Below, piece by piece: positions 1 to 44,771 of a DNA stretch of 44,771 nt. Where the stretch lies: positions 1-44,771 of the forward strand of contig CALUVE010000014.1 in NCBI GenBank assembly GCA_944324135.1, written 5' to 3'. The stretch comes from Candidatus Gastranaerophilales bacterium. GTDB lineage: Bacteria; Cyanobacteriota; Vampirovibrionia; Gastranaerophilales; Gastranaerophilaceae. Position numbers and translations under genes: made by a program. Below the pieces are notes generated by a model. That model was not told the DNA's origin. It did not search any database and saw only the letters and a list, made by a program, of their open reading frames with translations. How positions within the stretch are numbered: the stretch's first letter is position 1; the number at the start of each line of letters is the position of its first letter.

Positions 1-55
1 CTCAAATAACATTTCTGCCTCTTTACCTCGCACCAGATGTAGAGGGGTGGAAATA

Positions 56-175
56 TTTTGTCACCCTGAATTTATTTCAGGGTCTTATCGGTGGTAAGAT
101 TCCGAAACAAGTTCGGAATGACATTATGTTTATTTAATTGTCACCCTGAATTTATTTCAGGGTGACAAAATGTTT
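56..175. repeat. REP-like double palindrome (family R2, copy 1)
   Basis: Two copies of a CACCCTGAA...TTCAGGGTG-type palindrome flank a second palindrome (ATTCCGAAACAAGTTCGGAAT). The same arrangement recurs near 42367-42478 and 42843-42954 with few changes, so this is a dispersed intergenic repeat. Each palindrome can form a short hairpin on either strand. No coding potential is seen. Confidence 0.85.
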
Positions 176-181
176 CACCTT

Positions 182-232
182 TCTGCCTCTTTATTAAAAC
201 CAGGAGATTCTTCGCTGCGCTCAGAATGACGG
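182..232 (-). repeat. Dispersed repeat (family R1, inverted copy)
   Basis: This stretch is essentially the reverse complement of 42783-42833. The core reads GTCATTCTGAGCGCAGCG followed by AAGAATCTCCTGG. At this end of the window R1 and R2 lie side by side in the opposite order and orientation to the array at 42.3-43.0 kb. Confidence 0.85.
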
Positions 233-267
233 CAACACAAGATAAATGGTACGTTTTTTGTACGTAC

Positions 268-296
268 TTGATTTTCTTTTGATTGAATGTTAAACT
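268..296 (+). promoter_or_regulatory. Promoter of pyrF
   Basis: TTGATT at 268-273, a 17-nt spacer, and TAAACT at 291-296 with a TGT extension just upstream. Predicted transcription start is about 303. That places the upstream in-frame ATG at 287 outside the transcript and supports the start at 326. Confidence 0.65.
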
Positions 297-325
297 ATCA
301 TAGAAATTTTTTATGGAGTGTTGAA

Positions 326-1081
326 ATGATTAATAATATTGAAGCCAAAGACAGAATTATTCTTGCTCTTGATGTTGATACTTTAGATGAAGTTAGAGAA
401 CTTGTTTGTGAACTTAAAGATTATGTCGGCTCGTTTAAAATTGGTTTGCCTATTATTGTCAACTACGGGTATGAAGCCGTTAGATTAATAGAATCTTTGG
501 GCGCAAAATGCTATTATGACGGCAAATTTCATGACATTCCTCATACTGTGGAAAAAGCCTGCCAGCATCTTGTAAAAAATGATGTCAAGTTTTTCAATAT
601 ACATCTGCAAGGCGGCTCTAAAATGGTTTCTTCAGCAGTAAAAGCTTCACGCGCTATGGCAAAAGAATTAGGAAAAGAAAATCCTCATATCTATGGCGTT
701 ACACTCCTCTCCAGTTTCGGACAACGCACTTTGACTGAAGAACTCTGCGTACAAAAAAATATTGAAGATTACGTAATCCAGCTTGTACAGCTAGCTAAAG
801 AATGTGAACTTGACGGCGTCCTCGCAAGCGCTGATGAAGCAAAACGCATCCGCAAATTATTCGGCGATGATTTAACAATAATCTGTCCTGCAACTCGTCC
901 TACATGGTCTGTTGTTAACGATCAGGTTCGCGTTGTTACTCCAAAAGAAGCTATACTCGCAGGTGTAGACTATATCGTAATCGGACGTCCAATTATTGAA
1001 GCAGAAAACAGAACTGCTGCCGCTCAACTCGTTATTGATGAAATTGCTGCGGCATTGGAAGAAAAAGCTCTTCCTGTTTAA
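326..1081 (+). CDS. pyrF: Orotidine 5'-phosphate decarboxylase
   Basis: Catalyses the last step of de novo UMP synthesis, decarboxylation of OMP, in the cytoplasm. The 251-residue protein has the usual length for type 1 PyrF. Visible family features are the N-terminal ILALDVD strand, the catalytic DGKFHDIPHTV segment (DxKxxD pattern), and a C-terminal phosphate-binding VIGRPI motif preceded by ICPATRP. An in-frame ATG at 287 exists, but the start at 326 has a GGAG Shine-Dalgarno 5-9 nt upstream and lies downstream of the predicted transcription start. The gene is preceded by dispersed repeats, and its last 50 nt overlap the 3' end of the convergent comEC gene. Monocistronic as far as can be seen. 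Confidence 0.95.
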   Translation: MINNIEAKDRIILALDVDTLDEVRELVCELKDYVGSFKIGLPIIVNYGYEAVRLIESLGAKCYYDGKFHDIPHTVEKACQHLVKNDVKFFNIHLQGGSKMVSSAVKASRAMAKELGKENPHIYGVTLLSSFGQRTLTEELCVQKNIEDYVIQLVQLAKECELDGVLASADEAKRIRKLFGDDLTIICPATRPTWSVVNDQVRVVTPKEAILAGVDYIVIGRPIIEAENRTAAAQLVIDEIAAALEEKALPV

Positions 1082-3461
1082 GGTATCTGTGCTTGCTCCT
1101 ATCAAAGGTTAATATTTCATAAGAATTTTCTCTTGAAATAATTTTGATTGAATGATTGATATCAGTTCTGTAAATACTTGTATTGCGCAAAGTGTCCAGC
1201 ACAGCCCGTGTCGGATGCCCGAATGTATTTGTGCCGGTAGAAATTATTGAGACTTCAGGTTTCAAATATTCCAGCATTTCTGAATCAACAACATTATTGC
1301 CGCCGTGATGACCAACTTTGAACACATCTATATCCGAGGGAAGAACACTCTTCACTTTATTGAATGCTTTTACCCCGGCATCGCCGGTAAATAACATTTT
1401 AAAACCATTATGATTAACCAGTGCAAATATAGAATTTTCATTATCAAACTTTTTGCCGCTGAAATTCGCACGCATTACATCTATCGAAAATCCGTCCTCT
1501 GCATAAATTCTTGACGGTGTATTAACCACCACGGTTTCAATATTTTTTGTCTTTAAAATAGAATAAATTTTAGAAGATGTATAAGAATCATCTTCAAGAG
1601 AATTTATATAAACTTTTTTGACATTAAGATTATTAATCAAATCATACGCGCCGCCGGAGTGATCGTTATCAAAATGTGTAATAATAATTCCCTCAAGATT
1701 TTTAATACCCTTATCTTTCATATATTTTAAGATAAGGAATTCAGCCTGAGATTTTCCTCCGTTGTAACCTGATTTTCCTGTATCAACCATAAAATATTTA
1801 TTCCGGGGAGTCTTTAGCAAAAATGCGTCCGCATTCTTTACGTCAAACGCTATAACTTCAAAATTTTTGTCAGGGATATTTATTGTCGAAACAAAAATTA
1901 CAAACAGCAGTGAACAAATTATCCAGAAAATTTTCCTGCTAAACCCGATTTTAAACAGCAATGTAACCAGCAAGACTACAACATAATAAAGAATTAACTG
2001 GAATATAGACGGGTGAGTCGTCTGAATAACAGAATGCGGAATGTTTGAGAAAAAGTTTGAAATCAACACAATAACATTCAGCATAATGTTCAGAATAAAA
2101 TCAAATAAAGGACAGATATATTTTGCAAACAATGGAATCATTGCAAGTATAGAACTGACAAAACCGCCAAAACTCACAACACTTAAAAATGGCATTATAG
2201 CAATATTTGCCAAAACAGAATAAGTTGAAATTGTATTAAAGTAGAACATCTGTACAGGTATAACCCATACCTGAGCCACTACAGGAATAAGGATAGATGA
2301 CAGTACTGCAGGAGCATAAGGAAATTTTATAGTCCTGAATCTTTCCTGTAAAATAACAGCAGTTGTTAAAAGCCCGAATGTGACAATAAAAGAAAGTTGA
2401 AATCCGACATCATTAATATAAGCAGGATTATAAATAAGCATGAGCATCCCGACAAAAGATAAAAGAGAAATACTGTGTGCATCACGGTCAATAAGTTTTC
2501 CTGCCAGGACAAAAAGCAGCATCAAAGCCGCCCTCACAACCGATGCACCCAAACCGGTCATCAAAGTATAAAGTATTACAACCCCCATACCTGTAATTAC
2601 GCTAAATTTGAAAGGTGCACGCAGTCTGCGCATAAAAAAGTACCAGAATGAATATATGAACGCAACATTCATACCGGATGCCGCAAGTATATGCAGCAGA
2701 CCTGAATTTGTAAATGAATCTTTTACATAATCAGGAGGTGCAATTGCATCATCACCAAATACTATACCACCCAATATTTCAAGATTAGGACTCTTTAAAA
2801 ATTCCGAATGGGTTTGAATAATATTGTTCCTTATGTTATTCAAAGATTGCAGAAATTTCCACCTGAAAGATAGCTTTTCATCTAATTGGGAAATATTTTC
2901 TACATCGGAATAAATAACTGTATGCGTATTAAAATTCCTCAGATACTTTGCATAATCAAATTGGGACGGATTTGTAGCCTCCGCCGGCAGCCTGAGCTTT
3001 GCATCAGTAATTTTATAACTGTTTCCGATATCAAACTTCTGAAAATCATGATTTTCAGAAGTTAGCGTCACAAGAGCTTTGCCGCTGACAGTTTTATCAC
3101 CGACTGTATTAACTTTGAAAAAGAATTTCATTTTATCAGCCTGATTGCCGGTCGGTATTGAGACAATTTGACCTGTTATATCCGCTTTGGAGGGCGCAAG
3201 TTTTGATACCTCATCAAAACTCACTGTACGGAAATCTGCGTTGAAAAATCCTGCATAAAATACAATAATCCACAGAATTACATATCTTACGGGAAGAATA
3301 TTTCTTACTAATAGTAAAACTAAAACAACAGAAAGAATGCCTGCAGATAAAATAGCACAGTCATTAAAATAAGACATTATACCTGTTATAAAAATTATTG
3401 CAGTAATAAACATCACAGAATTTTTATTCTGCAAATATTCTAAGACATACTTCCTGACCAT
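1032..3461 (-). CDS. comEC: ComEC/Rec2-type DNA internalisation protein
   Basis: Inner-membrane channel family for import of transforming single-stranded DNA. The 809-residue protein has the full three-part layout: an N-terminal pair of membrane helices with an OB-like domain (about 1-190), a polytopic competence domain (about 220-520, including the GLLHILAASGMNVAF segment), and a C-terminal metallo-beta-lactamase-like domain (about 550-790) with an intact HFDNDHSGG metal motif and a VGHHGG segment. Length and architecture are typical, so the gene looks intact. A TTGTAA-17 nt-TATGAT promoter ends only 8 nt before the ATG, which implies a near-leaderless mRNA. The last 50 nt overlap the end of pyrF on the opposite strand. 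Other competence genes are not in this window. Confidence 0.92.
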   Translation of the reverse strand: MVRKYVLEYLQNKNSVMFITAIIFITGIMSYFNDCAILSAGILSVVLVLLLVRNILPVRYVILWIIVFYAGFFNADFRTVSFDEVSKLAPSKADITGQIVSIPTGNQADKMKFFFKVNTVGDKTVSGKALVTLTSENHDFQKFDIGNSYKITDAKLRLPAEATNPSQFDYAKYLRNFNTHTVIYSDVENISQLDEKLSFRWKFLQSLNNIRNNIIQTHSEFLKSPNLEILGGIVFGDDAIAPPDYVKDSFTNSGLLHILAASGMNVAFIYSFWYFFMRRLRAPFKFSVITGMGVVILYTLMTGLGASVVRAALMLLFVLAGKLIDRDAHSISLLSFVGMLMLIYNPAYINDVGFQLSFIVTFGLLTTAVILQERFRTIKFPYAPAVLSSILIPVVAQVWVIPVQMFYFNTISTYSVLANIAIMPFLSVVSFGGFVSSILAMIPLFAKYICPLFDFILNIMLNVIVLISNFFSNIPHSVIQTTHPSIFQLILYYVVVLLVTLLFKIGFSRKIFWIICSLLFVIFVSTINIPDKNFEVIAFDVKNADAFLLKTPRNKYFMVDTGKSGYNGGKSQAEFLILKYMKDKGIKNLEGIIITHFDNDHSGGAYDLINNLNVKKVYINSLEDDSYTSSKIYSILKTKNIETVVVNTPSRIYAEDGFSIDVMRANFSGKKFDNENSIFALVNHNGFKMLFTGDAGVKAFNKVKSVLPSDIDVFKVGHHGGNNVVDSEMLEYLKPEVSIISTGTNTFGHPTRAVLDTLRNTSIYRTDINHSIKIISRENSYEILTFDRSKHRYLKQEELFLPMPQQFHQ

Positions 3462-3469
3462 ACCCCAAA

Positions 3470-3498
3470 ATCATACAGAAAAAAACATTATATTACAA
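3470..3498 (-). promoter_or_regulatory. Promoter of comEC
   Basis: On the minus strand TTGTAA is followed by a 17-nt spacer and TATGAT (-10 at 3475-3470). The -10 is 8 nt from the ATG at 3461, giving a predicted leader of about 2 nt. Confidence 0.6.
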
Positions 3499-3552
3499 CA
3501 CAGATTGTTTGGGACTTATGTAGCAAATTCCACAAATACTCTTAAAAGTCTG

Positions 3553-3586
3553 TCATTCTGAGGGCTTTTGACCGAAGAATCTTTCT
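3553..3586. repeat. Degenerate R1-like repeat fragment
   Basis: GTCATTCTGAGGGC...CCGAAGAATC resembles family R1 (GTCATTCTGAGCG...GCGAAGAATC) with an altered centre. It lies between comEC and the glycosidase-like gene. Confidence 0.5.
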
Positions 3587-3596
3587 TATTTTGATG

Positions 3597-5522
3597 CTAT
3601 TTTCTTTCCCAGAACTTCCAGAAACTTCTGCCCTGTTTTTTAGTTTCTTTATCTTGAGCTTTATCTTCAGATTTTGCAGCGGAAGTTTCCGTTTTATTTT
3701 GCTGTGATATAGTTTGGGCAGGTTTTTCGTGAGCTGTCCACATTGCTTTAAAGTCCGGAGTCGGAGTTTTCTTGACCGGCGGACGATGGTTAAATGCACT
3801 CATTGCAAGGACATCAATATACTTCTGGGTAAAGTGTGCATAATCAAAGAACGAAATACCTTTCAAACCTAATTTACGTATCTCGTAGATTTGTCTAATC
3901 ATATCTTCTTCGGTACCGTGCATAAAGCTTACAAACAGTCCTGCAATCAGGTCAGTACCGGCTGATTTTGAGTTAACAACTTCTCTTATCATAGAATTTG
4001 CCACAGTGGAATCACAGGTCAATAAAAGAGGTGTAAAGCCGTTGACATATCCGCGCAATGACCAGACTCTCCAGTCTTGCTGTTTATTTTCAAGAGCAGA
4101 AACTCTGTCCGGGAAAATAACCGTACTTACATAAACTTTTTTCTTACTTCCAAGGGTTCCTACTTTTCTGACCATATTGGTAATTTTTTCTCTGCGGTAT
4201 TCACACCATACATTCCAGAGAGAATCGCCCATTTTTATATTAATAGGATCAACGCCATGCAAGGCAGCAAAGTCTTTTCTTGCAAAAGAGGTATAACCCC
4301 AGCTGTAGGTGTCATTTTTAGCAACAGCCTGAGGATATCTGATATAATCCAGATTAATGCCATCCGGCTTATACTCTTGAATTATCTCCGTAATAAGACT
4401 CATCAAAAATTCCTGAACCGCAGGATTAGCCGGATCTAAAAAGTAACCGTTGTGTTCTGCAACAGATTGTGTAGGAGCGTTATAGTCAGCATATTTTTTG
4501 TTTTTATTTGCCCACTCAGGGTGCACTGCTAAAATATTTTTAGCATTTGAATAAGGGTAGGCATTGCCTACATAGAAAGTTTCAAACCACACATGCAGCT
4601 TCATACCGCGCTTGTGAGACTCTCTAATCCATATTTGCAGCGGGTCAAAGCCTGTTAAATTTTCTCTTTGTTTTACAAATCCGTAAGATGCCATTACCTC
4701 GCTCGGGTAAATTGTTCTGCCATGAAAATATGTTTCAAGAAAAATAGTATTTATTCCGGCGAGTTTAAGTTTATCAAGGGTAGCCTCAATTTGATCACGA
4801 TTTTTTTCGACAGGACGCAGCCATACTGCTTTTGTTTCGTACTGGCTGTATGGAAGCGCAGTTCTGATAGCCATATTTGCTGATTCAATTGCTTTTTTAG
4901 AAAAATCGTCAATTTTTGCAGGGAAATGTTTTGCAAGTTTTAAATATTCAGTAGATTCAGAGATGTATTCAGACGGAACTTTACTTTTATAATCGCTTCT
5001 GTAGCGTTTGTAAAATTCCACCATTTCAGTCGCTTCTTTTATTTTTTCTTCGGCTTCAAAAAGGTAACTTTCAGAAGTGAGATAAGTATTGAGTGTCATA
5101 TTAGGCAAATCAATATAAACTTTTGTACCTACAGTAATATTTTTATTAATCCAATTTTGAGCTGTACCGTGACCGCTGATTACAAATCCGTCTTTCGGGA
5201 TATAAGAATCTGCACCGCTGATTGACTTAACAGTATTACCCTCAACAATAGCCTCTGTTCCATACTCGTTGGTATTTGTTCTCTCACCGAATGCAGGAGT
5301 GTAAATAACCAGCTGGTTAGTGCCTCTCACTCCGGGGAAATACGTGCCTGTAGAATTATTTTGAATACTCGGGTCAATTTTTGATATAGTACGATTTGAT
5401 TGAGCAAACAGTATTTCATTTTTTGCTAATATATAAGGGGCAAATGCATTAACACTTTCAGCAGCAAAGACATTTGCTGTTGTTAATATTATTAAAAATA
5501 TACCAAGTATGATTTTTTTCAT
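3597..5522 (-). CDS. Exported GHL10/DUF187 (YddW-like) family protein
   Basis: The 641-residue protein begins with a clear signal peptide (about 1-20, ending VFAAE). The central to C-terminal part (about 235-590) carries the hallmarks of the glycosyl-hydrolase-like 10 family: TKAVWLRP, an IFLETYFHGRTIYPS segment, GMKLHVWFETF, and DGINLDYIRYP, where the acidic residues of the TIM-barrel active site are expected. Family members are thought to act on cell-wall or surface glycans; the substrate cannot be read from sequence. The N-terminal 230 residues form a separate unassigned region, and the C-terminus is a charged tail. It is the last gene of a three-gene operon, 3 nt after the TPR gene, with a GGGAG ribosome-binding site. 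Confidence 0.85.
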   Translation of the reverse strand: MKKIILGIFLIILTTANVFAAESVNAFAPYILAKNEILFAQSNRTISKIDPSIQNNSTGTYFPGVRGTNQLVIYTPAFGERTNTNEYGTEAIVEGNTVKSISGADSYIPKDGFVISGHGTAQNWINKNITVGTKVYIDLPNMTLNTYLTSESYLFEAEEKIKEATEMVEFYKRYRSDYKSKVPSEYISESTEYLKLAKHFPAKIDDFSKKAIESANMAIRTALPYSQYETKAVWLRPVEKNRDQIEATLDKLKLAGINTIFLETYFHGRTIYPSEVMASYGFVKQRENLTGFDPLQIWIRESHKRGMKLHVWFETFYVGNAYPYSNAKNILAVHPEWANKNKKYADYNAPTQSVAEHNGYFLDPANPAVQEFLMSLITEIIQEYKPDGINLDYIRYPQAVAKNDTYSWGYTSFARKDFAALHGVDPINIKMGDSLWNVWCEYRREKITNMVRKVGTLGSKKKVYVSTVIFPDRVSALENKQQDWRVWSLRGYVNGFTPLLLTCDSTVANSMIREVVNSKSAGTDLIAGLFVSFMHGTEEDMIRQIYEIRKLGLKGISFFDYAHFTQKYIDVLAMSAFNHRPPVKKTPTPDFKAMWTAHEKPAQTISQQNKTETSAAKSEDKAQDKETKKQGRSFWKFWERK

Positions 5523-5525
5523 TAA

Positions 5526-6197
5526 TTACTCCCGAATAAAATAATAATATTCAGAATTTTCATAGTTCAATGAGTTTATTTGATTAATTTTTTCCTGAAG
5601 TTCAGTATTTTCCGGATACATTTTCAGGGATGCCTCGTAGAATCCCCGGGCTTTAATCAGGTCAGCCAACTTTTCGTATGTTTTACCTAATTTCAAATTC
5701 AGATCGTAACTGTTGTTATATCCATTATTATAAGATATCAGGTAATAATTTAATGCCCTTTTATAGTTATTTCTTTTGTAGAAGAATTCTCCGAAGTAGA
5801 AATTTGCATAAGGATCACGTGAATTCAAATTTGTTGCTCTATAAAAATATTCTTTTGCCAGCCTGTCAATTTTCTTTTCATCATAAATTCTTCCGAGCTG
5901 TACACAAGGATAAATCTGTGACGGGTCGATTTTAGTAAGCAGTTGATATTTGCCCAGTGCTAAATCGAAAAACTTTAATCTATCCTCTTGATTTTCCGCT
6001 GTTTCACCGTTGTAGAAAAGATATTCAGCCTCAGCCTCAATAGAGTTTCTGTTTAGTTTGGAATAATCCACGAATATATCATTTAACTCTAACCTGCCGG
6101 TTTGGAATGCAACTACCGGAGAGCTCAAGGTGAATACAACCGACAACACAAACAGAGATATTAAGATTTTCTTATAAATCTTCAAAAGACGGACCAT
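5526..6197 (-). CDS. TPR-repeat exported protein
   Basis: The 223-residue protein starts with a membrane or signal segment (KKILISLFVLSVVFTLSSPVVAF). It then has several tetratricopeptide-type helix pairs, for example around PCVQLGRIYDEKKIDRLAKEY, ANFYFGEFFYKRNNYKRALN and KLGKTYEKLADLIKARGFYE. TPR arrays mediate protein contacts; the partner is unknown. I chose the start at 6197 rather than 6245 because it puts the positively charged N-terminus directly before the hydrophobic segment. With this start the gene overlaps the end of the preceding small gene by 26 nt. It lies in an operon with the glycosidase-like gene, which suggests a shared envelope function. Confidence 0.75.
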   Translation of the reverse strand: MVRLLKIYKKILISLFVLSVVFTLSSPVVAFQTGRLELNDIFVDYSKLNRNSIEAEAEYLFYNGETAENQEDRLKFFDLALGKYQLLTKIDPSQIYPCVQLGRIYDEKKIDRLAKEYFYRATNLNSRDPYANFYFGEFFYKRNNYKRALNYYLISYNNGYNNSYDLNLKLGKTYEKLADLIKARGFYEASLKMYPENTELQEKINQINSLNYENSEYYYFIRE

Positions 6198-6492
6198 ATT
6201 TAATGTCGTGATGCATTGATTTACCGTCATCATAAGCAGGATCAAGGTAAATAAATGCGTTTCTAATCCATCTTACAATAGCCGGCGAGCTGTCATAACG
6301 TTCTCTGACAGAACTTTTATACTCAACACCGGTAGCTCTCGCTTTGCTGGATTGCACGGAATCCGCAGTCAGGGTTGAATACCCTTGAGTTTTTAATTCA
6401 TCCATAGACGACGCCTGCTCAATCGAAATTACAGCATACGCAGGTGCCGCAAGGATAGCCAGCATTCCAATTACTAAAAATTTACTTTTCAT
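6172..6492 (-). CDS. Small exported protein of unknown function
   Basis: The 106-residue protein has a clear signal peptide (KSKFLVIGMLAILAAPAYA). The mature part of about 85 residues is polar, with no motif I recognise. The ATG at 6492 has AGAGG 5 nt upstream; a GTG two codons earlier overlaps that ribosome-binding site and is less likely. It is the first gene of the operon continuing into the TPR and glycosidase-like genes, and a strong promoter lies 20 nt upstream of it. Confidence 0.7.
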   Translation of the reverse strand: MKSKFLVIGMLAILAAPAYAVISIEQASSMDELKTQGYSTLTADSVQSSKARATGVEYKSSVRERYDSSPAIVRWIRNAFIYLDPAYDDGKSMHHDIKYGPSFEDL

Positions 6493-6512
6493 GTACACCT
6501 CTGTTTCACCTT

Positions 6513-6541
6513 ATTATAATACTATTTAAGGACATCTACAA
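6513..6541 (-). promoter_or_regulatory. Promoter of the small-protein/TPR/GHL10 operon
   Basis: On the minus strand TTGTAG (6541-6536), a 17-nt spacer and TATAAT (6518-6513). The predicted start near 6506 gives a leader of about 14 nt that includes the AGAGG site. Confidence 0.7.
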
Positions 6542-6577
6542 AAACATTATAAATTCTTTACAAAGATTATACATGGA

Positions 6578-7633
6578 TTATTTGTAGGATTTTATTATGA
6601 TTTCTTCCAATTTTTCAAGTAGTTGTTCTTCCGGAACTTTTGCTATAATTTCGCCTTTTTTAAAAATATACCCCTCTTTAATTCCGCCGGCAATTCCAAA
6701 ATCAGCATGCCGTGCTTCACCCGGGCCATTGACAGCGCATCCCATAGTTGCGATAGTTATTGGCAAATCAAGATTTTTGAATTTTTCTTCTACTTTTTTG
6801 GCAAGAGAAATCAAATCAATCTGAGTTCTGCCGCAGGTCGGACATGATACAAAATTAACCCCGTGTTCTCTGAGACCGAGAGATTTCAAAATCTGGAATC
6901 CTGCATCAACTTCTTCAACAGGATTTTCAGTGAGAGAAACTCTTATTGTATCTCCGATTCCCTCAGCCAGCAGAGTGCCTAGCCCGACAGAAGATTTTAT
7001 TAATCCGCCTTTCAAAGTACCGGCTTCAGTAACACCGAGATGGAGCGGATAGTTAATTTTTTGAGAAATAGAACGGTAAGCCTCTATCGTTGTCAATACA
7101 TCAGAGGACTTCAAAGAAACTTTTATCAAATCAAAATCCAAATCTTCAAGAATTTGAATATGCTTCATCGCACTCTTGACCATTTTTTCAGAGAGCGGAA
7201 TATTTTCCTCCAGAAGTTCCTTTTCCAAAGAACCTGCATTAACCCCTATACGAATAGGAGTCTTTTGCTGCTTGGCAAGAGAAACGACTTTTTCAACATT
7301 TTCACGTTTGCCGATATTGCCCGGGTTTAGACGGAGTGCACTTATTCCATTATTTATGCACTGTATAGCAAGCCTGTAATCAAAATGAATATCGGCAATA
7401 AGAGGAACCGGTGAACGTTTTACAAGCTCTTTTATAGCATCGGCAGCATCTTTATTCAAAACAGCAAGTCTGACAAGCTCGCATCCGTGCTCTGCCAATT
7501 CTGATATCTGCGACATTGTTGCTTCAATATCACGTGTATCAGTATTACACATAGATTGAACACTGATTGGAGCCCCGTTACCTATTTTTACATTGCCTAT
7601 AGAAATTTCTTTTGTTTTTCTTCTGTTTATCAT
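6578..7633 (-). CDS. ispG: 4-hydroxy-3-methylbut-2-en-1-yl diphosphate synthase
   Basis: Reduces MEcPP to HMBPP in the MEP isoprenoid pathway, using a [4Fe-4S] cluster. At 351 residues it has the length of the compact bacterial form, with a TIM-barrel N-terminal part (SVQSMCNTDTRD at 24-35, ADIHFDYRLA, RIGVNAGSLE) and a C-terminal cluster domain with Cys264, Cys267 and Cys299 in CPTCGRT and GCAVNGPGE. The ATG has no Shine-Dalgarno sequence. A TGC-TAAAAT extended -10 (7648-7640 on the minus strand) ends exactly 6 nt before the ATG, so the mRNA is predicted to start at or next to the start codon. It is divergent from the phosphoesterase gene, 42 nt away. Confidence 0.95.
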   Translation of the reverse strand: MINRRKTKEISIGNVKIGNGAPISVQSMCNTDTRDIEATMSQISELAEHGCELVRLAVLNKDAADAIKELVKRSPVPLIADIHFDYRLAIQCINNGISALRLNPGNIGKRENVEKVVSLAKQQKTPIRIGVNAGSLEKELLEENIPLSEKMVKSAMKHIQILEDLDFDLIKVSLKSSDVLTTIEAYRSISQKINYPLHLGVTEAGTLKGGLIKSSVGLGTLLAEGIGDTIRVSLTENPVEEVDAGFQILKSLGLREHGVNFVSCPTCGRTQIDLISLAKKVEEKFKNLDLPITIATMGCAVNGPGEARHADFGIAGGIKEGYIFKKGEIIAKVPEEQLLEKLEEIIIKSYK

Positions 7634-7639
7634 AAAATT

Positions 7640-7648
7640 ATTTTAGCA
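7640..7648 (-). promoter_or_regulatory. Extended -10 promoter of ispG, predicted leaderless
   Basis: TGCTAAAAT on the minus strand, with TAAAAT at 7645-7640, followed by AATTTT and the ATG at 7633. A start 7 nt after the -10 falls on the A of the ATG. Confidence 0.55.
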
Positions 7649-7675
7649 CAAGAAAAAAACATAGAGGGAGTAATT

Positions 7676-8410
7676 ATGAAAATAGCTGTAATATCTGACA
7701 TCCACGCAAATTATCAGGCTCTGGAAGCCGTTATGAAAGATATTAAAAAAGAAAACTGTGACAAAATATTCTGTCTCGGAGACCTTGCAATGGCAGGACC
7801 TCAGCCGCATATGGTTATAGATTTTGTAAGAAAGCAGCCTGACTGGATTGTTATCCAAGGCAACACAGACAAACTTATTGCAGAATATACAGAACAAACT
7901 TATGAAGATGTCAAAAAAATGTACCCGATGATGGCAAATGCACTCGCAGATGACGTAAAAATTCTTGAAGAAGATAAAAAACAATATCTGGGCAGCCTGC
8001 CGCCGCAGTATGAAACAGAAATTGACGGAGTAAAAATTCTTCTGGTTCACGGCTCGCCAAGAAAAAATAATGAAAATATTTTCCCGAATATGCCTGTTAA
8101 TGAAATTGAAGAAATGATAAAAGGCATTGATGCAGATTTGATATTCTGCGGACACACACACCAGCCCTGCGGTTACCAGACTTCCACAAAACAGACGGTA
8201 GTGAACGCAGGCAGTGTAGGCAGACCGATGACAGAAGTTCCTGATGCCTGCTATGTAATTGCAGATTTCAACAACGGCGGATTTTCGATTAATCACAAAT
8301 TTGTCGACTATGACAGAAAAATGGCTGCAGAAATTGTCAAAGCCCGCGGATATGACGGAGCTGACAAAATAGCAGGACTTCTTATCAATCCGACAGAAAG
8401 ACACGTATAA
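7676..8410 (+). CDS. YfcE/MJ0936-type metallophosphoesterase
   Basis: Calcineurin-like phosphodiesterase family with a dinuclear metal site. The 244-residue protein shows all motifs in order: SDIHAN (residues 7-12), CLGDLAMAGP (near 37), GNTDK (near 62), LVHGSP (near 123) and GHTHQP (near 159). The start at 7676 has GAGGGAG 5-11 nt upstream; in-frame sequence before it lies inside the divergent ispG and is not coding. The substrate is not predictable from sequence; family members hydrolyse phosphodiesters in vitro. Followed after 63 nt by the heptose kinase gene, which has its own promoter. Confidence 0.88.
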   Translation: MKIAVISDIHANYQALEAVMKDIKKENCDKIFCLGDLAMAGPQPHMVIDFVRKQPDWIVIQGNTDKLIAEYTEQTYEDVKKMYPMMANALADDVKILEEDKKQYLGSLPPQYETEIDGVKILLVHGSPRKNNENIFPNMPVNEIEEMIKGIDADLIFCGHTHQPCGYQTSTKQTVVNAGSVGRPMTEVPDACYVIADFNNGGFSINHKFVDYDRKMAAEIVKARGYDGADKIAGLLINPTERHV

Positions 8411-8413
8411 AAT

Positions 8414-8441
8414 TTGTCTTATTTTTTGTTTATGTTAATAT
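8414..8441 (+). promoter_or_regulatory. Promoter of the envelope cluster (heptose kinase onward)
   Basis: TTGTCT at 8414-8419, a 16-nt spacer and TAATAT at 8436-8441, with a TGT extension. Predicted start about 8448, 26 nt before the ATG. Confidence 0.6.
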
Positions 8442-8473
8442 TGTTTTGAGGATTTAGTTCAGAAAGATTTCTT

Positions 8474-9478
8474 ATGAATATTAATAAAGAGAAACTTGTT
8501 TCTTACATCAAAAAACTAAACACTCCGAAAGTACTTGTGGTTGGAGATATGGCACTGGATGAGATGATTTACGGGGATGCCGAAAGGATTTCCAGAGAAG
8601 CACCTGTTCTTATTCTCCAGCATACACATACCAAATTAATCTTAGGCGGAGCATCAAATGCGGCACATAATATTGCAGCTCTGAATAACGGCAAAGTAAG
8701 CGTCTGCGGGGTTTGCGGGGATGATTATCAGGCAGGACAGCTTTTTGAAGCATTTGAACGTGCAGGCATTGATTGCAGCAGACTGGTCAAAGACAAAACA
8801 AGAAAAACCACAACCAAAACCAGAATTTCAGGTTCTATTACAACCTCAATAACACAGCAGATTGTGAGAGTTGACAGACAAACTAATGCTCCGATTTCCT
8901 GTGAAACAGAAGAAAAATTAATAGGAAGAATTGAAAAAATGATTCCGAATTTTGATGCTGTTGTTCTCTCTGATTACCACATCGGAACTCTCACTGATAA
9001 TGTAATAAAAACAACTATAGACCTTGCGAATAAATACAACAAAATTATTGTTGTTGACGCACAAAAAAATCTTGAAAAATACAAAAACGTAACGTCAATG
9101 ACTCCGAATCTTCCTGACACACAAAAATGCGCAGGATTTGATATTGAAAACACAGAAGATTTAAAAAAAGCAGGAGATTTTCTACTCTCCAAAACAAATG
9201 CCAAAAGTATACTTATTACCTGCGGCGCAGACGGAATGTTTGTAGCAAAACCCGACAAACAATATACAAAAATTCCGGTATTTAACAAATCAGAAGTTTT
9301 TGATGTTACCGGTGCAGGGGACACAGTAACAGCAGTATACACTCTTGCTCTTGCAGCGGGCGCTGAACCTGAATACGCAGCTATCATAGGCAATATAGCA
9401 GCAAGTATTGTAGTCAGACAATACGGCTGCGCAACTACTACAATTGAAGAAATTTTGTCTGCACTGGATAAAATTTAG
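8474..9478 (+). CDS. rfaE1: D-glycero-beta-D-manno-heptose-7-phosphate kinase
   Basis: PfkB/ribokinase-family sugar kinase most like the kinase half of HldE (RfaE domain I), which phosphorylates heptose-7-phosphate at C1 for LPS inner-core ADP-heptose. The 334-residue protein has the GGASNAAHNIAAL substrate motif (about 56-68), VLVVGDMALDEMIYG near the N-terminus, and the catalytic DVTGAGDTVTA motif (about 276-286). No nucleotidyltransferase domain follows, so this is the split HldA-type form and the adenylyltransferase must be encoded elsewhere. It heads a rightward cluster of envelope polysaccharide genes, which supports the LPS role. ADP-heptose from this pathway is also known as an innate immune signal in animal hosts. 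Confidence 0.88.
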   Translation: MNINKEKLVSYIKKLNTPKVLVVGDMALDEMIYGDAERISREAPVLILQHTHTKLILGGASNAAHNIAALNNGKVSVCGVCGDDYQAGQLFEAFERAGIDCSRLVKDKTRKTTTKTRISGSITTSITQQIVRVDRQTNAPISCETEEKLIGRIEKMIPNFDAVVLSDYHIGTLTDNVIKTTIDLANKYNKIIVVDAQKNLEKYKNVTSMTPNLPDTQKCAGFDIENTEDLKKAGDFLLSKTNAKSILITCGADGMFVAKPDKQYTKIPVFNKSEVFDVTGAGDTVTAVYTLALAAGAEPEYAAIIGNIAASIVVRQYGCATTTIEEILSALDKI

Positions 9479-9504
9479 ATAAAATTTCAAAACAGGAGAA
9501 ACTT

Positions 9505-10062
9505 ATGGAATTACTAAAAAAAATTAAACCTATTGAAATTATTGTACTTGCCGGGATAATTCTGGCTCTTGGAGTCGGGTTTGTAACATTCAAAAATTAC
9601 AGACAAACAGCTTCGAAACAAATTGAGGCAACTTCAAAAATTTCTTTTCAGGTATTTTTGAGAGGGATATCCTATACAGGTCAGGAACTGCCGATAAAAA
9701 GCGGAGAAAAGACTTTCATAAGTATAAGAAATGTTCCGTATTCAGACTTGGATATAGTTAATGTTAAAGTTGAAAAGAAAAAAACTATACTTCCTACAAT
9801 GAATACAAAAAAAATTATAGTTGTTGATGATGTAACAATGAGCAACACTTATGATGTGATTGTAACCCTTGTTGATACAGCAAAAATTACAAAAGACGGC
9901 GCTGTCGTCGGCGGAAACAAAATTAAAATCGGTCTGCCTATCACTCTTGAGGGCAAAGACTACAGATTTAACGGAACTGTTTCTGATTTAAAAACAATTC
10001 CGGGTATTGACGAAACTCAGGTTATTAATAATGAATTAAACACAACGGACGATGTTCAATAG
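9505..10062 (+). CDS. DUF4330 family membrane-anchored protein
   Basis: The 185-residue protein has one N-terminal membrane helix (about 11-29) and an extracytoplasmic beta-rich domain. It contains the pattern I associate with DUF4330: IRNVPYSDLDIVNVKV, a VTLVDTAKITKDGAVVGG segment, and KIGLPITLEGKDYRFNG near the end. DUF4330 is best known from cyanobacteria and has no established function. It lies 26 nt after the heptose kinase gene, with an AGGAG site, and overlaps the O-antigen ligase-like gene by 11 nt. This suggests a part in polysaccharide assembly or export. Confidence 0.75.
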   Translation: MELLKKIKPIEIIVLAGIILALGVGFVTFKNYRQTASKQIEATSKISFQVFLRGISYTGQELPIKSGEKTFISIRNVPYSDLDIVNVKVEKKKTILPTMNTKKIIVVDDVTMSNTYDVIVTLVDTAKITKDGAVVGGNKIKIGLPITLEGKDYRFNGTVSDLKTIPGIDETQVINNELNTTDDVQ

Positions 10063-11374
10063 TATAATAAAATTTACTCAGGAAAAACTGAATTTTCTAT
10101 ACAAAAACAGCTTGTTTTTACAGCACATAGATAAAATAATATTACTGTTTATATGTGCGGTTCTTCTAACCTCAACATTTATGAACTCGGACTCAATCGG
10201 ATTTTTGGCGTTAATCACGTTGTTTCTGACTGTCGTAAAAATTTTGACAACTCCTGAACAGCGTCTGACAGCAAACAGATTTGAAACATGGCTTGTTGCA
10301 TATTTTATGATAGTTATAATAAGCCTTGCCGGTTCAACATTGTTTATGTACAGCCTTAAGGGATTTTTCAAAACGCTGACTTATCTCGGATTTTATTTTT
10401 CAGTGGCACAGTACCTCAAATACAATCGCGAAAAGATTCCGTTTTTAATCGGAGTTATAGCTTTTTGTACAGGTTTTGAAGGGATAGTCGGATTTCTGCA
10501 GAACTTTGCACACCCTGAGGCTATATCAACCTGGCAGGACACAAGTTCACTCAATCCGGAACAGGTAATGACAAGAATTTACGGCTCACTGAAACCGTAC
10601 AACCCGAATCTTCTTGGCGGATATTTTGTTGCAGGTTTGCCGGCAGTATTTGGAATGAGTGCATATAACTTTATTAAAAAATCGTACAATACAGCCATTT
10701 TATGGCTTGTAATGGCATTCATTACAACAATAGCACTAGTATCAACCGGCTGCAGAGGGTCTTATCTTGCATTAATCGGAATGCTGGGTATGATGTTTTT
10801 GATTTCTGCCAAATTTTTGTGGAAAACCTACAAAAAAATATATTTTTCTATTGCAGGAGCAGTTGTAGCTCTTGGAACTCTGGCTGTTATGAGCAGCAGT
10901 TCTTTAAGAGCGAGAGTTTTCTCCATTTTTGCAATGAGAAGCGACTCCTCAAACTCTTTCAGATTCAATGTCTACCAGTCATCTCTGCAAATGCTGAAAG
11001 ATAACTTTCTGCTGGGAATCGGTGTTGGCAACCAAAACTTCCGCGAAATTTACGGGTTATATATGAAAACCGGCTTTGACGCATTAAGTACTTATAATAT
11101 TTATCTGGAAATTGCAGTAGAAAGCGGTATTTTTGCATTAATAACATTCCTGGGCTTTTTATTCGGAGCTCTGCACAAAGCGTTTAAAATCATTATAAAC
11201 TCTCAAGATGCTCAAAAAATTATCCTGATATCTATTGCTGCTGTCTCAATAATTGGTCTGATGATACACGGAATTGTTGATACAGTATTTTTCAGACCGC
11301 AAATCCAATTTATTTTCTGGGCAATGATTGCTGTTATTACAGCTGTTGAAATTCATGCAGAAAGCACAAATTAA
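10052..11374 (+). CDS. O-antigen ligase/polymerase family membrane protein (WaaL/Wzy-like)
   Basis: The 440-residue protein has about ten to twelve hydrophobic segments and one larger external loop (about 145-195), as in the Wzy_C/O-antigen ligase superfamily. The CRGSYLALIG segment (near 233) after a large loop and the LGIGVGNQNFREIY segment (near 322) are typical of that superfamily. It could join O-antigen to lipid A core or polymerise repeat units; sequence alone does not separate these. The start overlaps the DUF4330 gene by 11 nt and the stop overlaps the GT17 start in a TAATG junction, so all three are probably co-translated. Confidence 0.82.
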   Translation: MFNSIIKFTQEKLNFLYKNSLFLQHIDKIILLFICAVLLTSTFMNSDSIGFLALITLFLTVVKILTTPEQRLTANRFETWLVAYFMIVIISLAGSTLFMYSLKGFFKTLTYLGFYFSVAQYLKYNREKIPFLIGVIAFCTGFEGIVGFLQNFAHPEAISTWQDTSSLNPEQVMTRIYGSLKPYNPNLLGGYFVAGLPAVFGMSAYNFIKKSYNTAILWLVMAFITTIALVSTGCRGSYLALIGMLGMMFLISAKFLWKTYKKIYFSIAGAVVALGTLAVMSSSSLRARVFSIFAMRSDSSNSFRFNVYQSSLQMLKDNFLLGIGVGNQNFREIYGLYMKTGFDALSTYNIYLEIAVESGIFALITFLGFLFGALHKAFKIIINSQDAQKIILISIAAVSIIGLMIHGIVDTVFFRPQIQFIFWAMIAVITAVEIHAESTN

Positions 11375-12327
11375 TGGTATATGACTGTTTTATATTTAAT
11401 AACGAACTCGACTTACTTGATATCAGATTTAATGTAATGAATCGGATTACGGATAGGTTTGTACTGGTAGAATCACAAAAAAATTTTCAAGGTAAGGATA
11501 AACCGCTCTATTTTGAAGAAAATAAGGAAAGATACAGCCAATTTTTAGACAAAGTCATACACATTGTTGTGAAAGATTTTGGCACTCCGTGCCCAATTGA
11601 TTGGGATTGCGAAAAAATCCAACGAGAATACATCCTTGACGGACTAAAAGACGCAAATGATGATGACATCATAATAATTTCCGACTGTGATGAAATTCCA
11701 AATCCCAACACGGTGTTAAAGTGCATGAATCAACCGGAAATTAAATCCCTGAGACAATTTAACTATCAGTATTATCTTAACAACCTTGCAGTTGGCAGAA
11801 CCTGTACTGAAGAACAAACCAGCAAAATCCTTTTTATGAAAGATATAAGAAATAACATTCTTGGCGCTGAAAATGGGATTATAAACACAATAAAATTCAA
11901 CCACGGTACAAAACAAACAATTATACCTGATGGAGGCTGGCACTTCACCTCCTGCGGCAATATAGAAATCGTTAAAGAAAAATTACTCAGCAATAGCTTT
12001 CACGAAAACGAAACCATTGAAATCCGCATGGATTTGATAAAAAATCACGACTACTATAAAAATTTAAAATTTTTATGGAATGTTCAGCAGCCTTTAATTC
12101 CATTGATATTAGACTATCATTTCCCTGAATACATAAGAAAAAACAGGAAGAAATTTTCACATATGCTAAAACGAGCATACATAAACTATGATACAGTAAT
12201 GCTCCTGTATACAGTTTTCAGAAAACTCCGCTATCTTGCAGCCCATATTATAAGATTTTTTGTCAAAAATCCGGAGAAAAGAGAACAACTGCTCACCAAA
12301 TTATTTTCATACAGACAAATAGGCTAA
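11374..12327 (+). CDS. Glycosyltransferase family 17-like protein
   Basis: The 317-residue protein starts with YDCFIFNNELDLLDIRFN and has FVLVESQKNFQGKDKPLYF, DWDCEKIQREYILDGL and IIISDCDEIPNP, the conserved features of GT17 (beta-1,4-GlcNAc-transferase-like) proteins. The DCD motif is the expected metal/nucleotide-sugar site. Bacterial members are usually found in surface polysaccharide clusters, as here. The ATG overlaps the preceding stop codon by one base. The protein has no signal peptide and should act at the cytoplasmic face. Acceptor and donor are not predictable. Confidence 0.85.
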   Translation: MVYDCFIFNNELDLLDIRFNVMNRITDRFVLVESQKNFQGKDKPLYFEENKERYSQFLDKVIHIVVKDFGTPCPIDWDCEKIQREYILDGLKDANDDDIIIISDCDEIPNPNTVLKCMNQPEIKSLRQFNYQYYLNNLAVGRTCTEEQTSKILFMKDIRNNILGAENGIINTIKFNHGTKQTIIPDGGWHFTSCGNIEIVKEKLLSNSFHENETIEIRMDLIKNHDYYKNLKFLWNVQQPLIPLILDYHFPEYIRKNRKKFSHMLKRAYINYDTVMLLYTVFRKLRYLAAHIIRFFVKNPEKREQLLTKLFSYRQIG

Positions 12328-12401
12328 GCATATAAAGTTTATGTAAAGGCACTAAAAAGCTGTGGTAAACTGGTATTATGGAAAGAAAAGGAGAGATACA
12401 C

Positions 12402-13526
12402 ATGATTCCAATTTTAGATTCAAAACGTCAATACGCAACAATAGGTGCGGAAGTAGAAAAAGCAGTATGCGAAGTTCTTCGCTCAGGTTCATACATTTTA
12501 GGGCCGAATACAAAAGCTTTTGAACAGGAAATGGCTGATTTTATCGGCTGCAAATACACAGTAGGTTTAAACTCAGGTACAGATGCACTCCATCTGGCAC
12601 TCAGAGCTTTAGATATCGGTGCAGGTGATGAAGTAATCACAGTAGCATTCACTTTTGTCGCTACAACAGAAGCAATAGGTATTGTAGGCGCAAAACCTGT
12701 TTTTGTTGATATTGATCCTGATACTTTCAATATTGATGCATCTAAAATTGAAGCTGCAATCACACCGAGAACAAAGGCAATCATACCGGTTCACTTATAC
12801 GGACAACCTTGCGATATGGATGTAATTATGGATGTTGCAAAACGCCACAACTTACACGTTATAGAAGATTGCTGCCAGGCTATCGGTGCTAAATACAAAG
12901 GTAAAATGGTTGGTACATTCGGTGATTTTGGATGTTTAAGTTTCTATCCAACTAAAAATTTAGGCGGAATGGGTGACGGCGGACTTATTATGACAAACTC
13001 AGAAGCTCTCAGAGACAGAGTTGTAGCACTCCGCAACCACGGCGGAGCTATCCGTTACCACCACGATGAAATCGGTATTAACAGCCGCCTTGACGAAGTT
13101 CAGGCTGCTATTTTGAGAGTAAAACTCCAACACATTGACGAGTGGAACGCTGCAAGAAGAGCAAGAGCTGAAAAATACAACGAATTGTTTGAAGACTGTG
13201 CTGATGTACAAACACCGGTTGAACTCCCTAACACATACTGCGTTTACCACCAGTACACAGTAAAAATTCCTAACAGAGATGAAGTTCACAAAATGCTTCA
13301 GGAAAGAGGAATCGGCGCAATGCTTTACTACCCGATACCACTCCACCTCCAAAAAGTTCACGAATACCTTGGAGTAGGTAAAGGCTCACTTCCTCACACC
13401 GAAAAAGATACAGAAATGGTAATTTCACTGCCAATGTTCCCTGAACTGACAGAAGAAGAACAAGTTACCGTTGCTGAAACCCTGATTGACTGCATTGAAA
13501 AATCAAAATCTAAAACTGCAGTATAA
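12402..13526 (+). CDS. DegT/DnrJ/EryC1/StrS sugar aminotransferase
   Basis: PLP-dependent aminotransferase that makes amino sugars from nucleotide-linked keto-sugars. The 374-residue protein has the family landmarks: LNSGTDALHLALRAL (57-70), the EDCCQAIGAKYKG segment, and FYPTKNLGGMGDGG with the PLP lysine at position 185. The start at 12402 is chosen because GGAG ends 8 nt upstream; an ATG at 12378 lies before that site. It is separated by 74 nt from the GT17 gene and is followed by a terminator, so it closes the envelope cluster. Codon use is more biased than in its neighbours (many GGT/AAC/CTC codons), which suggests good expression. Confidence 0.92.
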   Translation: MIPILDSKRQYATIGAEVEKAVCEVLRSGSYILGPNTKAFEQEMADFIGCKYTVGLNSGTDALHLALRALDIGAGDEVITVAFTFVATTEAIGIVGAKPVFVDIDPDTFNIDASKIEAAITPRTKAIIPVHLYGQPCDMDVIMDVAKRHNLHVIEDCCQAIGAKYKGKMVGTFGDFGCLSFYPTKNLGGMGDGGLIMTNSEALRDRVVALRNHGGAIRYHHDEIGINSRLDEVQAAILRVKLQHIDEWNAARRARAEKYNELFEDCADVQTPVELPNTYCVYHQYTVKIPNRDEVHKMLQERGIGAMLYYPIPLHLQKVHEYLGVGKGSLPHTEKDTEMVISLPMFPELTEEEQVTVAETLIDCIEKSKSKTAV

Positions 13527-13546
13527 ATCATAAATCAATATAAACT

Positions 13547-13583
13547 AAAAAGCGGGAAAGATTATTTCTTTTCCGCTTTTTTT
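13547..13583 (+). terminator. Rho-independent terminator after the DegT gene
   Basis: AAAAAGCGG and CCGCTTTTTTT arms enclose a short AT-rich centre, and the 3' arm runs into a T tract. The stop codon of the convergent small gene (13582) lies in the tail, so the structure may serve both directions. Confidence 0.85.
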
Positions 13584-13830
13584 AACCTGTAATATTCAAC
13601 TTGCCGCCTGCACCTTCCGGCAAAATAGCAGGAGCAGAACCTCTTAAATTCTGTGTAAAAATTGTAGGACCTGTAGTATAACCAGTCTGCTGAGGCTTTG
13701 TCATATCAAAGAACGGATTGTTTGTTCCGGCCATAGTGCTGTTGTACCTGTCAAGAATTTCAGGCGGAATACTGTAAGCGTCTCCGACGCTCAATCCTAA
13801 TTTATTCTCTATTGCCTGCACAACGCCCAT
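13582..13830 (-). CDS. Small protein of unknown function
   Basis: 82 residues with no signal peptide, membrane segment or motif I recognise. It is rich in Gly, Pro, Thr and Asn and looks largely unstructured in the second half. An AAGGAG site lies 12 nt before the ATG. It follows the next small gene after 16 nt on the same strand, so the two probably form one transcript. It is supported mainly by the ribosome-binding site, the pairing and the ORF spacing. Probably lineage-specific. Confidence 0.55.
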   Translation of the reverse strand: MGVVQAIENKLGLSVGDAYSIPPEILDRYNSTMAGTNNPFFDMTKPQQTGYTTGPTIFTQNLRGSAPAILPEGAGGKLNITG

Positions 13831-13846
13831 CTGTAATGTTTACTCC

Positions 13847-14152
13847 TTATGCTACGATTGAAAAAGTTCTCTGATGAAGTTCGCCAAATTCATTATACTG
13901 GTTTTGGCAGATATTAGTACCGTTAAACCCTAATGTATTCAAGCCGTCGGTACCAAATGCAAATATATTACGTCTTGCCATATATCCGTCATTCATTGCG
14001 ACCTGTCTTGTCATTGCAATTTCATCCGCACTTGGTTTATATGAAGAACCTGCGTTATTTGCATAAGCCTTTATTCTGTCATACGGGTCTACTGAAAAGT
14101 TTACCCGCGAAACGCCGCCAATTCGTTCATTCTGTTCGCCATATCCTGACAT
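13847..14152 (-). CDS. Small protein of unknown function
   Basis: 101 residues, soluble, with several Asn/Gly/Tyr-rich stretches and no recognised domain. AAAGGA lies 8 nt before the ATG. First gene of a two-gene unit with the 82-residue protein downstream. About 530 nt of AT-rich non-coding sequence lies upstream and should contain its promoter. A possible TATAAT-like box is not clear enough to call. Confidence 0.55.
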   Translation of the reverse strand: MSGYGEQNERIGGVSRVNFSVDPYDRIKAYANNAGSSYKPSADEIAMTRQVAMNDGYMARRNIFAFGTDGLNTLGFNGTNICQNQYNEFGELHQRTFSIVA

Positions 14153-14300
14153 AATATATTCCTTTAAATTCCTTATTGTTTTCCAACTATATATATAAAG
14201 TATATAATCTTTAAATAATTGCCTTTTTTGTTAATATACTCTTTACAATTGTTAACAATAAAAAACTATCCCGTGTCATGAATAATTAAGCCCTGTTTCC

Positions 14301-14365
14301 CTAAAAAATAACATAATATTAAGTTTTGTAAAGTGTAAAATCTACACTATTGCTGGATTTTAGGG
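14301..14365. other. Nested inverted repeats in the intergenic region
   Basis: CCCTAAAA near 14300 and TTTTAGGG near 14360 can pair around an inner AGTGTA-AAATC-TACACT hairpin. This may be a structured 5' leader of the leftward small genes or an operator; no known riboswitch class is recognised. Confidence 0.35.
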
Positions 14366-14393
14366 ATATCGAAAAATATATAAAACCATAATA

Positions 14394-14422
14394 TTGACTT
14401 TAAAAAACATTCGTGTCATAAT
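14394..14422 (+). promoter_or_regulatory. Strong promoter of the small RNA candidate
   Basis: TTGACT at 14394-14399, exactly 17 nt, then CATAAT at 14417-14422. This is one of the best matches to a housekeeping promoter in the window, and no protein gene follows it. Confidence 0.65.
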
Positions 14423-14428
14423 AATTAC

Positions 14429-14568
14429 ATAAGATTTAAGTGTAGTCGAAACACTAAATATAAATAGATTCATTAACCCCAAAAACATATAAACTCCTAA
14501 ATAATAAACACTAAAAGAGACCATTAGGATGCAGAAAACGACCCACTCAGAAATGAGTGGTTTTTTTT
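14429..14568 (+). ncRNA. Candidate intergenic small RNA of about 140 nt
   Basis: The sequence between a strong promoter and a canonical intrinsic terminator contains no convincing gene. The 5' part can form a hairpin (AGTGT/ACACT around a short loop at about 14440-14456). A CTCCT stretch near 14492 is complementary to Shine-Dalgarno sequences and could act on target mRNAs. No known RNA family (6S, tmRNA, SRP, RNase P) is recognised. A 30-codon ORF starting at 14529 runs through the terminator hairpin and is judged unlikely. Confidence 0.5.
14541..14568 (+). terminator. Intrinsic terminator of the small RNA candidate
   Basis: A 7-bp stem CCACTCA/TGAGTGG closed by a GAAA tetraloop, directly followed by eight T. 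Orientation is rightward only, so it does not belong to the leftward mgtC operon. Confidence 0.85.
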
Positions 14569-14618
14569 ATGCTCAAAAACGTCTGATAAAAGTTTTTAGA
14601 ACAGCACTTGATGCGTAA

Positions 14619-14644
14619 CGAGGCTCCTATCACATAGAGCCTCG
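14619..14644. repeat. Strong hairpin downstream of mgtC
   Basis: CGAGGCTC and GAGCCTCG pair, with an extra TAT/ATA extension and one bulged base. There is no T tract on either side, so this is not a classical intrinsic terminator. It lies 38 nt after the mgtC stop and may stabilise the 3' end of that leftward transcript. Confidence 0.5.
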
Positions 14645-14681
14645 TACACTTAATCCAACAGCCAAAGTGGCGAAAAAATAA

Positions 14682-15395
14682 TTATTCAACAGATTCTTGA
14701 ATAGAGATTGAATCAATACCCTCAAGTTTTTGGAGTTTTTTATACATCTCCTGAATTGGTTTTCGGGCGTTGACGTCAATTATTGCAGAAATTTTAGAGA
14801 TATTTTCATCGTTTTTGCTCAATTTTTTAGAAATTTCTCTGAGCTGCGGGTAGTGTTCAACCATATAATCGTATATTTCGTTTGATTTTTCATTCACACA
14901 GGCTATATTAACTTTCAGACGGCGCTGGTTTTTAGTGCTGGAAACAAGTATATTTTTTTCGAAAAATCTGACAGAGACGAGAACCAGAATGGCAATAACG
15001 GTAGACATAACAGCGATACCGTACAAGCCTGCCCCGCATGCCATACCAATACTTGCAGACATCCATAGAGTAGCGGCCGTTGTCAGTCCGAAAACGGTTG
15101 CACCATGTCTTAAAACGGTGCCGCCGCCGATAAAACCGATGCCGGTAACAACCTGTGCGGCGACACGGGCTGTGTCACGGGTTCCGAATTCATCACCGGT
15201 AACCGATACCATAGGAAAACCGTAAATCGAAATCAATGTGAATATGCAAGCACCGAGACAGACAAGAATATTTGTTCTTAGGCCGGCATATTTGTTTGTC
15301 ATCTCTCTTTCAAGACCTACAGCAAAACCTAAGATTACCGCAGATACTATTCTTAAAATTACACTCCAATTAAAAAAATCAGTTAAAACTTCCAT
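14682..15395 (-). CDS. MgtC/SapB family membrane protein
   Basis: The 237-residue protein has the MgtC family signature: an LGFAVGLEREMTNKYAGLRTN segment after the first helix, GFIGGGTVLRHG, and LTTAATLWMSASIGMACG, with five predicted membrane helices in residues 1-155. The C-terminal 80 residues form a soluble ACT-like domain. Family members are linked to Mg2+ limitation, acid stress and regulation of the F-ATPase in pathogens; here the role is open. The ATG overlaps the stop of the upstream permease gene by one base, so it is co-translated as the last gene of the oligopeptide ABC operon, an unusual partner. Confidence 0.88.
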   Translation of the reverse strand: MEVLTDFFNWSVILRIVSAVILGFAVGLEREMTNKYAGLRTNILVCLGACIFTLISIYGFPMVSVTGDEFGTRDTARVAAQVVTGIGFIGGGTVLRHGATVFGLTTAATLWMSASIGMACGAGLYGIAVMSTVIAILVLVSVRFFEKNILVSSTKNQRRLKVNIACVNEKSNEIYDYMVEHYPQLREISKKLSKNDENISKISAIIDVNARKPIQEMYKKLQKLEGIDSISIQESVE

Positions 15396-16462
15396 TACCT
15401 TACCTTACTTTTCGGGTCTAACACGTCTCTAATTGTATCACCAATCAGGTTAAAAGACAGCACCGCAACAAAAATTAAAAATCCCGGTGTCAAAAGCCAC
15501 GGTCTGTATAAAATATTTGTATATTCCTGAGCTTCTTTAAGCATATTCCCCCAGCTTGCATCCGGCTGCTGTATCCCAAGCCCTAAAAAGCTCAAACCAG
15601 ATTCTGAGAGAATATACCCCGGCACGGATAAAGTCATCGCGACAATCACATAACTTGTTGTCTGAGGAAGAATATGTTTTATTATAATACCAAGCCTTGA
15701 TGCACCGATAGAGCGTGCTGCCTGAACATATTCCTGATTTTTTACAGAGAGCACCATGCCTCTGACAACACGTGCAAAACCTGCCCAGCCGATTAGAGCA
15801 AGTATAATAACAATCAGCATAAACCTCTGAATACTTGTCATGCCGGACGGCAAAATAGATGCCAGAATAATCAAAAGATAAAAGCTTGGAATACACATTA
15901 TGGCTTCTGCAAACCTCATCATAAGCATATCAGTTTTCCCGCCGAAGTATCCGGCGATTCCGCCGTATAAAAGTCCGATAGGAAACAGAACAAACAAAGC
16001 CAGAAAACCTATTGTCATAGAAATTCTGCCTCCGAAAAGCAGACGTGAAAACACATCGCGCCCGTTAATATCAGTCCCGAGCAGAAACAAACGGCCGTCT
16101 CTGTCTGTCGTAACAAGGTGACGTTTCATCGGTATAAGCCCTAAGAATTTATACGATTCACCTTTAGCAAAGAACTTTATATAATGTTTTTGAGACCTGT
16201 CAAACTTGTATTTAATACGCAGATTTACAGGGTCAAATTCCCGTTTATAGTTATAAGTATACGGACGCGACAAATGTCCGTTTTCATCAATTACAAATAT
16301 TTTGGACGGGGGAACATACGCCATGGATCTGTCAGAAAAATCTTTTGTATACGGGGCAATAAAATCCGCAAACAGCAGCATAAAATAAATTACCCCGAGC
16401 AAAATGAGCGCCGCGAGTGCAAATTTATCTTTTACCACTTGTTTCAAAACATCTTTCCACAT
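15395..16462 (-). CDS. Oligopeptide/dipeptide ABC transporter permease (OppC/DppC type)
   Basis: The 355-residue protein has an N-terminal OppC-type helix, a long periplasmic insertion of about 95 residues, then the five-helix BPD_transp_1 domain (about 135-350). The GTDINGRDVFSRLLFGGRIS segment and the EAA loop (EYVQAARSIGASRLGIIIKHI) are diagnostic for this family. It pairs with the OppB-type permease 2 nt upstream. The extra periplasmic insertion makes it longer than typical 300-residue DppC. No ATPase gene lies in the operon. Confidence 0.9.
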   Translation of the reverse strand: MWKDVLKQVVKDKFALAALILLGVIYFMLLFADFIAPYTKDFSDRSMAYVPPSKIFVIDENGHLSRPYTYNYKREFDPVNLRIKYKFDRSQKHYIKFFAKGESYKFLGLIPMKRHLVTTDRDGRLFLLGTDINGRDVFSRLLFGGRISMTIGFLALFVLFPIGLLYGGIAGYFGGKTDMLMMRFAEAIMCIPSFYLLIILASILPSGMTSIQRFMLIVIILALIGWAGFARVVRGMVLSVKNQEYVQAARSIGASRLGIIIKHILPQTTSYVIVAMTLSVPGYILSESGLSFLGLGIQQPDASWGNMLKEAQEYTNILYRPWLLTPGFLIFVAVLSFNLIGDTIRDVLDPKSKVR

Positions 16463-16464
16463 AG

Positions 16465-17433
16465 TTATTTGTCCCTGATTCTCGGATCGGTGATAATCAA
16501 AAGAATATCAGCAATCAAATTACCTAAAACAAGCATAATAGCACCCATCATTAAAGACGCCATTACAAGATTAATATCTGATTTCAAAACAGCCTCCAGA
16601 ATTAATCTGCCTAACCCCGGATATTGAAATACATACTCAGTCAAAGCCGCCCCGCTCAACAGCCCTGCAAATTCAAACCCCAGCAATGTTATCATAGGAT
16701 TAATAGCATTACGCAGAGCATGTTTATATACAACTTTGAATTCACTCAGTCCCTTTGCGCGGGCAAATTTTACATAATCACTATCAAGCACATCCAGCAA
16801 ATTTGCTCTCATCTGGCGCTGCAAACCTGCAAGAGAAATGGTAAACAGAACAACTACCGGTAAAAACAGGTGATGCGTAAGATCAAGAATCTTACCGCCC
16901 AAACTCAACTCGCTAAAGTTTGTACAGGTAAGTCCGCCGACAGGGAACCAGCCGGTTTTCACAGCAAATATCAAAAGCAAAACAGCAAAGAAGAATGACG
17001 GTATTGCCATCCCGATACTTGTCAGGACAGTCATCATTCTGTCAAACGGTGTTTTCCAGTTCAAAGCGGCAGCCACACCCAGCGGAACACCCACAACCCA
17101 GGTTAAAAATATTACTATAGCTGTCAATAAGAGAGTATTCGGGATACGCTCTTTCAATTTTGCACTAACAAGCTCGCCGTTTGAAGTTACACCCAAATCA
17201 CCTTTTATAAAAGATTTTGCCCATTTGCCGTATTGAACGATGATAGGCTTATCCAGCCCCAGCCGCTCTGTTTCCCGCTGCAAAGTTTCTTTTGAAACTG
17301 ACGGATTCAACCGGAGTTCTGCAAGCGGATCAACCGGAGACAATCTTATTATAAAGAAACTGACTATTGAAACTATTATCAATAACGGTATTGTCTGTAA
17401 AATTCTTTTTAATATATAAAGGAGAATCTGCAT
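16465..17433 (-). CDS. Oligopeptide/dipeptide ABC transporter permease (OppB/DppB type)
   Basis: The 322-residue protein has the standard OppB layout: N-terminal helix with LLIIVSIVSFFIIRLSPVDP, six membrane helices, and the EAA loop (DYVKFARAKGLSEFKVVYKH) near 220. The start overlaps the last base of the binding-protein gene and the OppC-type gene begins 2 nt after its stop. Together they form the membrane channel of a peptide or related solute importer. Confidence 0.9.
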   Translation of the reverse strand: MQILLYILKRILQTIPLLIIVSIVSFFIIRLSPVDPLAELRLNPSVSKETLQRETERLGLDKPIIVQYGKWAKSFIKGDLGVTSNGELVSAKLKERIPNTLLLTAIVIFLTWVVGVPLGVAAALNWKTPFDRMMTVLTSIGMAIPSFFFAVLLLIFAVKTGWFPVGGLTCTNFSELSLGGKILDLTHHLFLPVVVLFTISLAGLQRQMRANLLDVLDSDYVKFARAKGLSEFKVVYKHALRNAINPMITLLGFEFAGLLSGAALTEYVFQYPGLGRLILEAVLKSDINLVMASLMMGAIMLVLGNLIADILLIITDPRIRDK

Positions 17434-19280
17434 TATTTGCCGCCCTCCTTATCTATATAAATTTCTTCTATATTATGTGTAGCCCCCCCGAGTGTTGTCG
17501 GGAATACATTCTTGTATTTATTTCTTATTGCAGTTATTACTATTGGAGAATAAATATAAATGAAAGGTTTTTCTTCATAAGCAATCTGCTGATATTCATC
17601 GTAGTATTTTTTTCTTTCATCAAAATCAATCGCGAGTGCACCTTTATCATAAATTTCATCAAGTCTTTTTTCCCAGACAAATAAATCGTCATTTTTATCT
17701 TTTTCAAGACGCTGATTAAACATATGCAAAGTACCGCGGGAATGCCATACGTTCTTGCCGCTGTTCGGCTCCAGCGGTGAACCGGTAAGCCCCATTATTA
17801 CCATATCCCAATCAAGAGTATTGGCGAGTTTATTCACAAGCGAATTAAACTCAACAGGTTTGAAATTAACTTTCATACCCAAATCTTCCAAATCCTGCTT
17901 TACCATAACTCCTATTGCTTCACGTTCTGTATTGCCGGCATTGGTGTAGAGGTCAAATTCAACGCGGTTGTTGTATTTATCAAACAATCTGCCTCTTTTA
18001 TCCCAGTAAAATCCCTCTTTTTGCAGCAGTTCGCGTGCTTTATTCAAATCTTTCGGATAAGGCTTAAGATTTTTATTCAAAAATATTGAATTTAAACTCT
18101 CTGCTGTAAATAAAGGTTCGCCAAGCCCATTCGCAATATTGAACACCATATTTTCACGGTCAATAGCGTAATCCACAGCCGTGCGGAAATTTTTATTTCT
18201 GAACCATACCTGTTTTTTAGGTTCAACATAAAATTTGCCGTTCTCATTTTTACGGTTGTTTAAATTCATTGTCAAATACATAGTTCCGGTATTTGGCCCC
18301 AGATTATACACGGTAAAATCCGAATGCGGTTCAAGGGTTTTAAATCGTGCCACGTTTGCTCCCTGCAAACCGATAATATCAAGTTCTTTAGCCTCAAACT
18401 TCAGCACCTCGTTATTTAAATCACCGACAATCAAATAAACAAGGCGGTCTAGGTATGGCAGTTTTTCATCATTAGTATTTATAACATAATAATTAGGGTT
18501 TCTTACAAAAGTTACTCTCTGTGCCGGAATATATTCCTGAATACGGAACGCGCCGCTTGTTACAAATGTTTTAGGGTCTGCATTTGTCGATAAAAATGTA
18601 TCAAAATAAGCATTTCCTTTTTTAACCGCAGGTTCAAAAATATGTTTTGGAGCTATCGGGTTGGAAAGCATTCTCAAAAATGGTGCAAAAGGTTTCGGAG
18701 TAGTAAATTTCACGGTATAATCGTCAATTTTTTCAACAGTCGGCAGTTTCCCGTCAATAACTATAGAATCTCTGACCGAGGTGTTTCCTACCCCTGCAAA
18801 AACTATGTCCTGCCAGGAAAATACAACATCATCAGCTGTGATAGGCTTACCGTCTGACCATTTGAGCCCGCGGCGGAGTTTGATAAGATACTCGGTGCCG
18901 TTTACCTCAAAAGATTTTGCAAGTTTCGGGATAACTTCGCCGGTATATGGGTTTGTAGTCAAAAGCCCGTCATACATAACATCTGCCATAAGAGATGAGA
19001 TATTATCTCTGGAATTAAACGGATTAAATGTTTTAGGGCCTTCTCCTATAGTCGACGCAACAAGAGTACCGCCAAACTGCCCGACCGGAGCCTGCGATTG
19101 AAGATAATCCACCCCGTCTATTGTAACATTTTTTTGAGGAGGAGGCGGTGTGAATTGCGTATCTGTGTCTGTTATTGCCTCCGCTGCAATATCAATATCC
19201 GGAACATCCGCATGCAAACAAGATTTTAAGCCCCAAATAATTAAGAATAAAATTATAAACCCGAATATTATTCTCTTCAT
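17433..19280 (-). CDS. ABC transporter solute-binding protein, family 5 (OppA/DppA-like)
   Basis: The 615-residue protein belongs to SBP_bac_5, which captures peptides, nickel or other solutes. It has an N-terminal membrane segment followed by LKSC (Cys about residue 21), a slightly atypical lipobox that suggests a lipoprotein anchor. Family regions include LIKLRRGLKWSDGKPITADDVVFSW and FRTAVDYAIDRENMVFNIANG. At 615 residues it is longer than the usual 530-560, with a Pro/Gln-rich linker after the anchor. First gene of the leftward operon with two permeases and mgtC. Its promoter lies in the 125-nt region shared with divergent trpS but is not clear. Confidence 0.88.
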   Translation of the reverse strand: MKRIIFGFIILFLIIWGLKSCLHADVPDIDIAAEAITDTDTQFTPPPPQKNVTIDGVDYLQSQAPVGQFGGTLVASTIGEGPKTFNPFNSRDNISSLMADVMYDGLLTTNPYTGEVIPKLAKSFEVNGTEYLIKLRRGLKWSDGKPITADDVVFSWQDIVFAGVGNTSVRDSIVIDGKLPTVEKIDDYTVKFTTPKPFAPFLRMLSNPIAPKHIFEPAVKKGNAYFDTFLSTNADPKTFVTSGAFRIQEYIPAQRVTFVRNPNYYVINTNDEKLPYLDRLVYLIVGDLNNEVLKFEAKELDIIGLQGANVARFKTLEPHSDFTVYNLGPNTGTMYLTMNLNNRKNENGKFYVEPKKQVWFRNKNFRTAVDYAIDRENMVFNIANGLGEPLFTAESLNSIFLNKNLKPYPKDLNKARELLQKEGFYWDKRGRLFDKYNNRVEFDLYTNAGNTEREAIGVMVKQDLEDLGMKVNFKPVEFNSLVNKLANTLDWDMVIMGLTGSPLEPNSGKNVWHSRGTLHMFNQRLEKDKNDDLFVWEKRLDEIYDKGALAIDFDERKKYYDEYQQIAYEEKPFIYIYSPIVITAIRNKYKNVFPTTLGGATHNIEEIYIDKEGGK

Positions 19281-19369
19281 AAGGATAGCTTAACATAAAA
19301 ATTACAAAAATTTATAGCCCGCAGAGGGGATTTATTCTTCGTTTATAATTTTTATTTTTTTCATTTTTC

Positions 19370-19378
19370 TGGTATGAT
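19370..19378 (+). promoter_or_regulatory. Probable extended -10 promoter of trpS
   Basis: TGG-TATGAT (TATGAT at 19373-19378) about 28 nt before the ATG. The -35 region is only a T-rich stretch, so recognition would rely on the extended -10. Confidence 0.4.
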
Positions 19379-19405
19379 TGAAACGCAAAATGAGGGAGAA
19401 AAATT

Positions 19406-20413
19406 ATGGTACAAAGAATTGTAACAGGTATGAGATCAACAGGTAAACTTCACCTTGGACATTACCTCGGAGTTATACAAAATCTGGTGGAACTTCAAAA
19501 TAAATATGAAAGTTTCTTCTTTGTGGCAGACTGGCACGCCCTCACTACAAAATATGACAAAACAGAAACGCTGAGACAGGATATAAATGATGTTGTAATA
19601 GACTGGCTTGCTTCCGGTATTGACCCTGACAAAGCCACTATATATGTCCAATCACTCGTTCCTGAAATTGCTGAACTCAATATTTACCTTGGAATGATTA
19701 CCCCGCAAAACTGGGTTGAACGCGATCCGACCTTAAAAGATATGGCAAAAATCCTGAGAACGAAAGAAGGACTGAATTCTCAAATAGGATTCGGACTTAT
19801 GGGATATCCTGTTTTGATGACTGCTGACATCCTTATGTTCAACGCGGATGCTGTTCCGGTTGGCAGCGACCAGATTGCACATATAGAAATTACCCGCGAT
19901 ATTGCAAGAAGATTCAATAACATCTATAAAACCGATTATTTCAAAGAACCGGCTGCTCTATTGAATGACTGCGCTCTTATATGCGGACTTGACGGCAATA
20001 AAATGGGCAAATCTTTCCAGAATGACATAAAAATTTCTGATACAGAAGAAGTCACCTCAAAAAAAATAATGACTGCAATTACAGATAGAAGCCGCCTCAG
20101 AAAAGATGACCCCGGTCATCCCGATGAATGCGAAGTCGTTTTCAAATACTGGAAAATCTTCGGCTCTGAAGAACAAATTGCTCAAGTACGCAGTGAATGC
20201 GAAAAAGGTCAACGAGGCTGCGCAGATTGTAAACGACAATTGGGCGCGCTAATTAACGAAAAGTTAAGACCAATCCGTGAAAAACGCAAATACTACGAAG
20301 CACATCCGGAAGAAGTCCGCCGTATTATTCTGGAAGGTTCTGAAAAAGCACGCATACAAGCCCGAAAAACTCTCCTTGATGTCAGAGAATTAATCGGGAT
20401 GTATCAAAAATAA
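19406..20413 (+). CDS. trpS: Tryptophanyl-tRNA synthetase
   Basis: Class I aminoacyl-tRNA synthetase charging tRNA-Trp. The 335-residue protein has the HIGH-type motif as STGKLHLGHYLG (11-22), the KMSKS-type motif as GNKMGKS (about 193-199), and the TrpRS landmarks FVADWHALTT, GYPVLMTADIL and VPVGSDQIAHIE. Length is typical of the bacterial enzyme. GAGGGAG precedes the ATG. No T-box leader is visible in the 125 nt upstream. Confidence 0.97.
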   Translation: MVQRIVTGMRSTGKLHLGHYLGVIQNLVELQNKYESFFFVADWHALTTKYDKTETLRQDINDVVIDWLASGIDPDKATIYVQSLVPEIAELNIYLGMITPQNWVERDPTLKDMAKILRTKEGLNSQIGFGLMGYPVLMTADILMFNADAVPVGSDQIAHIEITRDIARRFNNIYKTDYFKEPAALLNDCALICGLDGNKMGKSFQNDIKISDTEEVTSKKIMTAITDRSRLRKDDPGHPDECEVVFKYWKIFGSEEQIAQVRSECEKGQRGCADCKRQLGALINEKLRPIREKRKYYEAHPEEVRRIILEGSEKARIQARKTLLDVRELIGMYQK

Positions 20414-20415
20414 AA

Positions 20416-20479
20416 AACAAGCAGGTATTATATGGATATAAAAATAAATACATAAGATATACAGAGGATCCTGCTTGTT
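20416..20479 (+). terminator. Long-loop inverted repeat after trpS, possible terminator
   Basis: AACAAGCAGG (20416-20425) pairs perfectly with CCTGCTTGTT (20470-20479) across a 44-nt AT-rich loop, starting 2 nt after the trpS stop. Only a weak T-rich tail follows. The long loop is unusual; a similar structure follows the gene at 33061. Confidence 0.45.
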
Positions 20480-20703
20480 CTTTATCACCCTTGCGGATGA
20501 GAAAGTCTTTTATGAAATTGTCAATTGTTTTAATGAAAAGCCGTTTTTTACGGCTCTTGGTAAAAGGTTAGTGTGTGTAGGAGAAAATAAAGAAAAAGAA
20601 AAATGGTTATATATATATAATAACTCATTTTTCGAAATTTTTGTATATATTTTGAATATATTTTACATATCTTAACAATATATTTTTGAAATATAGACTA
20701 TGA

Positions 20704-20732
20704 TTGCATTTTCACCCTGTTTAAATTAGAAT
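20704..20732 (+). promoter_or_regulatory. Promoter of the lptB operon
   Basis: TTGCAT at 20704-20709, 17-nt spacer, TAGAAT at 20727-20732. Predicted start about 20739; the AAGGGG ribosome-binding site of lptB follows. Confidence 0.6.
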
Positions 20733-20757
20733 AATATTTATACTAAAAGGGGTAAAT

Positions 20758-21483
20758 ATGAAGATAGAAGCAAAAAATTTAGTAAAAATCTACGGGGACA
20801 GAAGTGTAGTAAACGATATTTCCTTTGAAATGAACAAAGGAGAAGTTGTCTGCTTGCTCGGACCTAACGGAGCCGGCAAAACCACAACATTTTATATGGT
20901 TGTAGGGCTTATAAAGCCAAATAGAGGACAAATACTTCTGGACGGACAAGACATAACAACATGGCCTATGAATATCCGTGCAAAAGCAGGACTTGGCTAT
21001 CTGCCGCAGGAAGCATCTATCTTTAGAAAGTTAAGTGTTGAAGATAACATTAAACTTGTTCTCCAGATGAATGATAAACTGACATATAGAGAGAAGAAAT
21101 ATAAGCTTGAAGAGCTTTTGGAAGAATTCGGTATCAAACGCTTGCGTCATTACGCAGCAGTATCACTTTCCGGAGGAGAAAGACGACGTGTTGAAATTGC
21201 AAGAGCGCTTGCCGCAAGCCCTGATTTTATGCTTCTTGATGAACCGTTTGCCGGTATTGACCCGATTGCCATCGGAGACATCAAAGATAACATCAGAAAA
21301 ATCTCCGAGGATAAGGGGCTCGGTGTCTTGATAACAGACCACAACCCGAAAGCTACGTTATCAATCACAGACAGAGCTTACGTTATATTTGACGGGAAAA
21401 TTAAAATCCAGGGAAAAAGCCGTGATGTTGCAGTTGACCCTGTTGCTAAAGAATTTTACTTAGGAAAGGATTTCCAACTCTAA
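20758..21483 (+). CDS. lptB: LPS export ABC transporter ATP-binding protein
   Basis: ATPase that powers extraction of LPS from the inner membrane. The 241-residue protein has Walker A GPNGAGKTT (about 38-46), a Q-loop with LGYLPQEASIFRKLSVEDN, the signature SLSGGERRRVEIARALA (about 137-153), Walker B FMLLDEPFAGIDP and the switch ITDHNPKA. The LPQEASIFRKLSVEDN segment is characteristic of LptB rather than other ABC ATPases. Its stop overlaps the start of the LptF/G-type permease gene (TAATG), which confirms the assignment. Confidence 0.95.
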   Translation: MKIEAKNLVKIYGDRSVVNDISFEMNKGEVVCLLGPNGAGKTTTFYMVVGLIKPNRGQILLDGQDITTWPMNIRAKAGLGYLPQEASIFRKLSVEDNIKLVLQMNDKLTYREKKYKLEELLEEFGIKRLRHYAAVSLSGGERRRVEIARALAASPDFMLLDEPFAGIDPIAIGDIKDNIRKISEDKGLGVLITDHNPKATLSITDRAYVIFDGKIKIQGKSRDVAVDPVAKEFYLGKDFQL

Positions 21484-22598
21484 TGAAATTTCTGCCTAAA
21501 ATTACAATATACGATAAATACATTTTTAATCAGGTAATGATAACCACATTTGTGGCAATATTACTGTTTACGGTTGTTTGGATAGCACCGGAAATGCTTT
21601 TGAATACCATTAAGAAAACACTTGCAGGGGATTACGGGATTAAGACAGCAATACTTGTACTTTTCTATGAACTTCCGAAAATTCTCGGTAAAGCTTTTCC
21701 GGTAGGGCTGCTGCTGGGTTCACTGTTTACGTTTGATAAATTAAGCAAGGATTCGGAACTGACTATCTTTCGAGCAGTCGGGCTGTCATTTAAAAGAATT
21801 ATAGCTCCGGTAATTGTACTGAGCCTTATTGTTACGTGGATGTGTTTTGTAACTTATGACAAACTTATCCCGCTTGCAGCTCAAAAACTTAAAGATATAA
21901 AGGGTGAATATACAACAACTCAATATATTTACACCCAAAAAGACGTTAACAATGTCCCTGTTCAGGCTGTTATCGTTTCACGCTTCAGCCAGAATAAAAT
22001 GATTAATATAATAGTTCTTGATTTTTCAAAACAGCGATACTCTGATGTACATCAGCTGTCAAACATTTTTTACGCCAAAAAAGGAAGAACATATCAGGAT
22101 CACTGGGCTTTGTATGATGTAACTAAATACAAAATAAATAATGACGGGATATTTGAGGCTATACAACAGATTCCGGCGATGTCCGTACTCAATGGCGAAT
22201 CTGCAAAAAATGCCTACACCCTGATGACATATTCAGTAAAAAAAGAGAGAGAAATAACCAACCACGATTTACATAATTATATTAAACTGCTGAAAAAAGA
22301 GGGATTAACCGAAGAATACAGATATATGCTGAACAAATACCTGCAAAGATTTTTCCATCCGTTCGTATGTATATTACTTGCAGTAATGGGGGCGCTGCTT
22401 GGTTTTTCAAAACCAAGAGAACAAAGATTAATCGGTTTTACAATAGCAATCGGATGTATTTTTCTGTATTACATCACACTGCCATTTTTTGATTTACTGG
22501 CAGAAAAAGGGGTACTTCATCCGTTGATAACGGCTATTTTCCCGCCTCTGGCATTTTTAGCCGCAATAATCGGATTTTACAAGACTAAGGATTTATAA
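21483..22598 (+). CDS. LptF/LptG (YjgP/YjgQ) family permease
   Basis: The 371-residue protein has the YjgP/YjgQ layout: IYDKYIFNQVMITTFVAILLFT at the N-terminus, three helices in the first 130 residues, a periplasmic beta-jellyroll domain (about 140-270), and three C-terminal helices (about 285-370). Only one such gene follows lptB here, where proteobacteria carry lptF and lptG. This suggests either a homodimeric permease, as proposed for cyanobacteria-like lineages, or a second gene elsewhere. TAATG overlaps on both sides link it to lptB and to the phosphodiester glycosidase gene. Confidence 0.9.
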   Translation: MKFLPKITIYDKYIFNQVMITTFVAILLFTVVWIAPEMLLNTIKKTLAGDYGIKTAILVLFYELPKILGKAFPVGLLLGSLFTFDKLSKDSELTIFRAVGLSFKRIIAPVIVLSLIVTWMCFVTYDKLIPLAAQKLKDIKGEYTTTQYIYTQKDVNNVPVQAVIVSRFSQNKMINIIVLDFSKQRYSDVHQLSNIFYAKKGRTYQDHWALYDVTKYKINNDGIFEAIQQIPAMSVLNGESAKNAYTLMTYSVKKEREITNHDLHNYIKLLKKEGLTEEYRYMLNKYLQRFFHPFVCILLAVMGALLGFSKPREQRLIGFTIAIGCIFLYYITLPFFDLLAEKGVLHPLITAIFPPLAFLAAIIGFYKTKDL

Positions 22599-23395
22599 TG
22601 AAAAAATTTATTCTTTTATTTTGCGCACTACTGGCTATAAATACCGCTGTTGCGGCTAAACCGGTTGAAATTGAATACAACGACGGGATATATCATATCA
22701 CATTAAACGGAGAAAAGATTAAAAAGAAAATAAAATTTGTTACAAGCGAAAATCTTATAACAAATAAAGAGGCGCATCAAAAAGGTAATGCCCAACTAAC
22801 GATTAACGCCGGATTTTTTGACCCTGAAAATGAAAAAACAATATCCTACATTGTTACGGACGGACAAATTTCAGCAGACCCGTTATTCAACGAAAATCTC
22901 TGGATGGGCGGGAAATATTCCAGAAAAAGCCTTGATATGATAATGAACCGTTCAGAGTTCAGAGTCGTCAGATGCGGCAATAAGCTTCACTACGAAATTA
23001 CCCCGCACACTGCAGACATAGAATTCGGATGTGAACTTTTAACCTCCGGACAAGGAGGCCCCCTAATTGTTCCAAATCTGCGGCTTGAAGAGGAATTCTT
23101 TATAGTCAAAAAAGACGGTGAAGTAGTACGGGAATCCGCCTCGGTTCTTCACAAAACGGCAAGAACCGTTATCGGTTTGAAAGACGGAATTGCGCATATA
23201 CTTATAATCACTGACGAAAATCCGATGAATATGTACGAAGTTCAAGCGCTTTGCAAAAAAATGGGATTTGACAGAGCCATGGCTTTTGACGGCGGAAGCT
23301 CAACTTCTTTGAATTACCTTGATAAAATTGAAGTCACCTCTAATAGCGACGGCGGCGGAAGAAATCTAAAATCATTTATGATTATTTCAAAATAA
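22598..23395 (+). CDS. Exported phosphodiester glycosidase (NAGPA/DUF2233) family protein
   Basis: The 265-residue protein has a signal peptide (about 1-19, ending VAA) and a NAGPA-type domain. Visible motifs are TINAGFFDPENE (about 68-79), LLTSGQGGPLIV (near 148), TARTVIGLKDG (near 189) and MAFDGGSSTSLNY (about 227-239). Family members remove GlcNAc-1-phosphodiesters or act on teichoic/surface polymers; in bacteria most are uncharacterised. Co-translation with the LPS exporter points to processing of a phosphodiester-linked sugar in the envelope. That link is inference. Confidence 0.85.
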   Translation: MKKFILLFCALLAINTAVAAKPVEIEYNDGIYHITLNGEKIKKKIKFVTSENLITNKEAHQKGNAQLTINAGFFDPENEKTISYIVTDGQISADPLFNENLWMGGKYSRKSLDMIMNRSEFRVVRCGNKLHYEITPHTADIEFGCELLTSGQGGPLIVPNLRLEEEFFIVKKDGEVVRESASVLHKTARTVIGLKDGIAHILIITDENPMNMYEVQALCKKMGFDRAMAFDGGSSTSLNYLDKIEVTSNSDGGGRNLKSFMIISK

Positions 23396-23400
23396 AACTT

Positions 23401-23844
23401 TTATGTAGCATCAAAATATTTGACGGCAGCTTCAACAATAGCGTTATTTATCCTGCTTATTATATTTCTTTGCGCAGGAGTTTTTGCGGCTTGAGCAGCT
23501 CTCCTTGTAAACTGTGCCATAAATTCAAATATAGGTATAACTTCATCTCTATCAAACAAAAAAGGAATTTTATTGAGTCTGAATGCGTTTCTTCTGCCAT
23601 GGACGTTATCTTCAATAGTAAGACAATCAATGTCTATTGAAGTGGGGTTATCACTATACTGACAGAAGTCTCTATACTCTTTACGCGCTTTTTTCAAATA
23701 ATTTACAAAATCAGAAAGGTCATATCCGTTTCCGTCATTTGACAAATTAGCAGATACACGCAGGGTACACCTGTCAGCATTATTGATATCTTTACTTTTG
23801 AATACTCTTAGATTATGTATGCCGGTAAATGAAATGTTATCCAT
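23401..23844 (-). CDS. Soluble protein of unknown function
   Basis: 147 residues, no signal peptide or membrane segment, starting MDNISFTGIHNLRVFKSKD. The middle part is acidic and the C-terminal third is basic and helical. No domain recognised. The stop lies 5 nt from the end of the convergent glycosidase gene, so the two genes are tail to tail. There is no obvious ribosome-binding site. An intrinsic terminator of the upstream SIMPL gene separates it from that operon, so it needs its own promoter. Confidence 0.6.
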   Translation of the reverse strand: MDNISFTGIHNLRVFKSKDINNADRCTLRVSANLSNDGNGYDLSDFVNYLKKARKEYRDFCQYSDNPTSIDIDCLTIEDNVHGRRNAFRLNKIPFLFDRDEVIPIFEFMAQFTRRAAQAAKTPAQRNIISRINNAIVEAAVKYFDAT

Positions 23845-23885
23845 ACCGGAGATAAAACCTGTAAAATTTTTTTTTTGCTATCAAA

Positions 23886-23940
23886 ATATAAAACTACCGC
23901 CCTGAATAACAACTTTTGTTGTTTTTCTGAACGGTAGTAG
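23886..23940 (-). terminator. Intrinsic terminator after the SIMPL gene
   Basis: An outer ACTACCG/CGGTAGT stem and an inner AACAAC-TTTT-GTTGTT hairpin form one long imperfect structure, followed on the minus strand by a T-rich stretch. It lies about 20 nt after the SIMPL stop codon. Confidence 0.7.
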
Positions 23941-23957
23941 AATTTTTTGTTATCAAA

Positions 23958-24701
23958 CTATTTTACAAAGAAAGCAGAGTTCAATGTTGCCTGAACCTTG
24001 ATTCTGCCGGCTGATATAGGAGTTGATGAGCTCATACCAGCCTCTGCTGAATCAGAAACAGCATTCTTTGCCATCAAATTGTAATAAACTCTTGAAGTTG
24101 CGCCGGAATTGCAGCTTGCATTCATATACTTAACCCCGTCAAGCACAGCACCTGCACCTTTTGCCACCGCATTAGCCTGATTTTTTGCTTTTGTAACAGC
24201 AAGAGTAAGCAGTTCGTCGCACTGTGCTTCATAATCAGAAACAGAGAAATTCAGATTATTAACATTTGTAGCACCTGCGGCAATTGCTTTATCAATCATT
24301 TCGCCTGCTTTATCTATATTTTTGGTATGAACGATAATGGTATTTGAGACTTCATATTTGTCGAAAACTCTCTTTTTATTTACATAATTATAGAGAGGAG
24401 TTGCGCTGAAATCTGAGGTTTTGATATAATCCATATTTTGAGAATTAATCAAAGTTTTCAACACAGCCTGAACTTTGTCTGAGATTTCTTTATTTTGGGC
24501 AACAGCGTTCTGCATTGATTTGTCGTAAGTTTCAACAGCAATTGAAATTTCGACCATATCCGGGCTTAACTCTTTGTTAGCCTGAGTATTGACTGTGATG
24601 TAACCGCGTTCTTCAGTATTATCAGCAGCGGCATTAGCAGCAGCTGTTGAGATACCTGCTATTAAACCTAAAATTATTGCAGACACAAAAATCTTTTTCA
24701 T
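23958..24701 (-). CDS. Exported SIMPL-domain (DUF541) protein
   Basis: The 247-residue protein has a signal peptide (KKIFVSAIILGLIAGISTAAANA) and a SIMPL/DUF541 domain. Typical features are the opening YITVNTQANKELSPDMVEISIAV, a KTSDFSATPLYNY segment, and the repeated beta-alpha pattern ending IKVQATLNSAFFVK. Family members are periplasmic or outer-membrane proteins of poorly defined function, linked in some bacteria to oxidative stress. The start at 24701 is supported by GGAGA 5 nt upstream; longer in-frame extensions run into the preceding gene. It follows the membrane-protein gene after 10 nt. Confidence 0.85.
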   Translation of the reverse strand: MKKIFVSAIILGLIAGISTAAANAAADNTEERGYITVNTQANKELSPDMVEISIAVETYDKSMQNAVAQNKEISDKVQAVLKTLINSQNMDYIKTSDFSATPLYNYVNKKRVFDKYEVSNTIIVHTKNIDKAGEMIDKAIAAGATNVNNLNFSVSDYEAQCDELLTLAVTKAKNQANAVAKGAGAVLDGVKYMNASCNSGATSRVYYNLMAKNAVSDSAEAGMSSSTPISAGRIKVQATLNSAFFVK

Positions 24702-24711
24702 ACATTCTCCT

Positions 24712-25158
24712 TTACTTTTTAATCTCTTCATGAGACGAATTTTCAATGTTTTTTGTTTCAACTTCTTGCAAACTATTTTGCGCGGAATCGTCCTTGGCTT
24801 GTTTCTGGCTTTCCTCAACTGATTTAAGCATCATAGCGTTAAGCATTTTGACCTGTGAGTGGAGTCTGACGCGTTCCATAAGCTTATTCATCTCAGCATC
24901 AGTCAACTCTTGAGGAGATGCAAAAGAAATAGCTACTTTGCGACCGTTTGCAAGATAAAAACTCATAGCAACTATAGCCCAGAGCAAAACACCCTGAAAC
25001 AAATTAATCGGAGGGAGTGAAGCAAAATGATTCCATATGCACATAGCGACATAGCCAGGGAACGCAATAAATCCCGCAGCAAGACATACTACTGCAAACA
25101 GAGCCAGTATCAAGCCTCTAAAACCATCAATTTGTATAACTCTTGTTTTTCTTTTCAT
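24712..25158 (-). CDS. Small membrane protein of unknown function
   Basis: 148 residues with two predicted membrane helices (about 15-40 and 52-70) and a charged, probably coiled C-terminal tail (about 85-148). No recognised domain. It begins 10 nt after ligA and ends 10 nt before the SIMPL gene, so it is part of the speB-ligA-SIMPL transcript. The KRKTR N-terminus places the tail in the cytoplasm by the positive-inside rule. Confidence 0.65.
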   Translation of the reverse strand: MKRKTRVIQIDGFRGLILALFAVVCLAAGFIAFPGYVAMCIWNHFASLPPINLFQGVLLWAIVAMSFYLANGRKVAISFASPQELTDAEMNKLMERVRLHSQVKMLNAMMLKSVEESQKQAKDDSAQNSLQEVETKNIENSSHEEIKK

Positions 25159-25168
25159 ATATTACCTT

Positions 25169-27151
<1,983 letters not shown>

Positions 27152-27988
27152 CTACATTACCATCAACAATTCTCTGATAACTTTTGTCGCGACCGCCGTA
27201 GAAACGCCGGAAGCATCATAATCAGGAGCAAGTTCTACAACATCAGCTCCGACAATATCAAAGTTTTTAAGATATTCAAACCATCCCATAAGTTCATTAA
27301 ACTGCATCCCGCCGGCTTCCGGAGTACCGGTACCGCACATAACAGACGGGTCTAATACATCCAAATCGACAGTTACAAAAACTTTCTTATCTTTTAATAC
27401 ATCAAGGTCGCTGTATTTATGAGCCAGAGTATTGTATTTTGCCATAAACTCAAACTCCTCTTTCATGCCTGAACGGATACCGATTTGTTTAATATTTTCG
27501 GGTCCTATAATTTTTGACACATGCCGGATAACAGCAGAATGAGACATAGCCTCTCCAAGGTATTCTTCTCTCAAATCAGTATGTGCATCAAAATGTATAA
27601 CCGCAAGATTGTTGTGGTATTTAGAAACAGCCTCGATTTCAGGGAGAGAAACCAGATGTTCACCACCGATACCGAAAACTCTTTTGCCGTCAGAATAAAT
27701 ATCTTCTACATTTTTTCTAATGACATCTAATGTTTTATATGTATTTCCGAGCGGGAACTCCAAATCACCTGCATCGTGGAAATTTACATACTCAAGGTGT
27801 TTATCAAACCTCGGAGAATATTCTTCCAGCCCCCAGCTGGCAAGACGTATCTGCTCCGGCGCAAATCTTGAACCGGAACGATAAGAAACAGTCCCGTCAA
27901 AAGGAAGTCCGAGCATCACTATATCACTTGAATCATAATCCGGATTTTGTCCCATCCAGCTTCTGTCTAAAAAAGGTCCTGAAAGCAT
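27152..27988 (-). CDS. speB: Agmatinase/ureohydrolase family protein
   Basis: Hydrolyses agmatine to putrescine and urea if the family assignment holds. The 278-residue protein has the binuclear Mn site motifs: GGEHLVSLPEIEA (about 117-129), HFDAHTDLREEY (about 139-150) and TVDLDVLDPS (about 219-228), followed by CGTGTPEAGG. The sequence fits the agmatinase/SpeB branch better than arginase, although substrate cannot be proved by reading. An AAAGGAG site precedes the ATG. First gene of the leftward operon with ligA. Confidence 0.9.
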   Translation of the reverse strand: MLSGPFLDRSWMGQNPDYDSSDIVMLGLPFDGTVSYRSGSRFAPEQIRLASWGLEEYSPRFDKHLEYVNFHDAGDLEFPLGNTYKTLDVIRKNVEDIYSDGKRVFGIGGEHLVSLPEIEAVSKYHNNLAVIHFDAHTDLREEYLGEAMSHSAVIRHVSKIIGPENIKQIGIRSGMKEEFEFMAKYNTLAHKYSDLDVLKDKKVFVTVDLDVLDPSVMCGTGTPEAGGMQFNELMGWFEYLKNFDIVGADVVELAPDYDASGVSTAVATKVIRELLMVM

Positions 27989-28054
27989 ATTTTATACTCC
28001 TTTACAAAAATAATTTTAACACAATTTTACCATAAAAATACCGTTTATAAATGA

Positions 28055-28082
28055 TTGATTTTCAGATAATTAACATTAAAAT
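28055..28082 (+). promoter_or_regulatory. Promoter with -10 six nt before the ATG at 28089
   Basis: TTGATT at 28055-28060, 16-nt spacer, TAAAAT at 28077-28082, then ACAAAT and the ATG. A start 7 nt after the -10 coincides with the start codon. Confidence 0.55.
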
Positions 28083-28088
28083 ACAAAT

Positions 28089-28652
28089 ATGAAAAGAGTA
28101 CTTCTGATATTTTTTATATTAATAACCGGCGCAACAGTATTGGCAGAAGACTTTGACTATCAGCAGATATACAGAGAGCTGCCCGTACCTGATGTAAAAT
28201 ATATTCACAACATAGACCCCGGGGAATACTACGACACCGAGCATTCCACCTGGTCGCCGTATCCCCTGTTCAGACTGGTAGCACCCTTATATTTCAAAAC
28301 AATTACCATTGAACCCGGTTACTACCTGCTCACCCCGAGAGAACACAAAGGCGACTGGTATATATTGTTCAAAGAAGCCGGCAGAATAAAATACATAATC
28401 CCTGTGTATAACAGAGATTTGACACCTGTAATGTTTTATGATGAAAACCTGCCCAAACCTGAGCTGAAATTTTCGCAAAAAGTTCACCTGAAAACTCTTG
28501 ATTTAATCGGAAGATTTGTTCCGAGCGCAAAACGTGAACCAACCCCGCAAACCTATCTTGAATTAACAGATTTGGACAACAATTTTATATCACTTGTAAT
28601 ATACTGGGGCAATTACCGGTATTATACGATATTCAGAACCACACAGCTTTAA
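28089..28652 (+). CDS. Exported protein of unknown function
   Basis: 187 residues with a signal peptide (KRVLLIFFILITGATVLAE). The mature part is rich in Tyr and Pro and likely beta-structured, for example GYYLLTPREHKGDWYILFKE. No family is recognised. There is no Shine-Dalgarno sequence; the promoter -10 ends 6 nt before the ATG, so a leaderless mRNA is predicted. It is divergent from speB and is followed by 139 nt of non-coding sequence. Confidence 0.65.
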   Translation: MKRVLLIFFILITGATVLAEDFDYQQIYRELPVPDVKYIHNIDPGEYYDTEHSTWSPYPLFRLVAPLYFKTITIEPGYYLLTPREHKGDWYILFKEAGRIKYIIPVYNRDLTPVMFYDENLPKPELKFSQKVHLKTLDLIGRFVPSAKREPTPQTYLELTDLDNNFISLVIYWGNYRYYTIFRTTQL

Positions 28653-28791
28653 TGTCTGTGAATATCTTTCATAAATATATGCATCCATAAAATTCCGGAT
28701 GACAAAATGTAACAAAATAATAAAATTTGGCAAATTCCTGATGAAAAAATACTTTATATAAATGTAAGGTAGTGAAAAGGTAGATATAATT

Positions 28792-29424
28792 GTGTCGAAT
28801 GTAGTTTCATCAGCAATATTTGCGGTGCGAAATGTCGATAAGTTTGAAAACGGCGATATCGGCAGACTCCCTGTCGCAGGCGCACAAACAATAAACATAT
28901 TTGATAAAATTCTGCATTATAATGCACGTCTGGCAAAAGGTACAGATGGAGCAATTCAGGCGTTCAACGCAATGGCAGAACATAATAAATTTCTCAATTA
29001 CACAGGAAAAACAATAAAATGGGCAGCCCAGAACGTCAACCCTCTGATTTGTGCATCAGGCGGCTTGAAAGTTCTTATGGCAGATGACAAACCAAAAGCC
29101 GCAGTTGTGGAATCCGCATCACTTGCAACAATGTTTGCGGGTGAAAAACTCATGAAAACAGCTCTATTGGATGTAATAATGGATTCAAAGCCGGTTAATG
29201 CCGCAATCGCAGGACTCAAAAAAGCAAAATTAACAAAACCGTGGATGGAAGTCATAACAAAACATAATGCCGGCGGCAAGCTTTCTGCAATAGCACGCGG
29301 CGTAATGTTTGTCGGCGCCTCTATCGGCTCATACGCTGCCGGACAAAAAATAGGAGAAGATATTTACCGCCACGGACAGGCGGTATTTGGGAAAACTCCT
29401 GAAAATATCAATCTAAAGAGCTAA
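28792..29424 (+). CDS. Protein of unknown function with two hydrophobic segments
   Basis: 210 residues, starting at a GTG. Ala-rich, with weakly hydrophobic segments near 100-122 and 168-185. No known domain. The segment ICASGGLKVLMADDKPKAAVVESASLATMFAGEKLM faintly resembles the shared RP...DK..P.TK.YA...E segment of the paralogous pair at 41069 and 41603, so it may be a distant relative. The ribosome-binding site is weak (AAGGTAGA well upstream). Located 36 nt before the SpoIID-like gene, which has its own promoter. Confidence 0.55.
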   Translation: MSNVVSSAIFAVRNVDKFENGDIGRLPVAGAQTINIFDKILHYNARLAKGTDGAIQAFNAMAEHNKFLNYTGKTIKWAAQNVNPLICASGGLKVLMADDKPKAAVVESASLATMFAGEKLMKTALLDVIMDSKPVNAAIAGLKKAKLTKPWMEVITKHNAGGKLSAIARGVMFVGASIGSYAAGQKIGEDIYRHGQAVFGKTPENINLKS

Positions 29425-29443
29425 GCATGATGGCGAATTATAT

Positions 29444-29451
29444 GCTATACT
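29444..29451 (+). promoter_or_regulatory. Extended -10 promoter of the SpoIID-like gene
   Basis: TGC-TATACT with TATACT at 29446-29451, 9 nt before the ATG. The predicted transcript begins about 3 nt before the start codon and no Shine-Dalgarno sequence is present. Confidence 0.5.
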
Positions 29452-29460
29452 AAATTTACA

Positions 29461-30342
29461 ATGAAAAAAATAGCGCTATTAACAATTTTAACCTTGATGT
29501 TGAACCTGTGTCTGGCTCTTCCGTCCCATGCAATTAAAATAGGACTTCAGACAAATGTCGAAAGAGTAGGCGTAGGTTCTGCCACCCCTGCCGTCATTAT
29601 TGACGCAAACACAAACCGCAAAGTCTGCGATTTGGAAAAAATGATAAGCTATGAAATCCGTGCTTACAAAAACAAAATTGCCATCAAAATTGACGGTAAA
29701 TACTACAAAATAGATTCTGATAATATTGTAATAAAAGCAGATGAAAACAGTTTTCTCAGCACTAAAAACAAATGGTATAGAGGAATTTTCATCATACAAA
29801 ACAAAAATCATAAACTAACCCTGATAAACGACATTGATATAGATAATTACGTAAAAGGGGTAGTTCCGGCAGAAATGCCGCCTTCTTGGGAGATAGAAGC
29901 ACACAAAGCACAAGCTATCGCGGCAAGAAGTTATGCACTGGCAAACCTCGGTAAACGAGCTGCTTTAGGCTATGACTTGAACGACACTCCGGAGGATCAG
30001 GCTTACGCCGGAGCTTCTGCTGAAACTCCGCGGACAAATCAGGCTGTAGAAGATACAAAAGGCATTGTTTTAATTTATAATCTAAAAATTATCCCTGCAT
30101 ACTATTACGCATCAGCCGGCGGGCAGACAACTACAGCAAGCTCTGTCTGGGGACAGGATTTGCCATACATCCGCTCAGTACCGTCCTATGACGACAACGT
30201 CAAGAAAAACGGACACGGAGTCGGTATGTCACAGCACGGCGCTAATAACCTCGCTAAAGAAGGGTACAACGCATACCAGATTTTGCAATACTTTTACAAA
30301 AATATAAAATTTGCCAGATTAAATAACACCTCTTACAATTAA
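29461..30342 (+). CDS. Exported SpoIID/LytB-domain protein
   Basis: The 293-residue protein has a signal peptide (about 1-24) and a SpoIID domain (about 110-290): VKGVVPAEMPPSWEIEAHKAQ, AIAARSYALANLG, YYASAGGQTTTASSVWG and HGVGMSQHGANNLAKEG. In spore formers SpoIID is a peptidoglycan lytic transglycosylase; homologues in non-sporulating bacteria, including cyanobacteria, are thought to act in cell-wall remodelling or amidase activation. Nothing else here suggests sporulation. The catalytic glutamate expected in VPAEMP is present. Predicted near-leaderless mRNA. Confidence 0.88.
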   Translation: MKKIALLTILTLMLNLCLALPSHAIKIGLQTNVERVGVGSATPAVIIDANTNRKVCDLEKMISYEIRAYKNKIAIKIDGKYYKIDSDNIVIKADENSFLSTKNKWYRGIFIIQNKNHKLTLINDIDIDNYVKGVVPAEMPPSWEIEAHKAQAIAARSYALANLGKRAALGYDLNDTPEDQAYAGASAETPRTNQAVEDTKGIVLIYNLKIIPAYYYASAGGQTTTASSVWGQDLPYIRSVPSYDDNVKKNGHGVGMSQHGANNLAKEGYNAYQILQYFYKNIKFARLNNTSYN

Positions 30343-30357
30343 TTATTTTTTGTTCTT

Positions 30358-30380
30358 AAAAGCTGGTTTTACAGGCTTTT
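30358..30380 (+). terminator. Possible weak terminator after the SpoIID-like gene
   Basis: AAAAGC and GCTTTT arms around an 11-nt loop, with only a short T run. It lies 16 nt after the stop codon. Confidence 0.4.
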
Positions 30381-30446
30381 ACAGGTAATATATCCTTAAA
30401 AACCCCTTTTTGTGCAATAAAAGATGAATTAATTTCCTAAAACCCC

Positions 30447-30474
30447 TTGTCAAAAACAAAAAAAATGCTATAAT
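30447..30474 (+). promoter_or_regulatory. Promoter of the HU gene
   Basis: TTGTCA at 30447-30452, 16-nt spacer, TGC-TATAAT with TATAAT at 30469-30474. A near-consensus extended -10 promoter. It leaves a leader of about 70 nt before the HU start codon. Confidence 0.75.
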
Positions 30475-30550
30475 AAATTCTGTCGATAATATTGCATGCG
30501 GAAGAGAGAATGGTTTCATTTTCGTAGGCACAAGTAGAAGGAGGTTCGTA

Positions 30551-30823
30551 ATGAACAAAGAAGAATTGGTAAAAGAAGTATCAAAAAAAGCAAAAGTTTC
30601 TCAAAAAGCTACTGCTGATATTATTGCAGCTACTTTAGAAACAATTTCTAAAACAGTATCTAAAGGTAAAAAAGTAACTCTTGTTGGTTTCGGGACTTTT
30701 GAAGCTCGCAAAAGAGCAGCTAGAACAGGCAGAAACCCACAAACTGGCGCACCTTTGAAAATTGCTGCAAAAACAGTTCCGGCATTCTCTGCTGGTAAAA
30801 AATTCAAAGAACTCGTAAAATAG
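30551..30823 (+). CDS. hup: HU family nucleoid DNA-binding protein
   Basis: The 90-residue protein has the complete HU fold: helical dimerisation part (1-45), the GFGTFEARKRAARTGRNPQTG segment with the DNA-binding beta-arm and its conserved Arg-Asn-Pro tip, and the C-terminal KTVPAFSAGKKFKELV. It compacts and bends DNA. AGAAGGAGG just upstream of the ATG is a near-perfect ribosome-binding site, and codon use is strongly biased, in line with an abundant protein. Monocistronic, ending at a shared terminator. Confidence 0.96.
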   Translation: MNKEELVKEVSKKAKVSQKATADIIAATLETISKTVSKGKKVTLVGFGTFEARKRAARTGRNPQTGAPLKIAAKTVPAFSAGKKFKELVK

Positions 30824-30847
30824 TTTCTTAGAATTTAAACGGATTTA

Positions 30848-30890
30848 AAAAGAGAGGTTTATTTTAAAAATGAGCCTCTCTTTTTGTATG
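30848..30890. terminator. Bidirectional terminator between HU and rsmD
   Basis: AAAAAGAGAGG and CCTCTCTTTTT arms enclose a 15-17-nt AT-rich loop. Both arms end in A/T runs, so the hairpin can stop transcription from either side. The rsmD stop codon lies inside the loop. Confidence 0.8.
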
Positions 30891-31394
30891 CAAAAATGAA
30901 ATAAATTTATCGCCGTATTTTTTTTGTTTTATAAGGTCAAAATCTTCAAATTCAACAGGGGTAACGTGTTCAAGAATAACAATACCTGCGCAGTTTTTTA
31001 CAGCACAGAGCGCCTCTTCATACACCCCTGAATAATATGGCGGGTCTATATAAACCACATCAAATTTTCTATTCAATTTGGGCAGCAATTTTAAAGAATC
31101 ACCATGCAAAAACTCAGGAGAATAAGGGAATTTAGCAAAATTAGACTTGATAACAGAGGCTGCTTTCGGGTGTTTTTCAATGGCTGTAACACGTGAAAAC
31201 CCTCTGGATAATGCCTCAAGTGCCATAATTCCGGAACCGGAAAACATGTCCAGAAAAGATTTTCCCTCAAACTCAATCATTGCCTGCAATGTATTAAAAA
31301 CACTCATCCTGACTTTGGAAAGCGTAGGACGCGTAATCCTTTCATCAGGCGCCGCAATCTTTTGTCCTTTAAATTTACCCGCTGTAATATTCAT
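30864..31394 (-). CDS. rsmD: 16S rRNA (guanine-966-N2)-methyltransferase
   Basis: Methylates G966 of 16S rRNA in the small subunit. The 176-residue protein opens with the RsmD-specific ITAGKFKGQKIAAP and has the AdoMet-binding FLDMFSGSGIMALEALSRG (about 43-61) and the catalytic DVVYIDPPYYSG (about 114-125). Length is typical. The start codon has no Shine-Dalgarno sequence; the -10 TAAAAT ends 6 nt before the ATG. Its promoter is nested with that of the divergent fixC gene. Confidence 0.93.
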   Translation of the reverse strand: MNITAGKFKGQKIAAPDERITRPTLSKVRMSVFNTLQAMIEFEGKSFLDMFSGSGIMALEALSRGFSRVTAIEKHPKAASVIKSNFAKFPYSPEFLHGDSLKLLPKLNRKFDVVYIDPPYYSGVYEEALCAVKNCAGIVILEHVTPVEFEDFDLIKQKKYGDKFISFLHTKREAHF

Positions 31395-31400
31395 ATTACT

Positions 31401-31431
31401 ATTTTACAATGAATAAAATTTAGTGTATAAT
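31401..31431. promoter_or_regulatory. Face-to-face overlapping promoters of rsmD and fixC
   Basis: Rightward: TTTACA at 31403-31408, 17 nt, TATAAT at 31426-31431, serving fixC. Leftward: TATACA at 31429-31424, 17 nt, TAAAAT at 31406-31401, serving rsmD. Each -35 lies on the -10 of the other, so only one polymerase can bind at a time. Confidence 0.6.
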
Positions 31432-31461
31432 GTGCTTGTTATCCGTTTAATCAGGAGTTAT

Positions 31462-32769
31462 ATGCGCACAGAAAACAAGACAGAAGTAATAGTAGTCGGG
31501 GGCGGACCTGCCGGAATAGCCTGTGCTGTTACAATTGCACGCGCAGGACGAGAAGTCATCCTGATAGAACGCGGCAGTTTTACAGGAGCAAAAAATGTAT
31601 TCGGAGGAGCTATTTACGCAAAACCGACACGCGAAATTTTTCCGGATTTTGAAAAAACAGCTCCACTGGAAAGAAAAATTATACTCCACAAATACGCACT
31701 TTTGGGAAACGAAGATTCAACAGAAATAACCTACAGAAACGATGAAAAAGATAATGAAAACGTAAGTTATAGTGTGTTCCGTCCGAAATTCGACCGCTGG
31801 ATGGCAAAACAAGCCGAAAAAGAGGGAGTCATTATTATTACGGAAACCGTTGTAAAAGATTTGATTCTTGACGACGGACAGGTTGTCGGGGTAAAAACAG
31901 AACTTGAAGATTACTATGCCAATATAGTCGTTCTGGCTGACGGAGTAAATTCACTTCTTGCAAAGAAAGTTGGTATGCGTAATAAAATTACGCCATACGA
32001 TGTTGCAATAAGCGTCAAGGAAGTTATTAAGCTTGACAGTGAAAAAATCAATGACCGTTTTCATCTGAAAGATGACGAGGGCTGCGTATATCAGCTTTTT
32101 GGCGGTTCAATGCTCGGTATGCTTGGACTGGGATTTATTTATACTAACAAAGACTCAGTAAGTATAGGACTCGGTGTAACTCTGAACGAACTTGTTGAAA
32201 ATAAAGTCAGACCGTACGAACTTTTAGACCAACTGAAGCAGCACCCTGCAATCGCGCCATTACTCAAAGACGGAGAACTTCTTGAATATTCTGCTCACTT
32301 AATCCCGGAAGGCGGTTACAAATGCATACCGGATTTATTTGCTGACGGCGTAATGATAGCAGGCGACGCTGCTATGCTGGTTAACAATATGCACTGGGAG
32401 GGAACCAACCTTGCAATGATGAGCGGCAAATTTGCAGGTGAAACGGCTCTGCGTGCGCTCCTTGAAGAAGATTACACTGCAGAAGTGCTCTCGCATTACC
32501 AGCAGAGACTGGAACAATCTTTTGTAATGAAAGATTTAAGAACTTATAAAGATTTGATGGATGTTATGCATAGCAGATGCGCATCATTTTTAGGATATTT
32601 CCCTAAGAAAATTAACGCATTTTTCAAAATGTTCACAACGGTCGACAGCATACCTAAAAAGGATAAGTACAGAAACTTTATAAAAAGCATATTCAATGAC
32701 AGGAACCCGCTTGAATTAATCAAAGACGGCGGTAATCTGCTGAAACTTTTATGGGGGATTTTAAAATGA
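31462..32769 (+). CDS. fixC: FixC-type FAD-dependent oxidoreductase (ETF-quinone oxidoreductase family)
   Basis: The 435-residue protein starts with an FAD-binding GGGPAGIACAVTIARAG motif and an ERG strand end. It has SVFRPKFDRWMAKQAEKEG and the second FAD segment VMIAGDAAMLVNNMHWEGTNLAM, all typical of FixC/ETF-QO. These proteins pass electrons from electron-transfer flavoprotein to quinone or ferredoxin. The start at 31462 is chosen for CAGGAG 6-10 nt upstream. It overlaps fixX in an ATGA junction. No fixA/fixB (ETF subunits) are next to it, so the electron donor is encoded elsewhere or differs. Confidence 0.88.
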   Translation: MRTENKTEVIVVGGGPAGIACAVTIARAGREVILIERGSFTGAKNVFGGAIYAKPTREIFPDFEKTAPLERKIILHKYALLGNEDSTEITYRNDEKDNENVSYSVFRPKFDRWMAKQAEKEGVIIITETVVKDLILDDGQVVGVKTELEDYYANIVVLADGVNSLLAKKVGMRNKITPYDVAISVKEVIKLDSEKINDRFHLKDDEGCVYQLFGGSMLGMLGLGFIYTNKDSVSIGLGVTLNELVENKVRPYELLDQLKQHPAIAPLLKDGELLEYSAHLIPEGGYKCIPDLFADGVMIAGDAAMLVNNMHWEGTNLAMMSGKFAGETALRALLEEDYTAEVLSHYQQRLEQSFVMKDLRTYKDLMDVMHSRCASFLGYFPKKINAFFKMFTTVDSIPKKDKYRNFIKSIFNDRNPLELIKDGGNLLKLLWGILK

Positions 32770-33041
32770 GCATAGATGAAAAACTATTTACAGTAAAATC
32801 TGAACCAGACAAAGTTTCACATCTGCACCCTGATACAGAGCAATGCGTCCGCTGTGAATCAAAAGCCTGTACATATGTTTGTCCTGCAAATGTTTACGAA
32901 TGGGATGAAGAGCAGCAAAAACTTCTGGTTAATTTTGAAAACTGTCTTGAATGCGGAGCATGCAGGATAGCTTGCGAGAGACAAACCCTTGATTGGGAAT
33001 ATCCTAAAGGTACAAAAGGTGTAAAATTTAAACTCGGATAA
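32766..33041 (+). CDS. fixX: FixX-type ferredoxin-like protein
   Basis: 91 residues with eight cysteines in two groups: Cys27, 30, 35 and 39 (CVRCESKACTYVCP) and Cys60, 63, 66 and 70 (CLECGACRIAC). The second group is a standard [4Fe-4S] motif; the first could hold another cluster or a metal. The EWDEEQQKLLVNFENCLECG and DWEYPKGTKGVKFK segments are those of FixX. It is the expected partner of the upstream FixC, whose stop codon it overlaps by four bases. Confidence 0.9.
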   Translation: MSIDEKLFTVKSEPDKVSHLHPDTEQCVRCESKACTYVCPANVYEWDEEQQKLLVNFENCLECGACRIACERQTLDWEYPKGTKGVKFKLG

Positions 33042-33060
33042 GAAGAATAAGGAGGCATTT

Positions 33061-33447
33061 ATGAAAGAAGAGTACAGCAACAAACAAAGACGCTGGTATG
33101 ACAAAGACCCTGTATTATCACAGGCTGTAAAAACTCTGGAAGAATCTGATGACGAAACCCAGATTAGAATTGCGTTAAACTTGATAAAAATTATCATCGA
33201 ACACAATATTGAAGACGAAAAATATGAAGCTGTAGAGGATATCATTAATGCAGTAGGTTCAGGTCTGGAAGATAACAGAAAAGGCCGCTGGTATGATATT
33301 GATTCAACAATCAGAACAGCAATGAACATGTTACACAATTGTCCGGAAGCAACCCAAAAACTCATCGCCAAAGAAATGGCAAAAATGGTTGTAACTACTA
33401 TCAAAAAAGAAGATTCCGACGACACTGAAGAACAAACAGAATCATAA
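33061..33447 (+). CDS. Acidic protein of unknown function with an internal repeat
   Basis: 128 residues, soluble and helical. Two related units are visible: RRWYDKDPVLSQAVKTLEE (10-28) and KGRWYDIDSTIRTAMNMLH (near 78-96), each followed by a helix ending IKIIIEH or AKMVVT. No family recognised. AAGGAGG precedes the ATG and the gene is 19 nt after fixX, so it is likely co-transcribed with fixC-fixX. A link to electron transfer is only contextual. Confidence 0.65.
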   Translation: MKEEYSNKQRRWYDKDPVLSQAVKTLEESDDETQIRIALNLIKIIIEHNIEDEKYEAVEDIINAVGSGLEDNRKGRWYDIDSTIRTAMNMLHNCPEATQKLIAKEMAKMVVTTIKKEDSDDTEEQTES

Positions 33448-33482
33448 ATCGAATATTTTTATTCTGTTAATAAAATACATAC

Positions 33483-33565
33483 AAAAGGAAACGAAAACTT
33501 TTTTCAAAACACGCGTATCTCTTCACATGCGCTATCGTCCACCAAAAAACATTTCGTTTCCTTTT
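33483..33565 (+). terminator. Long-loop inverted repeat, probable terminator of the fixCX operon
   Basis: AAAAGGAAACGAAA (33483-33496) pairs perfectly with TTTCGTTTCCTTTT (33552-33565) across a 55-nt loop, followed by a T-rich stretch. 14 bp without mismatch. The loop itself has no strong hairpin. Confidence 0.6.
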
Positions 33566-33702
33566 TGTTTTCATAGTTTTATATCTTAATTTATTTAAAA
33601 CACATAATAATTAATTTTTCATTAAGAATTTAATTTTTTTAAGAAATCTATTATATAAATATAATGTAATCTAAATTAATTATTGTGTAAAAGGAGAGAA
33701 TT

Positions 33703-35669
<1,967 letters not shown>

Positions 35670-35698
35670 TCTACCGCAAACCGGTTAATATTTTCAAT

Positions 35699-35735
35699 AA
35701 AAAGCCCTGTACCAAATTTGGTACAGGGCTTTTAG
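35699..35735. terminator. Terminator after groEL
   Basis: AAAGCCCTGTACCAAA and TTTGGTACAGGGCTTT form a perfect 16-bp palindrome, followed by TTTT on the plus strand and flanked by A residues on the other side. It can act in both directions and separates groEL from the convergent hendecad-repeat gene. Confidence 0.9.
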
Positions 35736-35751
35736 ATTTTATTTAATTATT

Positions 35752-36858
35752 TTACTCTGTGAGATCATACATTTTGCCGTTCGCATCACGCCCTAAACCC
35801 ATAGATTCAAGATTTTGCAAATGGAATTGCATAAAATTTTTCTCTGCATCAGTAAGTTCTGTGCCTGATTTTTGTTTTGAAACAAGGTCATCATAAATAG
35901 CATTATTAATCAGGGTTTTCTGTCCCTGTAATAACAACATGCGGGAAAAGACATTATAATTATCGGATTTTATTCCTCTATAGTTATAATAACCTTGTTC
36001 ATCGGGTTCGATTTTGTTTTCACCCATCAGACTGACTTTAAAATATTTGTTATAGTCTTTATTTTTAATTACGCTGACGCTCATTTGCTGAATTACACGG
36101 AATCCACTGCCGCTTTCATCAGGTGTAATTGCATAAACCCCGACAATTCCATCATCACGCTGAATTATCTGCTTTTGGATTTTCTGTTGGGGATTGTCAA
36201 CCTTTTTGGGTGTAGATTCAGCCGGAGTGCTGTCGTCTACAGTATTTTCACCGAGTACCATTTTGTCGTATTCAGGATTAGTACCGCGCGGCGGTCCGGT
36301 TATAGCTTTTGGAATAACAGGCTCTTCAGCCTCTACAAGCTGGCTGCCGCCTGATTTATCTTCGTACCCCTCTGCATCCGGATTTATTATTATCGGGTGA
36401 TTGTCTTCAAGTTCAGGTATTGGAATCGGCTCTGCCATCTTATATTCTTTCCACGGTTTTCGCATTTCTTCCACGTAGCGAGCGTTTGCGGCTGCGCGCT
36501 CATCCTGAACAGGATTTTTTTCATTATCCGGATTTGCAAAATTTTCATATTCCTCATGTGCCTGATTTACAAAGTTTTCGTAATCCGCATTGGCTTGCTG
36601 CCGGAAACTTTCATAATCAGCATTTGCCTGCTGACGGAAGCTTTCGTAATTTGCATTAGTTTCTTCTTTCATCTTGTTGTATTTAGCTATGGCATCTTCT
36701 TGCATTTTTGTATATTTAGCACGGATATCATCCCGGTATTTCCGATACTCATCCTGAATATTAACGGTATCGCCGGTTGATTTTGCGGAACCTGTGGGTG
36801 GATTATCCCGCTTGTAATCATCATAATAATGATTGTCACCTTCACCAATTCTTACCAT
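35752..36858 (-). CDS. Hendecad-repeat (11-residue) protein of unknown function
   Basis: 368 residues. From about residue 37 to 106 there are six successive 11-residue units, each starting with an acidic, basic or Asn residue plus Tyr, such as KYTKMQEDAIA, KYNKMKEETNA, NYESFRQQANA and DYESFRQQANA. This predicts a long right-handed coiled coil or amphipathic helix. A Pro/Glu-rich linker (about 125-245) and a mixed C-terminal domain (about 250-368) with VYAITPDESGSGFRVIQQMSV follow. No signal peptide. GAGGAG lies before the ATG. No known family recognised. Single gene between two convergent or same-strand neighbours. Confidence 0.7.
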   Translation of the reverse strand: MVRIGEGDNHYYDDYKRDNPPTGSAKSTGDTVNIQDEYRKYRDDIRAKYTKMQEDAIAKYNKMKEETNANYESFRQQANADYESFRQQANADYENFVNQAHEEYENFANPDNEKNPVQDERAAANARYVEEMRKPWKEYKMAEPIPIPELEDNHPIIINPDAEGYEDKSGGSQLVEAEEPVIPKAITGPPRGTNPEYDKMVLGENTVDDSTPAESTPKKVDNPQQKIQKQIIQRDDGIVGVYAITPDESGSGFRVIQQMSVSVIKNKDYNKYFKVSLMGENKIEPDEQGYYNYRGIKSDNYNVFSRMLLLQGQKTLINNAIYDDLVSKQKSGTELTDAEKNFMQFHLQNLESMGLGRDANGKMYDLTE

Positions 36859-36968
36859 AATAGAGCTCCTCTCTTTTTATTTTTAAATTAGTACATAATC
36901 TTTTAAAAACATTTGAGGAGACAAAATTTTATGGTTGCGGTTTTTATTTACATTTTTTAACAATTTAA

Positions 36969-37886
36969 TTACTGAAACATTTCACTTGAAAGGTACCGTT
37001 CTCCGGTATCGGGGAGGATAACTACAATATTTTTATTTTCAAACTCTTCGCGGTTAGAAAGCTCAATTGCCGCCCACAAAGCAGCTCCTGAGGATATACC
37101 GGCAAGAATTCCCTCTTTTTTAGCTAAAAGACAGGCTGTTTCTATTGCGGCTTCATTTGATACGGGAAGAATTTCATCAATCAATGAGCTGTCAAAATTT
37201 TCAGGCACAAAATTAGCGCCAATCCCCTGAATTTTATGAGCGCCGGACGGATAACCCGCCAGAACCCGGCTTGTAAGCGGTTCTACCGCTGCGGAATAAA
37301 TCTTATTATTTTTAGCTTTCAATGATTTTGTAAGCCCCGTAATTGTTCCGCCTGTTCCAACGCCTGCGACTATTACATCAATTTGCCCGTCAGTATCATT
37401 CCAGATTTCTTCTGCGGTTGTTTTCACATGGCTTTCCGGATTAGCGGGATTTGAAAATTGCTGCGGGATGAAAGAATTTTTTATCTCCTTATGTAATTCT
37501 AAAGCCTTGTCAACAGAACCTTGCATTCCTTTTTCAGCTTCTGTCAGGACAAGTTCTGCCCCGTATGCGGAAAGGAGTTTTCTTCTTTCAACACTCATAC
37601 TCTCAGGCATCGTCAGAATCAATCTGTACCCGCGAACAGCACAAACCATAGCAAGCCCGATACCTGTATTTCCGCTTGTCGGCTCGATTATAACAGTATC
37701 TTTATTCACCAGCCCGCGGCTTTCAGCATCATCTATCATATTCAAAGCAGGACGATCTTTAATAGAACCGGCAGGGTTAAAGCTTTCGACTTTTGCATAT
37801 ATATTTGCCAGACCGGAATTTATTTTATTAATTTTTACAAGTGGTGTCTTACCAATAGTTTCAAGTATATTCTCAGCAATTTTCAT
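36969..37886 (-). CDS. cysK: Cysteine synthase (O-acetylserine sulfhydrylase)
   Basis: PLP enzyme joining O-acetylserine and sulfide to form cysteine. The 305-residue protein has ETIGKTPLVKIN, the PLP lysine at position 43 in NPAGSIKDRPA, the EPTSGNTGIGLAMV substrate loop (about 68-81), GVGTGGTITG for PLP phosphate and KIQGIGANFVPENFD near the active site. The LVK and GTGGT features favour CysK over cystathionine beta-synthase, and it lacks the regulatory CBS domains. AAAGGA lies upstream of the ATG. It lies 34 nt after the hydE fusion gene and may be read through from it. Confidence 0.93.
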   Translation of the reverse strand: MKIAENILETIGKTPLVKINKINSGLANIYAKVESFNPAGSIKDRPALNMIDDAESRGLVNKDTVIIEPTSGNTGIGLAMVCAVRGYRLILTMPESMSVERRKLLSAYGAELVLTEAEKGMQGSVDKALELHKEIKNSFIPQQFSNPANPESHVKTTAEEIWNDTDGQIDVIVAGVGTGGTITGLTKSLKAKNNKIYSAAVEPLTSRVLAGYPSGAHKIQGIGANFVPENFDSSLIDEILPVSNEAAIETACLLAKKEGILAGISSGAALWAAIELSNREEFENKNIVVILPDTGERYLSSEMFQ

Positions 37887-37907
37887 GGTTTATTTATCCT
37901 TTCTTGT

Positions 37908-37949
37908 TGCCCCCTCACCCTTAATCCCTCTCCCGCAGGGCGAGGGAAA
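37908..37949. repeat. Inverted repeat, cassette 3' end
   Basis: 42 bp, perfectly complementary to 38260-38301. Begins at the cysK side with TGCCCCCTCACCC. Within it, TCTCCCGCAGGGCGAGGG forms a smaller imperfect hairpin. It contains the stop codon of the hydE-DUF559 fusion. Confidence 0.95.
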
Positions 37950-39306
37950 TTGTCTCAAATACTCCGTCAATATTGTTGTCAATATCATTATTCCAGAAAC
38001 GAAGAATTTTAAATCCTCTGGATTTTAAATATTTAGTTCTTTCTTCATCATATTTTTGCTGCTCAGGAGTATTATGCCCTCCTCCATCTAATTCGATTAC
38101 AAGCATTTTTTGTATAACTACAAAATCAACTATGTATTTCCCGATGGGGTATTGCCTTTTAAATTTTGTATTTTCAAATTGACTATTACGTACAAGATTC
38201 CAGAATTTGAGTTCCTGCGGTGTCATATTTTTTCTTAAATATCTTGCAGTATTAGTATGTTTCCCTCGCCCTGCGGGAGAGGGATTAAGGGTGAGGGGGC
38301 AGTCTGTATTTCCCCTGTACCCCTTTTTGTGAGAAATTGTCCTGCCGATTGAGCGGAGTTTTTCTGATAATTCAGTATAATTCACACCCGATTTGTTTGG
38401 ATAAATTTCATATTTGGCACAAACATCTTTATCGGTTAAATTCGGCATCACAACGTTTGCACCGCTTTGGAGAGCGAGTATTCTTCCCGCCGGATTTAAA
38501 GTTTCCATAGCAGTAGTCGCAGGGATATTTATATCAGGCAGCAGCAGACGCGTCAGAGCCATTACTCTCAATGCCAGATCCAAACTGCCGTTTTGCATAT
38601 CTTTCAACGGAGTATGCGGATGAACAATCAAAGGCCCTATCCCAATCATATCAGCATTCAATTCTTTAAAAAATAAAATATCCTCGGCTAAAGATTCTAT
38701 AGTTTGCCCTGGCAATCCTACAAGGCATCCGGTACCGGTTTCAAAGCCTAATTTTTTCAAATCTTTCAAACATCTTATGCGATTTTCAAAACTAGCACCT
38801 GGATGACATTTTTGGTATAACCTGCGGTCTGTTGTTTCAATTCTGAGCAAGAATCTGTCAGCGCCGGCGGCTTTTAGAATTTTATATTCCTCAAAAGTTC
38901 TCTCGCCGATACTCAAAGTAACAGCGACATCATTCTGTTTGATTTCTTTGATAATATCAGCAAGATAACCGGCAGTAAAAAACGAATCCTCGCCGGACTG
39001 TAAAACAATAGTTTTGTACCCGAAATCAACTGCCTTGAATGCTGCTTCAATAATCCTGTCAGCACTCATCCTGTATCTTTCAACATCGCGATTTTCAAAG
39101 CGCAGCCCGCAATAAACACAATCACAACGACAAATATTAGAAAACTCAATTAAAGCTCGAAGATGCACCTCATCGCCGACATAATCCCGTCTGATAACAT
39201 CCGCAGCTTTGAAAATCTGTTCTCCGGATTCACAAGACAACAGAGATACCAACTCTTCCTTATCTAAAGAATGCTCTGTTTTCGCCTTGTTTATCAAATC
39301 ATTCAT
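37921..39306 (-). CDS. hydE: HydE radical SAM maturase fused to a C-terminal DUF559 nuclease domain
   Basis: Residues 1-335 are HydE, which builds part of the [FeFe]-hydrogenase H-cluster: radical SAM motif CxxxCxxC at Cys59, 63 and 66 (CRCDCVYC), YRMSADRIIEAA, TIVLQSGEDSF, LSIGERTFEE, GCLVGLPGQT and ATTAMETLNPAGR. Residues 336-461 come from the inverted-repeat cassette: a PLTLNPSPAGRGK linker and a DUF559 domain with intact nuclease-type residues (YIVDF, then VIELDGGGH). HydE length without the tail is close to normal, so the host enzyme may still work. The ATG at 39306 is preceded by TATAAT 6 nt upstream and no Shine-Dalgarno sequence; a TTG at 39324 is less likely. HydF and HydG are not in the window. 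Confidence 0.88.
   Translation of the reverse strand: MNDLINKAKTEHSLDKEELVSLLSCESGEQIFKAADVIRRDYVGDEVHLRALIEFSNICRCDCVYCGLRFENRDVERYRMSADRIIEAAFKAVDFGYKTIVLQSGEDSFFTAGYLADIIKEIKQNDVAVTLSIGERTFEEYKILKAAGADRFLLRIETTDRRLYQKCHPGASFENRIRCLKDLKKLGFETGTGCLVGLPGQTIESLAEDILFFKELNADMIGIGPLIVHPHTPLKDMQNGSLDLALRVMALTRLLLPDINIPATTAMETLNPAGRILALQSGANVVMPNLTDKDVCAKYEIYPNKSGVNYTELSEKLRSIGRTISHKKGYRGNTDCPLTLNPSPAGRGKHTNTARYLRKNMTPQELKFWNLVRNSQFENTKFKRQYPIGKYIVDFVVIQKMLVIELDGGGHNTPEQQKYDEERTKYLKSRGFKILRFWNNDIDNNIDGVFETISLALRERD
38260..38301. repeat. Inverted repeat, cassette 5' end (within the hydE fusion)
   Basis: 42 bp, perfectly complementary to 37908-37949. Read on the minus strand it encodes the PLTLNPSPAGRGK linker between HydE and DUF559. 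A looser relative (CCCCCCACCTAACCTCCC and CCGCAAGG core) lies at 42556-42590. Confidence 0.95.
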
Positions 39307-39312
39307 ACCAGA

Positions 39313-39318
39313 ATTATA
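39313..39318 (-). promoter_or_regulatory. -10 box of hydE, predicted leaderless
   Basis: TATAAT on the minus strand at 39318-39313, then TCTGGT and the ATG at 39306. No convincing -35 is visible because the terminator hairpin occupies that region. Confidence 0.45.
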
Positions 39319-39322
39319 ATAC

Positions 39323-39351
39323 AAAAAAGGCTGATATTGCTATCAGCCTTT
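39323..39351 (-). terminator. Terminator of the anti-sigma/sigma/Spy-like operon
   Basis: A perfect 11-bp stem AAAGGCTGATA/TATCAGCCTTT with a 4-nt loop, followed on the minus strand by six T. It lies directly upstream of hydE and insulates it. Confidence 0.9.
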
Positions 39352-39398
39352 ACACAATGTTGGTTATATTTTCGGGATTATTCAACAACCGGAGCAGG

Positions 39399-40085
39399 TT
39401 AAACTGCCGGTTCTACAGGTGGTTGAGGTGCAGGCATAGGACCCGGGAATGGTCTTGGACCGAATTCCGGATGATGTGGTTTTTTACCGCAGCAGTCGCA
39501 CTGGCAAGGTTTGTGACCTTTTTTGCGAGCTTGTTCAAAGCGTTTTCTGCCTTCATCTTTCATTTTTTTCAATTCTTTTTGTTGTTTTTTAGTCAGGATA
39601 GATTCAAAATCTTTCATATTTTTTTGATGAAGTTCTCTTGCCTGTCCTTTCAATTCTTGGATTTCTTTTTTCAACTGAGCAATTTTTTCTTCCTGCATTT
39701 GTGTTGAAATTCTTGACAATTTAACAGTTTCAATTTCTTGACGCTTCAATTTAATCTGTTCCATAATAGGTTTCATTTCTTCATGACCTTTTTTACGGAG
39801 TTCTTCAGCCTGAGCTTTTTGTTCATCTGTAAGGTTCAAACGTTTTTCAAAATTTACTCTCGGATCTTTTTTAACGCAATCGCATTTTGCTTTTTTGCAT
39901 TTCGGGCAATCGCATTTTTTAAACTCGCGTTTAGGCGGCAATTTGCACTCAGCAGGTTGAGCAGTTTCAATTTTTTGTGCAGGCTGCAGGGCATTTTGTT
40001 CAACAGCCTGTTCAGCAGCATAAACTGATGTCATTGTCATTGCAAGTATACCTGCAAGAATAAGTGTTTTTTTCATAAGCTTCAC
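39399..40085 (-). CDS. Exported Spy/CpxP-like protein with cysteine clusters
   Basis: 228 residues (222 if the ATG at 40076 is used instead of the GTG at 40085; the AAAGGA site is 3 and 12 nt away, neither ideal). Signal peptide about 1-23. Two LTxxQ-type motifs (NLTDEQ near residue 100 and ILTKKQ near 165) bracket long charged helices, as in Spy/CpxP and CnrX-type periplasmic proteins. Unusually, ten cysteines flank the helical core: Cys47, 58, 60, 63, 68 and 70 (CDCPKC...CDC) and a C-terminal CQCDCC, then a His/Pro-rich tail. Such CxC spacing is typical of thiol metal ligands. It follows the sigma-factor gene after 12 nt, suggesting a periplasmic sensor or an output of that sigma factor. 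Confidence 0.78.
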   Translation of the reverse strand: MKLMKKTLILAGILAMTMTSVYAAEQAVEQNALQPAQKIETAQPAECKLPPKREFKKCDCPKCKKAKCDCVKKDPRVNFEKRLNLTDEQKAQAEELRKKGHEEMKPIMEQIKLKRQEIETVKLSRISTQMQEEKIAQLKKEIQELKGQARELHQKNMKDFESILTKKQQKELKKMKDEGRKRFEQARKKGHKPCQCDCCGKKPHHPEFGPRPFPGPMPAPQPPVEPAV

Positions 40086-40097
40086 ATGTCCTTTCTT

Positions 40098-40595
40098 TTA
40101 CAATAAATCTTGTAAACTTTCTGCTAACTCTTTTTTTGCTTTGAATAAACGGGATTTTACAGTACCGAGCGGGCATTTTATTTTTTCTGCGGCCTCTTCG
40201 TAGGTATAACCGTCTATTTCACACAGCATTACTACTTCTCTAAATTTTGGTTTTAATGCGCTTATAGCATTCATAATAGTTTTTTGTCTTTCGTTTCGGA
40301 TTAACCTTTCTTCCGGAGAATGTTTTTTGTCTTTTAACTGAATTACAGCCTCATCATCAGAAACAGTACTCTGGGAATTTTTAAAATGCGAAGATTTCAG
40401 ATAATCTTTAGATACATTTTTTGCAATAGTATTAATCCAGCTTTTGAATGTGCCTTGTTCTGTGTACTTTTCGGAATTCTTCCACACTTTCAAGTACACT
40501 TCCTGTTCTAAATCTTCGTTTGTCTCATTAGTGATAAGACGTATTATATTTCTTACATTCTGCTTATTTGCAGATATAATTTTGTTAAAATCCAT
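40098..40595 (-). CDS. ECF-type RNA polymerase sigma factor
   Basis: 165 residues with sigma region 2 (about 20-60: NEDLEQEVYLKVWKNSEKYTEQGTFKSWINTIAKN) and region 4 (about 112-160: LKPKFREVVMLCEIDGYTYEEAAEKIKCPLGTVKSRLFKAKKEL), and no regions 1 or 3. This is the minimal ECF architecture for signal-responsive transcription. The start overlaps the stop of the anti-sigma gene by one base. An ECF-like promoter in front of the operon suggests positive autoregulation. Confidence 0.92.
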   Translation of the reverse strand: MDFNKIISANKQNVRNIIRLITNETNEDLEQEVYLKVWKNSEKYTEQGTFKSWINTIAKNVSKDYLKSSHFKNSQSTVSDDEAVIQLKDKKHSPEERLIRNERQKTIMNAISALKPKFREVVMLCEIDGYTYEEAAEKIKCPLGTVKSRLFKAKKELAESLQDLL

Positions 40596-40933
40596 TATTC
40601 CACCATTAAAAAGCCGTACTCATCGACCGGAAAACCGTAATCTTCCGCGCTCAGAACAGAACCGTATTTTACAGTATCAACAAAATCCTGGCCGTGAGTC
40701 ATGAACCCGAGTGAGGCACTGCTTATAACCATTGCAAATGCAATACAGGCCACCTTGAGTTTTTGAAGTCTGTTTTTTCTATATAACGGTCTGACTTCTG
40801 AAATCAATGAGGAAACTTTTTGCATTTTTTCATGTTCTTTTCTGCAGTCTTCACATTCGGCAAGATGCTTTTGAAAAGTTTCTTCATCTGCGAAAGTAAA
40901 GTATGCTTCGTATTTGTCACATTTTTTAGTCAT
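40595..40933 (-). CDS. Membrane anti-sigma factor with a ZAS-type zinc motif
   Basis: 112 residues. The cytoplasmic N-terminus has His23-x3-Cys27-x2-Cys30 (HLAECEDC), the core of the zinc-binding anti-sigma (ZAS) domain. One membrane helix follows (about 60-80) and then a short extracytoplasmic tail of about 30 residues. Predicted to hold the downstream ECF sigma factor inactive. The order anti-sigma then sigma is inverse to most ECF operons. The extracytoplasmic tail is too short for a sensor domain, so a separate protein such as the Spy-like one probably senses the signal. Confidence 0.82.
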   Translation of the reverse strand: MTKKCDKYEAYFTFADEETFQKHLAECEDCRKEHEKMQKVSSLISEVRPLYRKNRLQKLKVACIAFAMVISSASLGFMTHGQDFVDTVKYGSVLSAEDYGFPVDEYGFLMVE

Positions 40934-40957
40934 TTTTGTTAACCTCTATACCATTAT

Positions 40958-40982
40958 AACGAATTATAAAAAAAAAAGTTCA
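40958..40982 (-). promoter_or_regulatory. ECF-type promoter of the anti-sigma/sigma operon (candidate)
   Basis: On the minus strand TGAAC (40982-40978), 16 nt including a run of ten T, then CGTTAT (starting at 40961). GAAC-16-CGT is the spacing and sequence of many ECF promoters. A housekeeping-like TATAAT overlaps the -10. GAGG lies 9 nt before the ATG. Confidence 0.45.
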
Positions 40983-41068
40983 TTTTTATGTTCGAAAAAA
41001 TTTTTATGATAAAATAAAATTTAACACTAGCAAAAAACTTAATTCAGGGATTTTAATAAATAGCGATT

Positions 41069-41602
41069 ATGAACGAAGCAGCATCAAAATTTCTAGAACG
41101 GGCTTTTTTAAGGCTTGGGAATCTCAGAAAACCCATATATCCTGTCATGATGATAGCGGCAGGCAAGGGGATATTTCGTCCTATGTTCACAATGATGGAC
41201 AAGAAAGAAGAGCCAGAGACAAAGCGTTATACTGCAATAAGAGAGGGGTTAACAGAACTTATCGCAATTCCGACATACTATTTTTGCGGAAAAGCATCCG
41301 CCTCATTATCCAGACTATTTCCGCCCAAATTGCAGGGCAACGCGGCTACAAACCTTATGTTCATAGGGGTATGCGGAGCTGCACTATTTGCAATACCTGC
41401 ATTATGTTCTGTTGCAATAAAACCGATAATGGACGCAATCCACAAAAAGAAAGCTCCGGAACCGCAGCCGATAGTATTAAGCGGAACCGTTAAACAGAGC
41501 AAATTTCCTGTGAAGTATCACAACAACTTTAACAGTCTGAATACATTTTCCAGCAGAATGCCTGATGCCTACAGACTAAACAGCAGAATAGGAGGTGTGT
41601 AG
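41069..41602 (+). CDS. Membrane-associated protein of unknown function, first of a paralogous pair
   Basis: 177 residues with two or three hydrophobic segments (about 24-38, 64-78 and 92-118). It shares with the next gene the pattern G..RP....(V/M)DK...P(D/E)TK.Y.A..E (about residues 30-65), followed by a hydrophobic helix pair. No known domain. No clear ribosome-binding site. It is divergent from the anti-sigma gene and directly abuts the next gene. Confidence 0.62.
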   Translation: MNEAASKFLERAFLRLGNLRKPIYPVMMIAAGKGIFRPMFTMMDKKEEPETKRYTAIREGLTELIAIPTYYFCGKASASLSRLFPPKLQGNAATNLMFIGVCGAALFAIPALCSVAIKPIMDAIHKKKAPEPQPIVLSGTVKQSKFPVKYHNNFNSLNTFSSRMPDAYRLNSRIGGV

Positions 41603-42241
41603 ATGCTTAGTGCCATAACTAACACAATAGCGAATCAACACCTCGCAAATATAGCTTTGAACCCTATAGCGCAAGTAAGCATAGAAACTACATTAAAAGC
41701 AATCGGCAGACCTGCGGCAATTCTTGTTGACAAAGATATTTCGCCGGACACAAAACAATACGCAGCATCAAAGGAATTTTTATATCAGGCAACTTGCTTA
41801 TTAACCTTTTTAGGAATAATCGTACCGTTATTCAGAAAAGGCGGATTTCAGCTTGCGAAAAAAGTATTGTTCAAAGACAAACCGGAATTCCAAAAATTTG
41901 AAAACGTAAAAGAATTTGAACACTACATGAAATTAACTAAAAAATCCATAGAGGACAGAAGGCTGACCCTTCAGAAAGAAAAAGTTAAAGACAAATATCA
42001 TCCGGATGTCAGAAAGGATTTGGAGACAAATGAAAACCCTGAGACATATCCGTTAATAGTAAGCACGATAGGGGTATTTAACCTAATGGGTTCAGTACTG
42101 GGATTAGCGGTATTAGCGCCGCAGGTAAGCCACATGTTTATACACCCGGCGCTTAGACTCCTCGGGTTGGAAGAGAAGAATAAAAAGGGAACGGAAGAAC
42201 AGAAAACCGCACCTGCCGCAAAAATAGACACAAAAGCCTGA
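41603..42241 (+). CDS. Membrane-associated protein of unknown function, second of a paralogous pair
   Basis: 212 residues with hydrophobic segments near 67-85 and 150-175 and a charged helical middle. Shares KAIGRPAAILVDKDISPDTKQYAASKEF with the matching segment of the upstream protein (GKGIFRPMFTMMDKKEEPETKRYTAIREG). The ATG follows the previous stop codon without a gap; AGGAGG lies 8-13 nt upstream within the previous gene. The pair is probably translated together and may form a heteromer. Last gene before the repeat array. Confidence 0.62.
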   Translation: MLSAITNTIANQHLANIALNPIAQVSIETTLKAIGRPAAILVDKDISPDTKQYAASKEFLYQATCLLTFLGIIVPLFRKGGFQLAKKVLFKDKPEFQKFENVKEFEHYMKLTKKSIEDRRLTLQKEKVKDKYHPDVRKDLETNENPETYPLIVSTIGVFNLMGSVLGLAVLAPQVSHMFIHPALRLLGLEEKNKKGTEEQKTAPAAKIDTKA

Positions 42242-42272
42242 GATGCAGGAATATAGTTAGTGGTAAAGATTT

Positions 42273-42307
42273 GAAAAATGTCCGGTTTCCCGCAGGGTCT
42301 GAGCTTT
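42273..42307 (+). repeat. Repeat R3, copy A
   Basis: GAAAAATGTCCGGTTTCCCG then CAGGGTCTGAGCTT. Matches 42975-43008. Confidence 0.85.
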
Positions 42308-42308
42308 A

Positions 42309-42360
42309 CGTCATTCTGAGCGTAGCGAAGAATCTACTGGTTTTAATAAAGATGCAGAGG
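42309..42360 (+). repeat. Repeat R1, copy A
   Basis: GTCATTCTGAGCGTAGCG core; matches 42783-42836 and, inverted, 182-232. Confidence 0.85.
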
Positions 42361-42366
42361 GATGAT

Positions 42367-42478
42367 ATTTTGTCACCCTGAACTTGTTTCAGGGGCTTAT
42401 CGGTGGAAAGATTCCGAAACAAGTTCGGAATGACATTATGTTTATTTAATTGTCACCCTGAATTTATTTCAGGGGCTT
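42367..42478 (+). repeat. Repeat R2, copy A
   Basis: Double palindrome with CCCTGAAC...TTCAGGGG and ATTCCGAAAC...TTCGGAAT; matches 56-166 and 42843-42954. Confidence 0.85.
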
Positions 42479-42510
42479 AGCTTGTTAAAATTTGTATAAA
42501 AGTTCTTTGT

Positions 42511-42592
42511 CATGTTCATTTCTATCATTAGTTCTGATGTAAACATCATGTTTGCACCCCCCACCTAACCTCCCCCGCAAGGGGGGAGGAAT
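42511..42592 (+). repeat. Repeat R4, copy A
   Basis: CATGTTCATTTCTATCATTA followed by an AAACATcATGTTT palindrome and a CCCCCGC-rich hairpin. Matches 43035-43100. A shorter relative with GCAAACGTTACGTTTGC is at 42628-42662. Confidence 0.8.
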
Positions 42593-42670
42593 TTAAAAAA
42601 TGCCCTACACTTCTCACACTTTTCCCGCTCATTTCTACTGATGCAAACGTTACGTTTGCCCCTCTACCTC

Positions 42671-42762
42671 GGGGATGCTAGCTCGAACCGGCGAGGTTAC
42701 GAGCCGTGTGAGACTGTATGCCGACTCCGTCGGCTGAGGGGGTGGGGGTGAGGGGTTTTTGA
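42671..42762 (+). repeat. Repeat R5, copy A
   Basis: GGGATGCTAGCTCGAACCGG, then CGAGGTTACGAGCCGTGTG and a GCCGACtccGTCGGC hairpin, ending in GGGTGAGGGG. Matches 43122-43250 with a different 3' part. Confidence 0.85.
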
Positions 42763-42782
42763 CAAATATCACGTTTTCAGTC

Positions 42783-42836
42783 CGTCATTCTGAGCGCAGC
42801 GAAGAATCTCCTGGTTTTAATAAAGAGGCAGAGGAG
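42783..42836 (+). repeat. Repeat R1, copy B
   Basis: Closest copy to the inverted one at 182-232. Confidence 0.85.
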
Positions 42837-42842
42837 TGAACA

Positions 42843-42954
42843 TTTTGTCACCCTGAACTTGTTTCAGGGTCTTATCGGTGGAAAGATTCCGAAACAAGTT
42901 CGGAATGACATTATGTTTATTTAATTGTCACCCTGAATTTATTTGACTACTTTT
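42843..42954 (+). repeat. Repeat R2, copy B, 3' truncated
   Basis: Same as copy A, but the second outer palindrome stops at GAATTTATTT and is replaced by unrelated sequence. Confidence 0.85.
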
Positions 42955-42974
42955 TCCAAAATCTTTGATTTTGT

Positions 42975-43008
42975 GAAAAATGTCCGGTTTCCCGCAGGGT
43001 CTGAGCTT
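42975..43008 (+). repeat. Repeat R3, copy B
   Basis: Near-identical to 42273-42307, but here located after R2 rather than before R1. Confidence 0.85.
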
Positions 43009-43034
43009 GTAAAAAACAATGCAGAGATTTTTTA

Positions 43035-43100
43035 TCATGTTCATTTCTATCATTAGTACTGATGCAAACATCATGTTTGCCCCCCGCAAGGGGGAGGAAC
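43035..43100 (+). repeat. Repeat R4, copy B
   Basis: Matches 42511-42592 with a short deletion in the C-rich part. Confidence 0.8.
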
Positions 43101-43121
43101 TAAAACTACCCTAGCCCCTTG

Positions 43122-43250
43122 CGGGATGCTAGTTCGAACCGGCGAGGTTACGAACCGTGTGAGACTGTATGCCGACGCCAGTCGGCTGAGGTAGAATTTC
43201 ATAACGAGCGAATGCGAGTTCTAGAAATTCGGGTGAGGGGTTTCTGCTTA
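43122..43250 (+). repeat. Repeat R5, copy B
   Basis: Matches 42671-42735, then carries an extra GAATTTC...GAAATTC inverted segment before the common GGGTGAGGGG end. Confidence 0.8.
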
Positions 43251-43441
43251 ATATTTCTCAACATTTCTTAACACATTTTCCGCCTAAATATCCATTGGAT
43301 ATACACGTCTTGTGGGTATTTTTACACCCTTGTTCTACGTAAACCCGAAAACCAATTGTAAAAATTTCCTCCAAAACACTTTAATTTTTATTTAAAAAGG
43401 TATATCATATTAATATACAAGAGATACATGAGGGATATCGC

Positions 43442-44771
43442 ATGAAAAATATTTTAAACGGTAATAATAAAATCTCAAAACCCTTGAATAGTAACATTTT
43501 CGGGGGGGGGGGGTAACCTCTAAAGCCTTATTGGCGGCGCTTTTGCTGGGCGCATTGCCGGCGGCAGCAACAGATGGTGAAACCATCGCACTTAATCCTA
43601 CGAACTTAGGACGTGAGGTCGGTTCAGCTGGTACAAATTCCTCCCAGCCAGCGGAGGGTGACCTTTTGGCGCTTGAGGATACAACACTGACTTTTCCAGA
43701 CCCGATGGGAGACGGGGCGGTTAGTTTTACGCCGGTCACAGAAAAAGACGAGAACACAATAACCCAATTCCAATACAATCAGACTACAGGCGGGTTTGAA
43801 CCTGTATTTTATCGTGTGGATGTCAAGACTGAATACGGCACCGGCGACACTGCGCTGAACTTTGGCTGGGAAGAGGATGCTGACGGCAATCCTACTTTTA
43901 CGCAGAACCCGACAGCACCCATCGCGCCGGAAATTATTTACAAATATGACTCCCAAACCCCTACAAACACCGCTATGACTATCACTACCGATATGTCTGA
44001 CACCGACATCTCCGGCAACTTTATAGGGCTGGATGGTACTGCTATATTGACTTCAACAAATGGTAAAACAGGCAATATCAATGCAAACTTTATTAATAAC
44101 AAAGGTGCTGGTATTTCCTCTTTACGGCAAGAAACTTATTTGGGTGATATAACAGGTGATTTTATAGGCAATCAAGCTGGTGGTATATATATTGTTGATG
44201 GCAAAGTTGGTAACATCCGCGGTAATTTTATAGGAAATACAGCGGAGCGTGGCAGCGCCATTTATAATGGATATTGGGGTACAGGGAACGGCGCCTTTGG
44301 TGATATAACAGGTAATTTCATCGGCAACACTTCAAAAAATAATATGGGTGCGATACATAATCAGATGATTATGGGAACTGTTACAGGCAATTTTATTGGC
44401 AACAAGGGTGGTGCTATAAACAATACGAAGGAGCTGCGATCTAGTGCTGAAATAGATGGTATATCCGGCAGCTTTATAAACAACTACATTTTTAACGATT
44501 CTGATTCCTATTATGATACACCTCAGGGTGCTGCTATATATAACACCGGTAGCATTGGTAAGGAAAGTTCCCAAATTCCGGATAATGCTGCAAGCCAGCT
44601 TAATACAGCTGTCCAATATGCTTCTCAAACATTAATCAATAGCGAGACAGGTGAATCTTTAACTGCTTACACTGCATTGAATAGTGAAAACGTGCCTTTA
44701 ACCGCTGAACAATTGGGAGAATATATTGCTTCGGGCGGCAAAGTTTTACGTGTTGCAATGACTTATAAAGC
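43442..44771 (+). CDS. Autotransporter-like beta-helix surface protein, out of frame at a poly-G tract (partial)
   Basis: The ATG at 43442 has GAGGG 7 nt upstream. After 20 codons the frame enters 12 G and stops at TAA (43514-43516). The next frame is open from the G tract to the window end, about 419 codons. It begins with a signal peptide core SKALLAALLLGALPAAATDG. The tract needs 10 or 13 G to join the two; in this read the gene is OFF. The exported part (from about 43960) has at least seven units with an I.GNFIGN core (GDISGNFIGL, GDITGDFIGN, GNIRGNFIGN, GTVTGNFIGN) often followed by GGAI or GAI. This is the FxxN/GGAI pattern of beta-helical passengers such as chlamydial Pmp proteins. The C-terminus, with any beta-barrel domain, lies beyond the window. 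Confidence 0.8.
43502..43513 (+). repeat. Homopolymeric G12 tract (phase-variation switch candidate)
   Basis: Twelve consecutive G in an AT-rich genome, between the start codon and the hydrophobic core of the signal peptide of the terminal gene. Length changes of one unit (13) or minus two (10) restore the reading frame; 11 and 12 stop within a few codons. Confidence 0.9.

Follow-up and report, generated by a model that had tools for sequence, protein, structure and literature searches.

A DUF559 nuclease cassette with inverted arms in bacterial hydE: a probable homing-type element, presumably translated and not spliced

Introduction

How does a nuclease domain come to sit, in frame, at the end of a hydrogenase maturase? 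The question is raised by a hydE gene of a Candidatus Gastranaerophilales genome (assembly GCA_944324135.1, here G000), carried on the window, the whole stretch of 44,771 nucleotides that was analysed. An earlier note on this DNA saw no obvious biological logic in the combination, a judgement that was incomplete, since the cassette is one member of a recurrent class found also in priA, ispE and genes of other phyla. We regard it as probably a homing-type selfish cassette, one that would be translated with its host gene, kept as a domain of the host protein and never spliced.

The HydE-DUF559 fusion gene

The fusion frame occupies positions 37921-39306 of the minus strand (ATG at 39306, stop codon at 37923-37921) and encodes a two-domain protein of 461 residues, with the position and length, though not the strand, that the earlier note had given. 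Residues 1-335 (38302-39306, minus strand) are the radical SAM maturase HydE, assigned by TIGR03956, alignment and predicted fold. The TIGR03956 match covers fusion residues 4-329 (model positions 1-338 of 340, 356 bits), and the cysteines of the CxxxCxxC motif (C59, C63, C66) are invariant in the alignment. Residues 350-457 (37936-38259, minus strand) are a DUF559 nuclease domain (PF04480; E 9e-37, 125.7 bits against a cut-off of 20.6, profile positions 3-108 of 109), in which the catalytic E, D, D and H are intact. The cassette lies between the end of hydE and the start of cysK (36969-37886, minus strand; TIGR01139, 439 bits), the co-directional gene that follows, which was also recognised by eye beside hydE in relatives, with the cassette present or absent. 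The hydG gene of G000 is present and whole.

The reading frame runs through the first arm of an inverted repeat into DUF559, and the stop falls inside the second arm; frame and profile matches thus bear out the read-through that had been described. Alignment with HydE of relatives places the native ends of tail-less hydE genes within about 10 residues of the fusion junction, and the tail is absent from 45 of 49 hydE genes. There is indeed no native hydE stop in frame, but it was displaced by the insert and not merely mutated, as these native ends indicate.

A sequencing error, which the earlier note had named as a possible source of the fusion, is unlikely because the tail is present in four genomes with a dN/dS near 0.1. 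The wider possibility of an assembly or binning artefact takes some encouragement from the genomes compared, which are mostly metagenome assemblies and include bins that look wrong (such as L195, titled 'Acinetobacter', with a PrmA host). Set against the four hydE tails, the selection signal and the in-frame HsdM inserts in the strain-titled records of Mariprofundus erugo P3 and Methylomonas sp. WSC-7, it is the least probable of the explanations considered and can practically be dismissed.

The inverted arms

The 5' arm in the gene direction (42 nt, 38260-38301) consists of a head, CCCTCACCC, and a hairpin, CCCTCTCCC..GGGCGAGGG. It is translated as CPLTLNPSPAGRGK, a predicted disordered linker, with fusion residue 336 as the first residue that it encodes. 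The 3' arm (37908-37949) is its exact inverted copy (100% complementary over the 42 nt); it extends over the end of DUF559 and includes the stop codon of the fusion. A 24-nt piece of the arm occurs at only two places in the 1.82 Mb genome when up to three mismatches are allowed, and these are the two arms.

Such arms are a general feature of DUF559 copies. For 112 of 128 copies the best inverted-repeat score was at least 16, a level that 16 of 640 control windows with the same geometry attained; this excludes chance as the source of the arms. Scores of at least 20 were reached by 93/128 copies and 2/640 control windows, and a GC-rich arm motif stood on both sides of 73/128 copies and in none of the 640 control windows (the 128 include the duplicate loci L182, L197 and L243 and the broken L083 and L226 where their flanks allowed scoring). 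Arm sequences vary between sites on a common build of head and hairpin, paired in inverse order, and the cassette arms begin with sequences resembling the CCCTCACCC head. In the ispE genes of G001 and G002, complementarity of the arms has been lost (scores 12 and 10) and the reading frame kept. By eye, arm orientation differs between free and host-embedded copies, the hairpin being outermost in many free ones (e.g. L045, L058, L066) and the CCCTCACCC head mostly so in embedded ones (compare L068, L072).

This build resembles that of REP sequences and invites a different reading, in which a transposing palindromic element of REP, RPE or MITE type has mobile arms and a transposase-like DUF559, scatters through the genome without homing, and survives in genes only where it is harmless and in frame. 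The hairpin does occur alone: among its 12 places in G000, three belong to the priA and hydE cassettes and nine are solo, none of the nine lying in an open frame recognisable by eye as a known gene. Intragenic REPs are also known from repair and tRNA-synthetase genes (PMC3733652, section cited). The target-site duplication expected of a classical DNA transposon could not be defined, the insertion sites being variable linkers and ends at which no empty site could be aligned at base level.

An in-frame insert in essential enzymes, bounded by a long inverted repeat that could fold in mRNA, would also be expected of an intein, a self-splicing intron or a ribosome-bypassed stretch, each of which would leave a mature host protein without the insert. 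Between host and DUF559 lie arm-encoded residues, free of any splicing domain; DUF559 takes up the rest of the insert, and hydE has no downstream part to rejoin. No intein family was found among the Pfam or NCBIfam matches of the fusion loci scanned, and L001, L002 and L003 gave no Rfam match at gathering score, hence no catalytic core of a group I or II intron; intein and intron were rejected for want of a family match. Ribosomal bypass was rejected as not needed, the frame being open throughout and the arms of the G001 and G002 ispE cassettes being unpaired. As a group, these explanations are very improbable.

Some further repeats and remnants were observed. At the cassette site, the end of G001 hydE (L146) carries a GC-rich remnant, CCTCCCCTCC..GGGTAAGGGTGGC, perhaps the scar of a cassette that was deleted. 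Elsewhere in the window, dispersed repeats with CGTCATTCTGAGCGnAGCGAAGAATCT lie at 174-232, 42309-42365 and 42782-42840, beside other duplicated blocks (42272-43180), and resemble the CGTC-tagged REPs described in the relevant section of PMC3733652. A 33-nt tandem repeat at 36576-36657 lies in a coiled-coil-like frame (35752-36858, minus strand).

Recurrence in host genes

Three strong DUF559 copies occur in G000 (1.82 Mb, 99.9% complete), each in frame with a conserved gene: one at the C-terminus of hydE, one within priA and one within ispE. The priA cassette lies just before LLHGVTASGKTEVY, which we take to be the Walker A motif of PriA. The interrupted priA and ispE genes are the only copies in the genome, other matches being weak, partial relatives. 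A fourth, weak DUF559 match, at the end of a helicase-like protein, has no such arms.

Among 99 genomes of relatives (G000 included), the 49 strongest, near full-length DUF559 places were taken, one of them (L083) broken, and 21 of the 49 lie in host frames. The hosts are priA (G000, G003, G030, G046), ispE (G000-G003, G023, G040), hydE (G000, G002, G003, G016), an M14 peptidase, IleRS, Mod-type and MmeI-type methylases, and a UvrD-type helicase interrupted at two different places (G014, G053). Presence within the family is patchy, at 4/49 genomes for hydE, 4/52 for priA and 6/52 for ispE (G000 counted). The hydE tail is absent from G001, of the same genus, and from G052, of the genus of G016; in priA and ispE, the sites without a cassette correspond to variable linkers. 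Two ispE genes are more elaborate: that of G040 (L036:2657-4387) has, within a single frame, an N-terminal as well as an internal DUF559 cassette, and that of G003 (L049:2350-4173, minus strand; 608 aa) holds a cassette with duplicated, nested repeat stretches around it, all in frame.

This pattern bears on the idea of a domesticated fusion, in which the host keeps the nuclease domain because it is useful to HydE (or to PriA or IspE). The domain is under purifying selection and nucleic acids are the substrate of several hosts (PriA, Mfd, UvrD, restriction-modification enzymes), as domestication would predict. It would not predict presence that is patchy even within a genus or sites that are empty in close relatives, and HydE, IspE, PrmA and AIR synthase share no common process. 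We therefore consider domestication improbable.

The cassette extends well beyond the family. In a scan of named genomes, of which the best 80 of at least 577 loci were examined, 16 of the 80 lie in host frames. HsdM is interrupted at one and the same place in Mariprofundus and Methylomonas, and HsdS likewise in Nitrospira and Binatia; ValRS is a host in Rickettsiales and Anaerolineales and Mfd in Rickettsiales, alongside PrmA, a CCA-enzyme-type protein, an MmeI-type protein and further priA, ispE and M14 genes. By record titles, the phyla include Pseudomonadota, Nitrospirota, Binatota, Chloroflexota and others. From the class to which the Methylomonas genome belongs, 274 genomes were drawn evenly; DUF559 was present with an E value no higher than 1e-25 in 57 of them, at 80 places, 65 of them in frames shorter than 300 aa and 15 in frames of at least 300 aa. 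A host domain was found in 13 of these 15. Pfam assigns 10 of them to restriction-modification (HsdM 4, HsdS 3, HsdR 1, N6_N4 methylases 2), the other three being DUF1156, AIR synthase and an aminotransferase. The host-embedded form is thus a minority in that class, but a regular one.

In all, 138 DUF559 copies from several phyla were compared, 49 of them in host genes (including IleRS, ValRS, Mfd, UvrD, PrmA and HsdM/S/R). Their own ATG within 30 codons upstream is retained by 78/87 free and 8/37 host-embedded copies. A stop soon after the domain is found in 76/87 free copies and in 4/37 host-embedded ones (the four hydE tails), a comparison partly built into the definition of host-embedded. 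Left out of these two counts, the domain tree and the count of catalytic residues were the duplicates L182, L197 and L243 and the broken L083 and L226. Host labels were given from long frames and by eye, then by Pfam or NCBIfam for most; those of L204, L207, L233, L038, L040, L047, L048, L056, L062, L065, L067 and L072 were assigned by aligning or comparing these loci with tested members. Where a long frame showed no host domain (L203, L225, L242, L251, L253, L310, L312), the copy was counted as free, and so were the copies in four unscanned long frames (L209, L234, L235, L244). The preponderance of free copies (87/124 in the tree, besides the 65/80 short frames above) again favours a transposing palindrome.

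Type I restriction-modification hosts recur, as HsdM (L199, L238, L313) and HsdS (L210, L249, L314, L315), several at the same place. The Rickettsiales genome G101 has only two DUF559 copies at E 1e-15 (L219, L221), both host-embedded (ValRS, Mfd). The PrmA-hosted cassette of L195 groups with Gastranaerophilales copies, and the record is perhaps a misbinned contig. A phage origin of the cassette was considered and rejected: one DUF559 query passed its threshold in 3 records of a phage set of 50,697 and in 43 of a plasmid set of 72,556.

Selection and insert-only similarity

In three host genes the insert is far more similar between two species than the gene around it. For hydE of G000 and G003, dS is 1.035 in the host part and 0.067 in the insert (Fisher's test on synonymous sites, 1e-13); for priA of the same pair, 0.94 and 1.99 in the host and 0.197 in the insert (3e-12); and for ispE of G001 and G002, 0.77 and 0.35 against 0.208 (4e-4), dS values near or above 1 being rough. 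Low insert dS does not reflect constraint, because the hydE insert of G000 and G002 has a dS of 1.28. Sliding identity peaks over the insert. For hydE of G000 and G003 the peak is at 96-100%, falls sharply at the 3' arm and runs out raggedly into the 5' flank, an overlap that suggests something like co-conversion.

Other pairs look as they would under vertical descent, which counts against homing: insert and host divergence do not differ for hydE of G000 and G002 (p 0.30) or ispE of G000 and G003 (p 0.06), and are not visibly different for priA of G000 with G030 or G046. Inheritance and transfer at one site therefore both appear to occur. The earlier note's term 'recent insertion' accordingly suits the spread between G000 and G003, which is recent relative to the host gene, but not the inserts of G000 and G002, which are as diverged as their hosts. 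Insert-only similarity could also come from ordinary recombination of a short tract. The HsdS insert is 74% identical between Nitrospira and Binatia and the host, which is hypervariable, about 40%. The same-site HsdM inserts (61%) are less alike than their hosts (87/75%), which counts against homing.

For pairs with finite dS below 2, insert dN/dS is about 0.1 (0.04-0.19), which indicates that the nuclease domain is under purifying selection. The catalytic E, D, D and H are intact in 49/49 host-embedded and 89/89 free copies. In a tree of 124 DUF559 domains (87 free), the four hydE rows and the six priA rows each form one group, with one change each; HsdS forms a pair across phyla, and M14, HsdM and ispE are not single groups. 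A transposing palindrome leaves unexplained both this grouping of nucleases by host site and the same-site, insert-only similarity between species, and in the G001 and G002 ispE genes the nuclease is still under selection even though the arms are no longer complementary. We accordingly judge that explanation unlikely, though clearly the strongest competitor to homing.

Predicted structures

The predicted HydE part (residues 1-335) superimposes on Thermotoga maritima HydE with Z 51.7 and rmsd 1.5 over 334 residues, and the fold is complete to residue 335, in keeping with the earlier view of an insertion that spared the enzyme. Fusion residues 333-365 have pLDDT below 50. The model was built from alignment A3; set aside were alignment A4 and the mixed alignment A5, in which the short DUF559 rows fell on the HydE N-terminus. 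The model's DUF559 part therefore rests on four rows and is of low confidence (about 53), which weakens what it can add to the case for homing. In the IspE-DUF559 model, both halves of IspE come together around the insert in the IspE fold (Z 32.5, rmsd 1.8 over 257 residues, from 2 to 416), DUF559 is predicted at about 85 and the arm-encoded stretches (196-215, 333-346) are disordered. As modelled, both host folds are undisturbed by the insert and the arms encode flexible linkers; the disorder of the arm-encoded stretches beside intact host folds predicts that the arms act as linkers.

A proposed mechanism

The homing proposal builds on what was observed: the anatomy of the cassette, its recurrence in frame, a nuclease that has kept its catalytic residues under purifying selection, and similarity between species that is confined to the insert. 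From these we infer cutting, homing, production of the fusion and the role of the arms. A DUF559 nuclease of Vsr/EDxHD-like type, bounded by a pair of inverted, GC-rich hairpin arms, would enter the C-terminal end of hydE in frame. Without a start of its own, the cassette would be made only as part of the host protein. As the earlier note had proposed, hydE plausibly supplies its promoter and start codon, in line with most embedded copies having lost their own ATG. Once translated, the arms would form flexible Pro/Gly/Arg linkers and keep nuclease and enzyme apart, which would make splicing out unnecessary. The nuclease would then cut the same site in an insert-less allele, and repair would copy the cassette with a little flanking DNA into the cut allele; cutting and copying at the same site would keep the cassette at fixed sites across species. 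Rare jumps to a new gene or an intergenic place may occur, in which the arms probably take part, and the cassette would be tolerated because it enters loops and ends.

As far as sequence comparison goes, fixed sites, patchy presence, insert-only similarity and a selected nuclease are together the signature of a homing element. One DUF559 gene has been filed in the EDxHD homing family (PMC9403480, passage cited). On the other side, many free copies are intergenic and are not explained by homing into a host gene, and the passages cited of PMC12907096 tie the DUF559 protein VsrA of Caulobacter to mismatch repair. Whether the cassettes together form an unnamed, pan-bacterial class of splice-less homing elements is an evenly balanced question; in such a class, a nuclease between protein-coding palindromes would be a permanent, looped-out, in-frame domain of essential enzymes, use the host start codon and expression, and be kept at each site by homing between species and even phyla (HsdS).

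Homing elements are, to our knowledge, thought to need splicing for life inside essential genes. The cassettes suggest another route, by read-through, self-encoded flexible linkers in the terminal repeats and a seat in loops. If the proposal is true, DUF559, a large family of unknown function, gains a role, and a group of palindromic repeats gains an assigned enzyme. Annotators would have reason to treat unexpected domains in IspE, PriA, ValRS or HsdM as passengers, protein engineers would have natural insertion sites with linkers, and the old question of how protein-coding palindromes spread would become directly testable.

Comparison with known systems

No printed account of a DUF559 cassette with inverted repeats was among the matches listed from the literature searched, which omits most subscription papers and preprints, and none of those listed for the arm motif CCCTCTCCC was related to it. 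Published systems are characterised below from the cited sections of each source. Among printed cases, the nearest are Rickettsia palindromic elements (RPEs) and intragenic REPs, together with the ShiLan insertion described below. In-frame palindromes were described early in Rickettsia (PMC10969869), and both kinds of element lie in frame, and are translated, in housekeeping, repair and tRNA-synthetase genes (PMC10969869, PMC3733652). The cassette likewise appears, from its DNA, as a palindromic repeat in frame in the open reading frame of a host. RPEs are about 150 bp long (PMC10969869), grouped intragenic REPs encode some 20-82 aa, and CGTC REPs are reported, in the section cited, without a dedicated transposase (PMC3733652). 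The DUF559 cassette differs in having a complete nuclease between its arms, as part of the host protein.

The nuclease is related to the EDxHD and Vsr enzymes. The DUF559 profile matches 3r3p, a 'mobile intron protein' which we take to be the EDxHD enzyme I-Bth0305I, at E 4e-5; other PDB matches are weak (toxin B chains and PvuRts1I, at E 0.02 and above). The cassette has the catalytic E, D, D and H, in 138/138 copies, with the spacings named for the DUF559 protein VsrA (PMC12907096). I-Bth0305I has been described as a homing enzyme of phage that carries additional DNA-binding parts and has a target nearly 60 bp long (PMC3943268), whereas the cassette has a nuclease domain only, set between palindromes and fused to bacterial enzymes.

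Inteins with homing nucleases are in-frame, site-specific and patchy inserts of essential genes, with insert-only similarity. The cassette shares all of these traits (compare PMC11855218), but has no splicing domain, and its insert would stay in the protein. Closer in this respect is the ShiLan insertion, a non-splicing, stop-free insert in a phage methylase that homes between divergent phages and is predicted to loop out (PMC11855218). Its HNH nuclease lies in another frame and starts at an internal GTG (PMC11855218), whereas the cassette nuclease shares the reading frame of its host, is flanked by palindromic arms and occurs on the chromosomes of bacteria from many phyla. In REPtrons, too, hairpin repeats in inverse order stand on either side of a nuclease gene, but their RAYT is an HUH tyrosine enzyme (PMC3733652) and DUF559 is of the metal-dependent PD-(D/E)XK type (PMC12907096); no HUH tyrosine transposase lies between the arms in the scanned loci, where DUF559 is the sole domain found. 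The DUF559 cassette thus combines traits of the Rickettsia palindromic elements with those of the EDxHD homing endonucleases.

Follow-up and report, generated by a model that had tools for sequence, protein, structure and literature searches.

A poly-G tract ahead of the export signal as a probable ON/OFF switch of an autotransporter gene in Candidatus Gastranaerophilales

The DNA stretch analysed here (the window, 44,771 nucleotides) ends within a gene in which a start codon leads into a run of 12 G and then, at once, a stop codon, although the sequence beyond stays open in another frame. Is this gene broken, miscalled, or a switch caught in its OFF position? The window comprises all of contig C14 in a fragmented 1.82 Mb assembly of 47 contigs; because the contig end cuts the gene, its 3' half is unseen. 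An earlier interpretation made from the letters alone (the sequence-only reading) had placed the DNA in a gut melainabacterium, an assignment that holds at the level of Candidatus Gastranaerophilales.

That reading had described an ATG with a good ribosome-binding site running through 12 G into a stop, and the locus has precisely this layout: GAGGG (43430–43434) lies upstream of the ATG at 43442, from which translation gives MKNILNGNNKISKPLNSNIF-GGGG and ends at TAA 43514–43516, after exactly 12 G. With 10 or 13 G the frame of this ATG is open as far as the contig end, with SKALLAALLLGALPAAA as the signal peptide core; with 11, 12 or 14 G it is closed. The open lengths 3' of the tract are 0, 2 and 418 codons in the three frames, both wrong frames being shut within three codons. 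The complete open frame (43495–44769) has 425 codons, and its post-tract share of 418 matches the roughly 419 that had been estimated for 10 or 13 G, as does the signal peptide core that was expected at the start of the reopened frame (Table 1). The OFF state at this locus is the assembled consensus of one assembly. A promoter and terminator scan 5' of the gene found no promoter-like site on the forward strand and a total no better than in shuffled sequences. The neighbouring genes (39357–42241) were not found near any family member fetched, so that no syntenic orthologue is established, and no second strain of the window locus itself was found. Further upstream, on the minus strand (37921–39324), a single open frame combines a radical SAM domain with a following DUF559/endonuclease-like domain.

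Table 1 Features at the 3' end of the window
Feature	Position	Strand	Remark
Shine-Dalgarno-like GAGGG	43430..43434	+	7 nt 5' of ATG; GGAGG/GAGGA at the equivalent place in relatives
Start codon and pre-tract leader MKNILNGNNKISKPLNSNIF, 20 codons	43442..43501	+	K(P)LN motif seen again before the tract in relatives
12-G homopolymer, proposed slippage switch	43502..43513	+	10 or 13 G opens the frame
Stops shutting both non-coding frames straight after the tract (TAA 43514–43516, TAA 43521–43523)	43514..43523	+	seen in the sequence
Signal peptide core TSKALLAALLLGALPAAA, ON frame	43516..43569	+	conserved family-wide
Post-tract coding region, putative autotransporter passenger, 418 codons to contig end	43516..44769	+	64% identity to the ON paralogue C29
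GNFIGN/FxxN repeat region, beta-helix predicted by analogy with the C29 model	44014..44487	+	

The nature of the product was judged via a paralogue in the same genome, C29, a complete gene with an in-frame tract of 11 G and an open frame of 1203 aa. The autotransporter barrel model TIGR01414 hits C29 (E 1.4e-14), and a structure model from 11 family members has a beta-helical passenger (pLDDT mostly 80–90) that in the PDB is most similar to pertactin (E 7e-5), with EspP, IgA1 protease and Ag43 next; searching solved structures by sequence returned nothing meaningful. C29 therefore combines the Sec signal, beta-helix passenger and C-terminal barrel of a type V autotransporter, the modelled barrel itself being of low confidence (pLDDT below 50). 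The window gene shows the signal and the passenger only, and its C-terminal barrel would lie beyond the contig end; by its relationship to C29, it most likely encodes a type V autotransporter. Of the repeats proposed for the passenger, the GNFIGN/FxxN type stands out clearly, with eight FxxN motifs against a mean of 1.5 and a maximum of 6 in 1000 shuffles, whereas GGA[ILV] (proposed as GGAI) occurs just once in this truncated part and 4 to 19 times in many relatives, whose repeat counts reach 31 FxxN and 19 GGA(I,L,V).

A 12-G run is far beyond chance length here, and it lies within a reading frame. The second-longest G or C run in the window has 7 nucleotides, and the genome as a whole holds 8 runs of at least 10 G or C and 3 of at least 12, against 0.3 and 0.012 expected from a first-order Markov estimate. 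The genome's other tracts are also non-random in location. The proposed search for further surface-protein genes with a G tract at the equivalent place yielded C29, in the ON frame; other tracts lie in a family-2 glycosyltransferase (13 G), an acyltransferase-3 (11 G, close to its end), a radical SAM/B12 protein (10 G) and an AlgX-like SGNH gene on C32 (L059:2867–5997; 11 G, in frame). The last is directly followed by an MBOAT acyltransferase, and its homologue in genome G002 (L128), with a 12-G tract, is out of frame; the pair possibly represents phase-variable glycan O-acetylation. Runs of at least 9 G or C at C26, C2 and C10:47570 were rejected as switches since no long open frame spans them, the one at C26 sitting in a non-coding repeat that resembles window 43080–43130, and an 11-G run at C4:87405 was set aside owing to its position just 3' of a stop codon. 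A dispersed palindromic repeat of the CCCCGCAAGGGGGAGG type occurs at these two places (window 43080–43130; C26:8145–8183 of the same genome, G000), and translated copies (SSPLAGEARWG) are also found within autotransporter N-termini, for example that of C29. On the minus strand of L124:1961–3625 in G002, a 12-G tract fuses an upstream glycosyltransferase-2-like part in frame with a second GT2 domain.

To place the window gene among its relatives, we collected 19 tract-bearing members of the autotransporter family from four species of the genus, 17 of them from three further species (Candidatus Gastranaerophilales MAGs). The tract lies 45–75 nt past the SD-ATG and directly 5' of the signal core in all 19. 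Among the uninterrupted tracts (9–12 G, four genomes), 5 of 17 are ON and 12 OFF, a ratio in line with random frames. Both T-interrupted tracts (GGGGTGGGGGGG) are ON, and a relative outside the genus with an interrupted tract, GGGGGGAGGGGG, is likewise in frame. The member from Zag_111 has 10 G and is out of frame. The three tracts broken by T or A, namely these two and the one outside the genus (L080:13577, L083:2078, L155:2740), are thus all ON, as if locked. Tract length varies between close relatives while the flanks are conserved: two copies from different species (L075 and L079) have 11 and 9 G with 119 of 120 flanking nucleotides identical (120 nt identical upstream, 59 of 60 nt downstream), and among near-identical pairs from all collected tracts (flanks at least 90% identical), five of seven differ in length. 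In the tract-less members C1 and L072, leader and signal core form a single continuous reading frame, indicating that the fused frame is a real protein and validating the upstream ATG. No relatives were found among viral contigs. Across the family autotransporters of G000–G003, barrels are nearly identical between paralogues and species and the passengers differ, different passengers being preceded by identical 5' cassettes; this pattern suggests recombination, which is probably why contigs break in these genes.

Coding sequence is conserved in genes that are OFF. One OFF/OFF pair of homologues (G002_C9 and G001_C17) aligns over 1544 codons without a stop at a dN/dS of 0.13, and an OFF prepilin pair (see below) has 0.22. 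The window gene compared with C29 gives 0.44, which is only moderately low, so that the purifying selection anticipated downstream of the tract is strong in the OFF/OFF homologues and moderate in the window gene itself. Low dN/dS in OFF genes argues against decay; a genuinely decayed member, L068, is by contrast a 238-aa remnant. A lack of mismatch repair as the cause of instability was also rejected: MutS1 and MutL are both encoded in the genome, so that tract instability is not explained by a repair defect. This counts against a slippage switch, though phase switches of this kind also occur in repair-proficient species such as Neisseria. Another member of the bacterial family, G005, has a divergent MutS1 match below the cut-off and no MutL match.

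The same layout recurs in a second kind of surface protein. Five genomes (G024, G041, G006, G012 and G058; e.g. L163, L190–L245) each contain dozens of prepilin-like genes with a G9–G13 tract about 30 nt past the ATG, 5' of the prepilin cleavage motif (G/A)FTLAEVL, so that the arrangement exists in dozens of paralogues in the bacterial family. Two adjacent paralogues in G024 (L214) share 117 of 120 flanking nucleotides and have 10 and 12 G. These genes are mostly out of frame in the assemblies: among 83 analysed (9 to 13 G), 11 are in frame, which is below one third (p = 6e-5, an optimistic value, since these paralogues are not independent of one another). An OFF share above two thirds is not predicted by purely random frames and counts against our preferred explanation; selection to keep few pilins active, a length equilibrium near 10 together with inherited phase, or assembly bias may lie behind it.

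We surveyed the class with a strict pattern (SD-ATG, 15 to 55 nt, then G9 or longer) and the reversed pattern as control, adding up the totals ourselves. In the Gastranaerophilales family there were about 1308 matches in 61 genomes, of which 47 had matches and the richest had 90, compared with 22 for the control; in the other families of the class there were 9 matches in 56 genomes against 3. The genome of the window has no strict match because its start sites read GAGG and not GGAG, and it stands at the low end of the family. Glycan-modifying genes bear tracts as well. Given that the arrangement recurs across the family, with as many as about 90 such genes in a genome, slippage probably turns surface proteins on and off in these bacteria, as it does in several pathogens. 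We further think it reasonably probable that the poly-G phasome of this bacterial family ranks among the largest known, with a few to about 90 genes per 1.7–2.3 Mb genome, mostly prepilins, and the switch lying in a disposable leader; this non-pathogenic gut lineage would then express its surface filaments and autotransporters in random combinations, with most of them OFF.

For the window locus, these observations make it very likely that we are dealing with a translational ON/OFF phase-variation (contingency) locus driven by replication slippage. The first 20 codons and the poly-G tract would together form the n-region of the signal peptide, and slippage during replication would alter the number of G. 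At 10 or 13 G the leader would be joined to the hydrophobic core and the passenger exported (ON); at 11 or 12 G translation would stop within three codons, ahead of any export signal, and the change of frame would end export altogether (OFF). A change by 3 G would leave the mature protein unaltered and lengthen only the cut-off part, because the tract sits in the part removed on export. The sequences themselves contain the tract, its frames, the in-frame paralogue, the family-wide position, the variation between near-identical copies and the signs of purifying selection in OFF genes, and together with the 5 ON tracts among 17 they support the contingency locus that had been proposed from the window; from them we infer slippage in the living population, its reversibility, surface exposure and a phenotype.

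Four other accounts of the G run have to be weighed against this. G tracts pose difficulties for sequencing and assembly, the deposited G11 of a Bifidobacterium breve tract differed from the majority length (PMC9187656), and the window comes from a fragmented 47-contig assembly, all of which could speak for a miscalled tract in a gene truly fixed in frame at 10 or 13 G. Such an error would have to have struck 12 of the 17 tracts, across four genomes, and it explains neither the two in-frame interrupted tracts nor why tracts are in excess at precisely this position, so that we regard it as quite improbable. A recent frameshifted pseudogene would fit a gene interrupted by one stop and ending with its contig, yet apart from the tract there are 418 codons without a stop, OFF/OFF homologues stay open over 1544 codons under constraint, and the truly decayed member looks different; we give this account very little credence.

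Two accounts remain. If RNA polymerase slipped or ribosomes shifted frame at the G run, the gene would be partly ON at every length, and rescued expression would make the OFF excess among prepilins (11 of 83 ON) tolerable. Against this, the lengths in near-identical copies vary and are not fixed, interrupted tracts, which are not expected to slip, are in frame, and both wrong frames of the window locus are shut within three codons; we therefore consider it unlikely. The G run might also act as a ribosome-binding element for an internal start, making the frame irrelevant, and a TTG (43531) in the passenger frame does lie 17 nt 3' of the tract. A start there would drop the basic n-region of the signal, however, every member has a good SD-ATG upstream, and the tract-less members use that upstream ATG, all of which makes an internal start highly implausible.

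Read as a replication-slippage switch, the locus extends a phenomenon so far known mainly in host-adapted pathogens and a few commensals to a deep, non-photosynthetic, gut-dwelling branch of the cyanobacterial phylum. In the literature searched, from which subscription journals are largely absent, no paper names both phase variation and Gastranaerophilales or Melainabacteria. The tracts are concentrated in two surface-protein families and are absent or near background in the other families of the class. The question of why gut commensals need contingency loci becomes testable in existing metagenomes via the G lengths in reads. Annotation pipelines will call most such genes broken fragments.

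Among known systems, autotransporters of the pertactin, EspP and Ag43 type share the predicted beta-helix passenger and C-terminal barrel; their sequence identity to the family described here is about 10%, and we know of none that is switched by a poly-G tract in the leader. Chlamydia Pmp proteins, which the sequence-only reading had invoked, belong to the type V autotransporters as well; they contain FxxN and GGA(I,L,V) repeats and have poly(G), and pmpG has been proposed to phase-vary via poly(G) length (PMC10242142). The Pfam repeat Chlam_PMP (PF02415) matches 7 of 11 family members. Nevertheless, neither the window protein nor C29 matches it at E 0.1, the Pmp middle domain (ChlamPMP_M) has no match at E 1 among the 11 members, the C-terminus ends in KKEIKSL, the phylum is different, and the tract here lies 5' of the signal core family-wide. 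The comparison holds as an analogy in repeat motif, autotransporter architecture and poly(G) and does not establish membership: the window gene would work like a poly(G)-switched Pmp and is not filed as one.

The arrangement also recalls Campylobacter, Helicobacter and Neisseria, where intragenic poly-G/C tracts turn adhesins and glycan-modifying enzymes ON and OFF by slippage (e.g. PMC8437040, PMC5084427). The lineage differs, and here two large paralogous families carry the tract systematically within the leader that is cleaved off. The closest case tested in a commensal is the pilus switch of the gut bacterium B. breve, in which a G9–G12 tract lies close to the start of a gene for a surface structure; mixtures of lengths were measured there, and in-frame forms were enriched in mice (PMC9187656). 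That switch governs Gram-positive sortase-dependent pili at two loci, whereas the tracts described here belong to autotransporters and type IV-like prepilins, at up to about 90 loci per genome.
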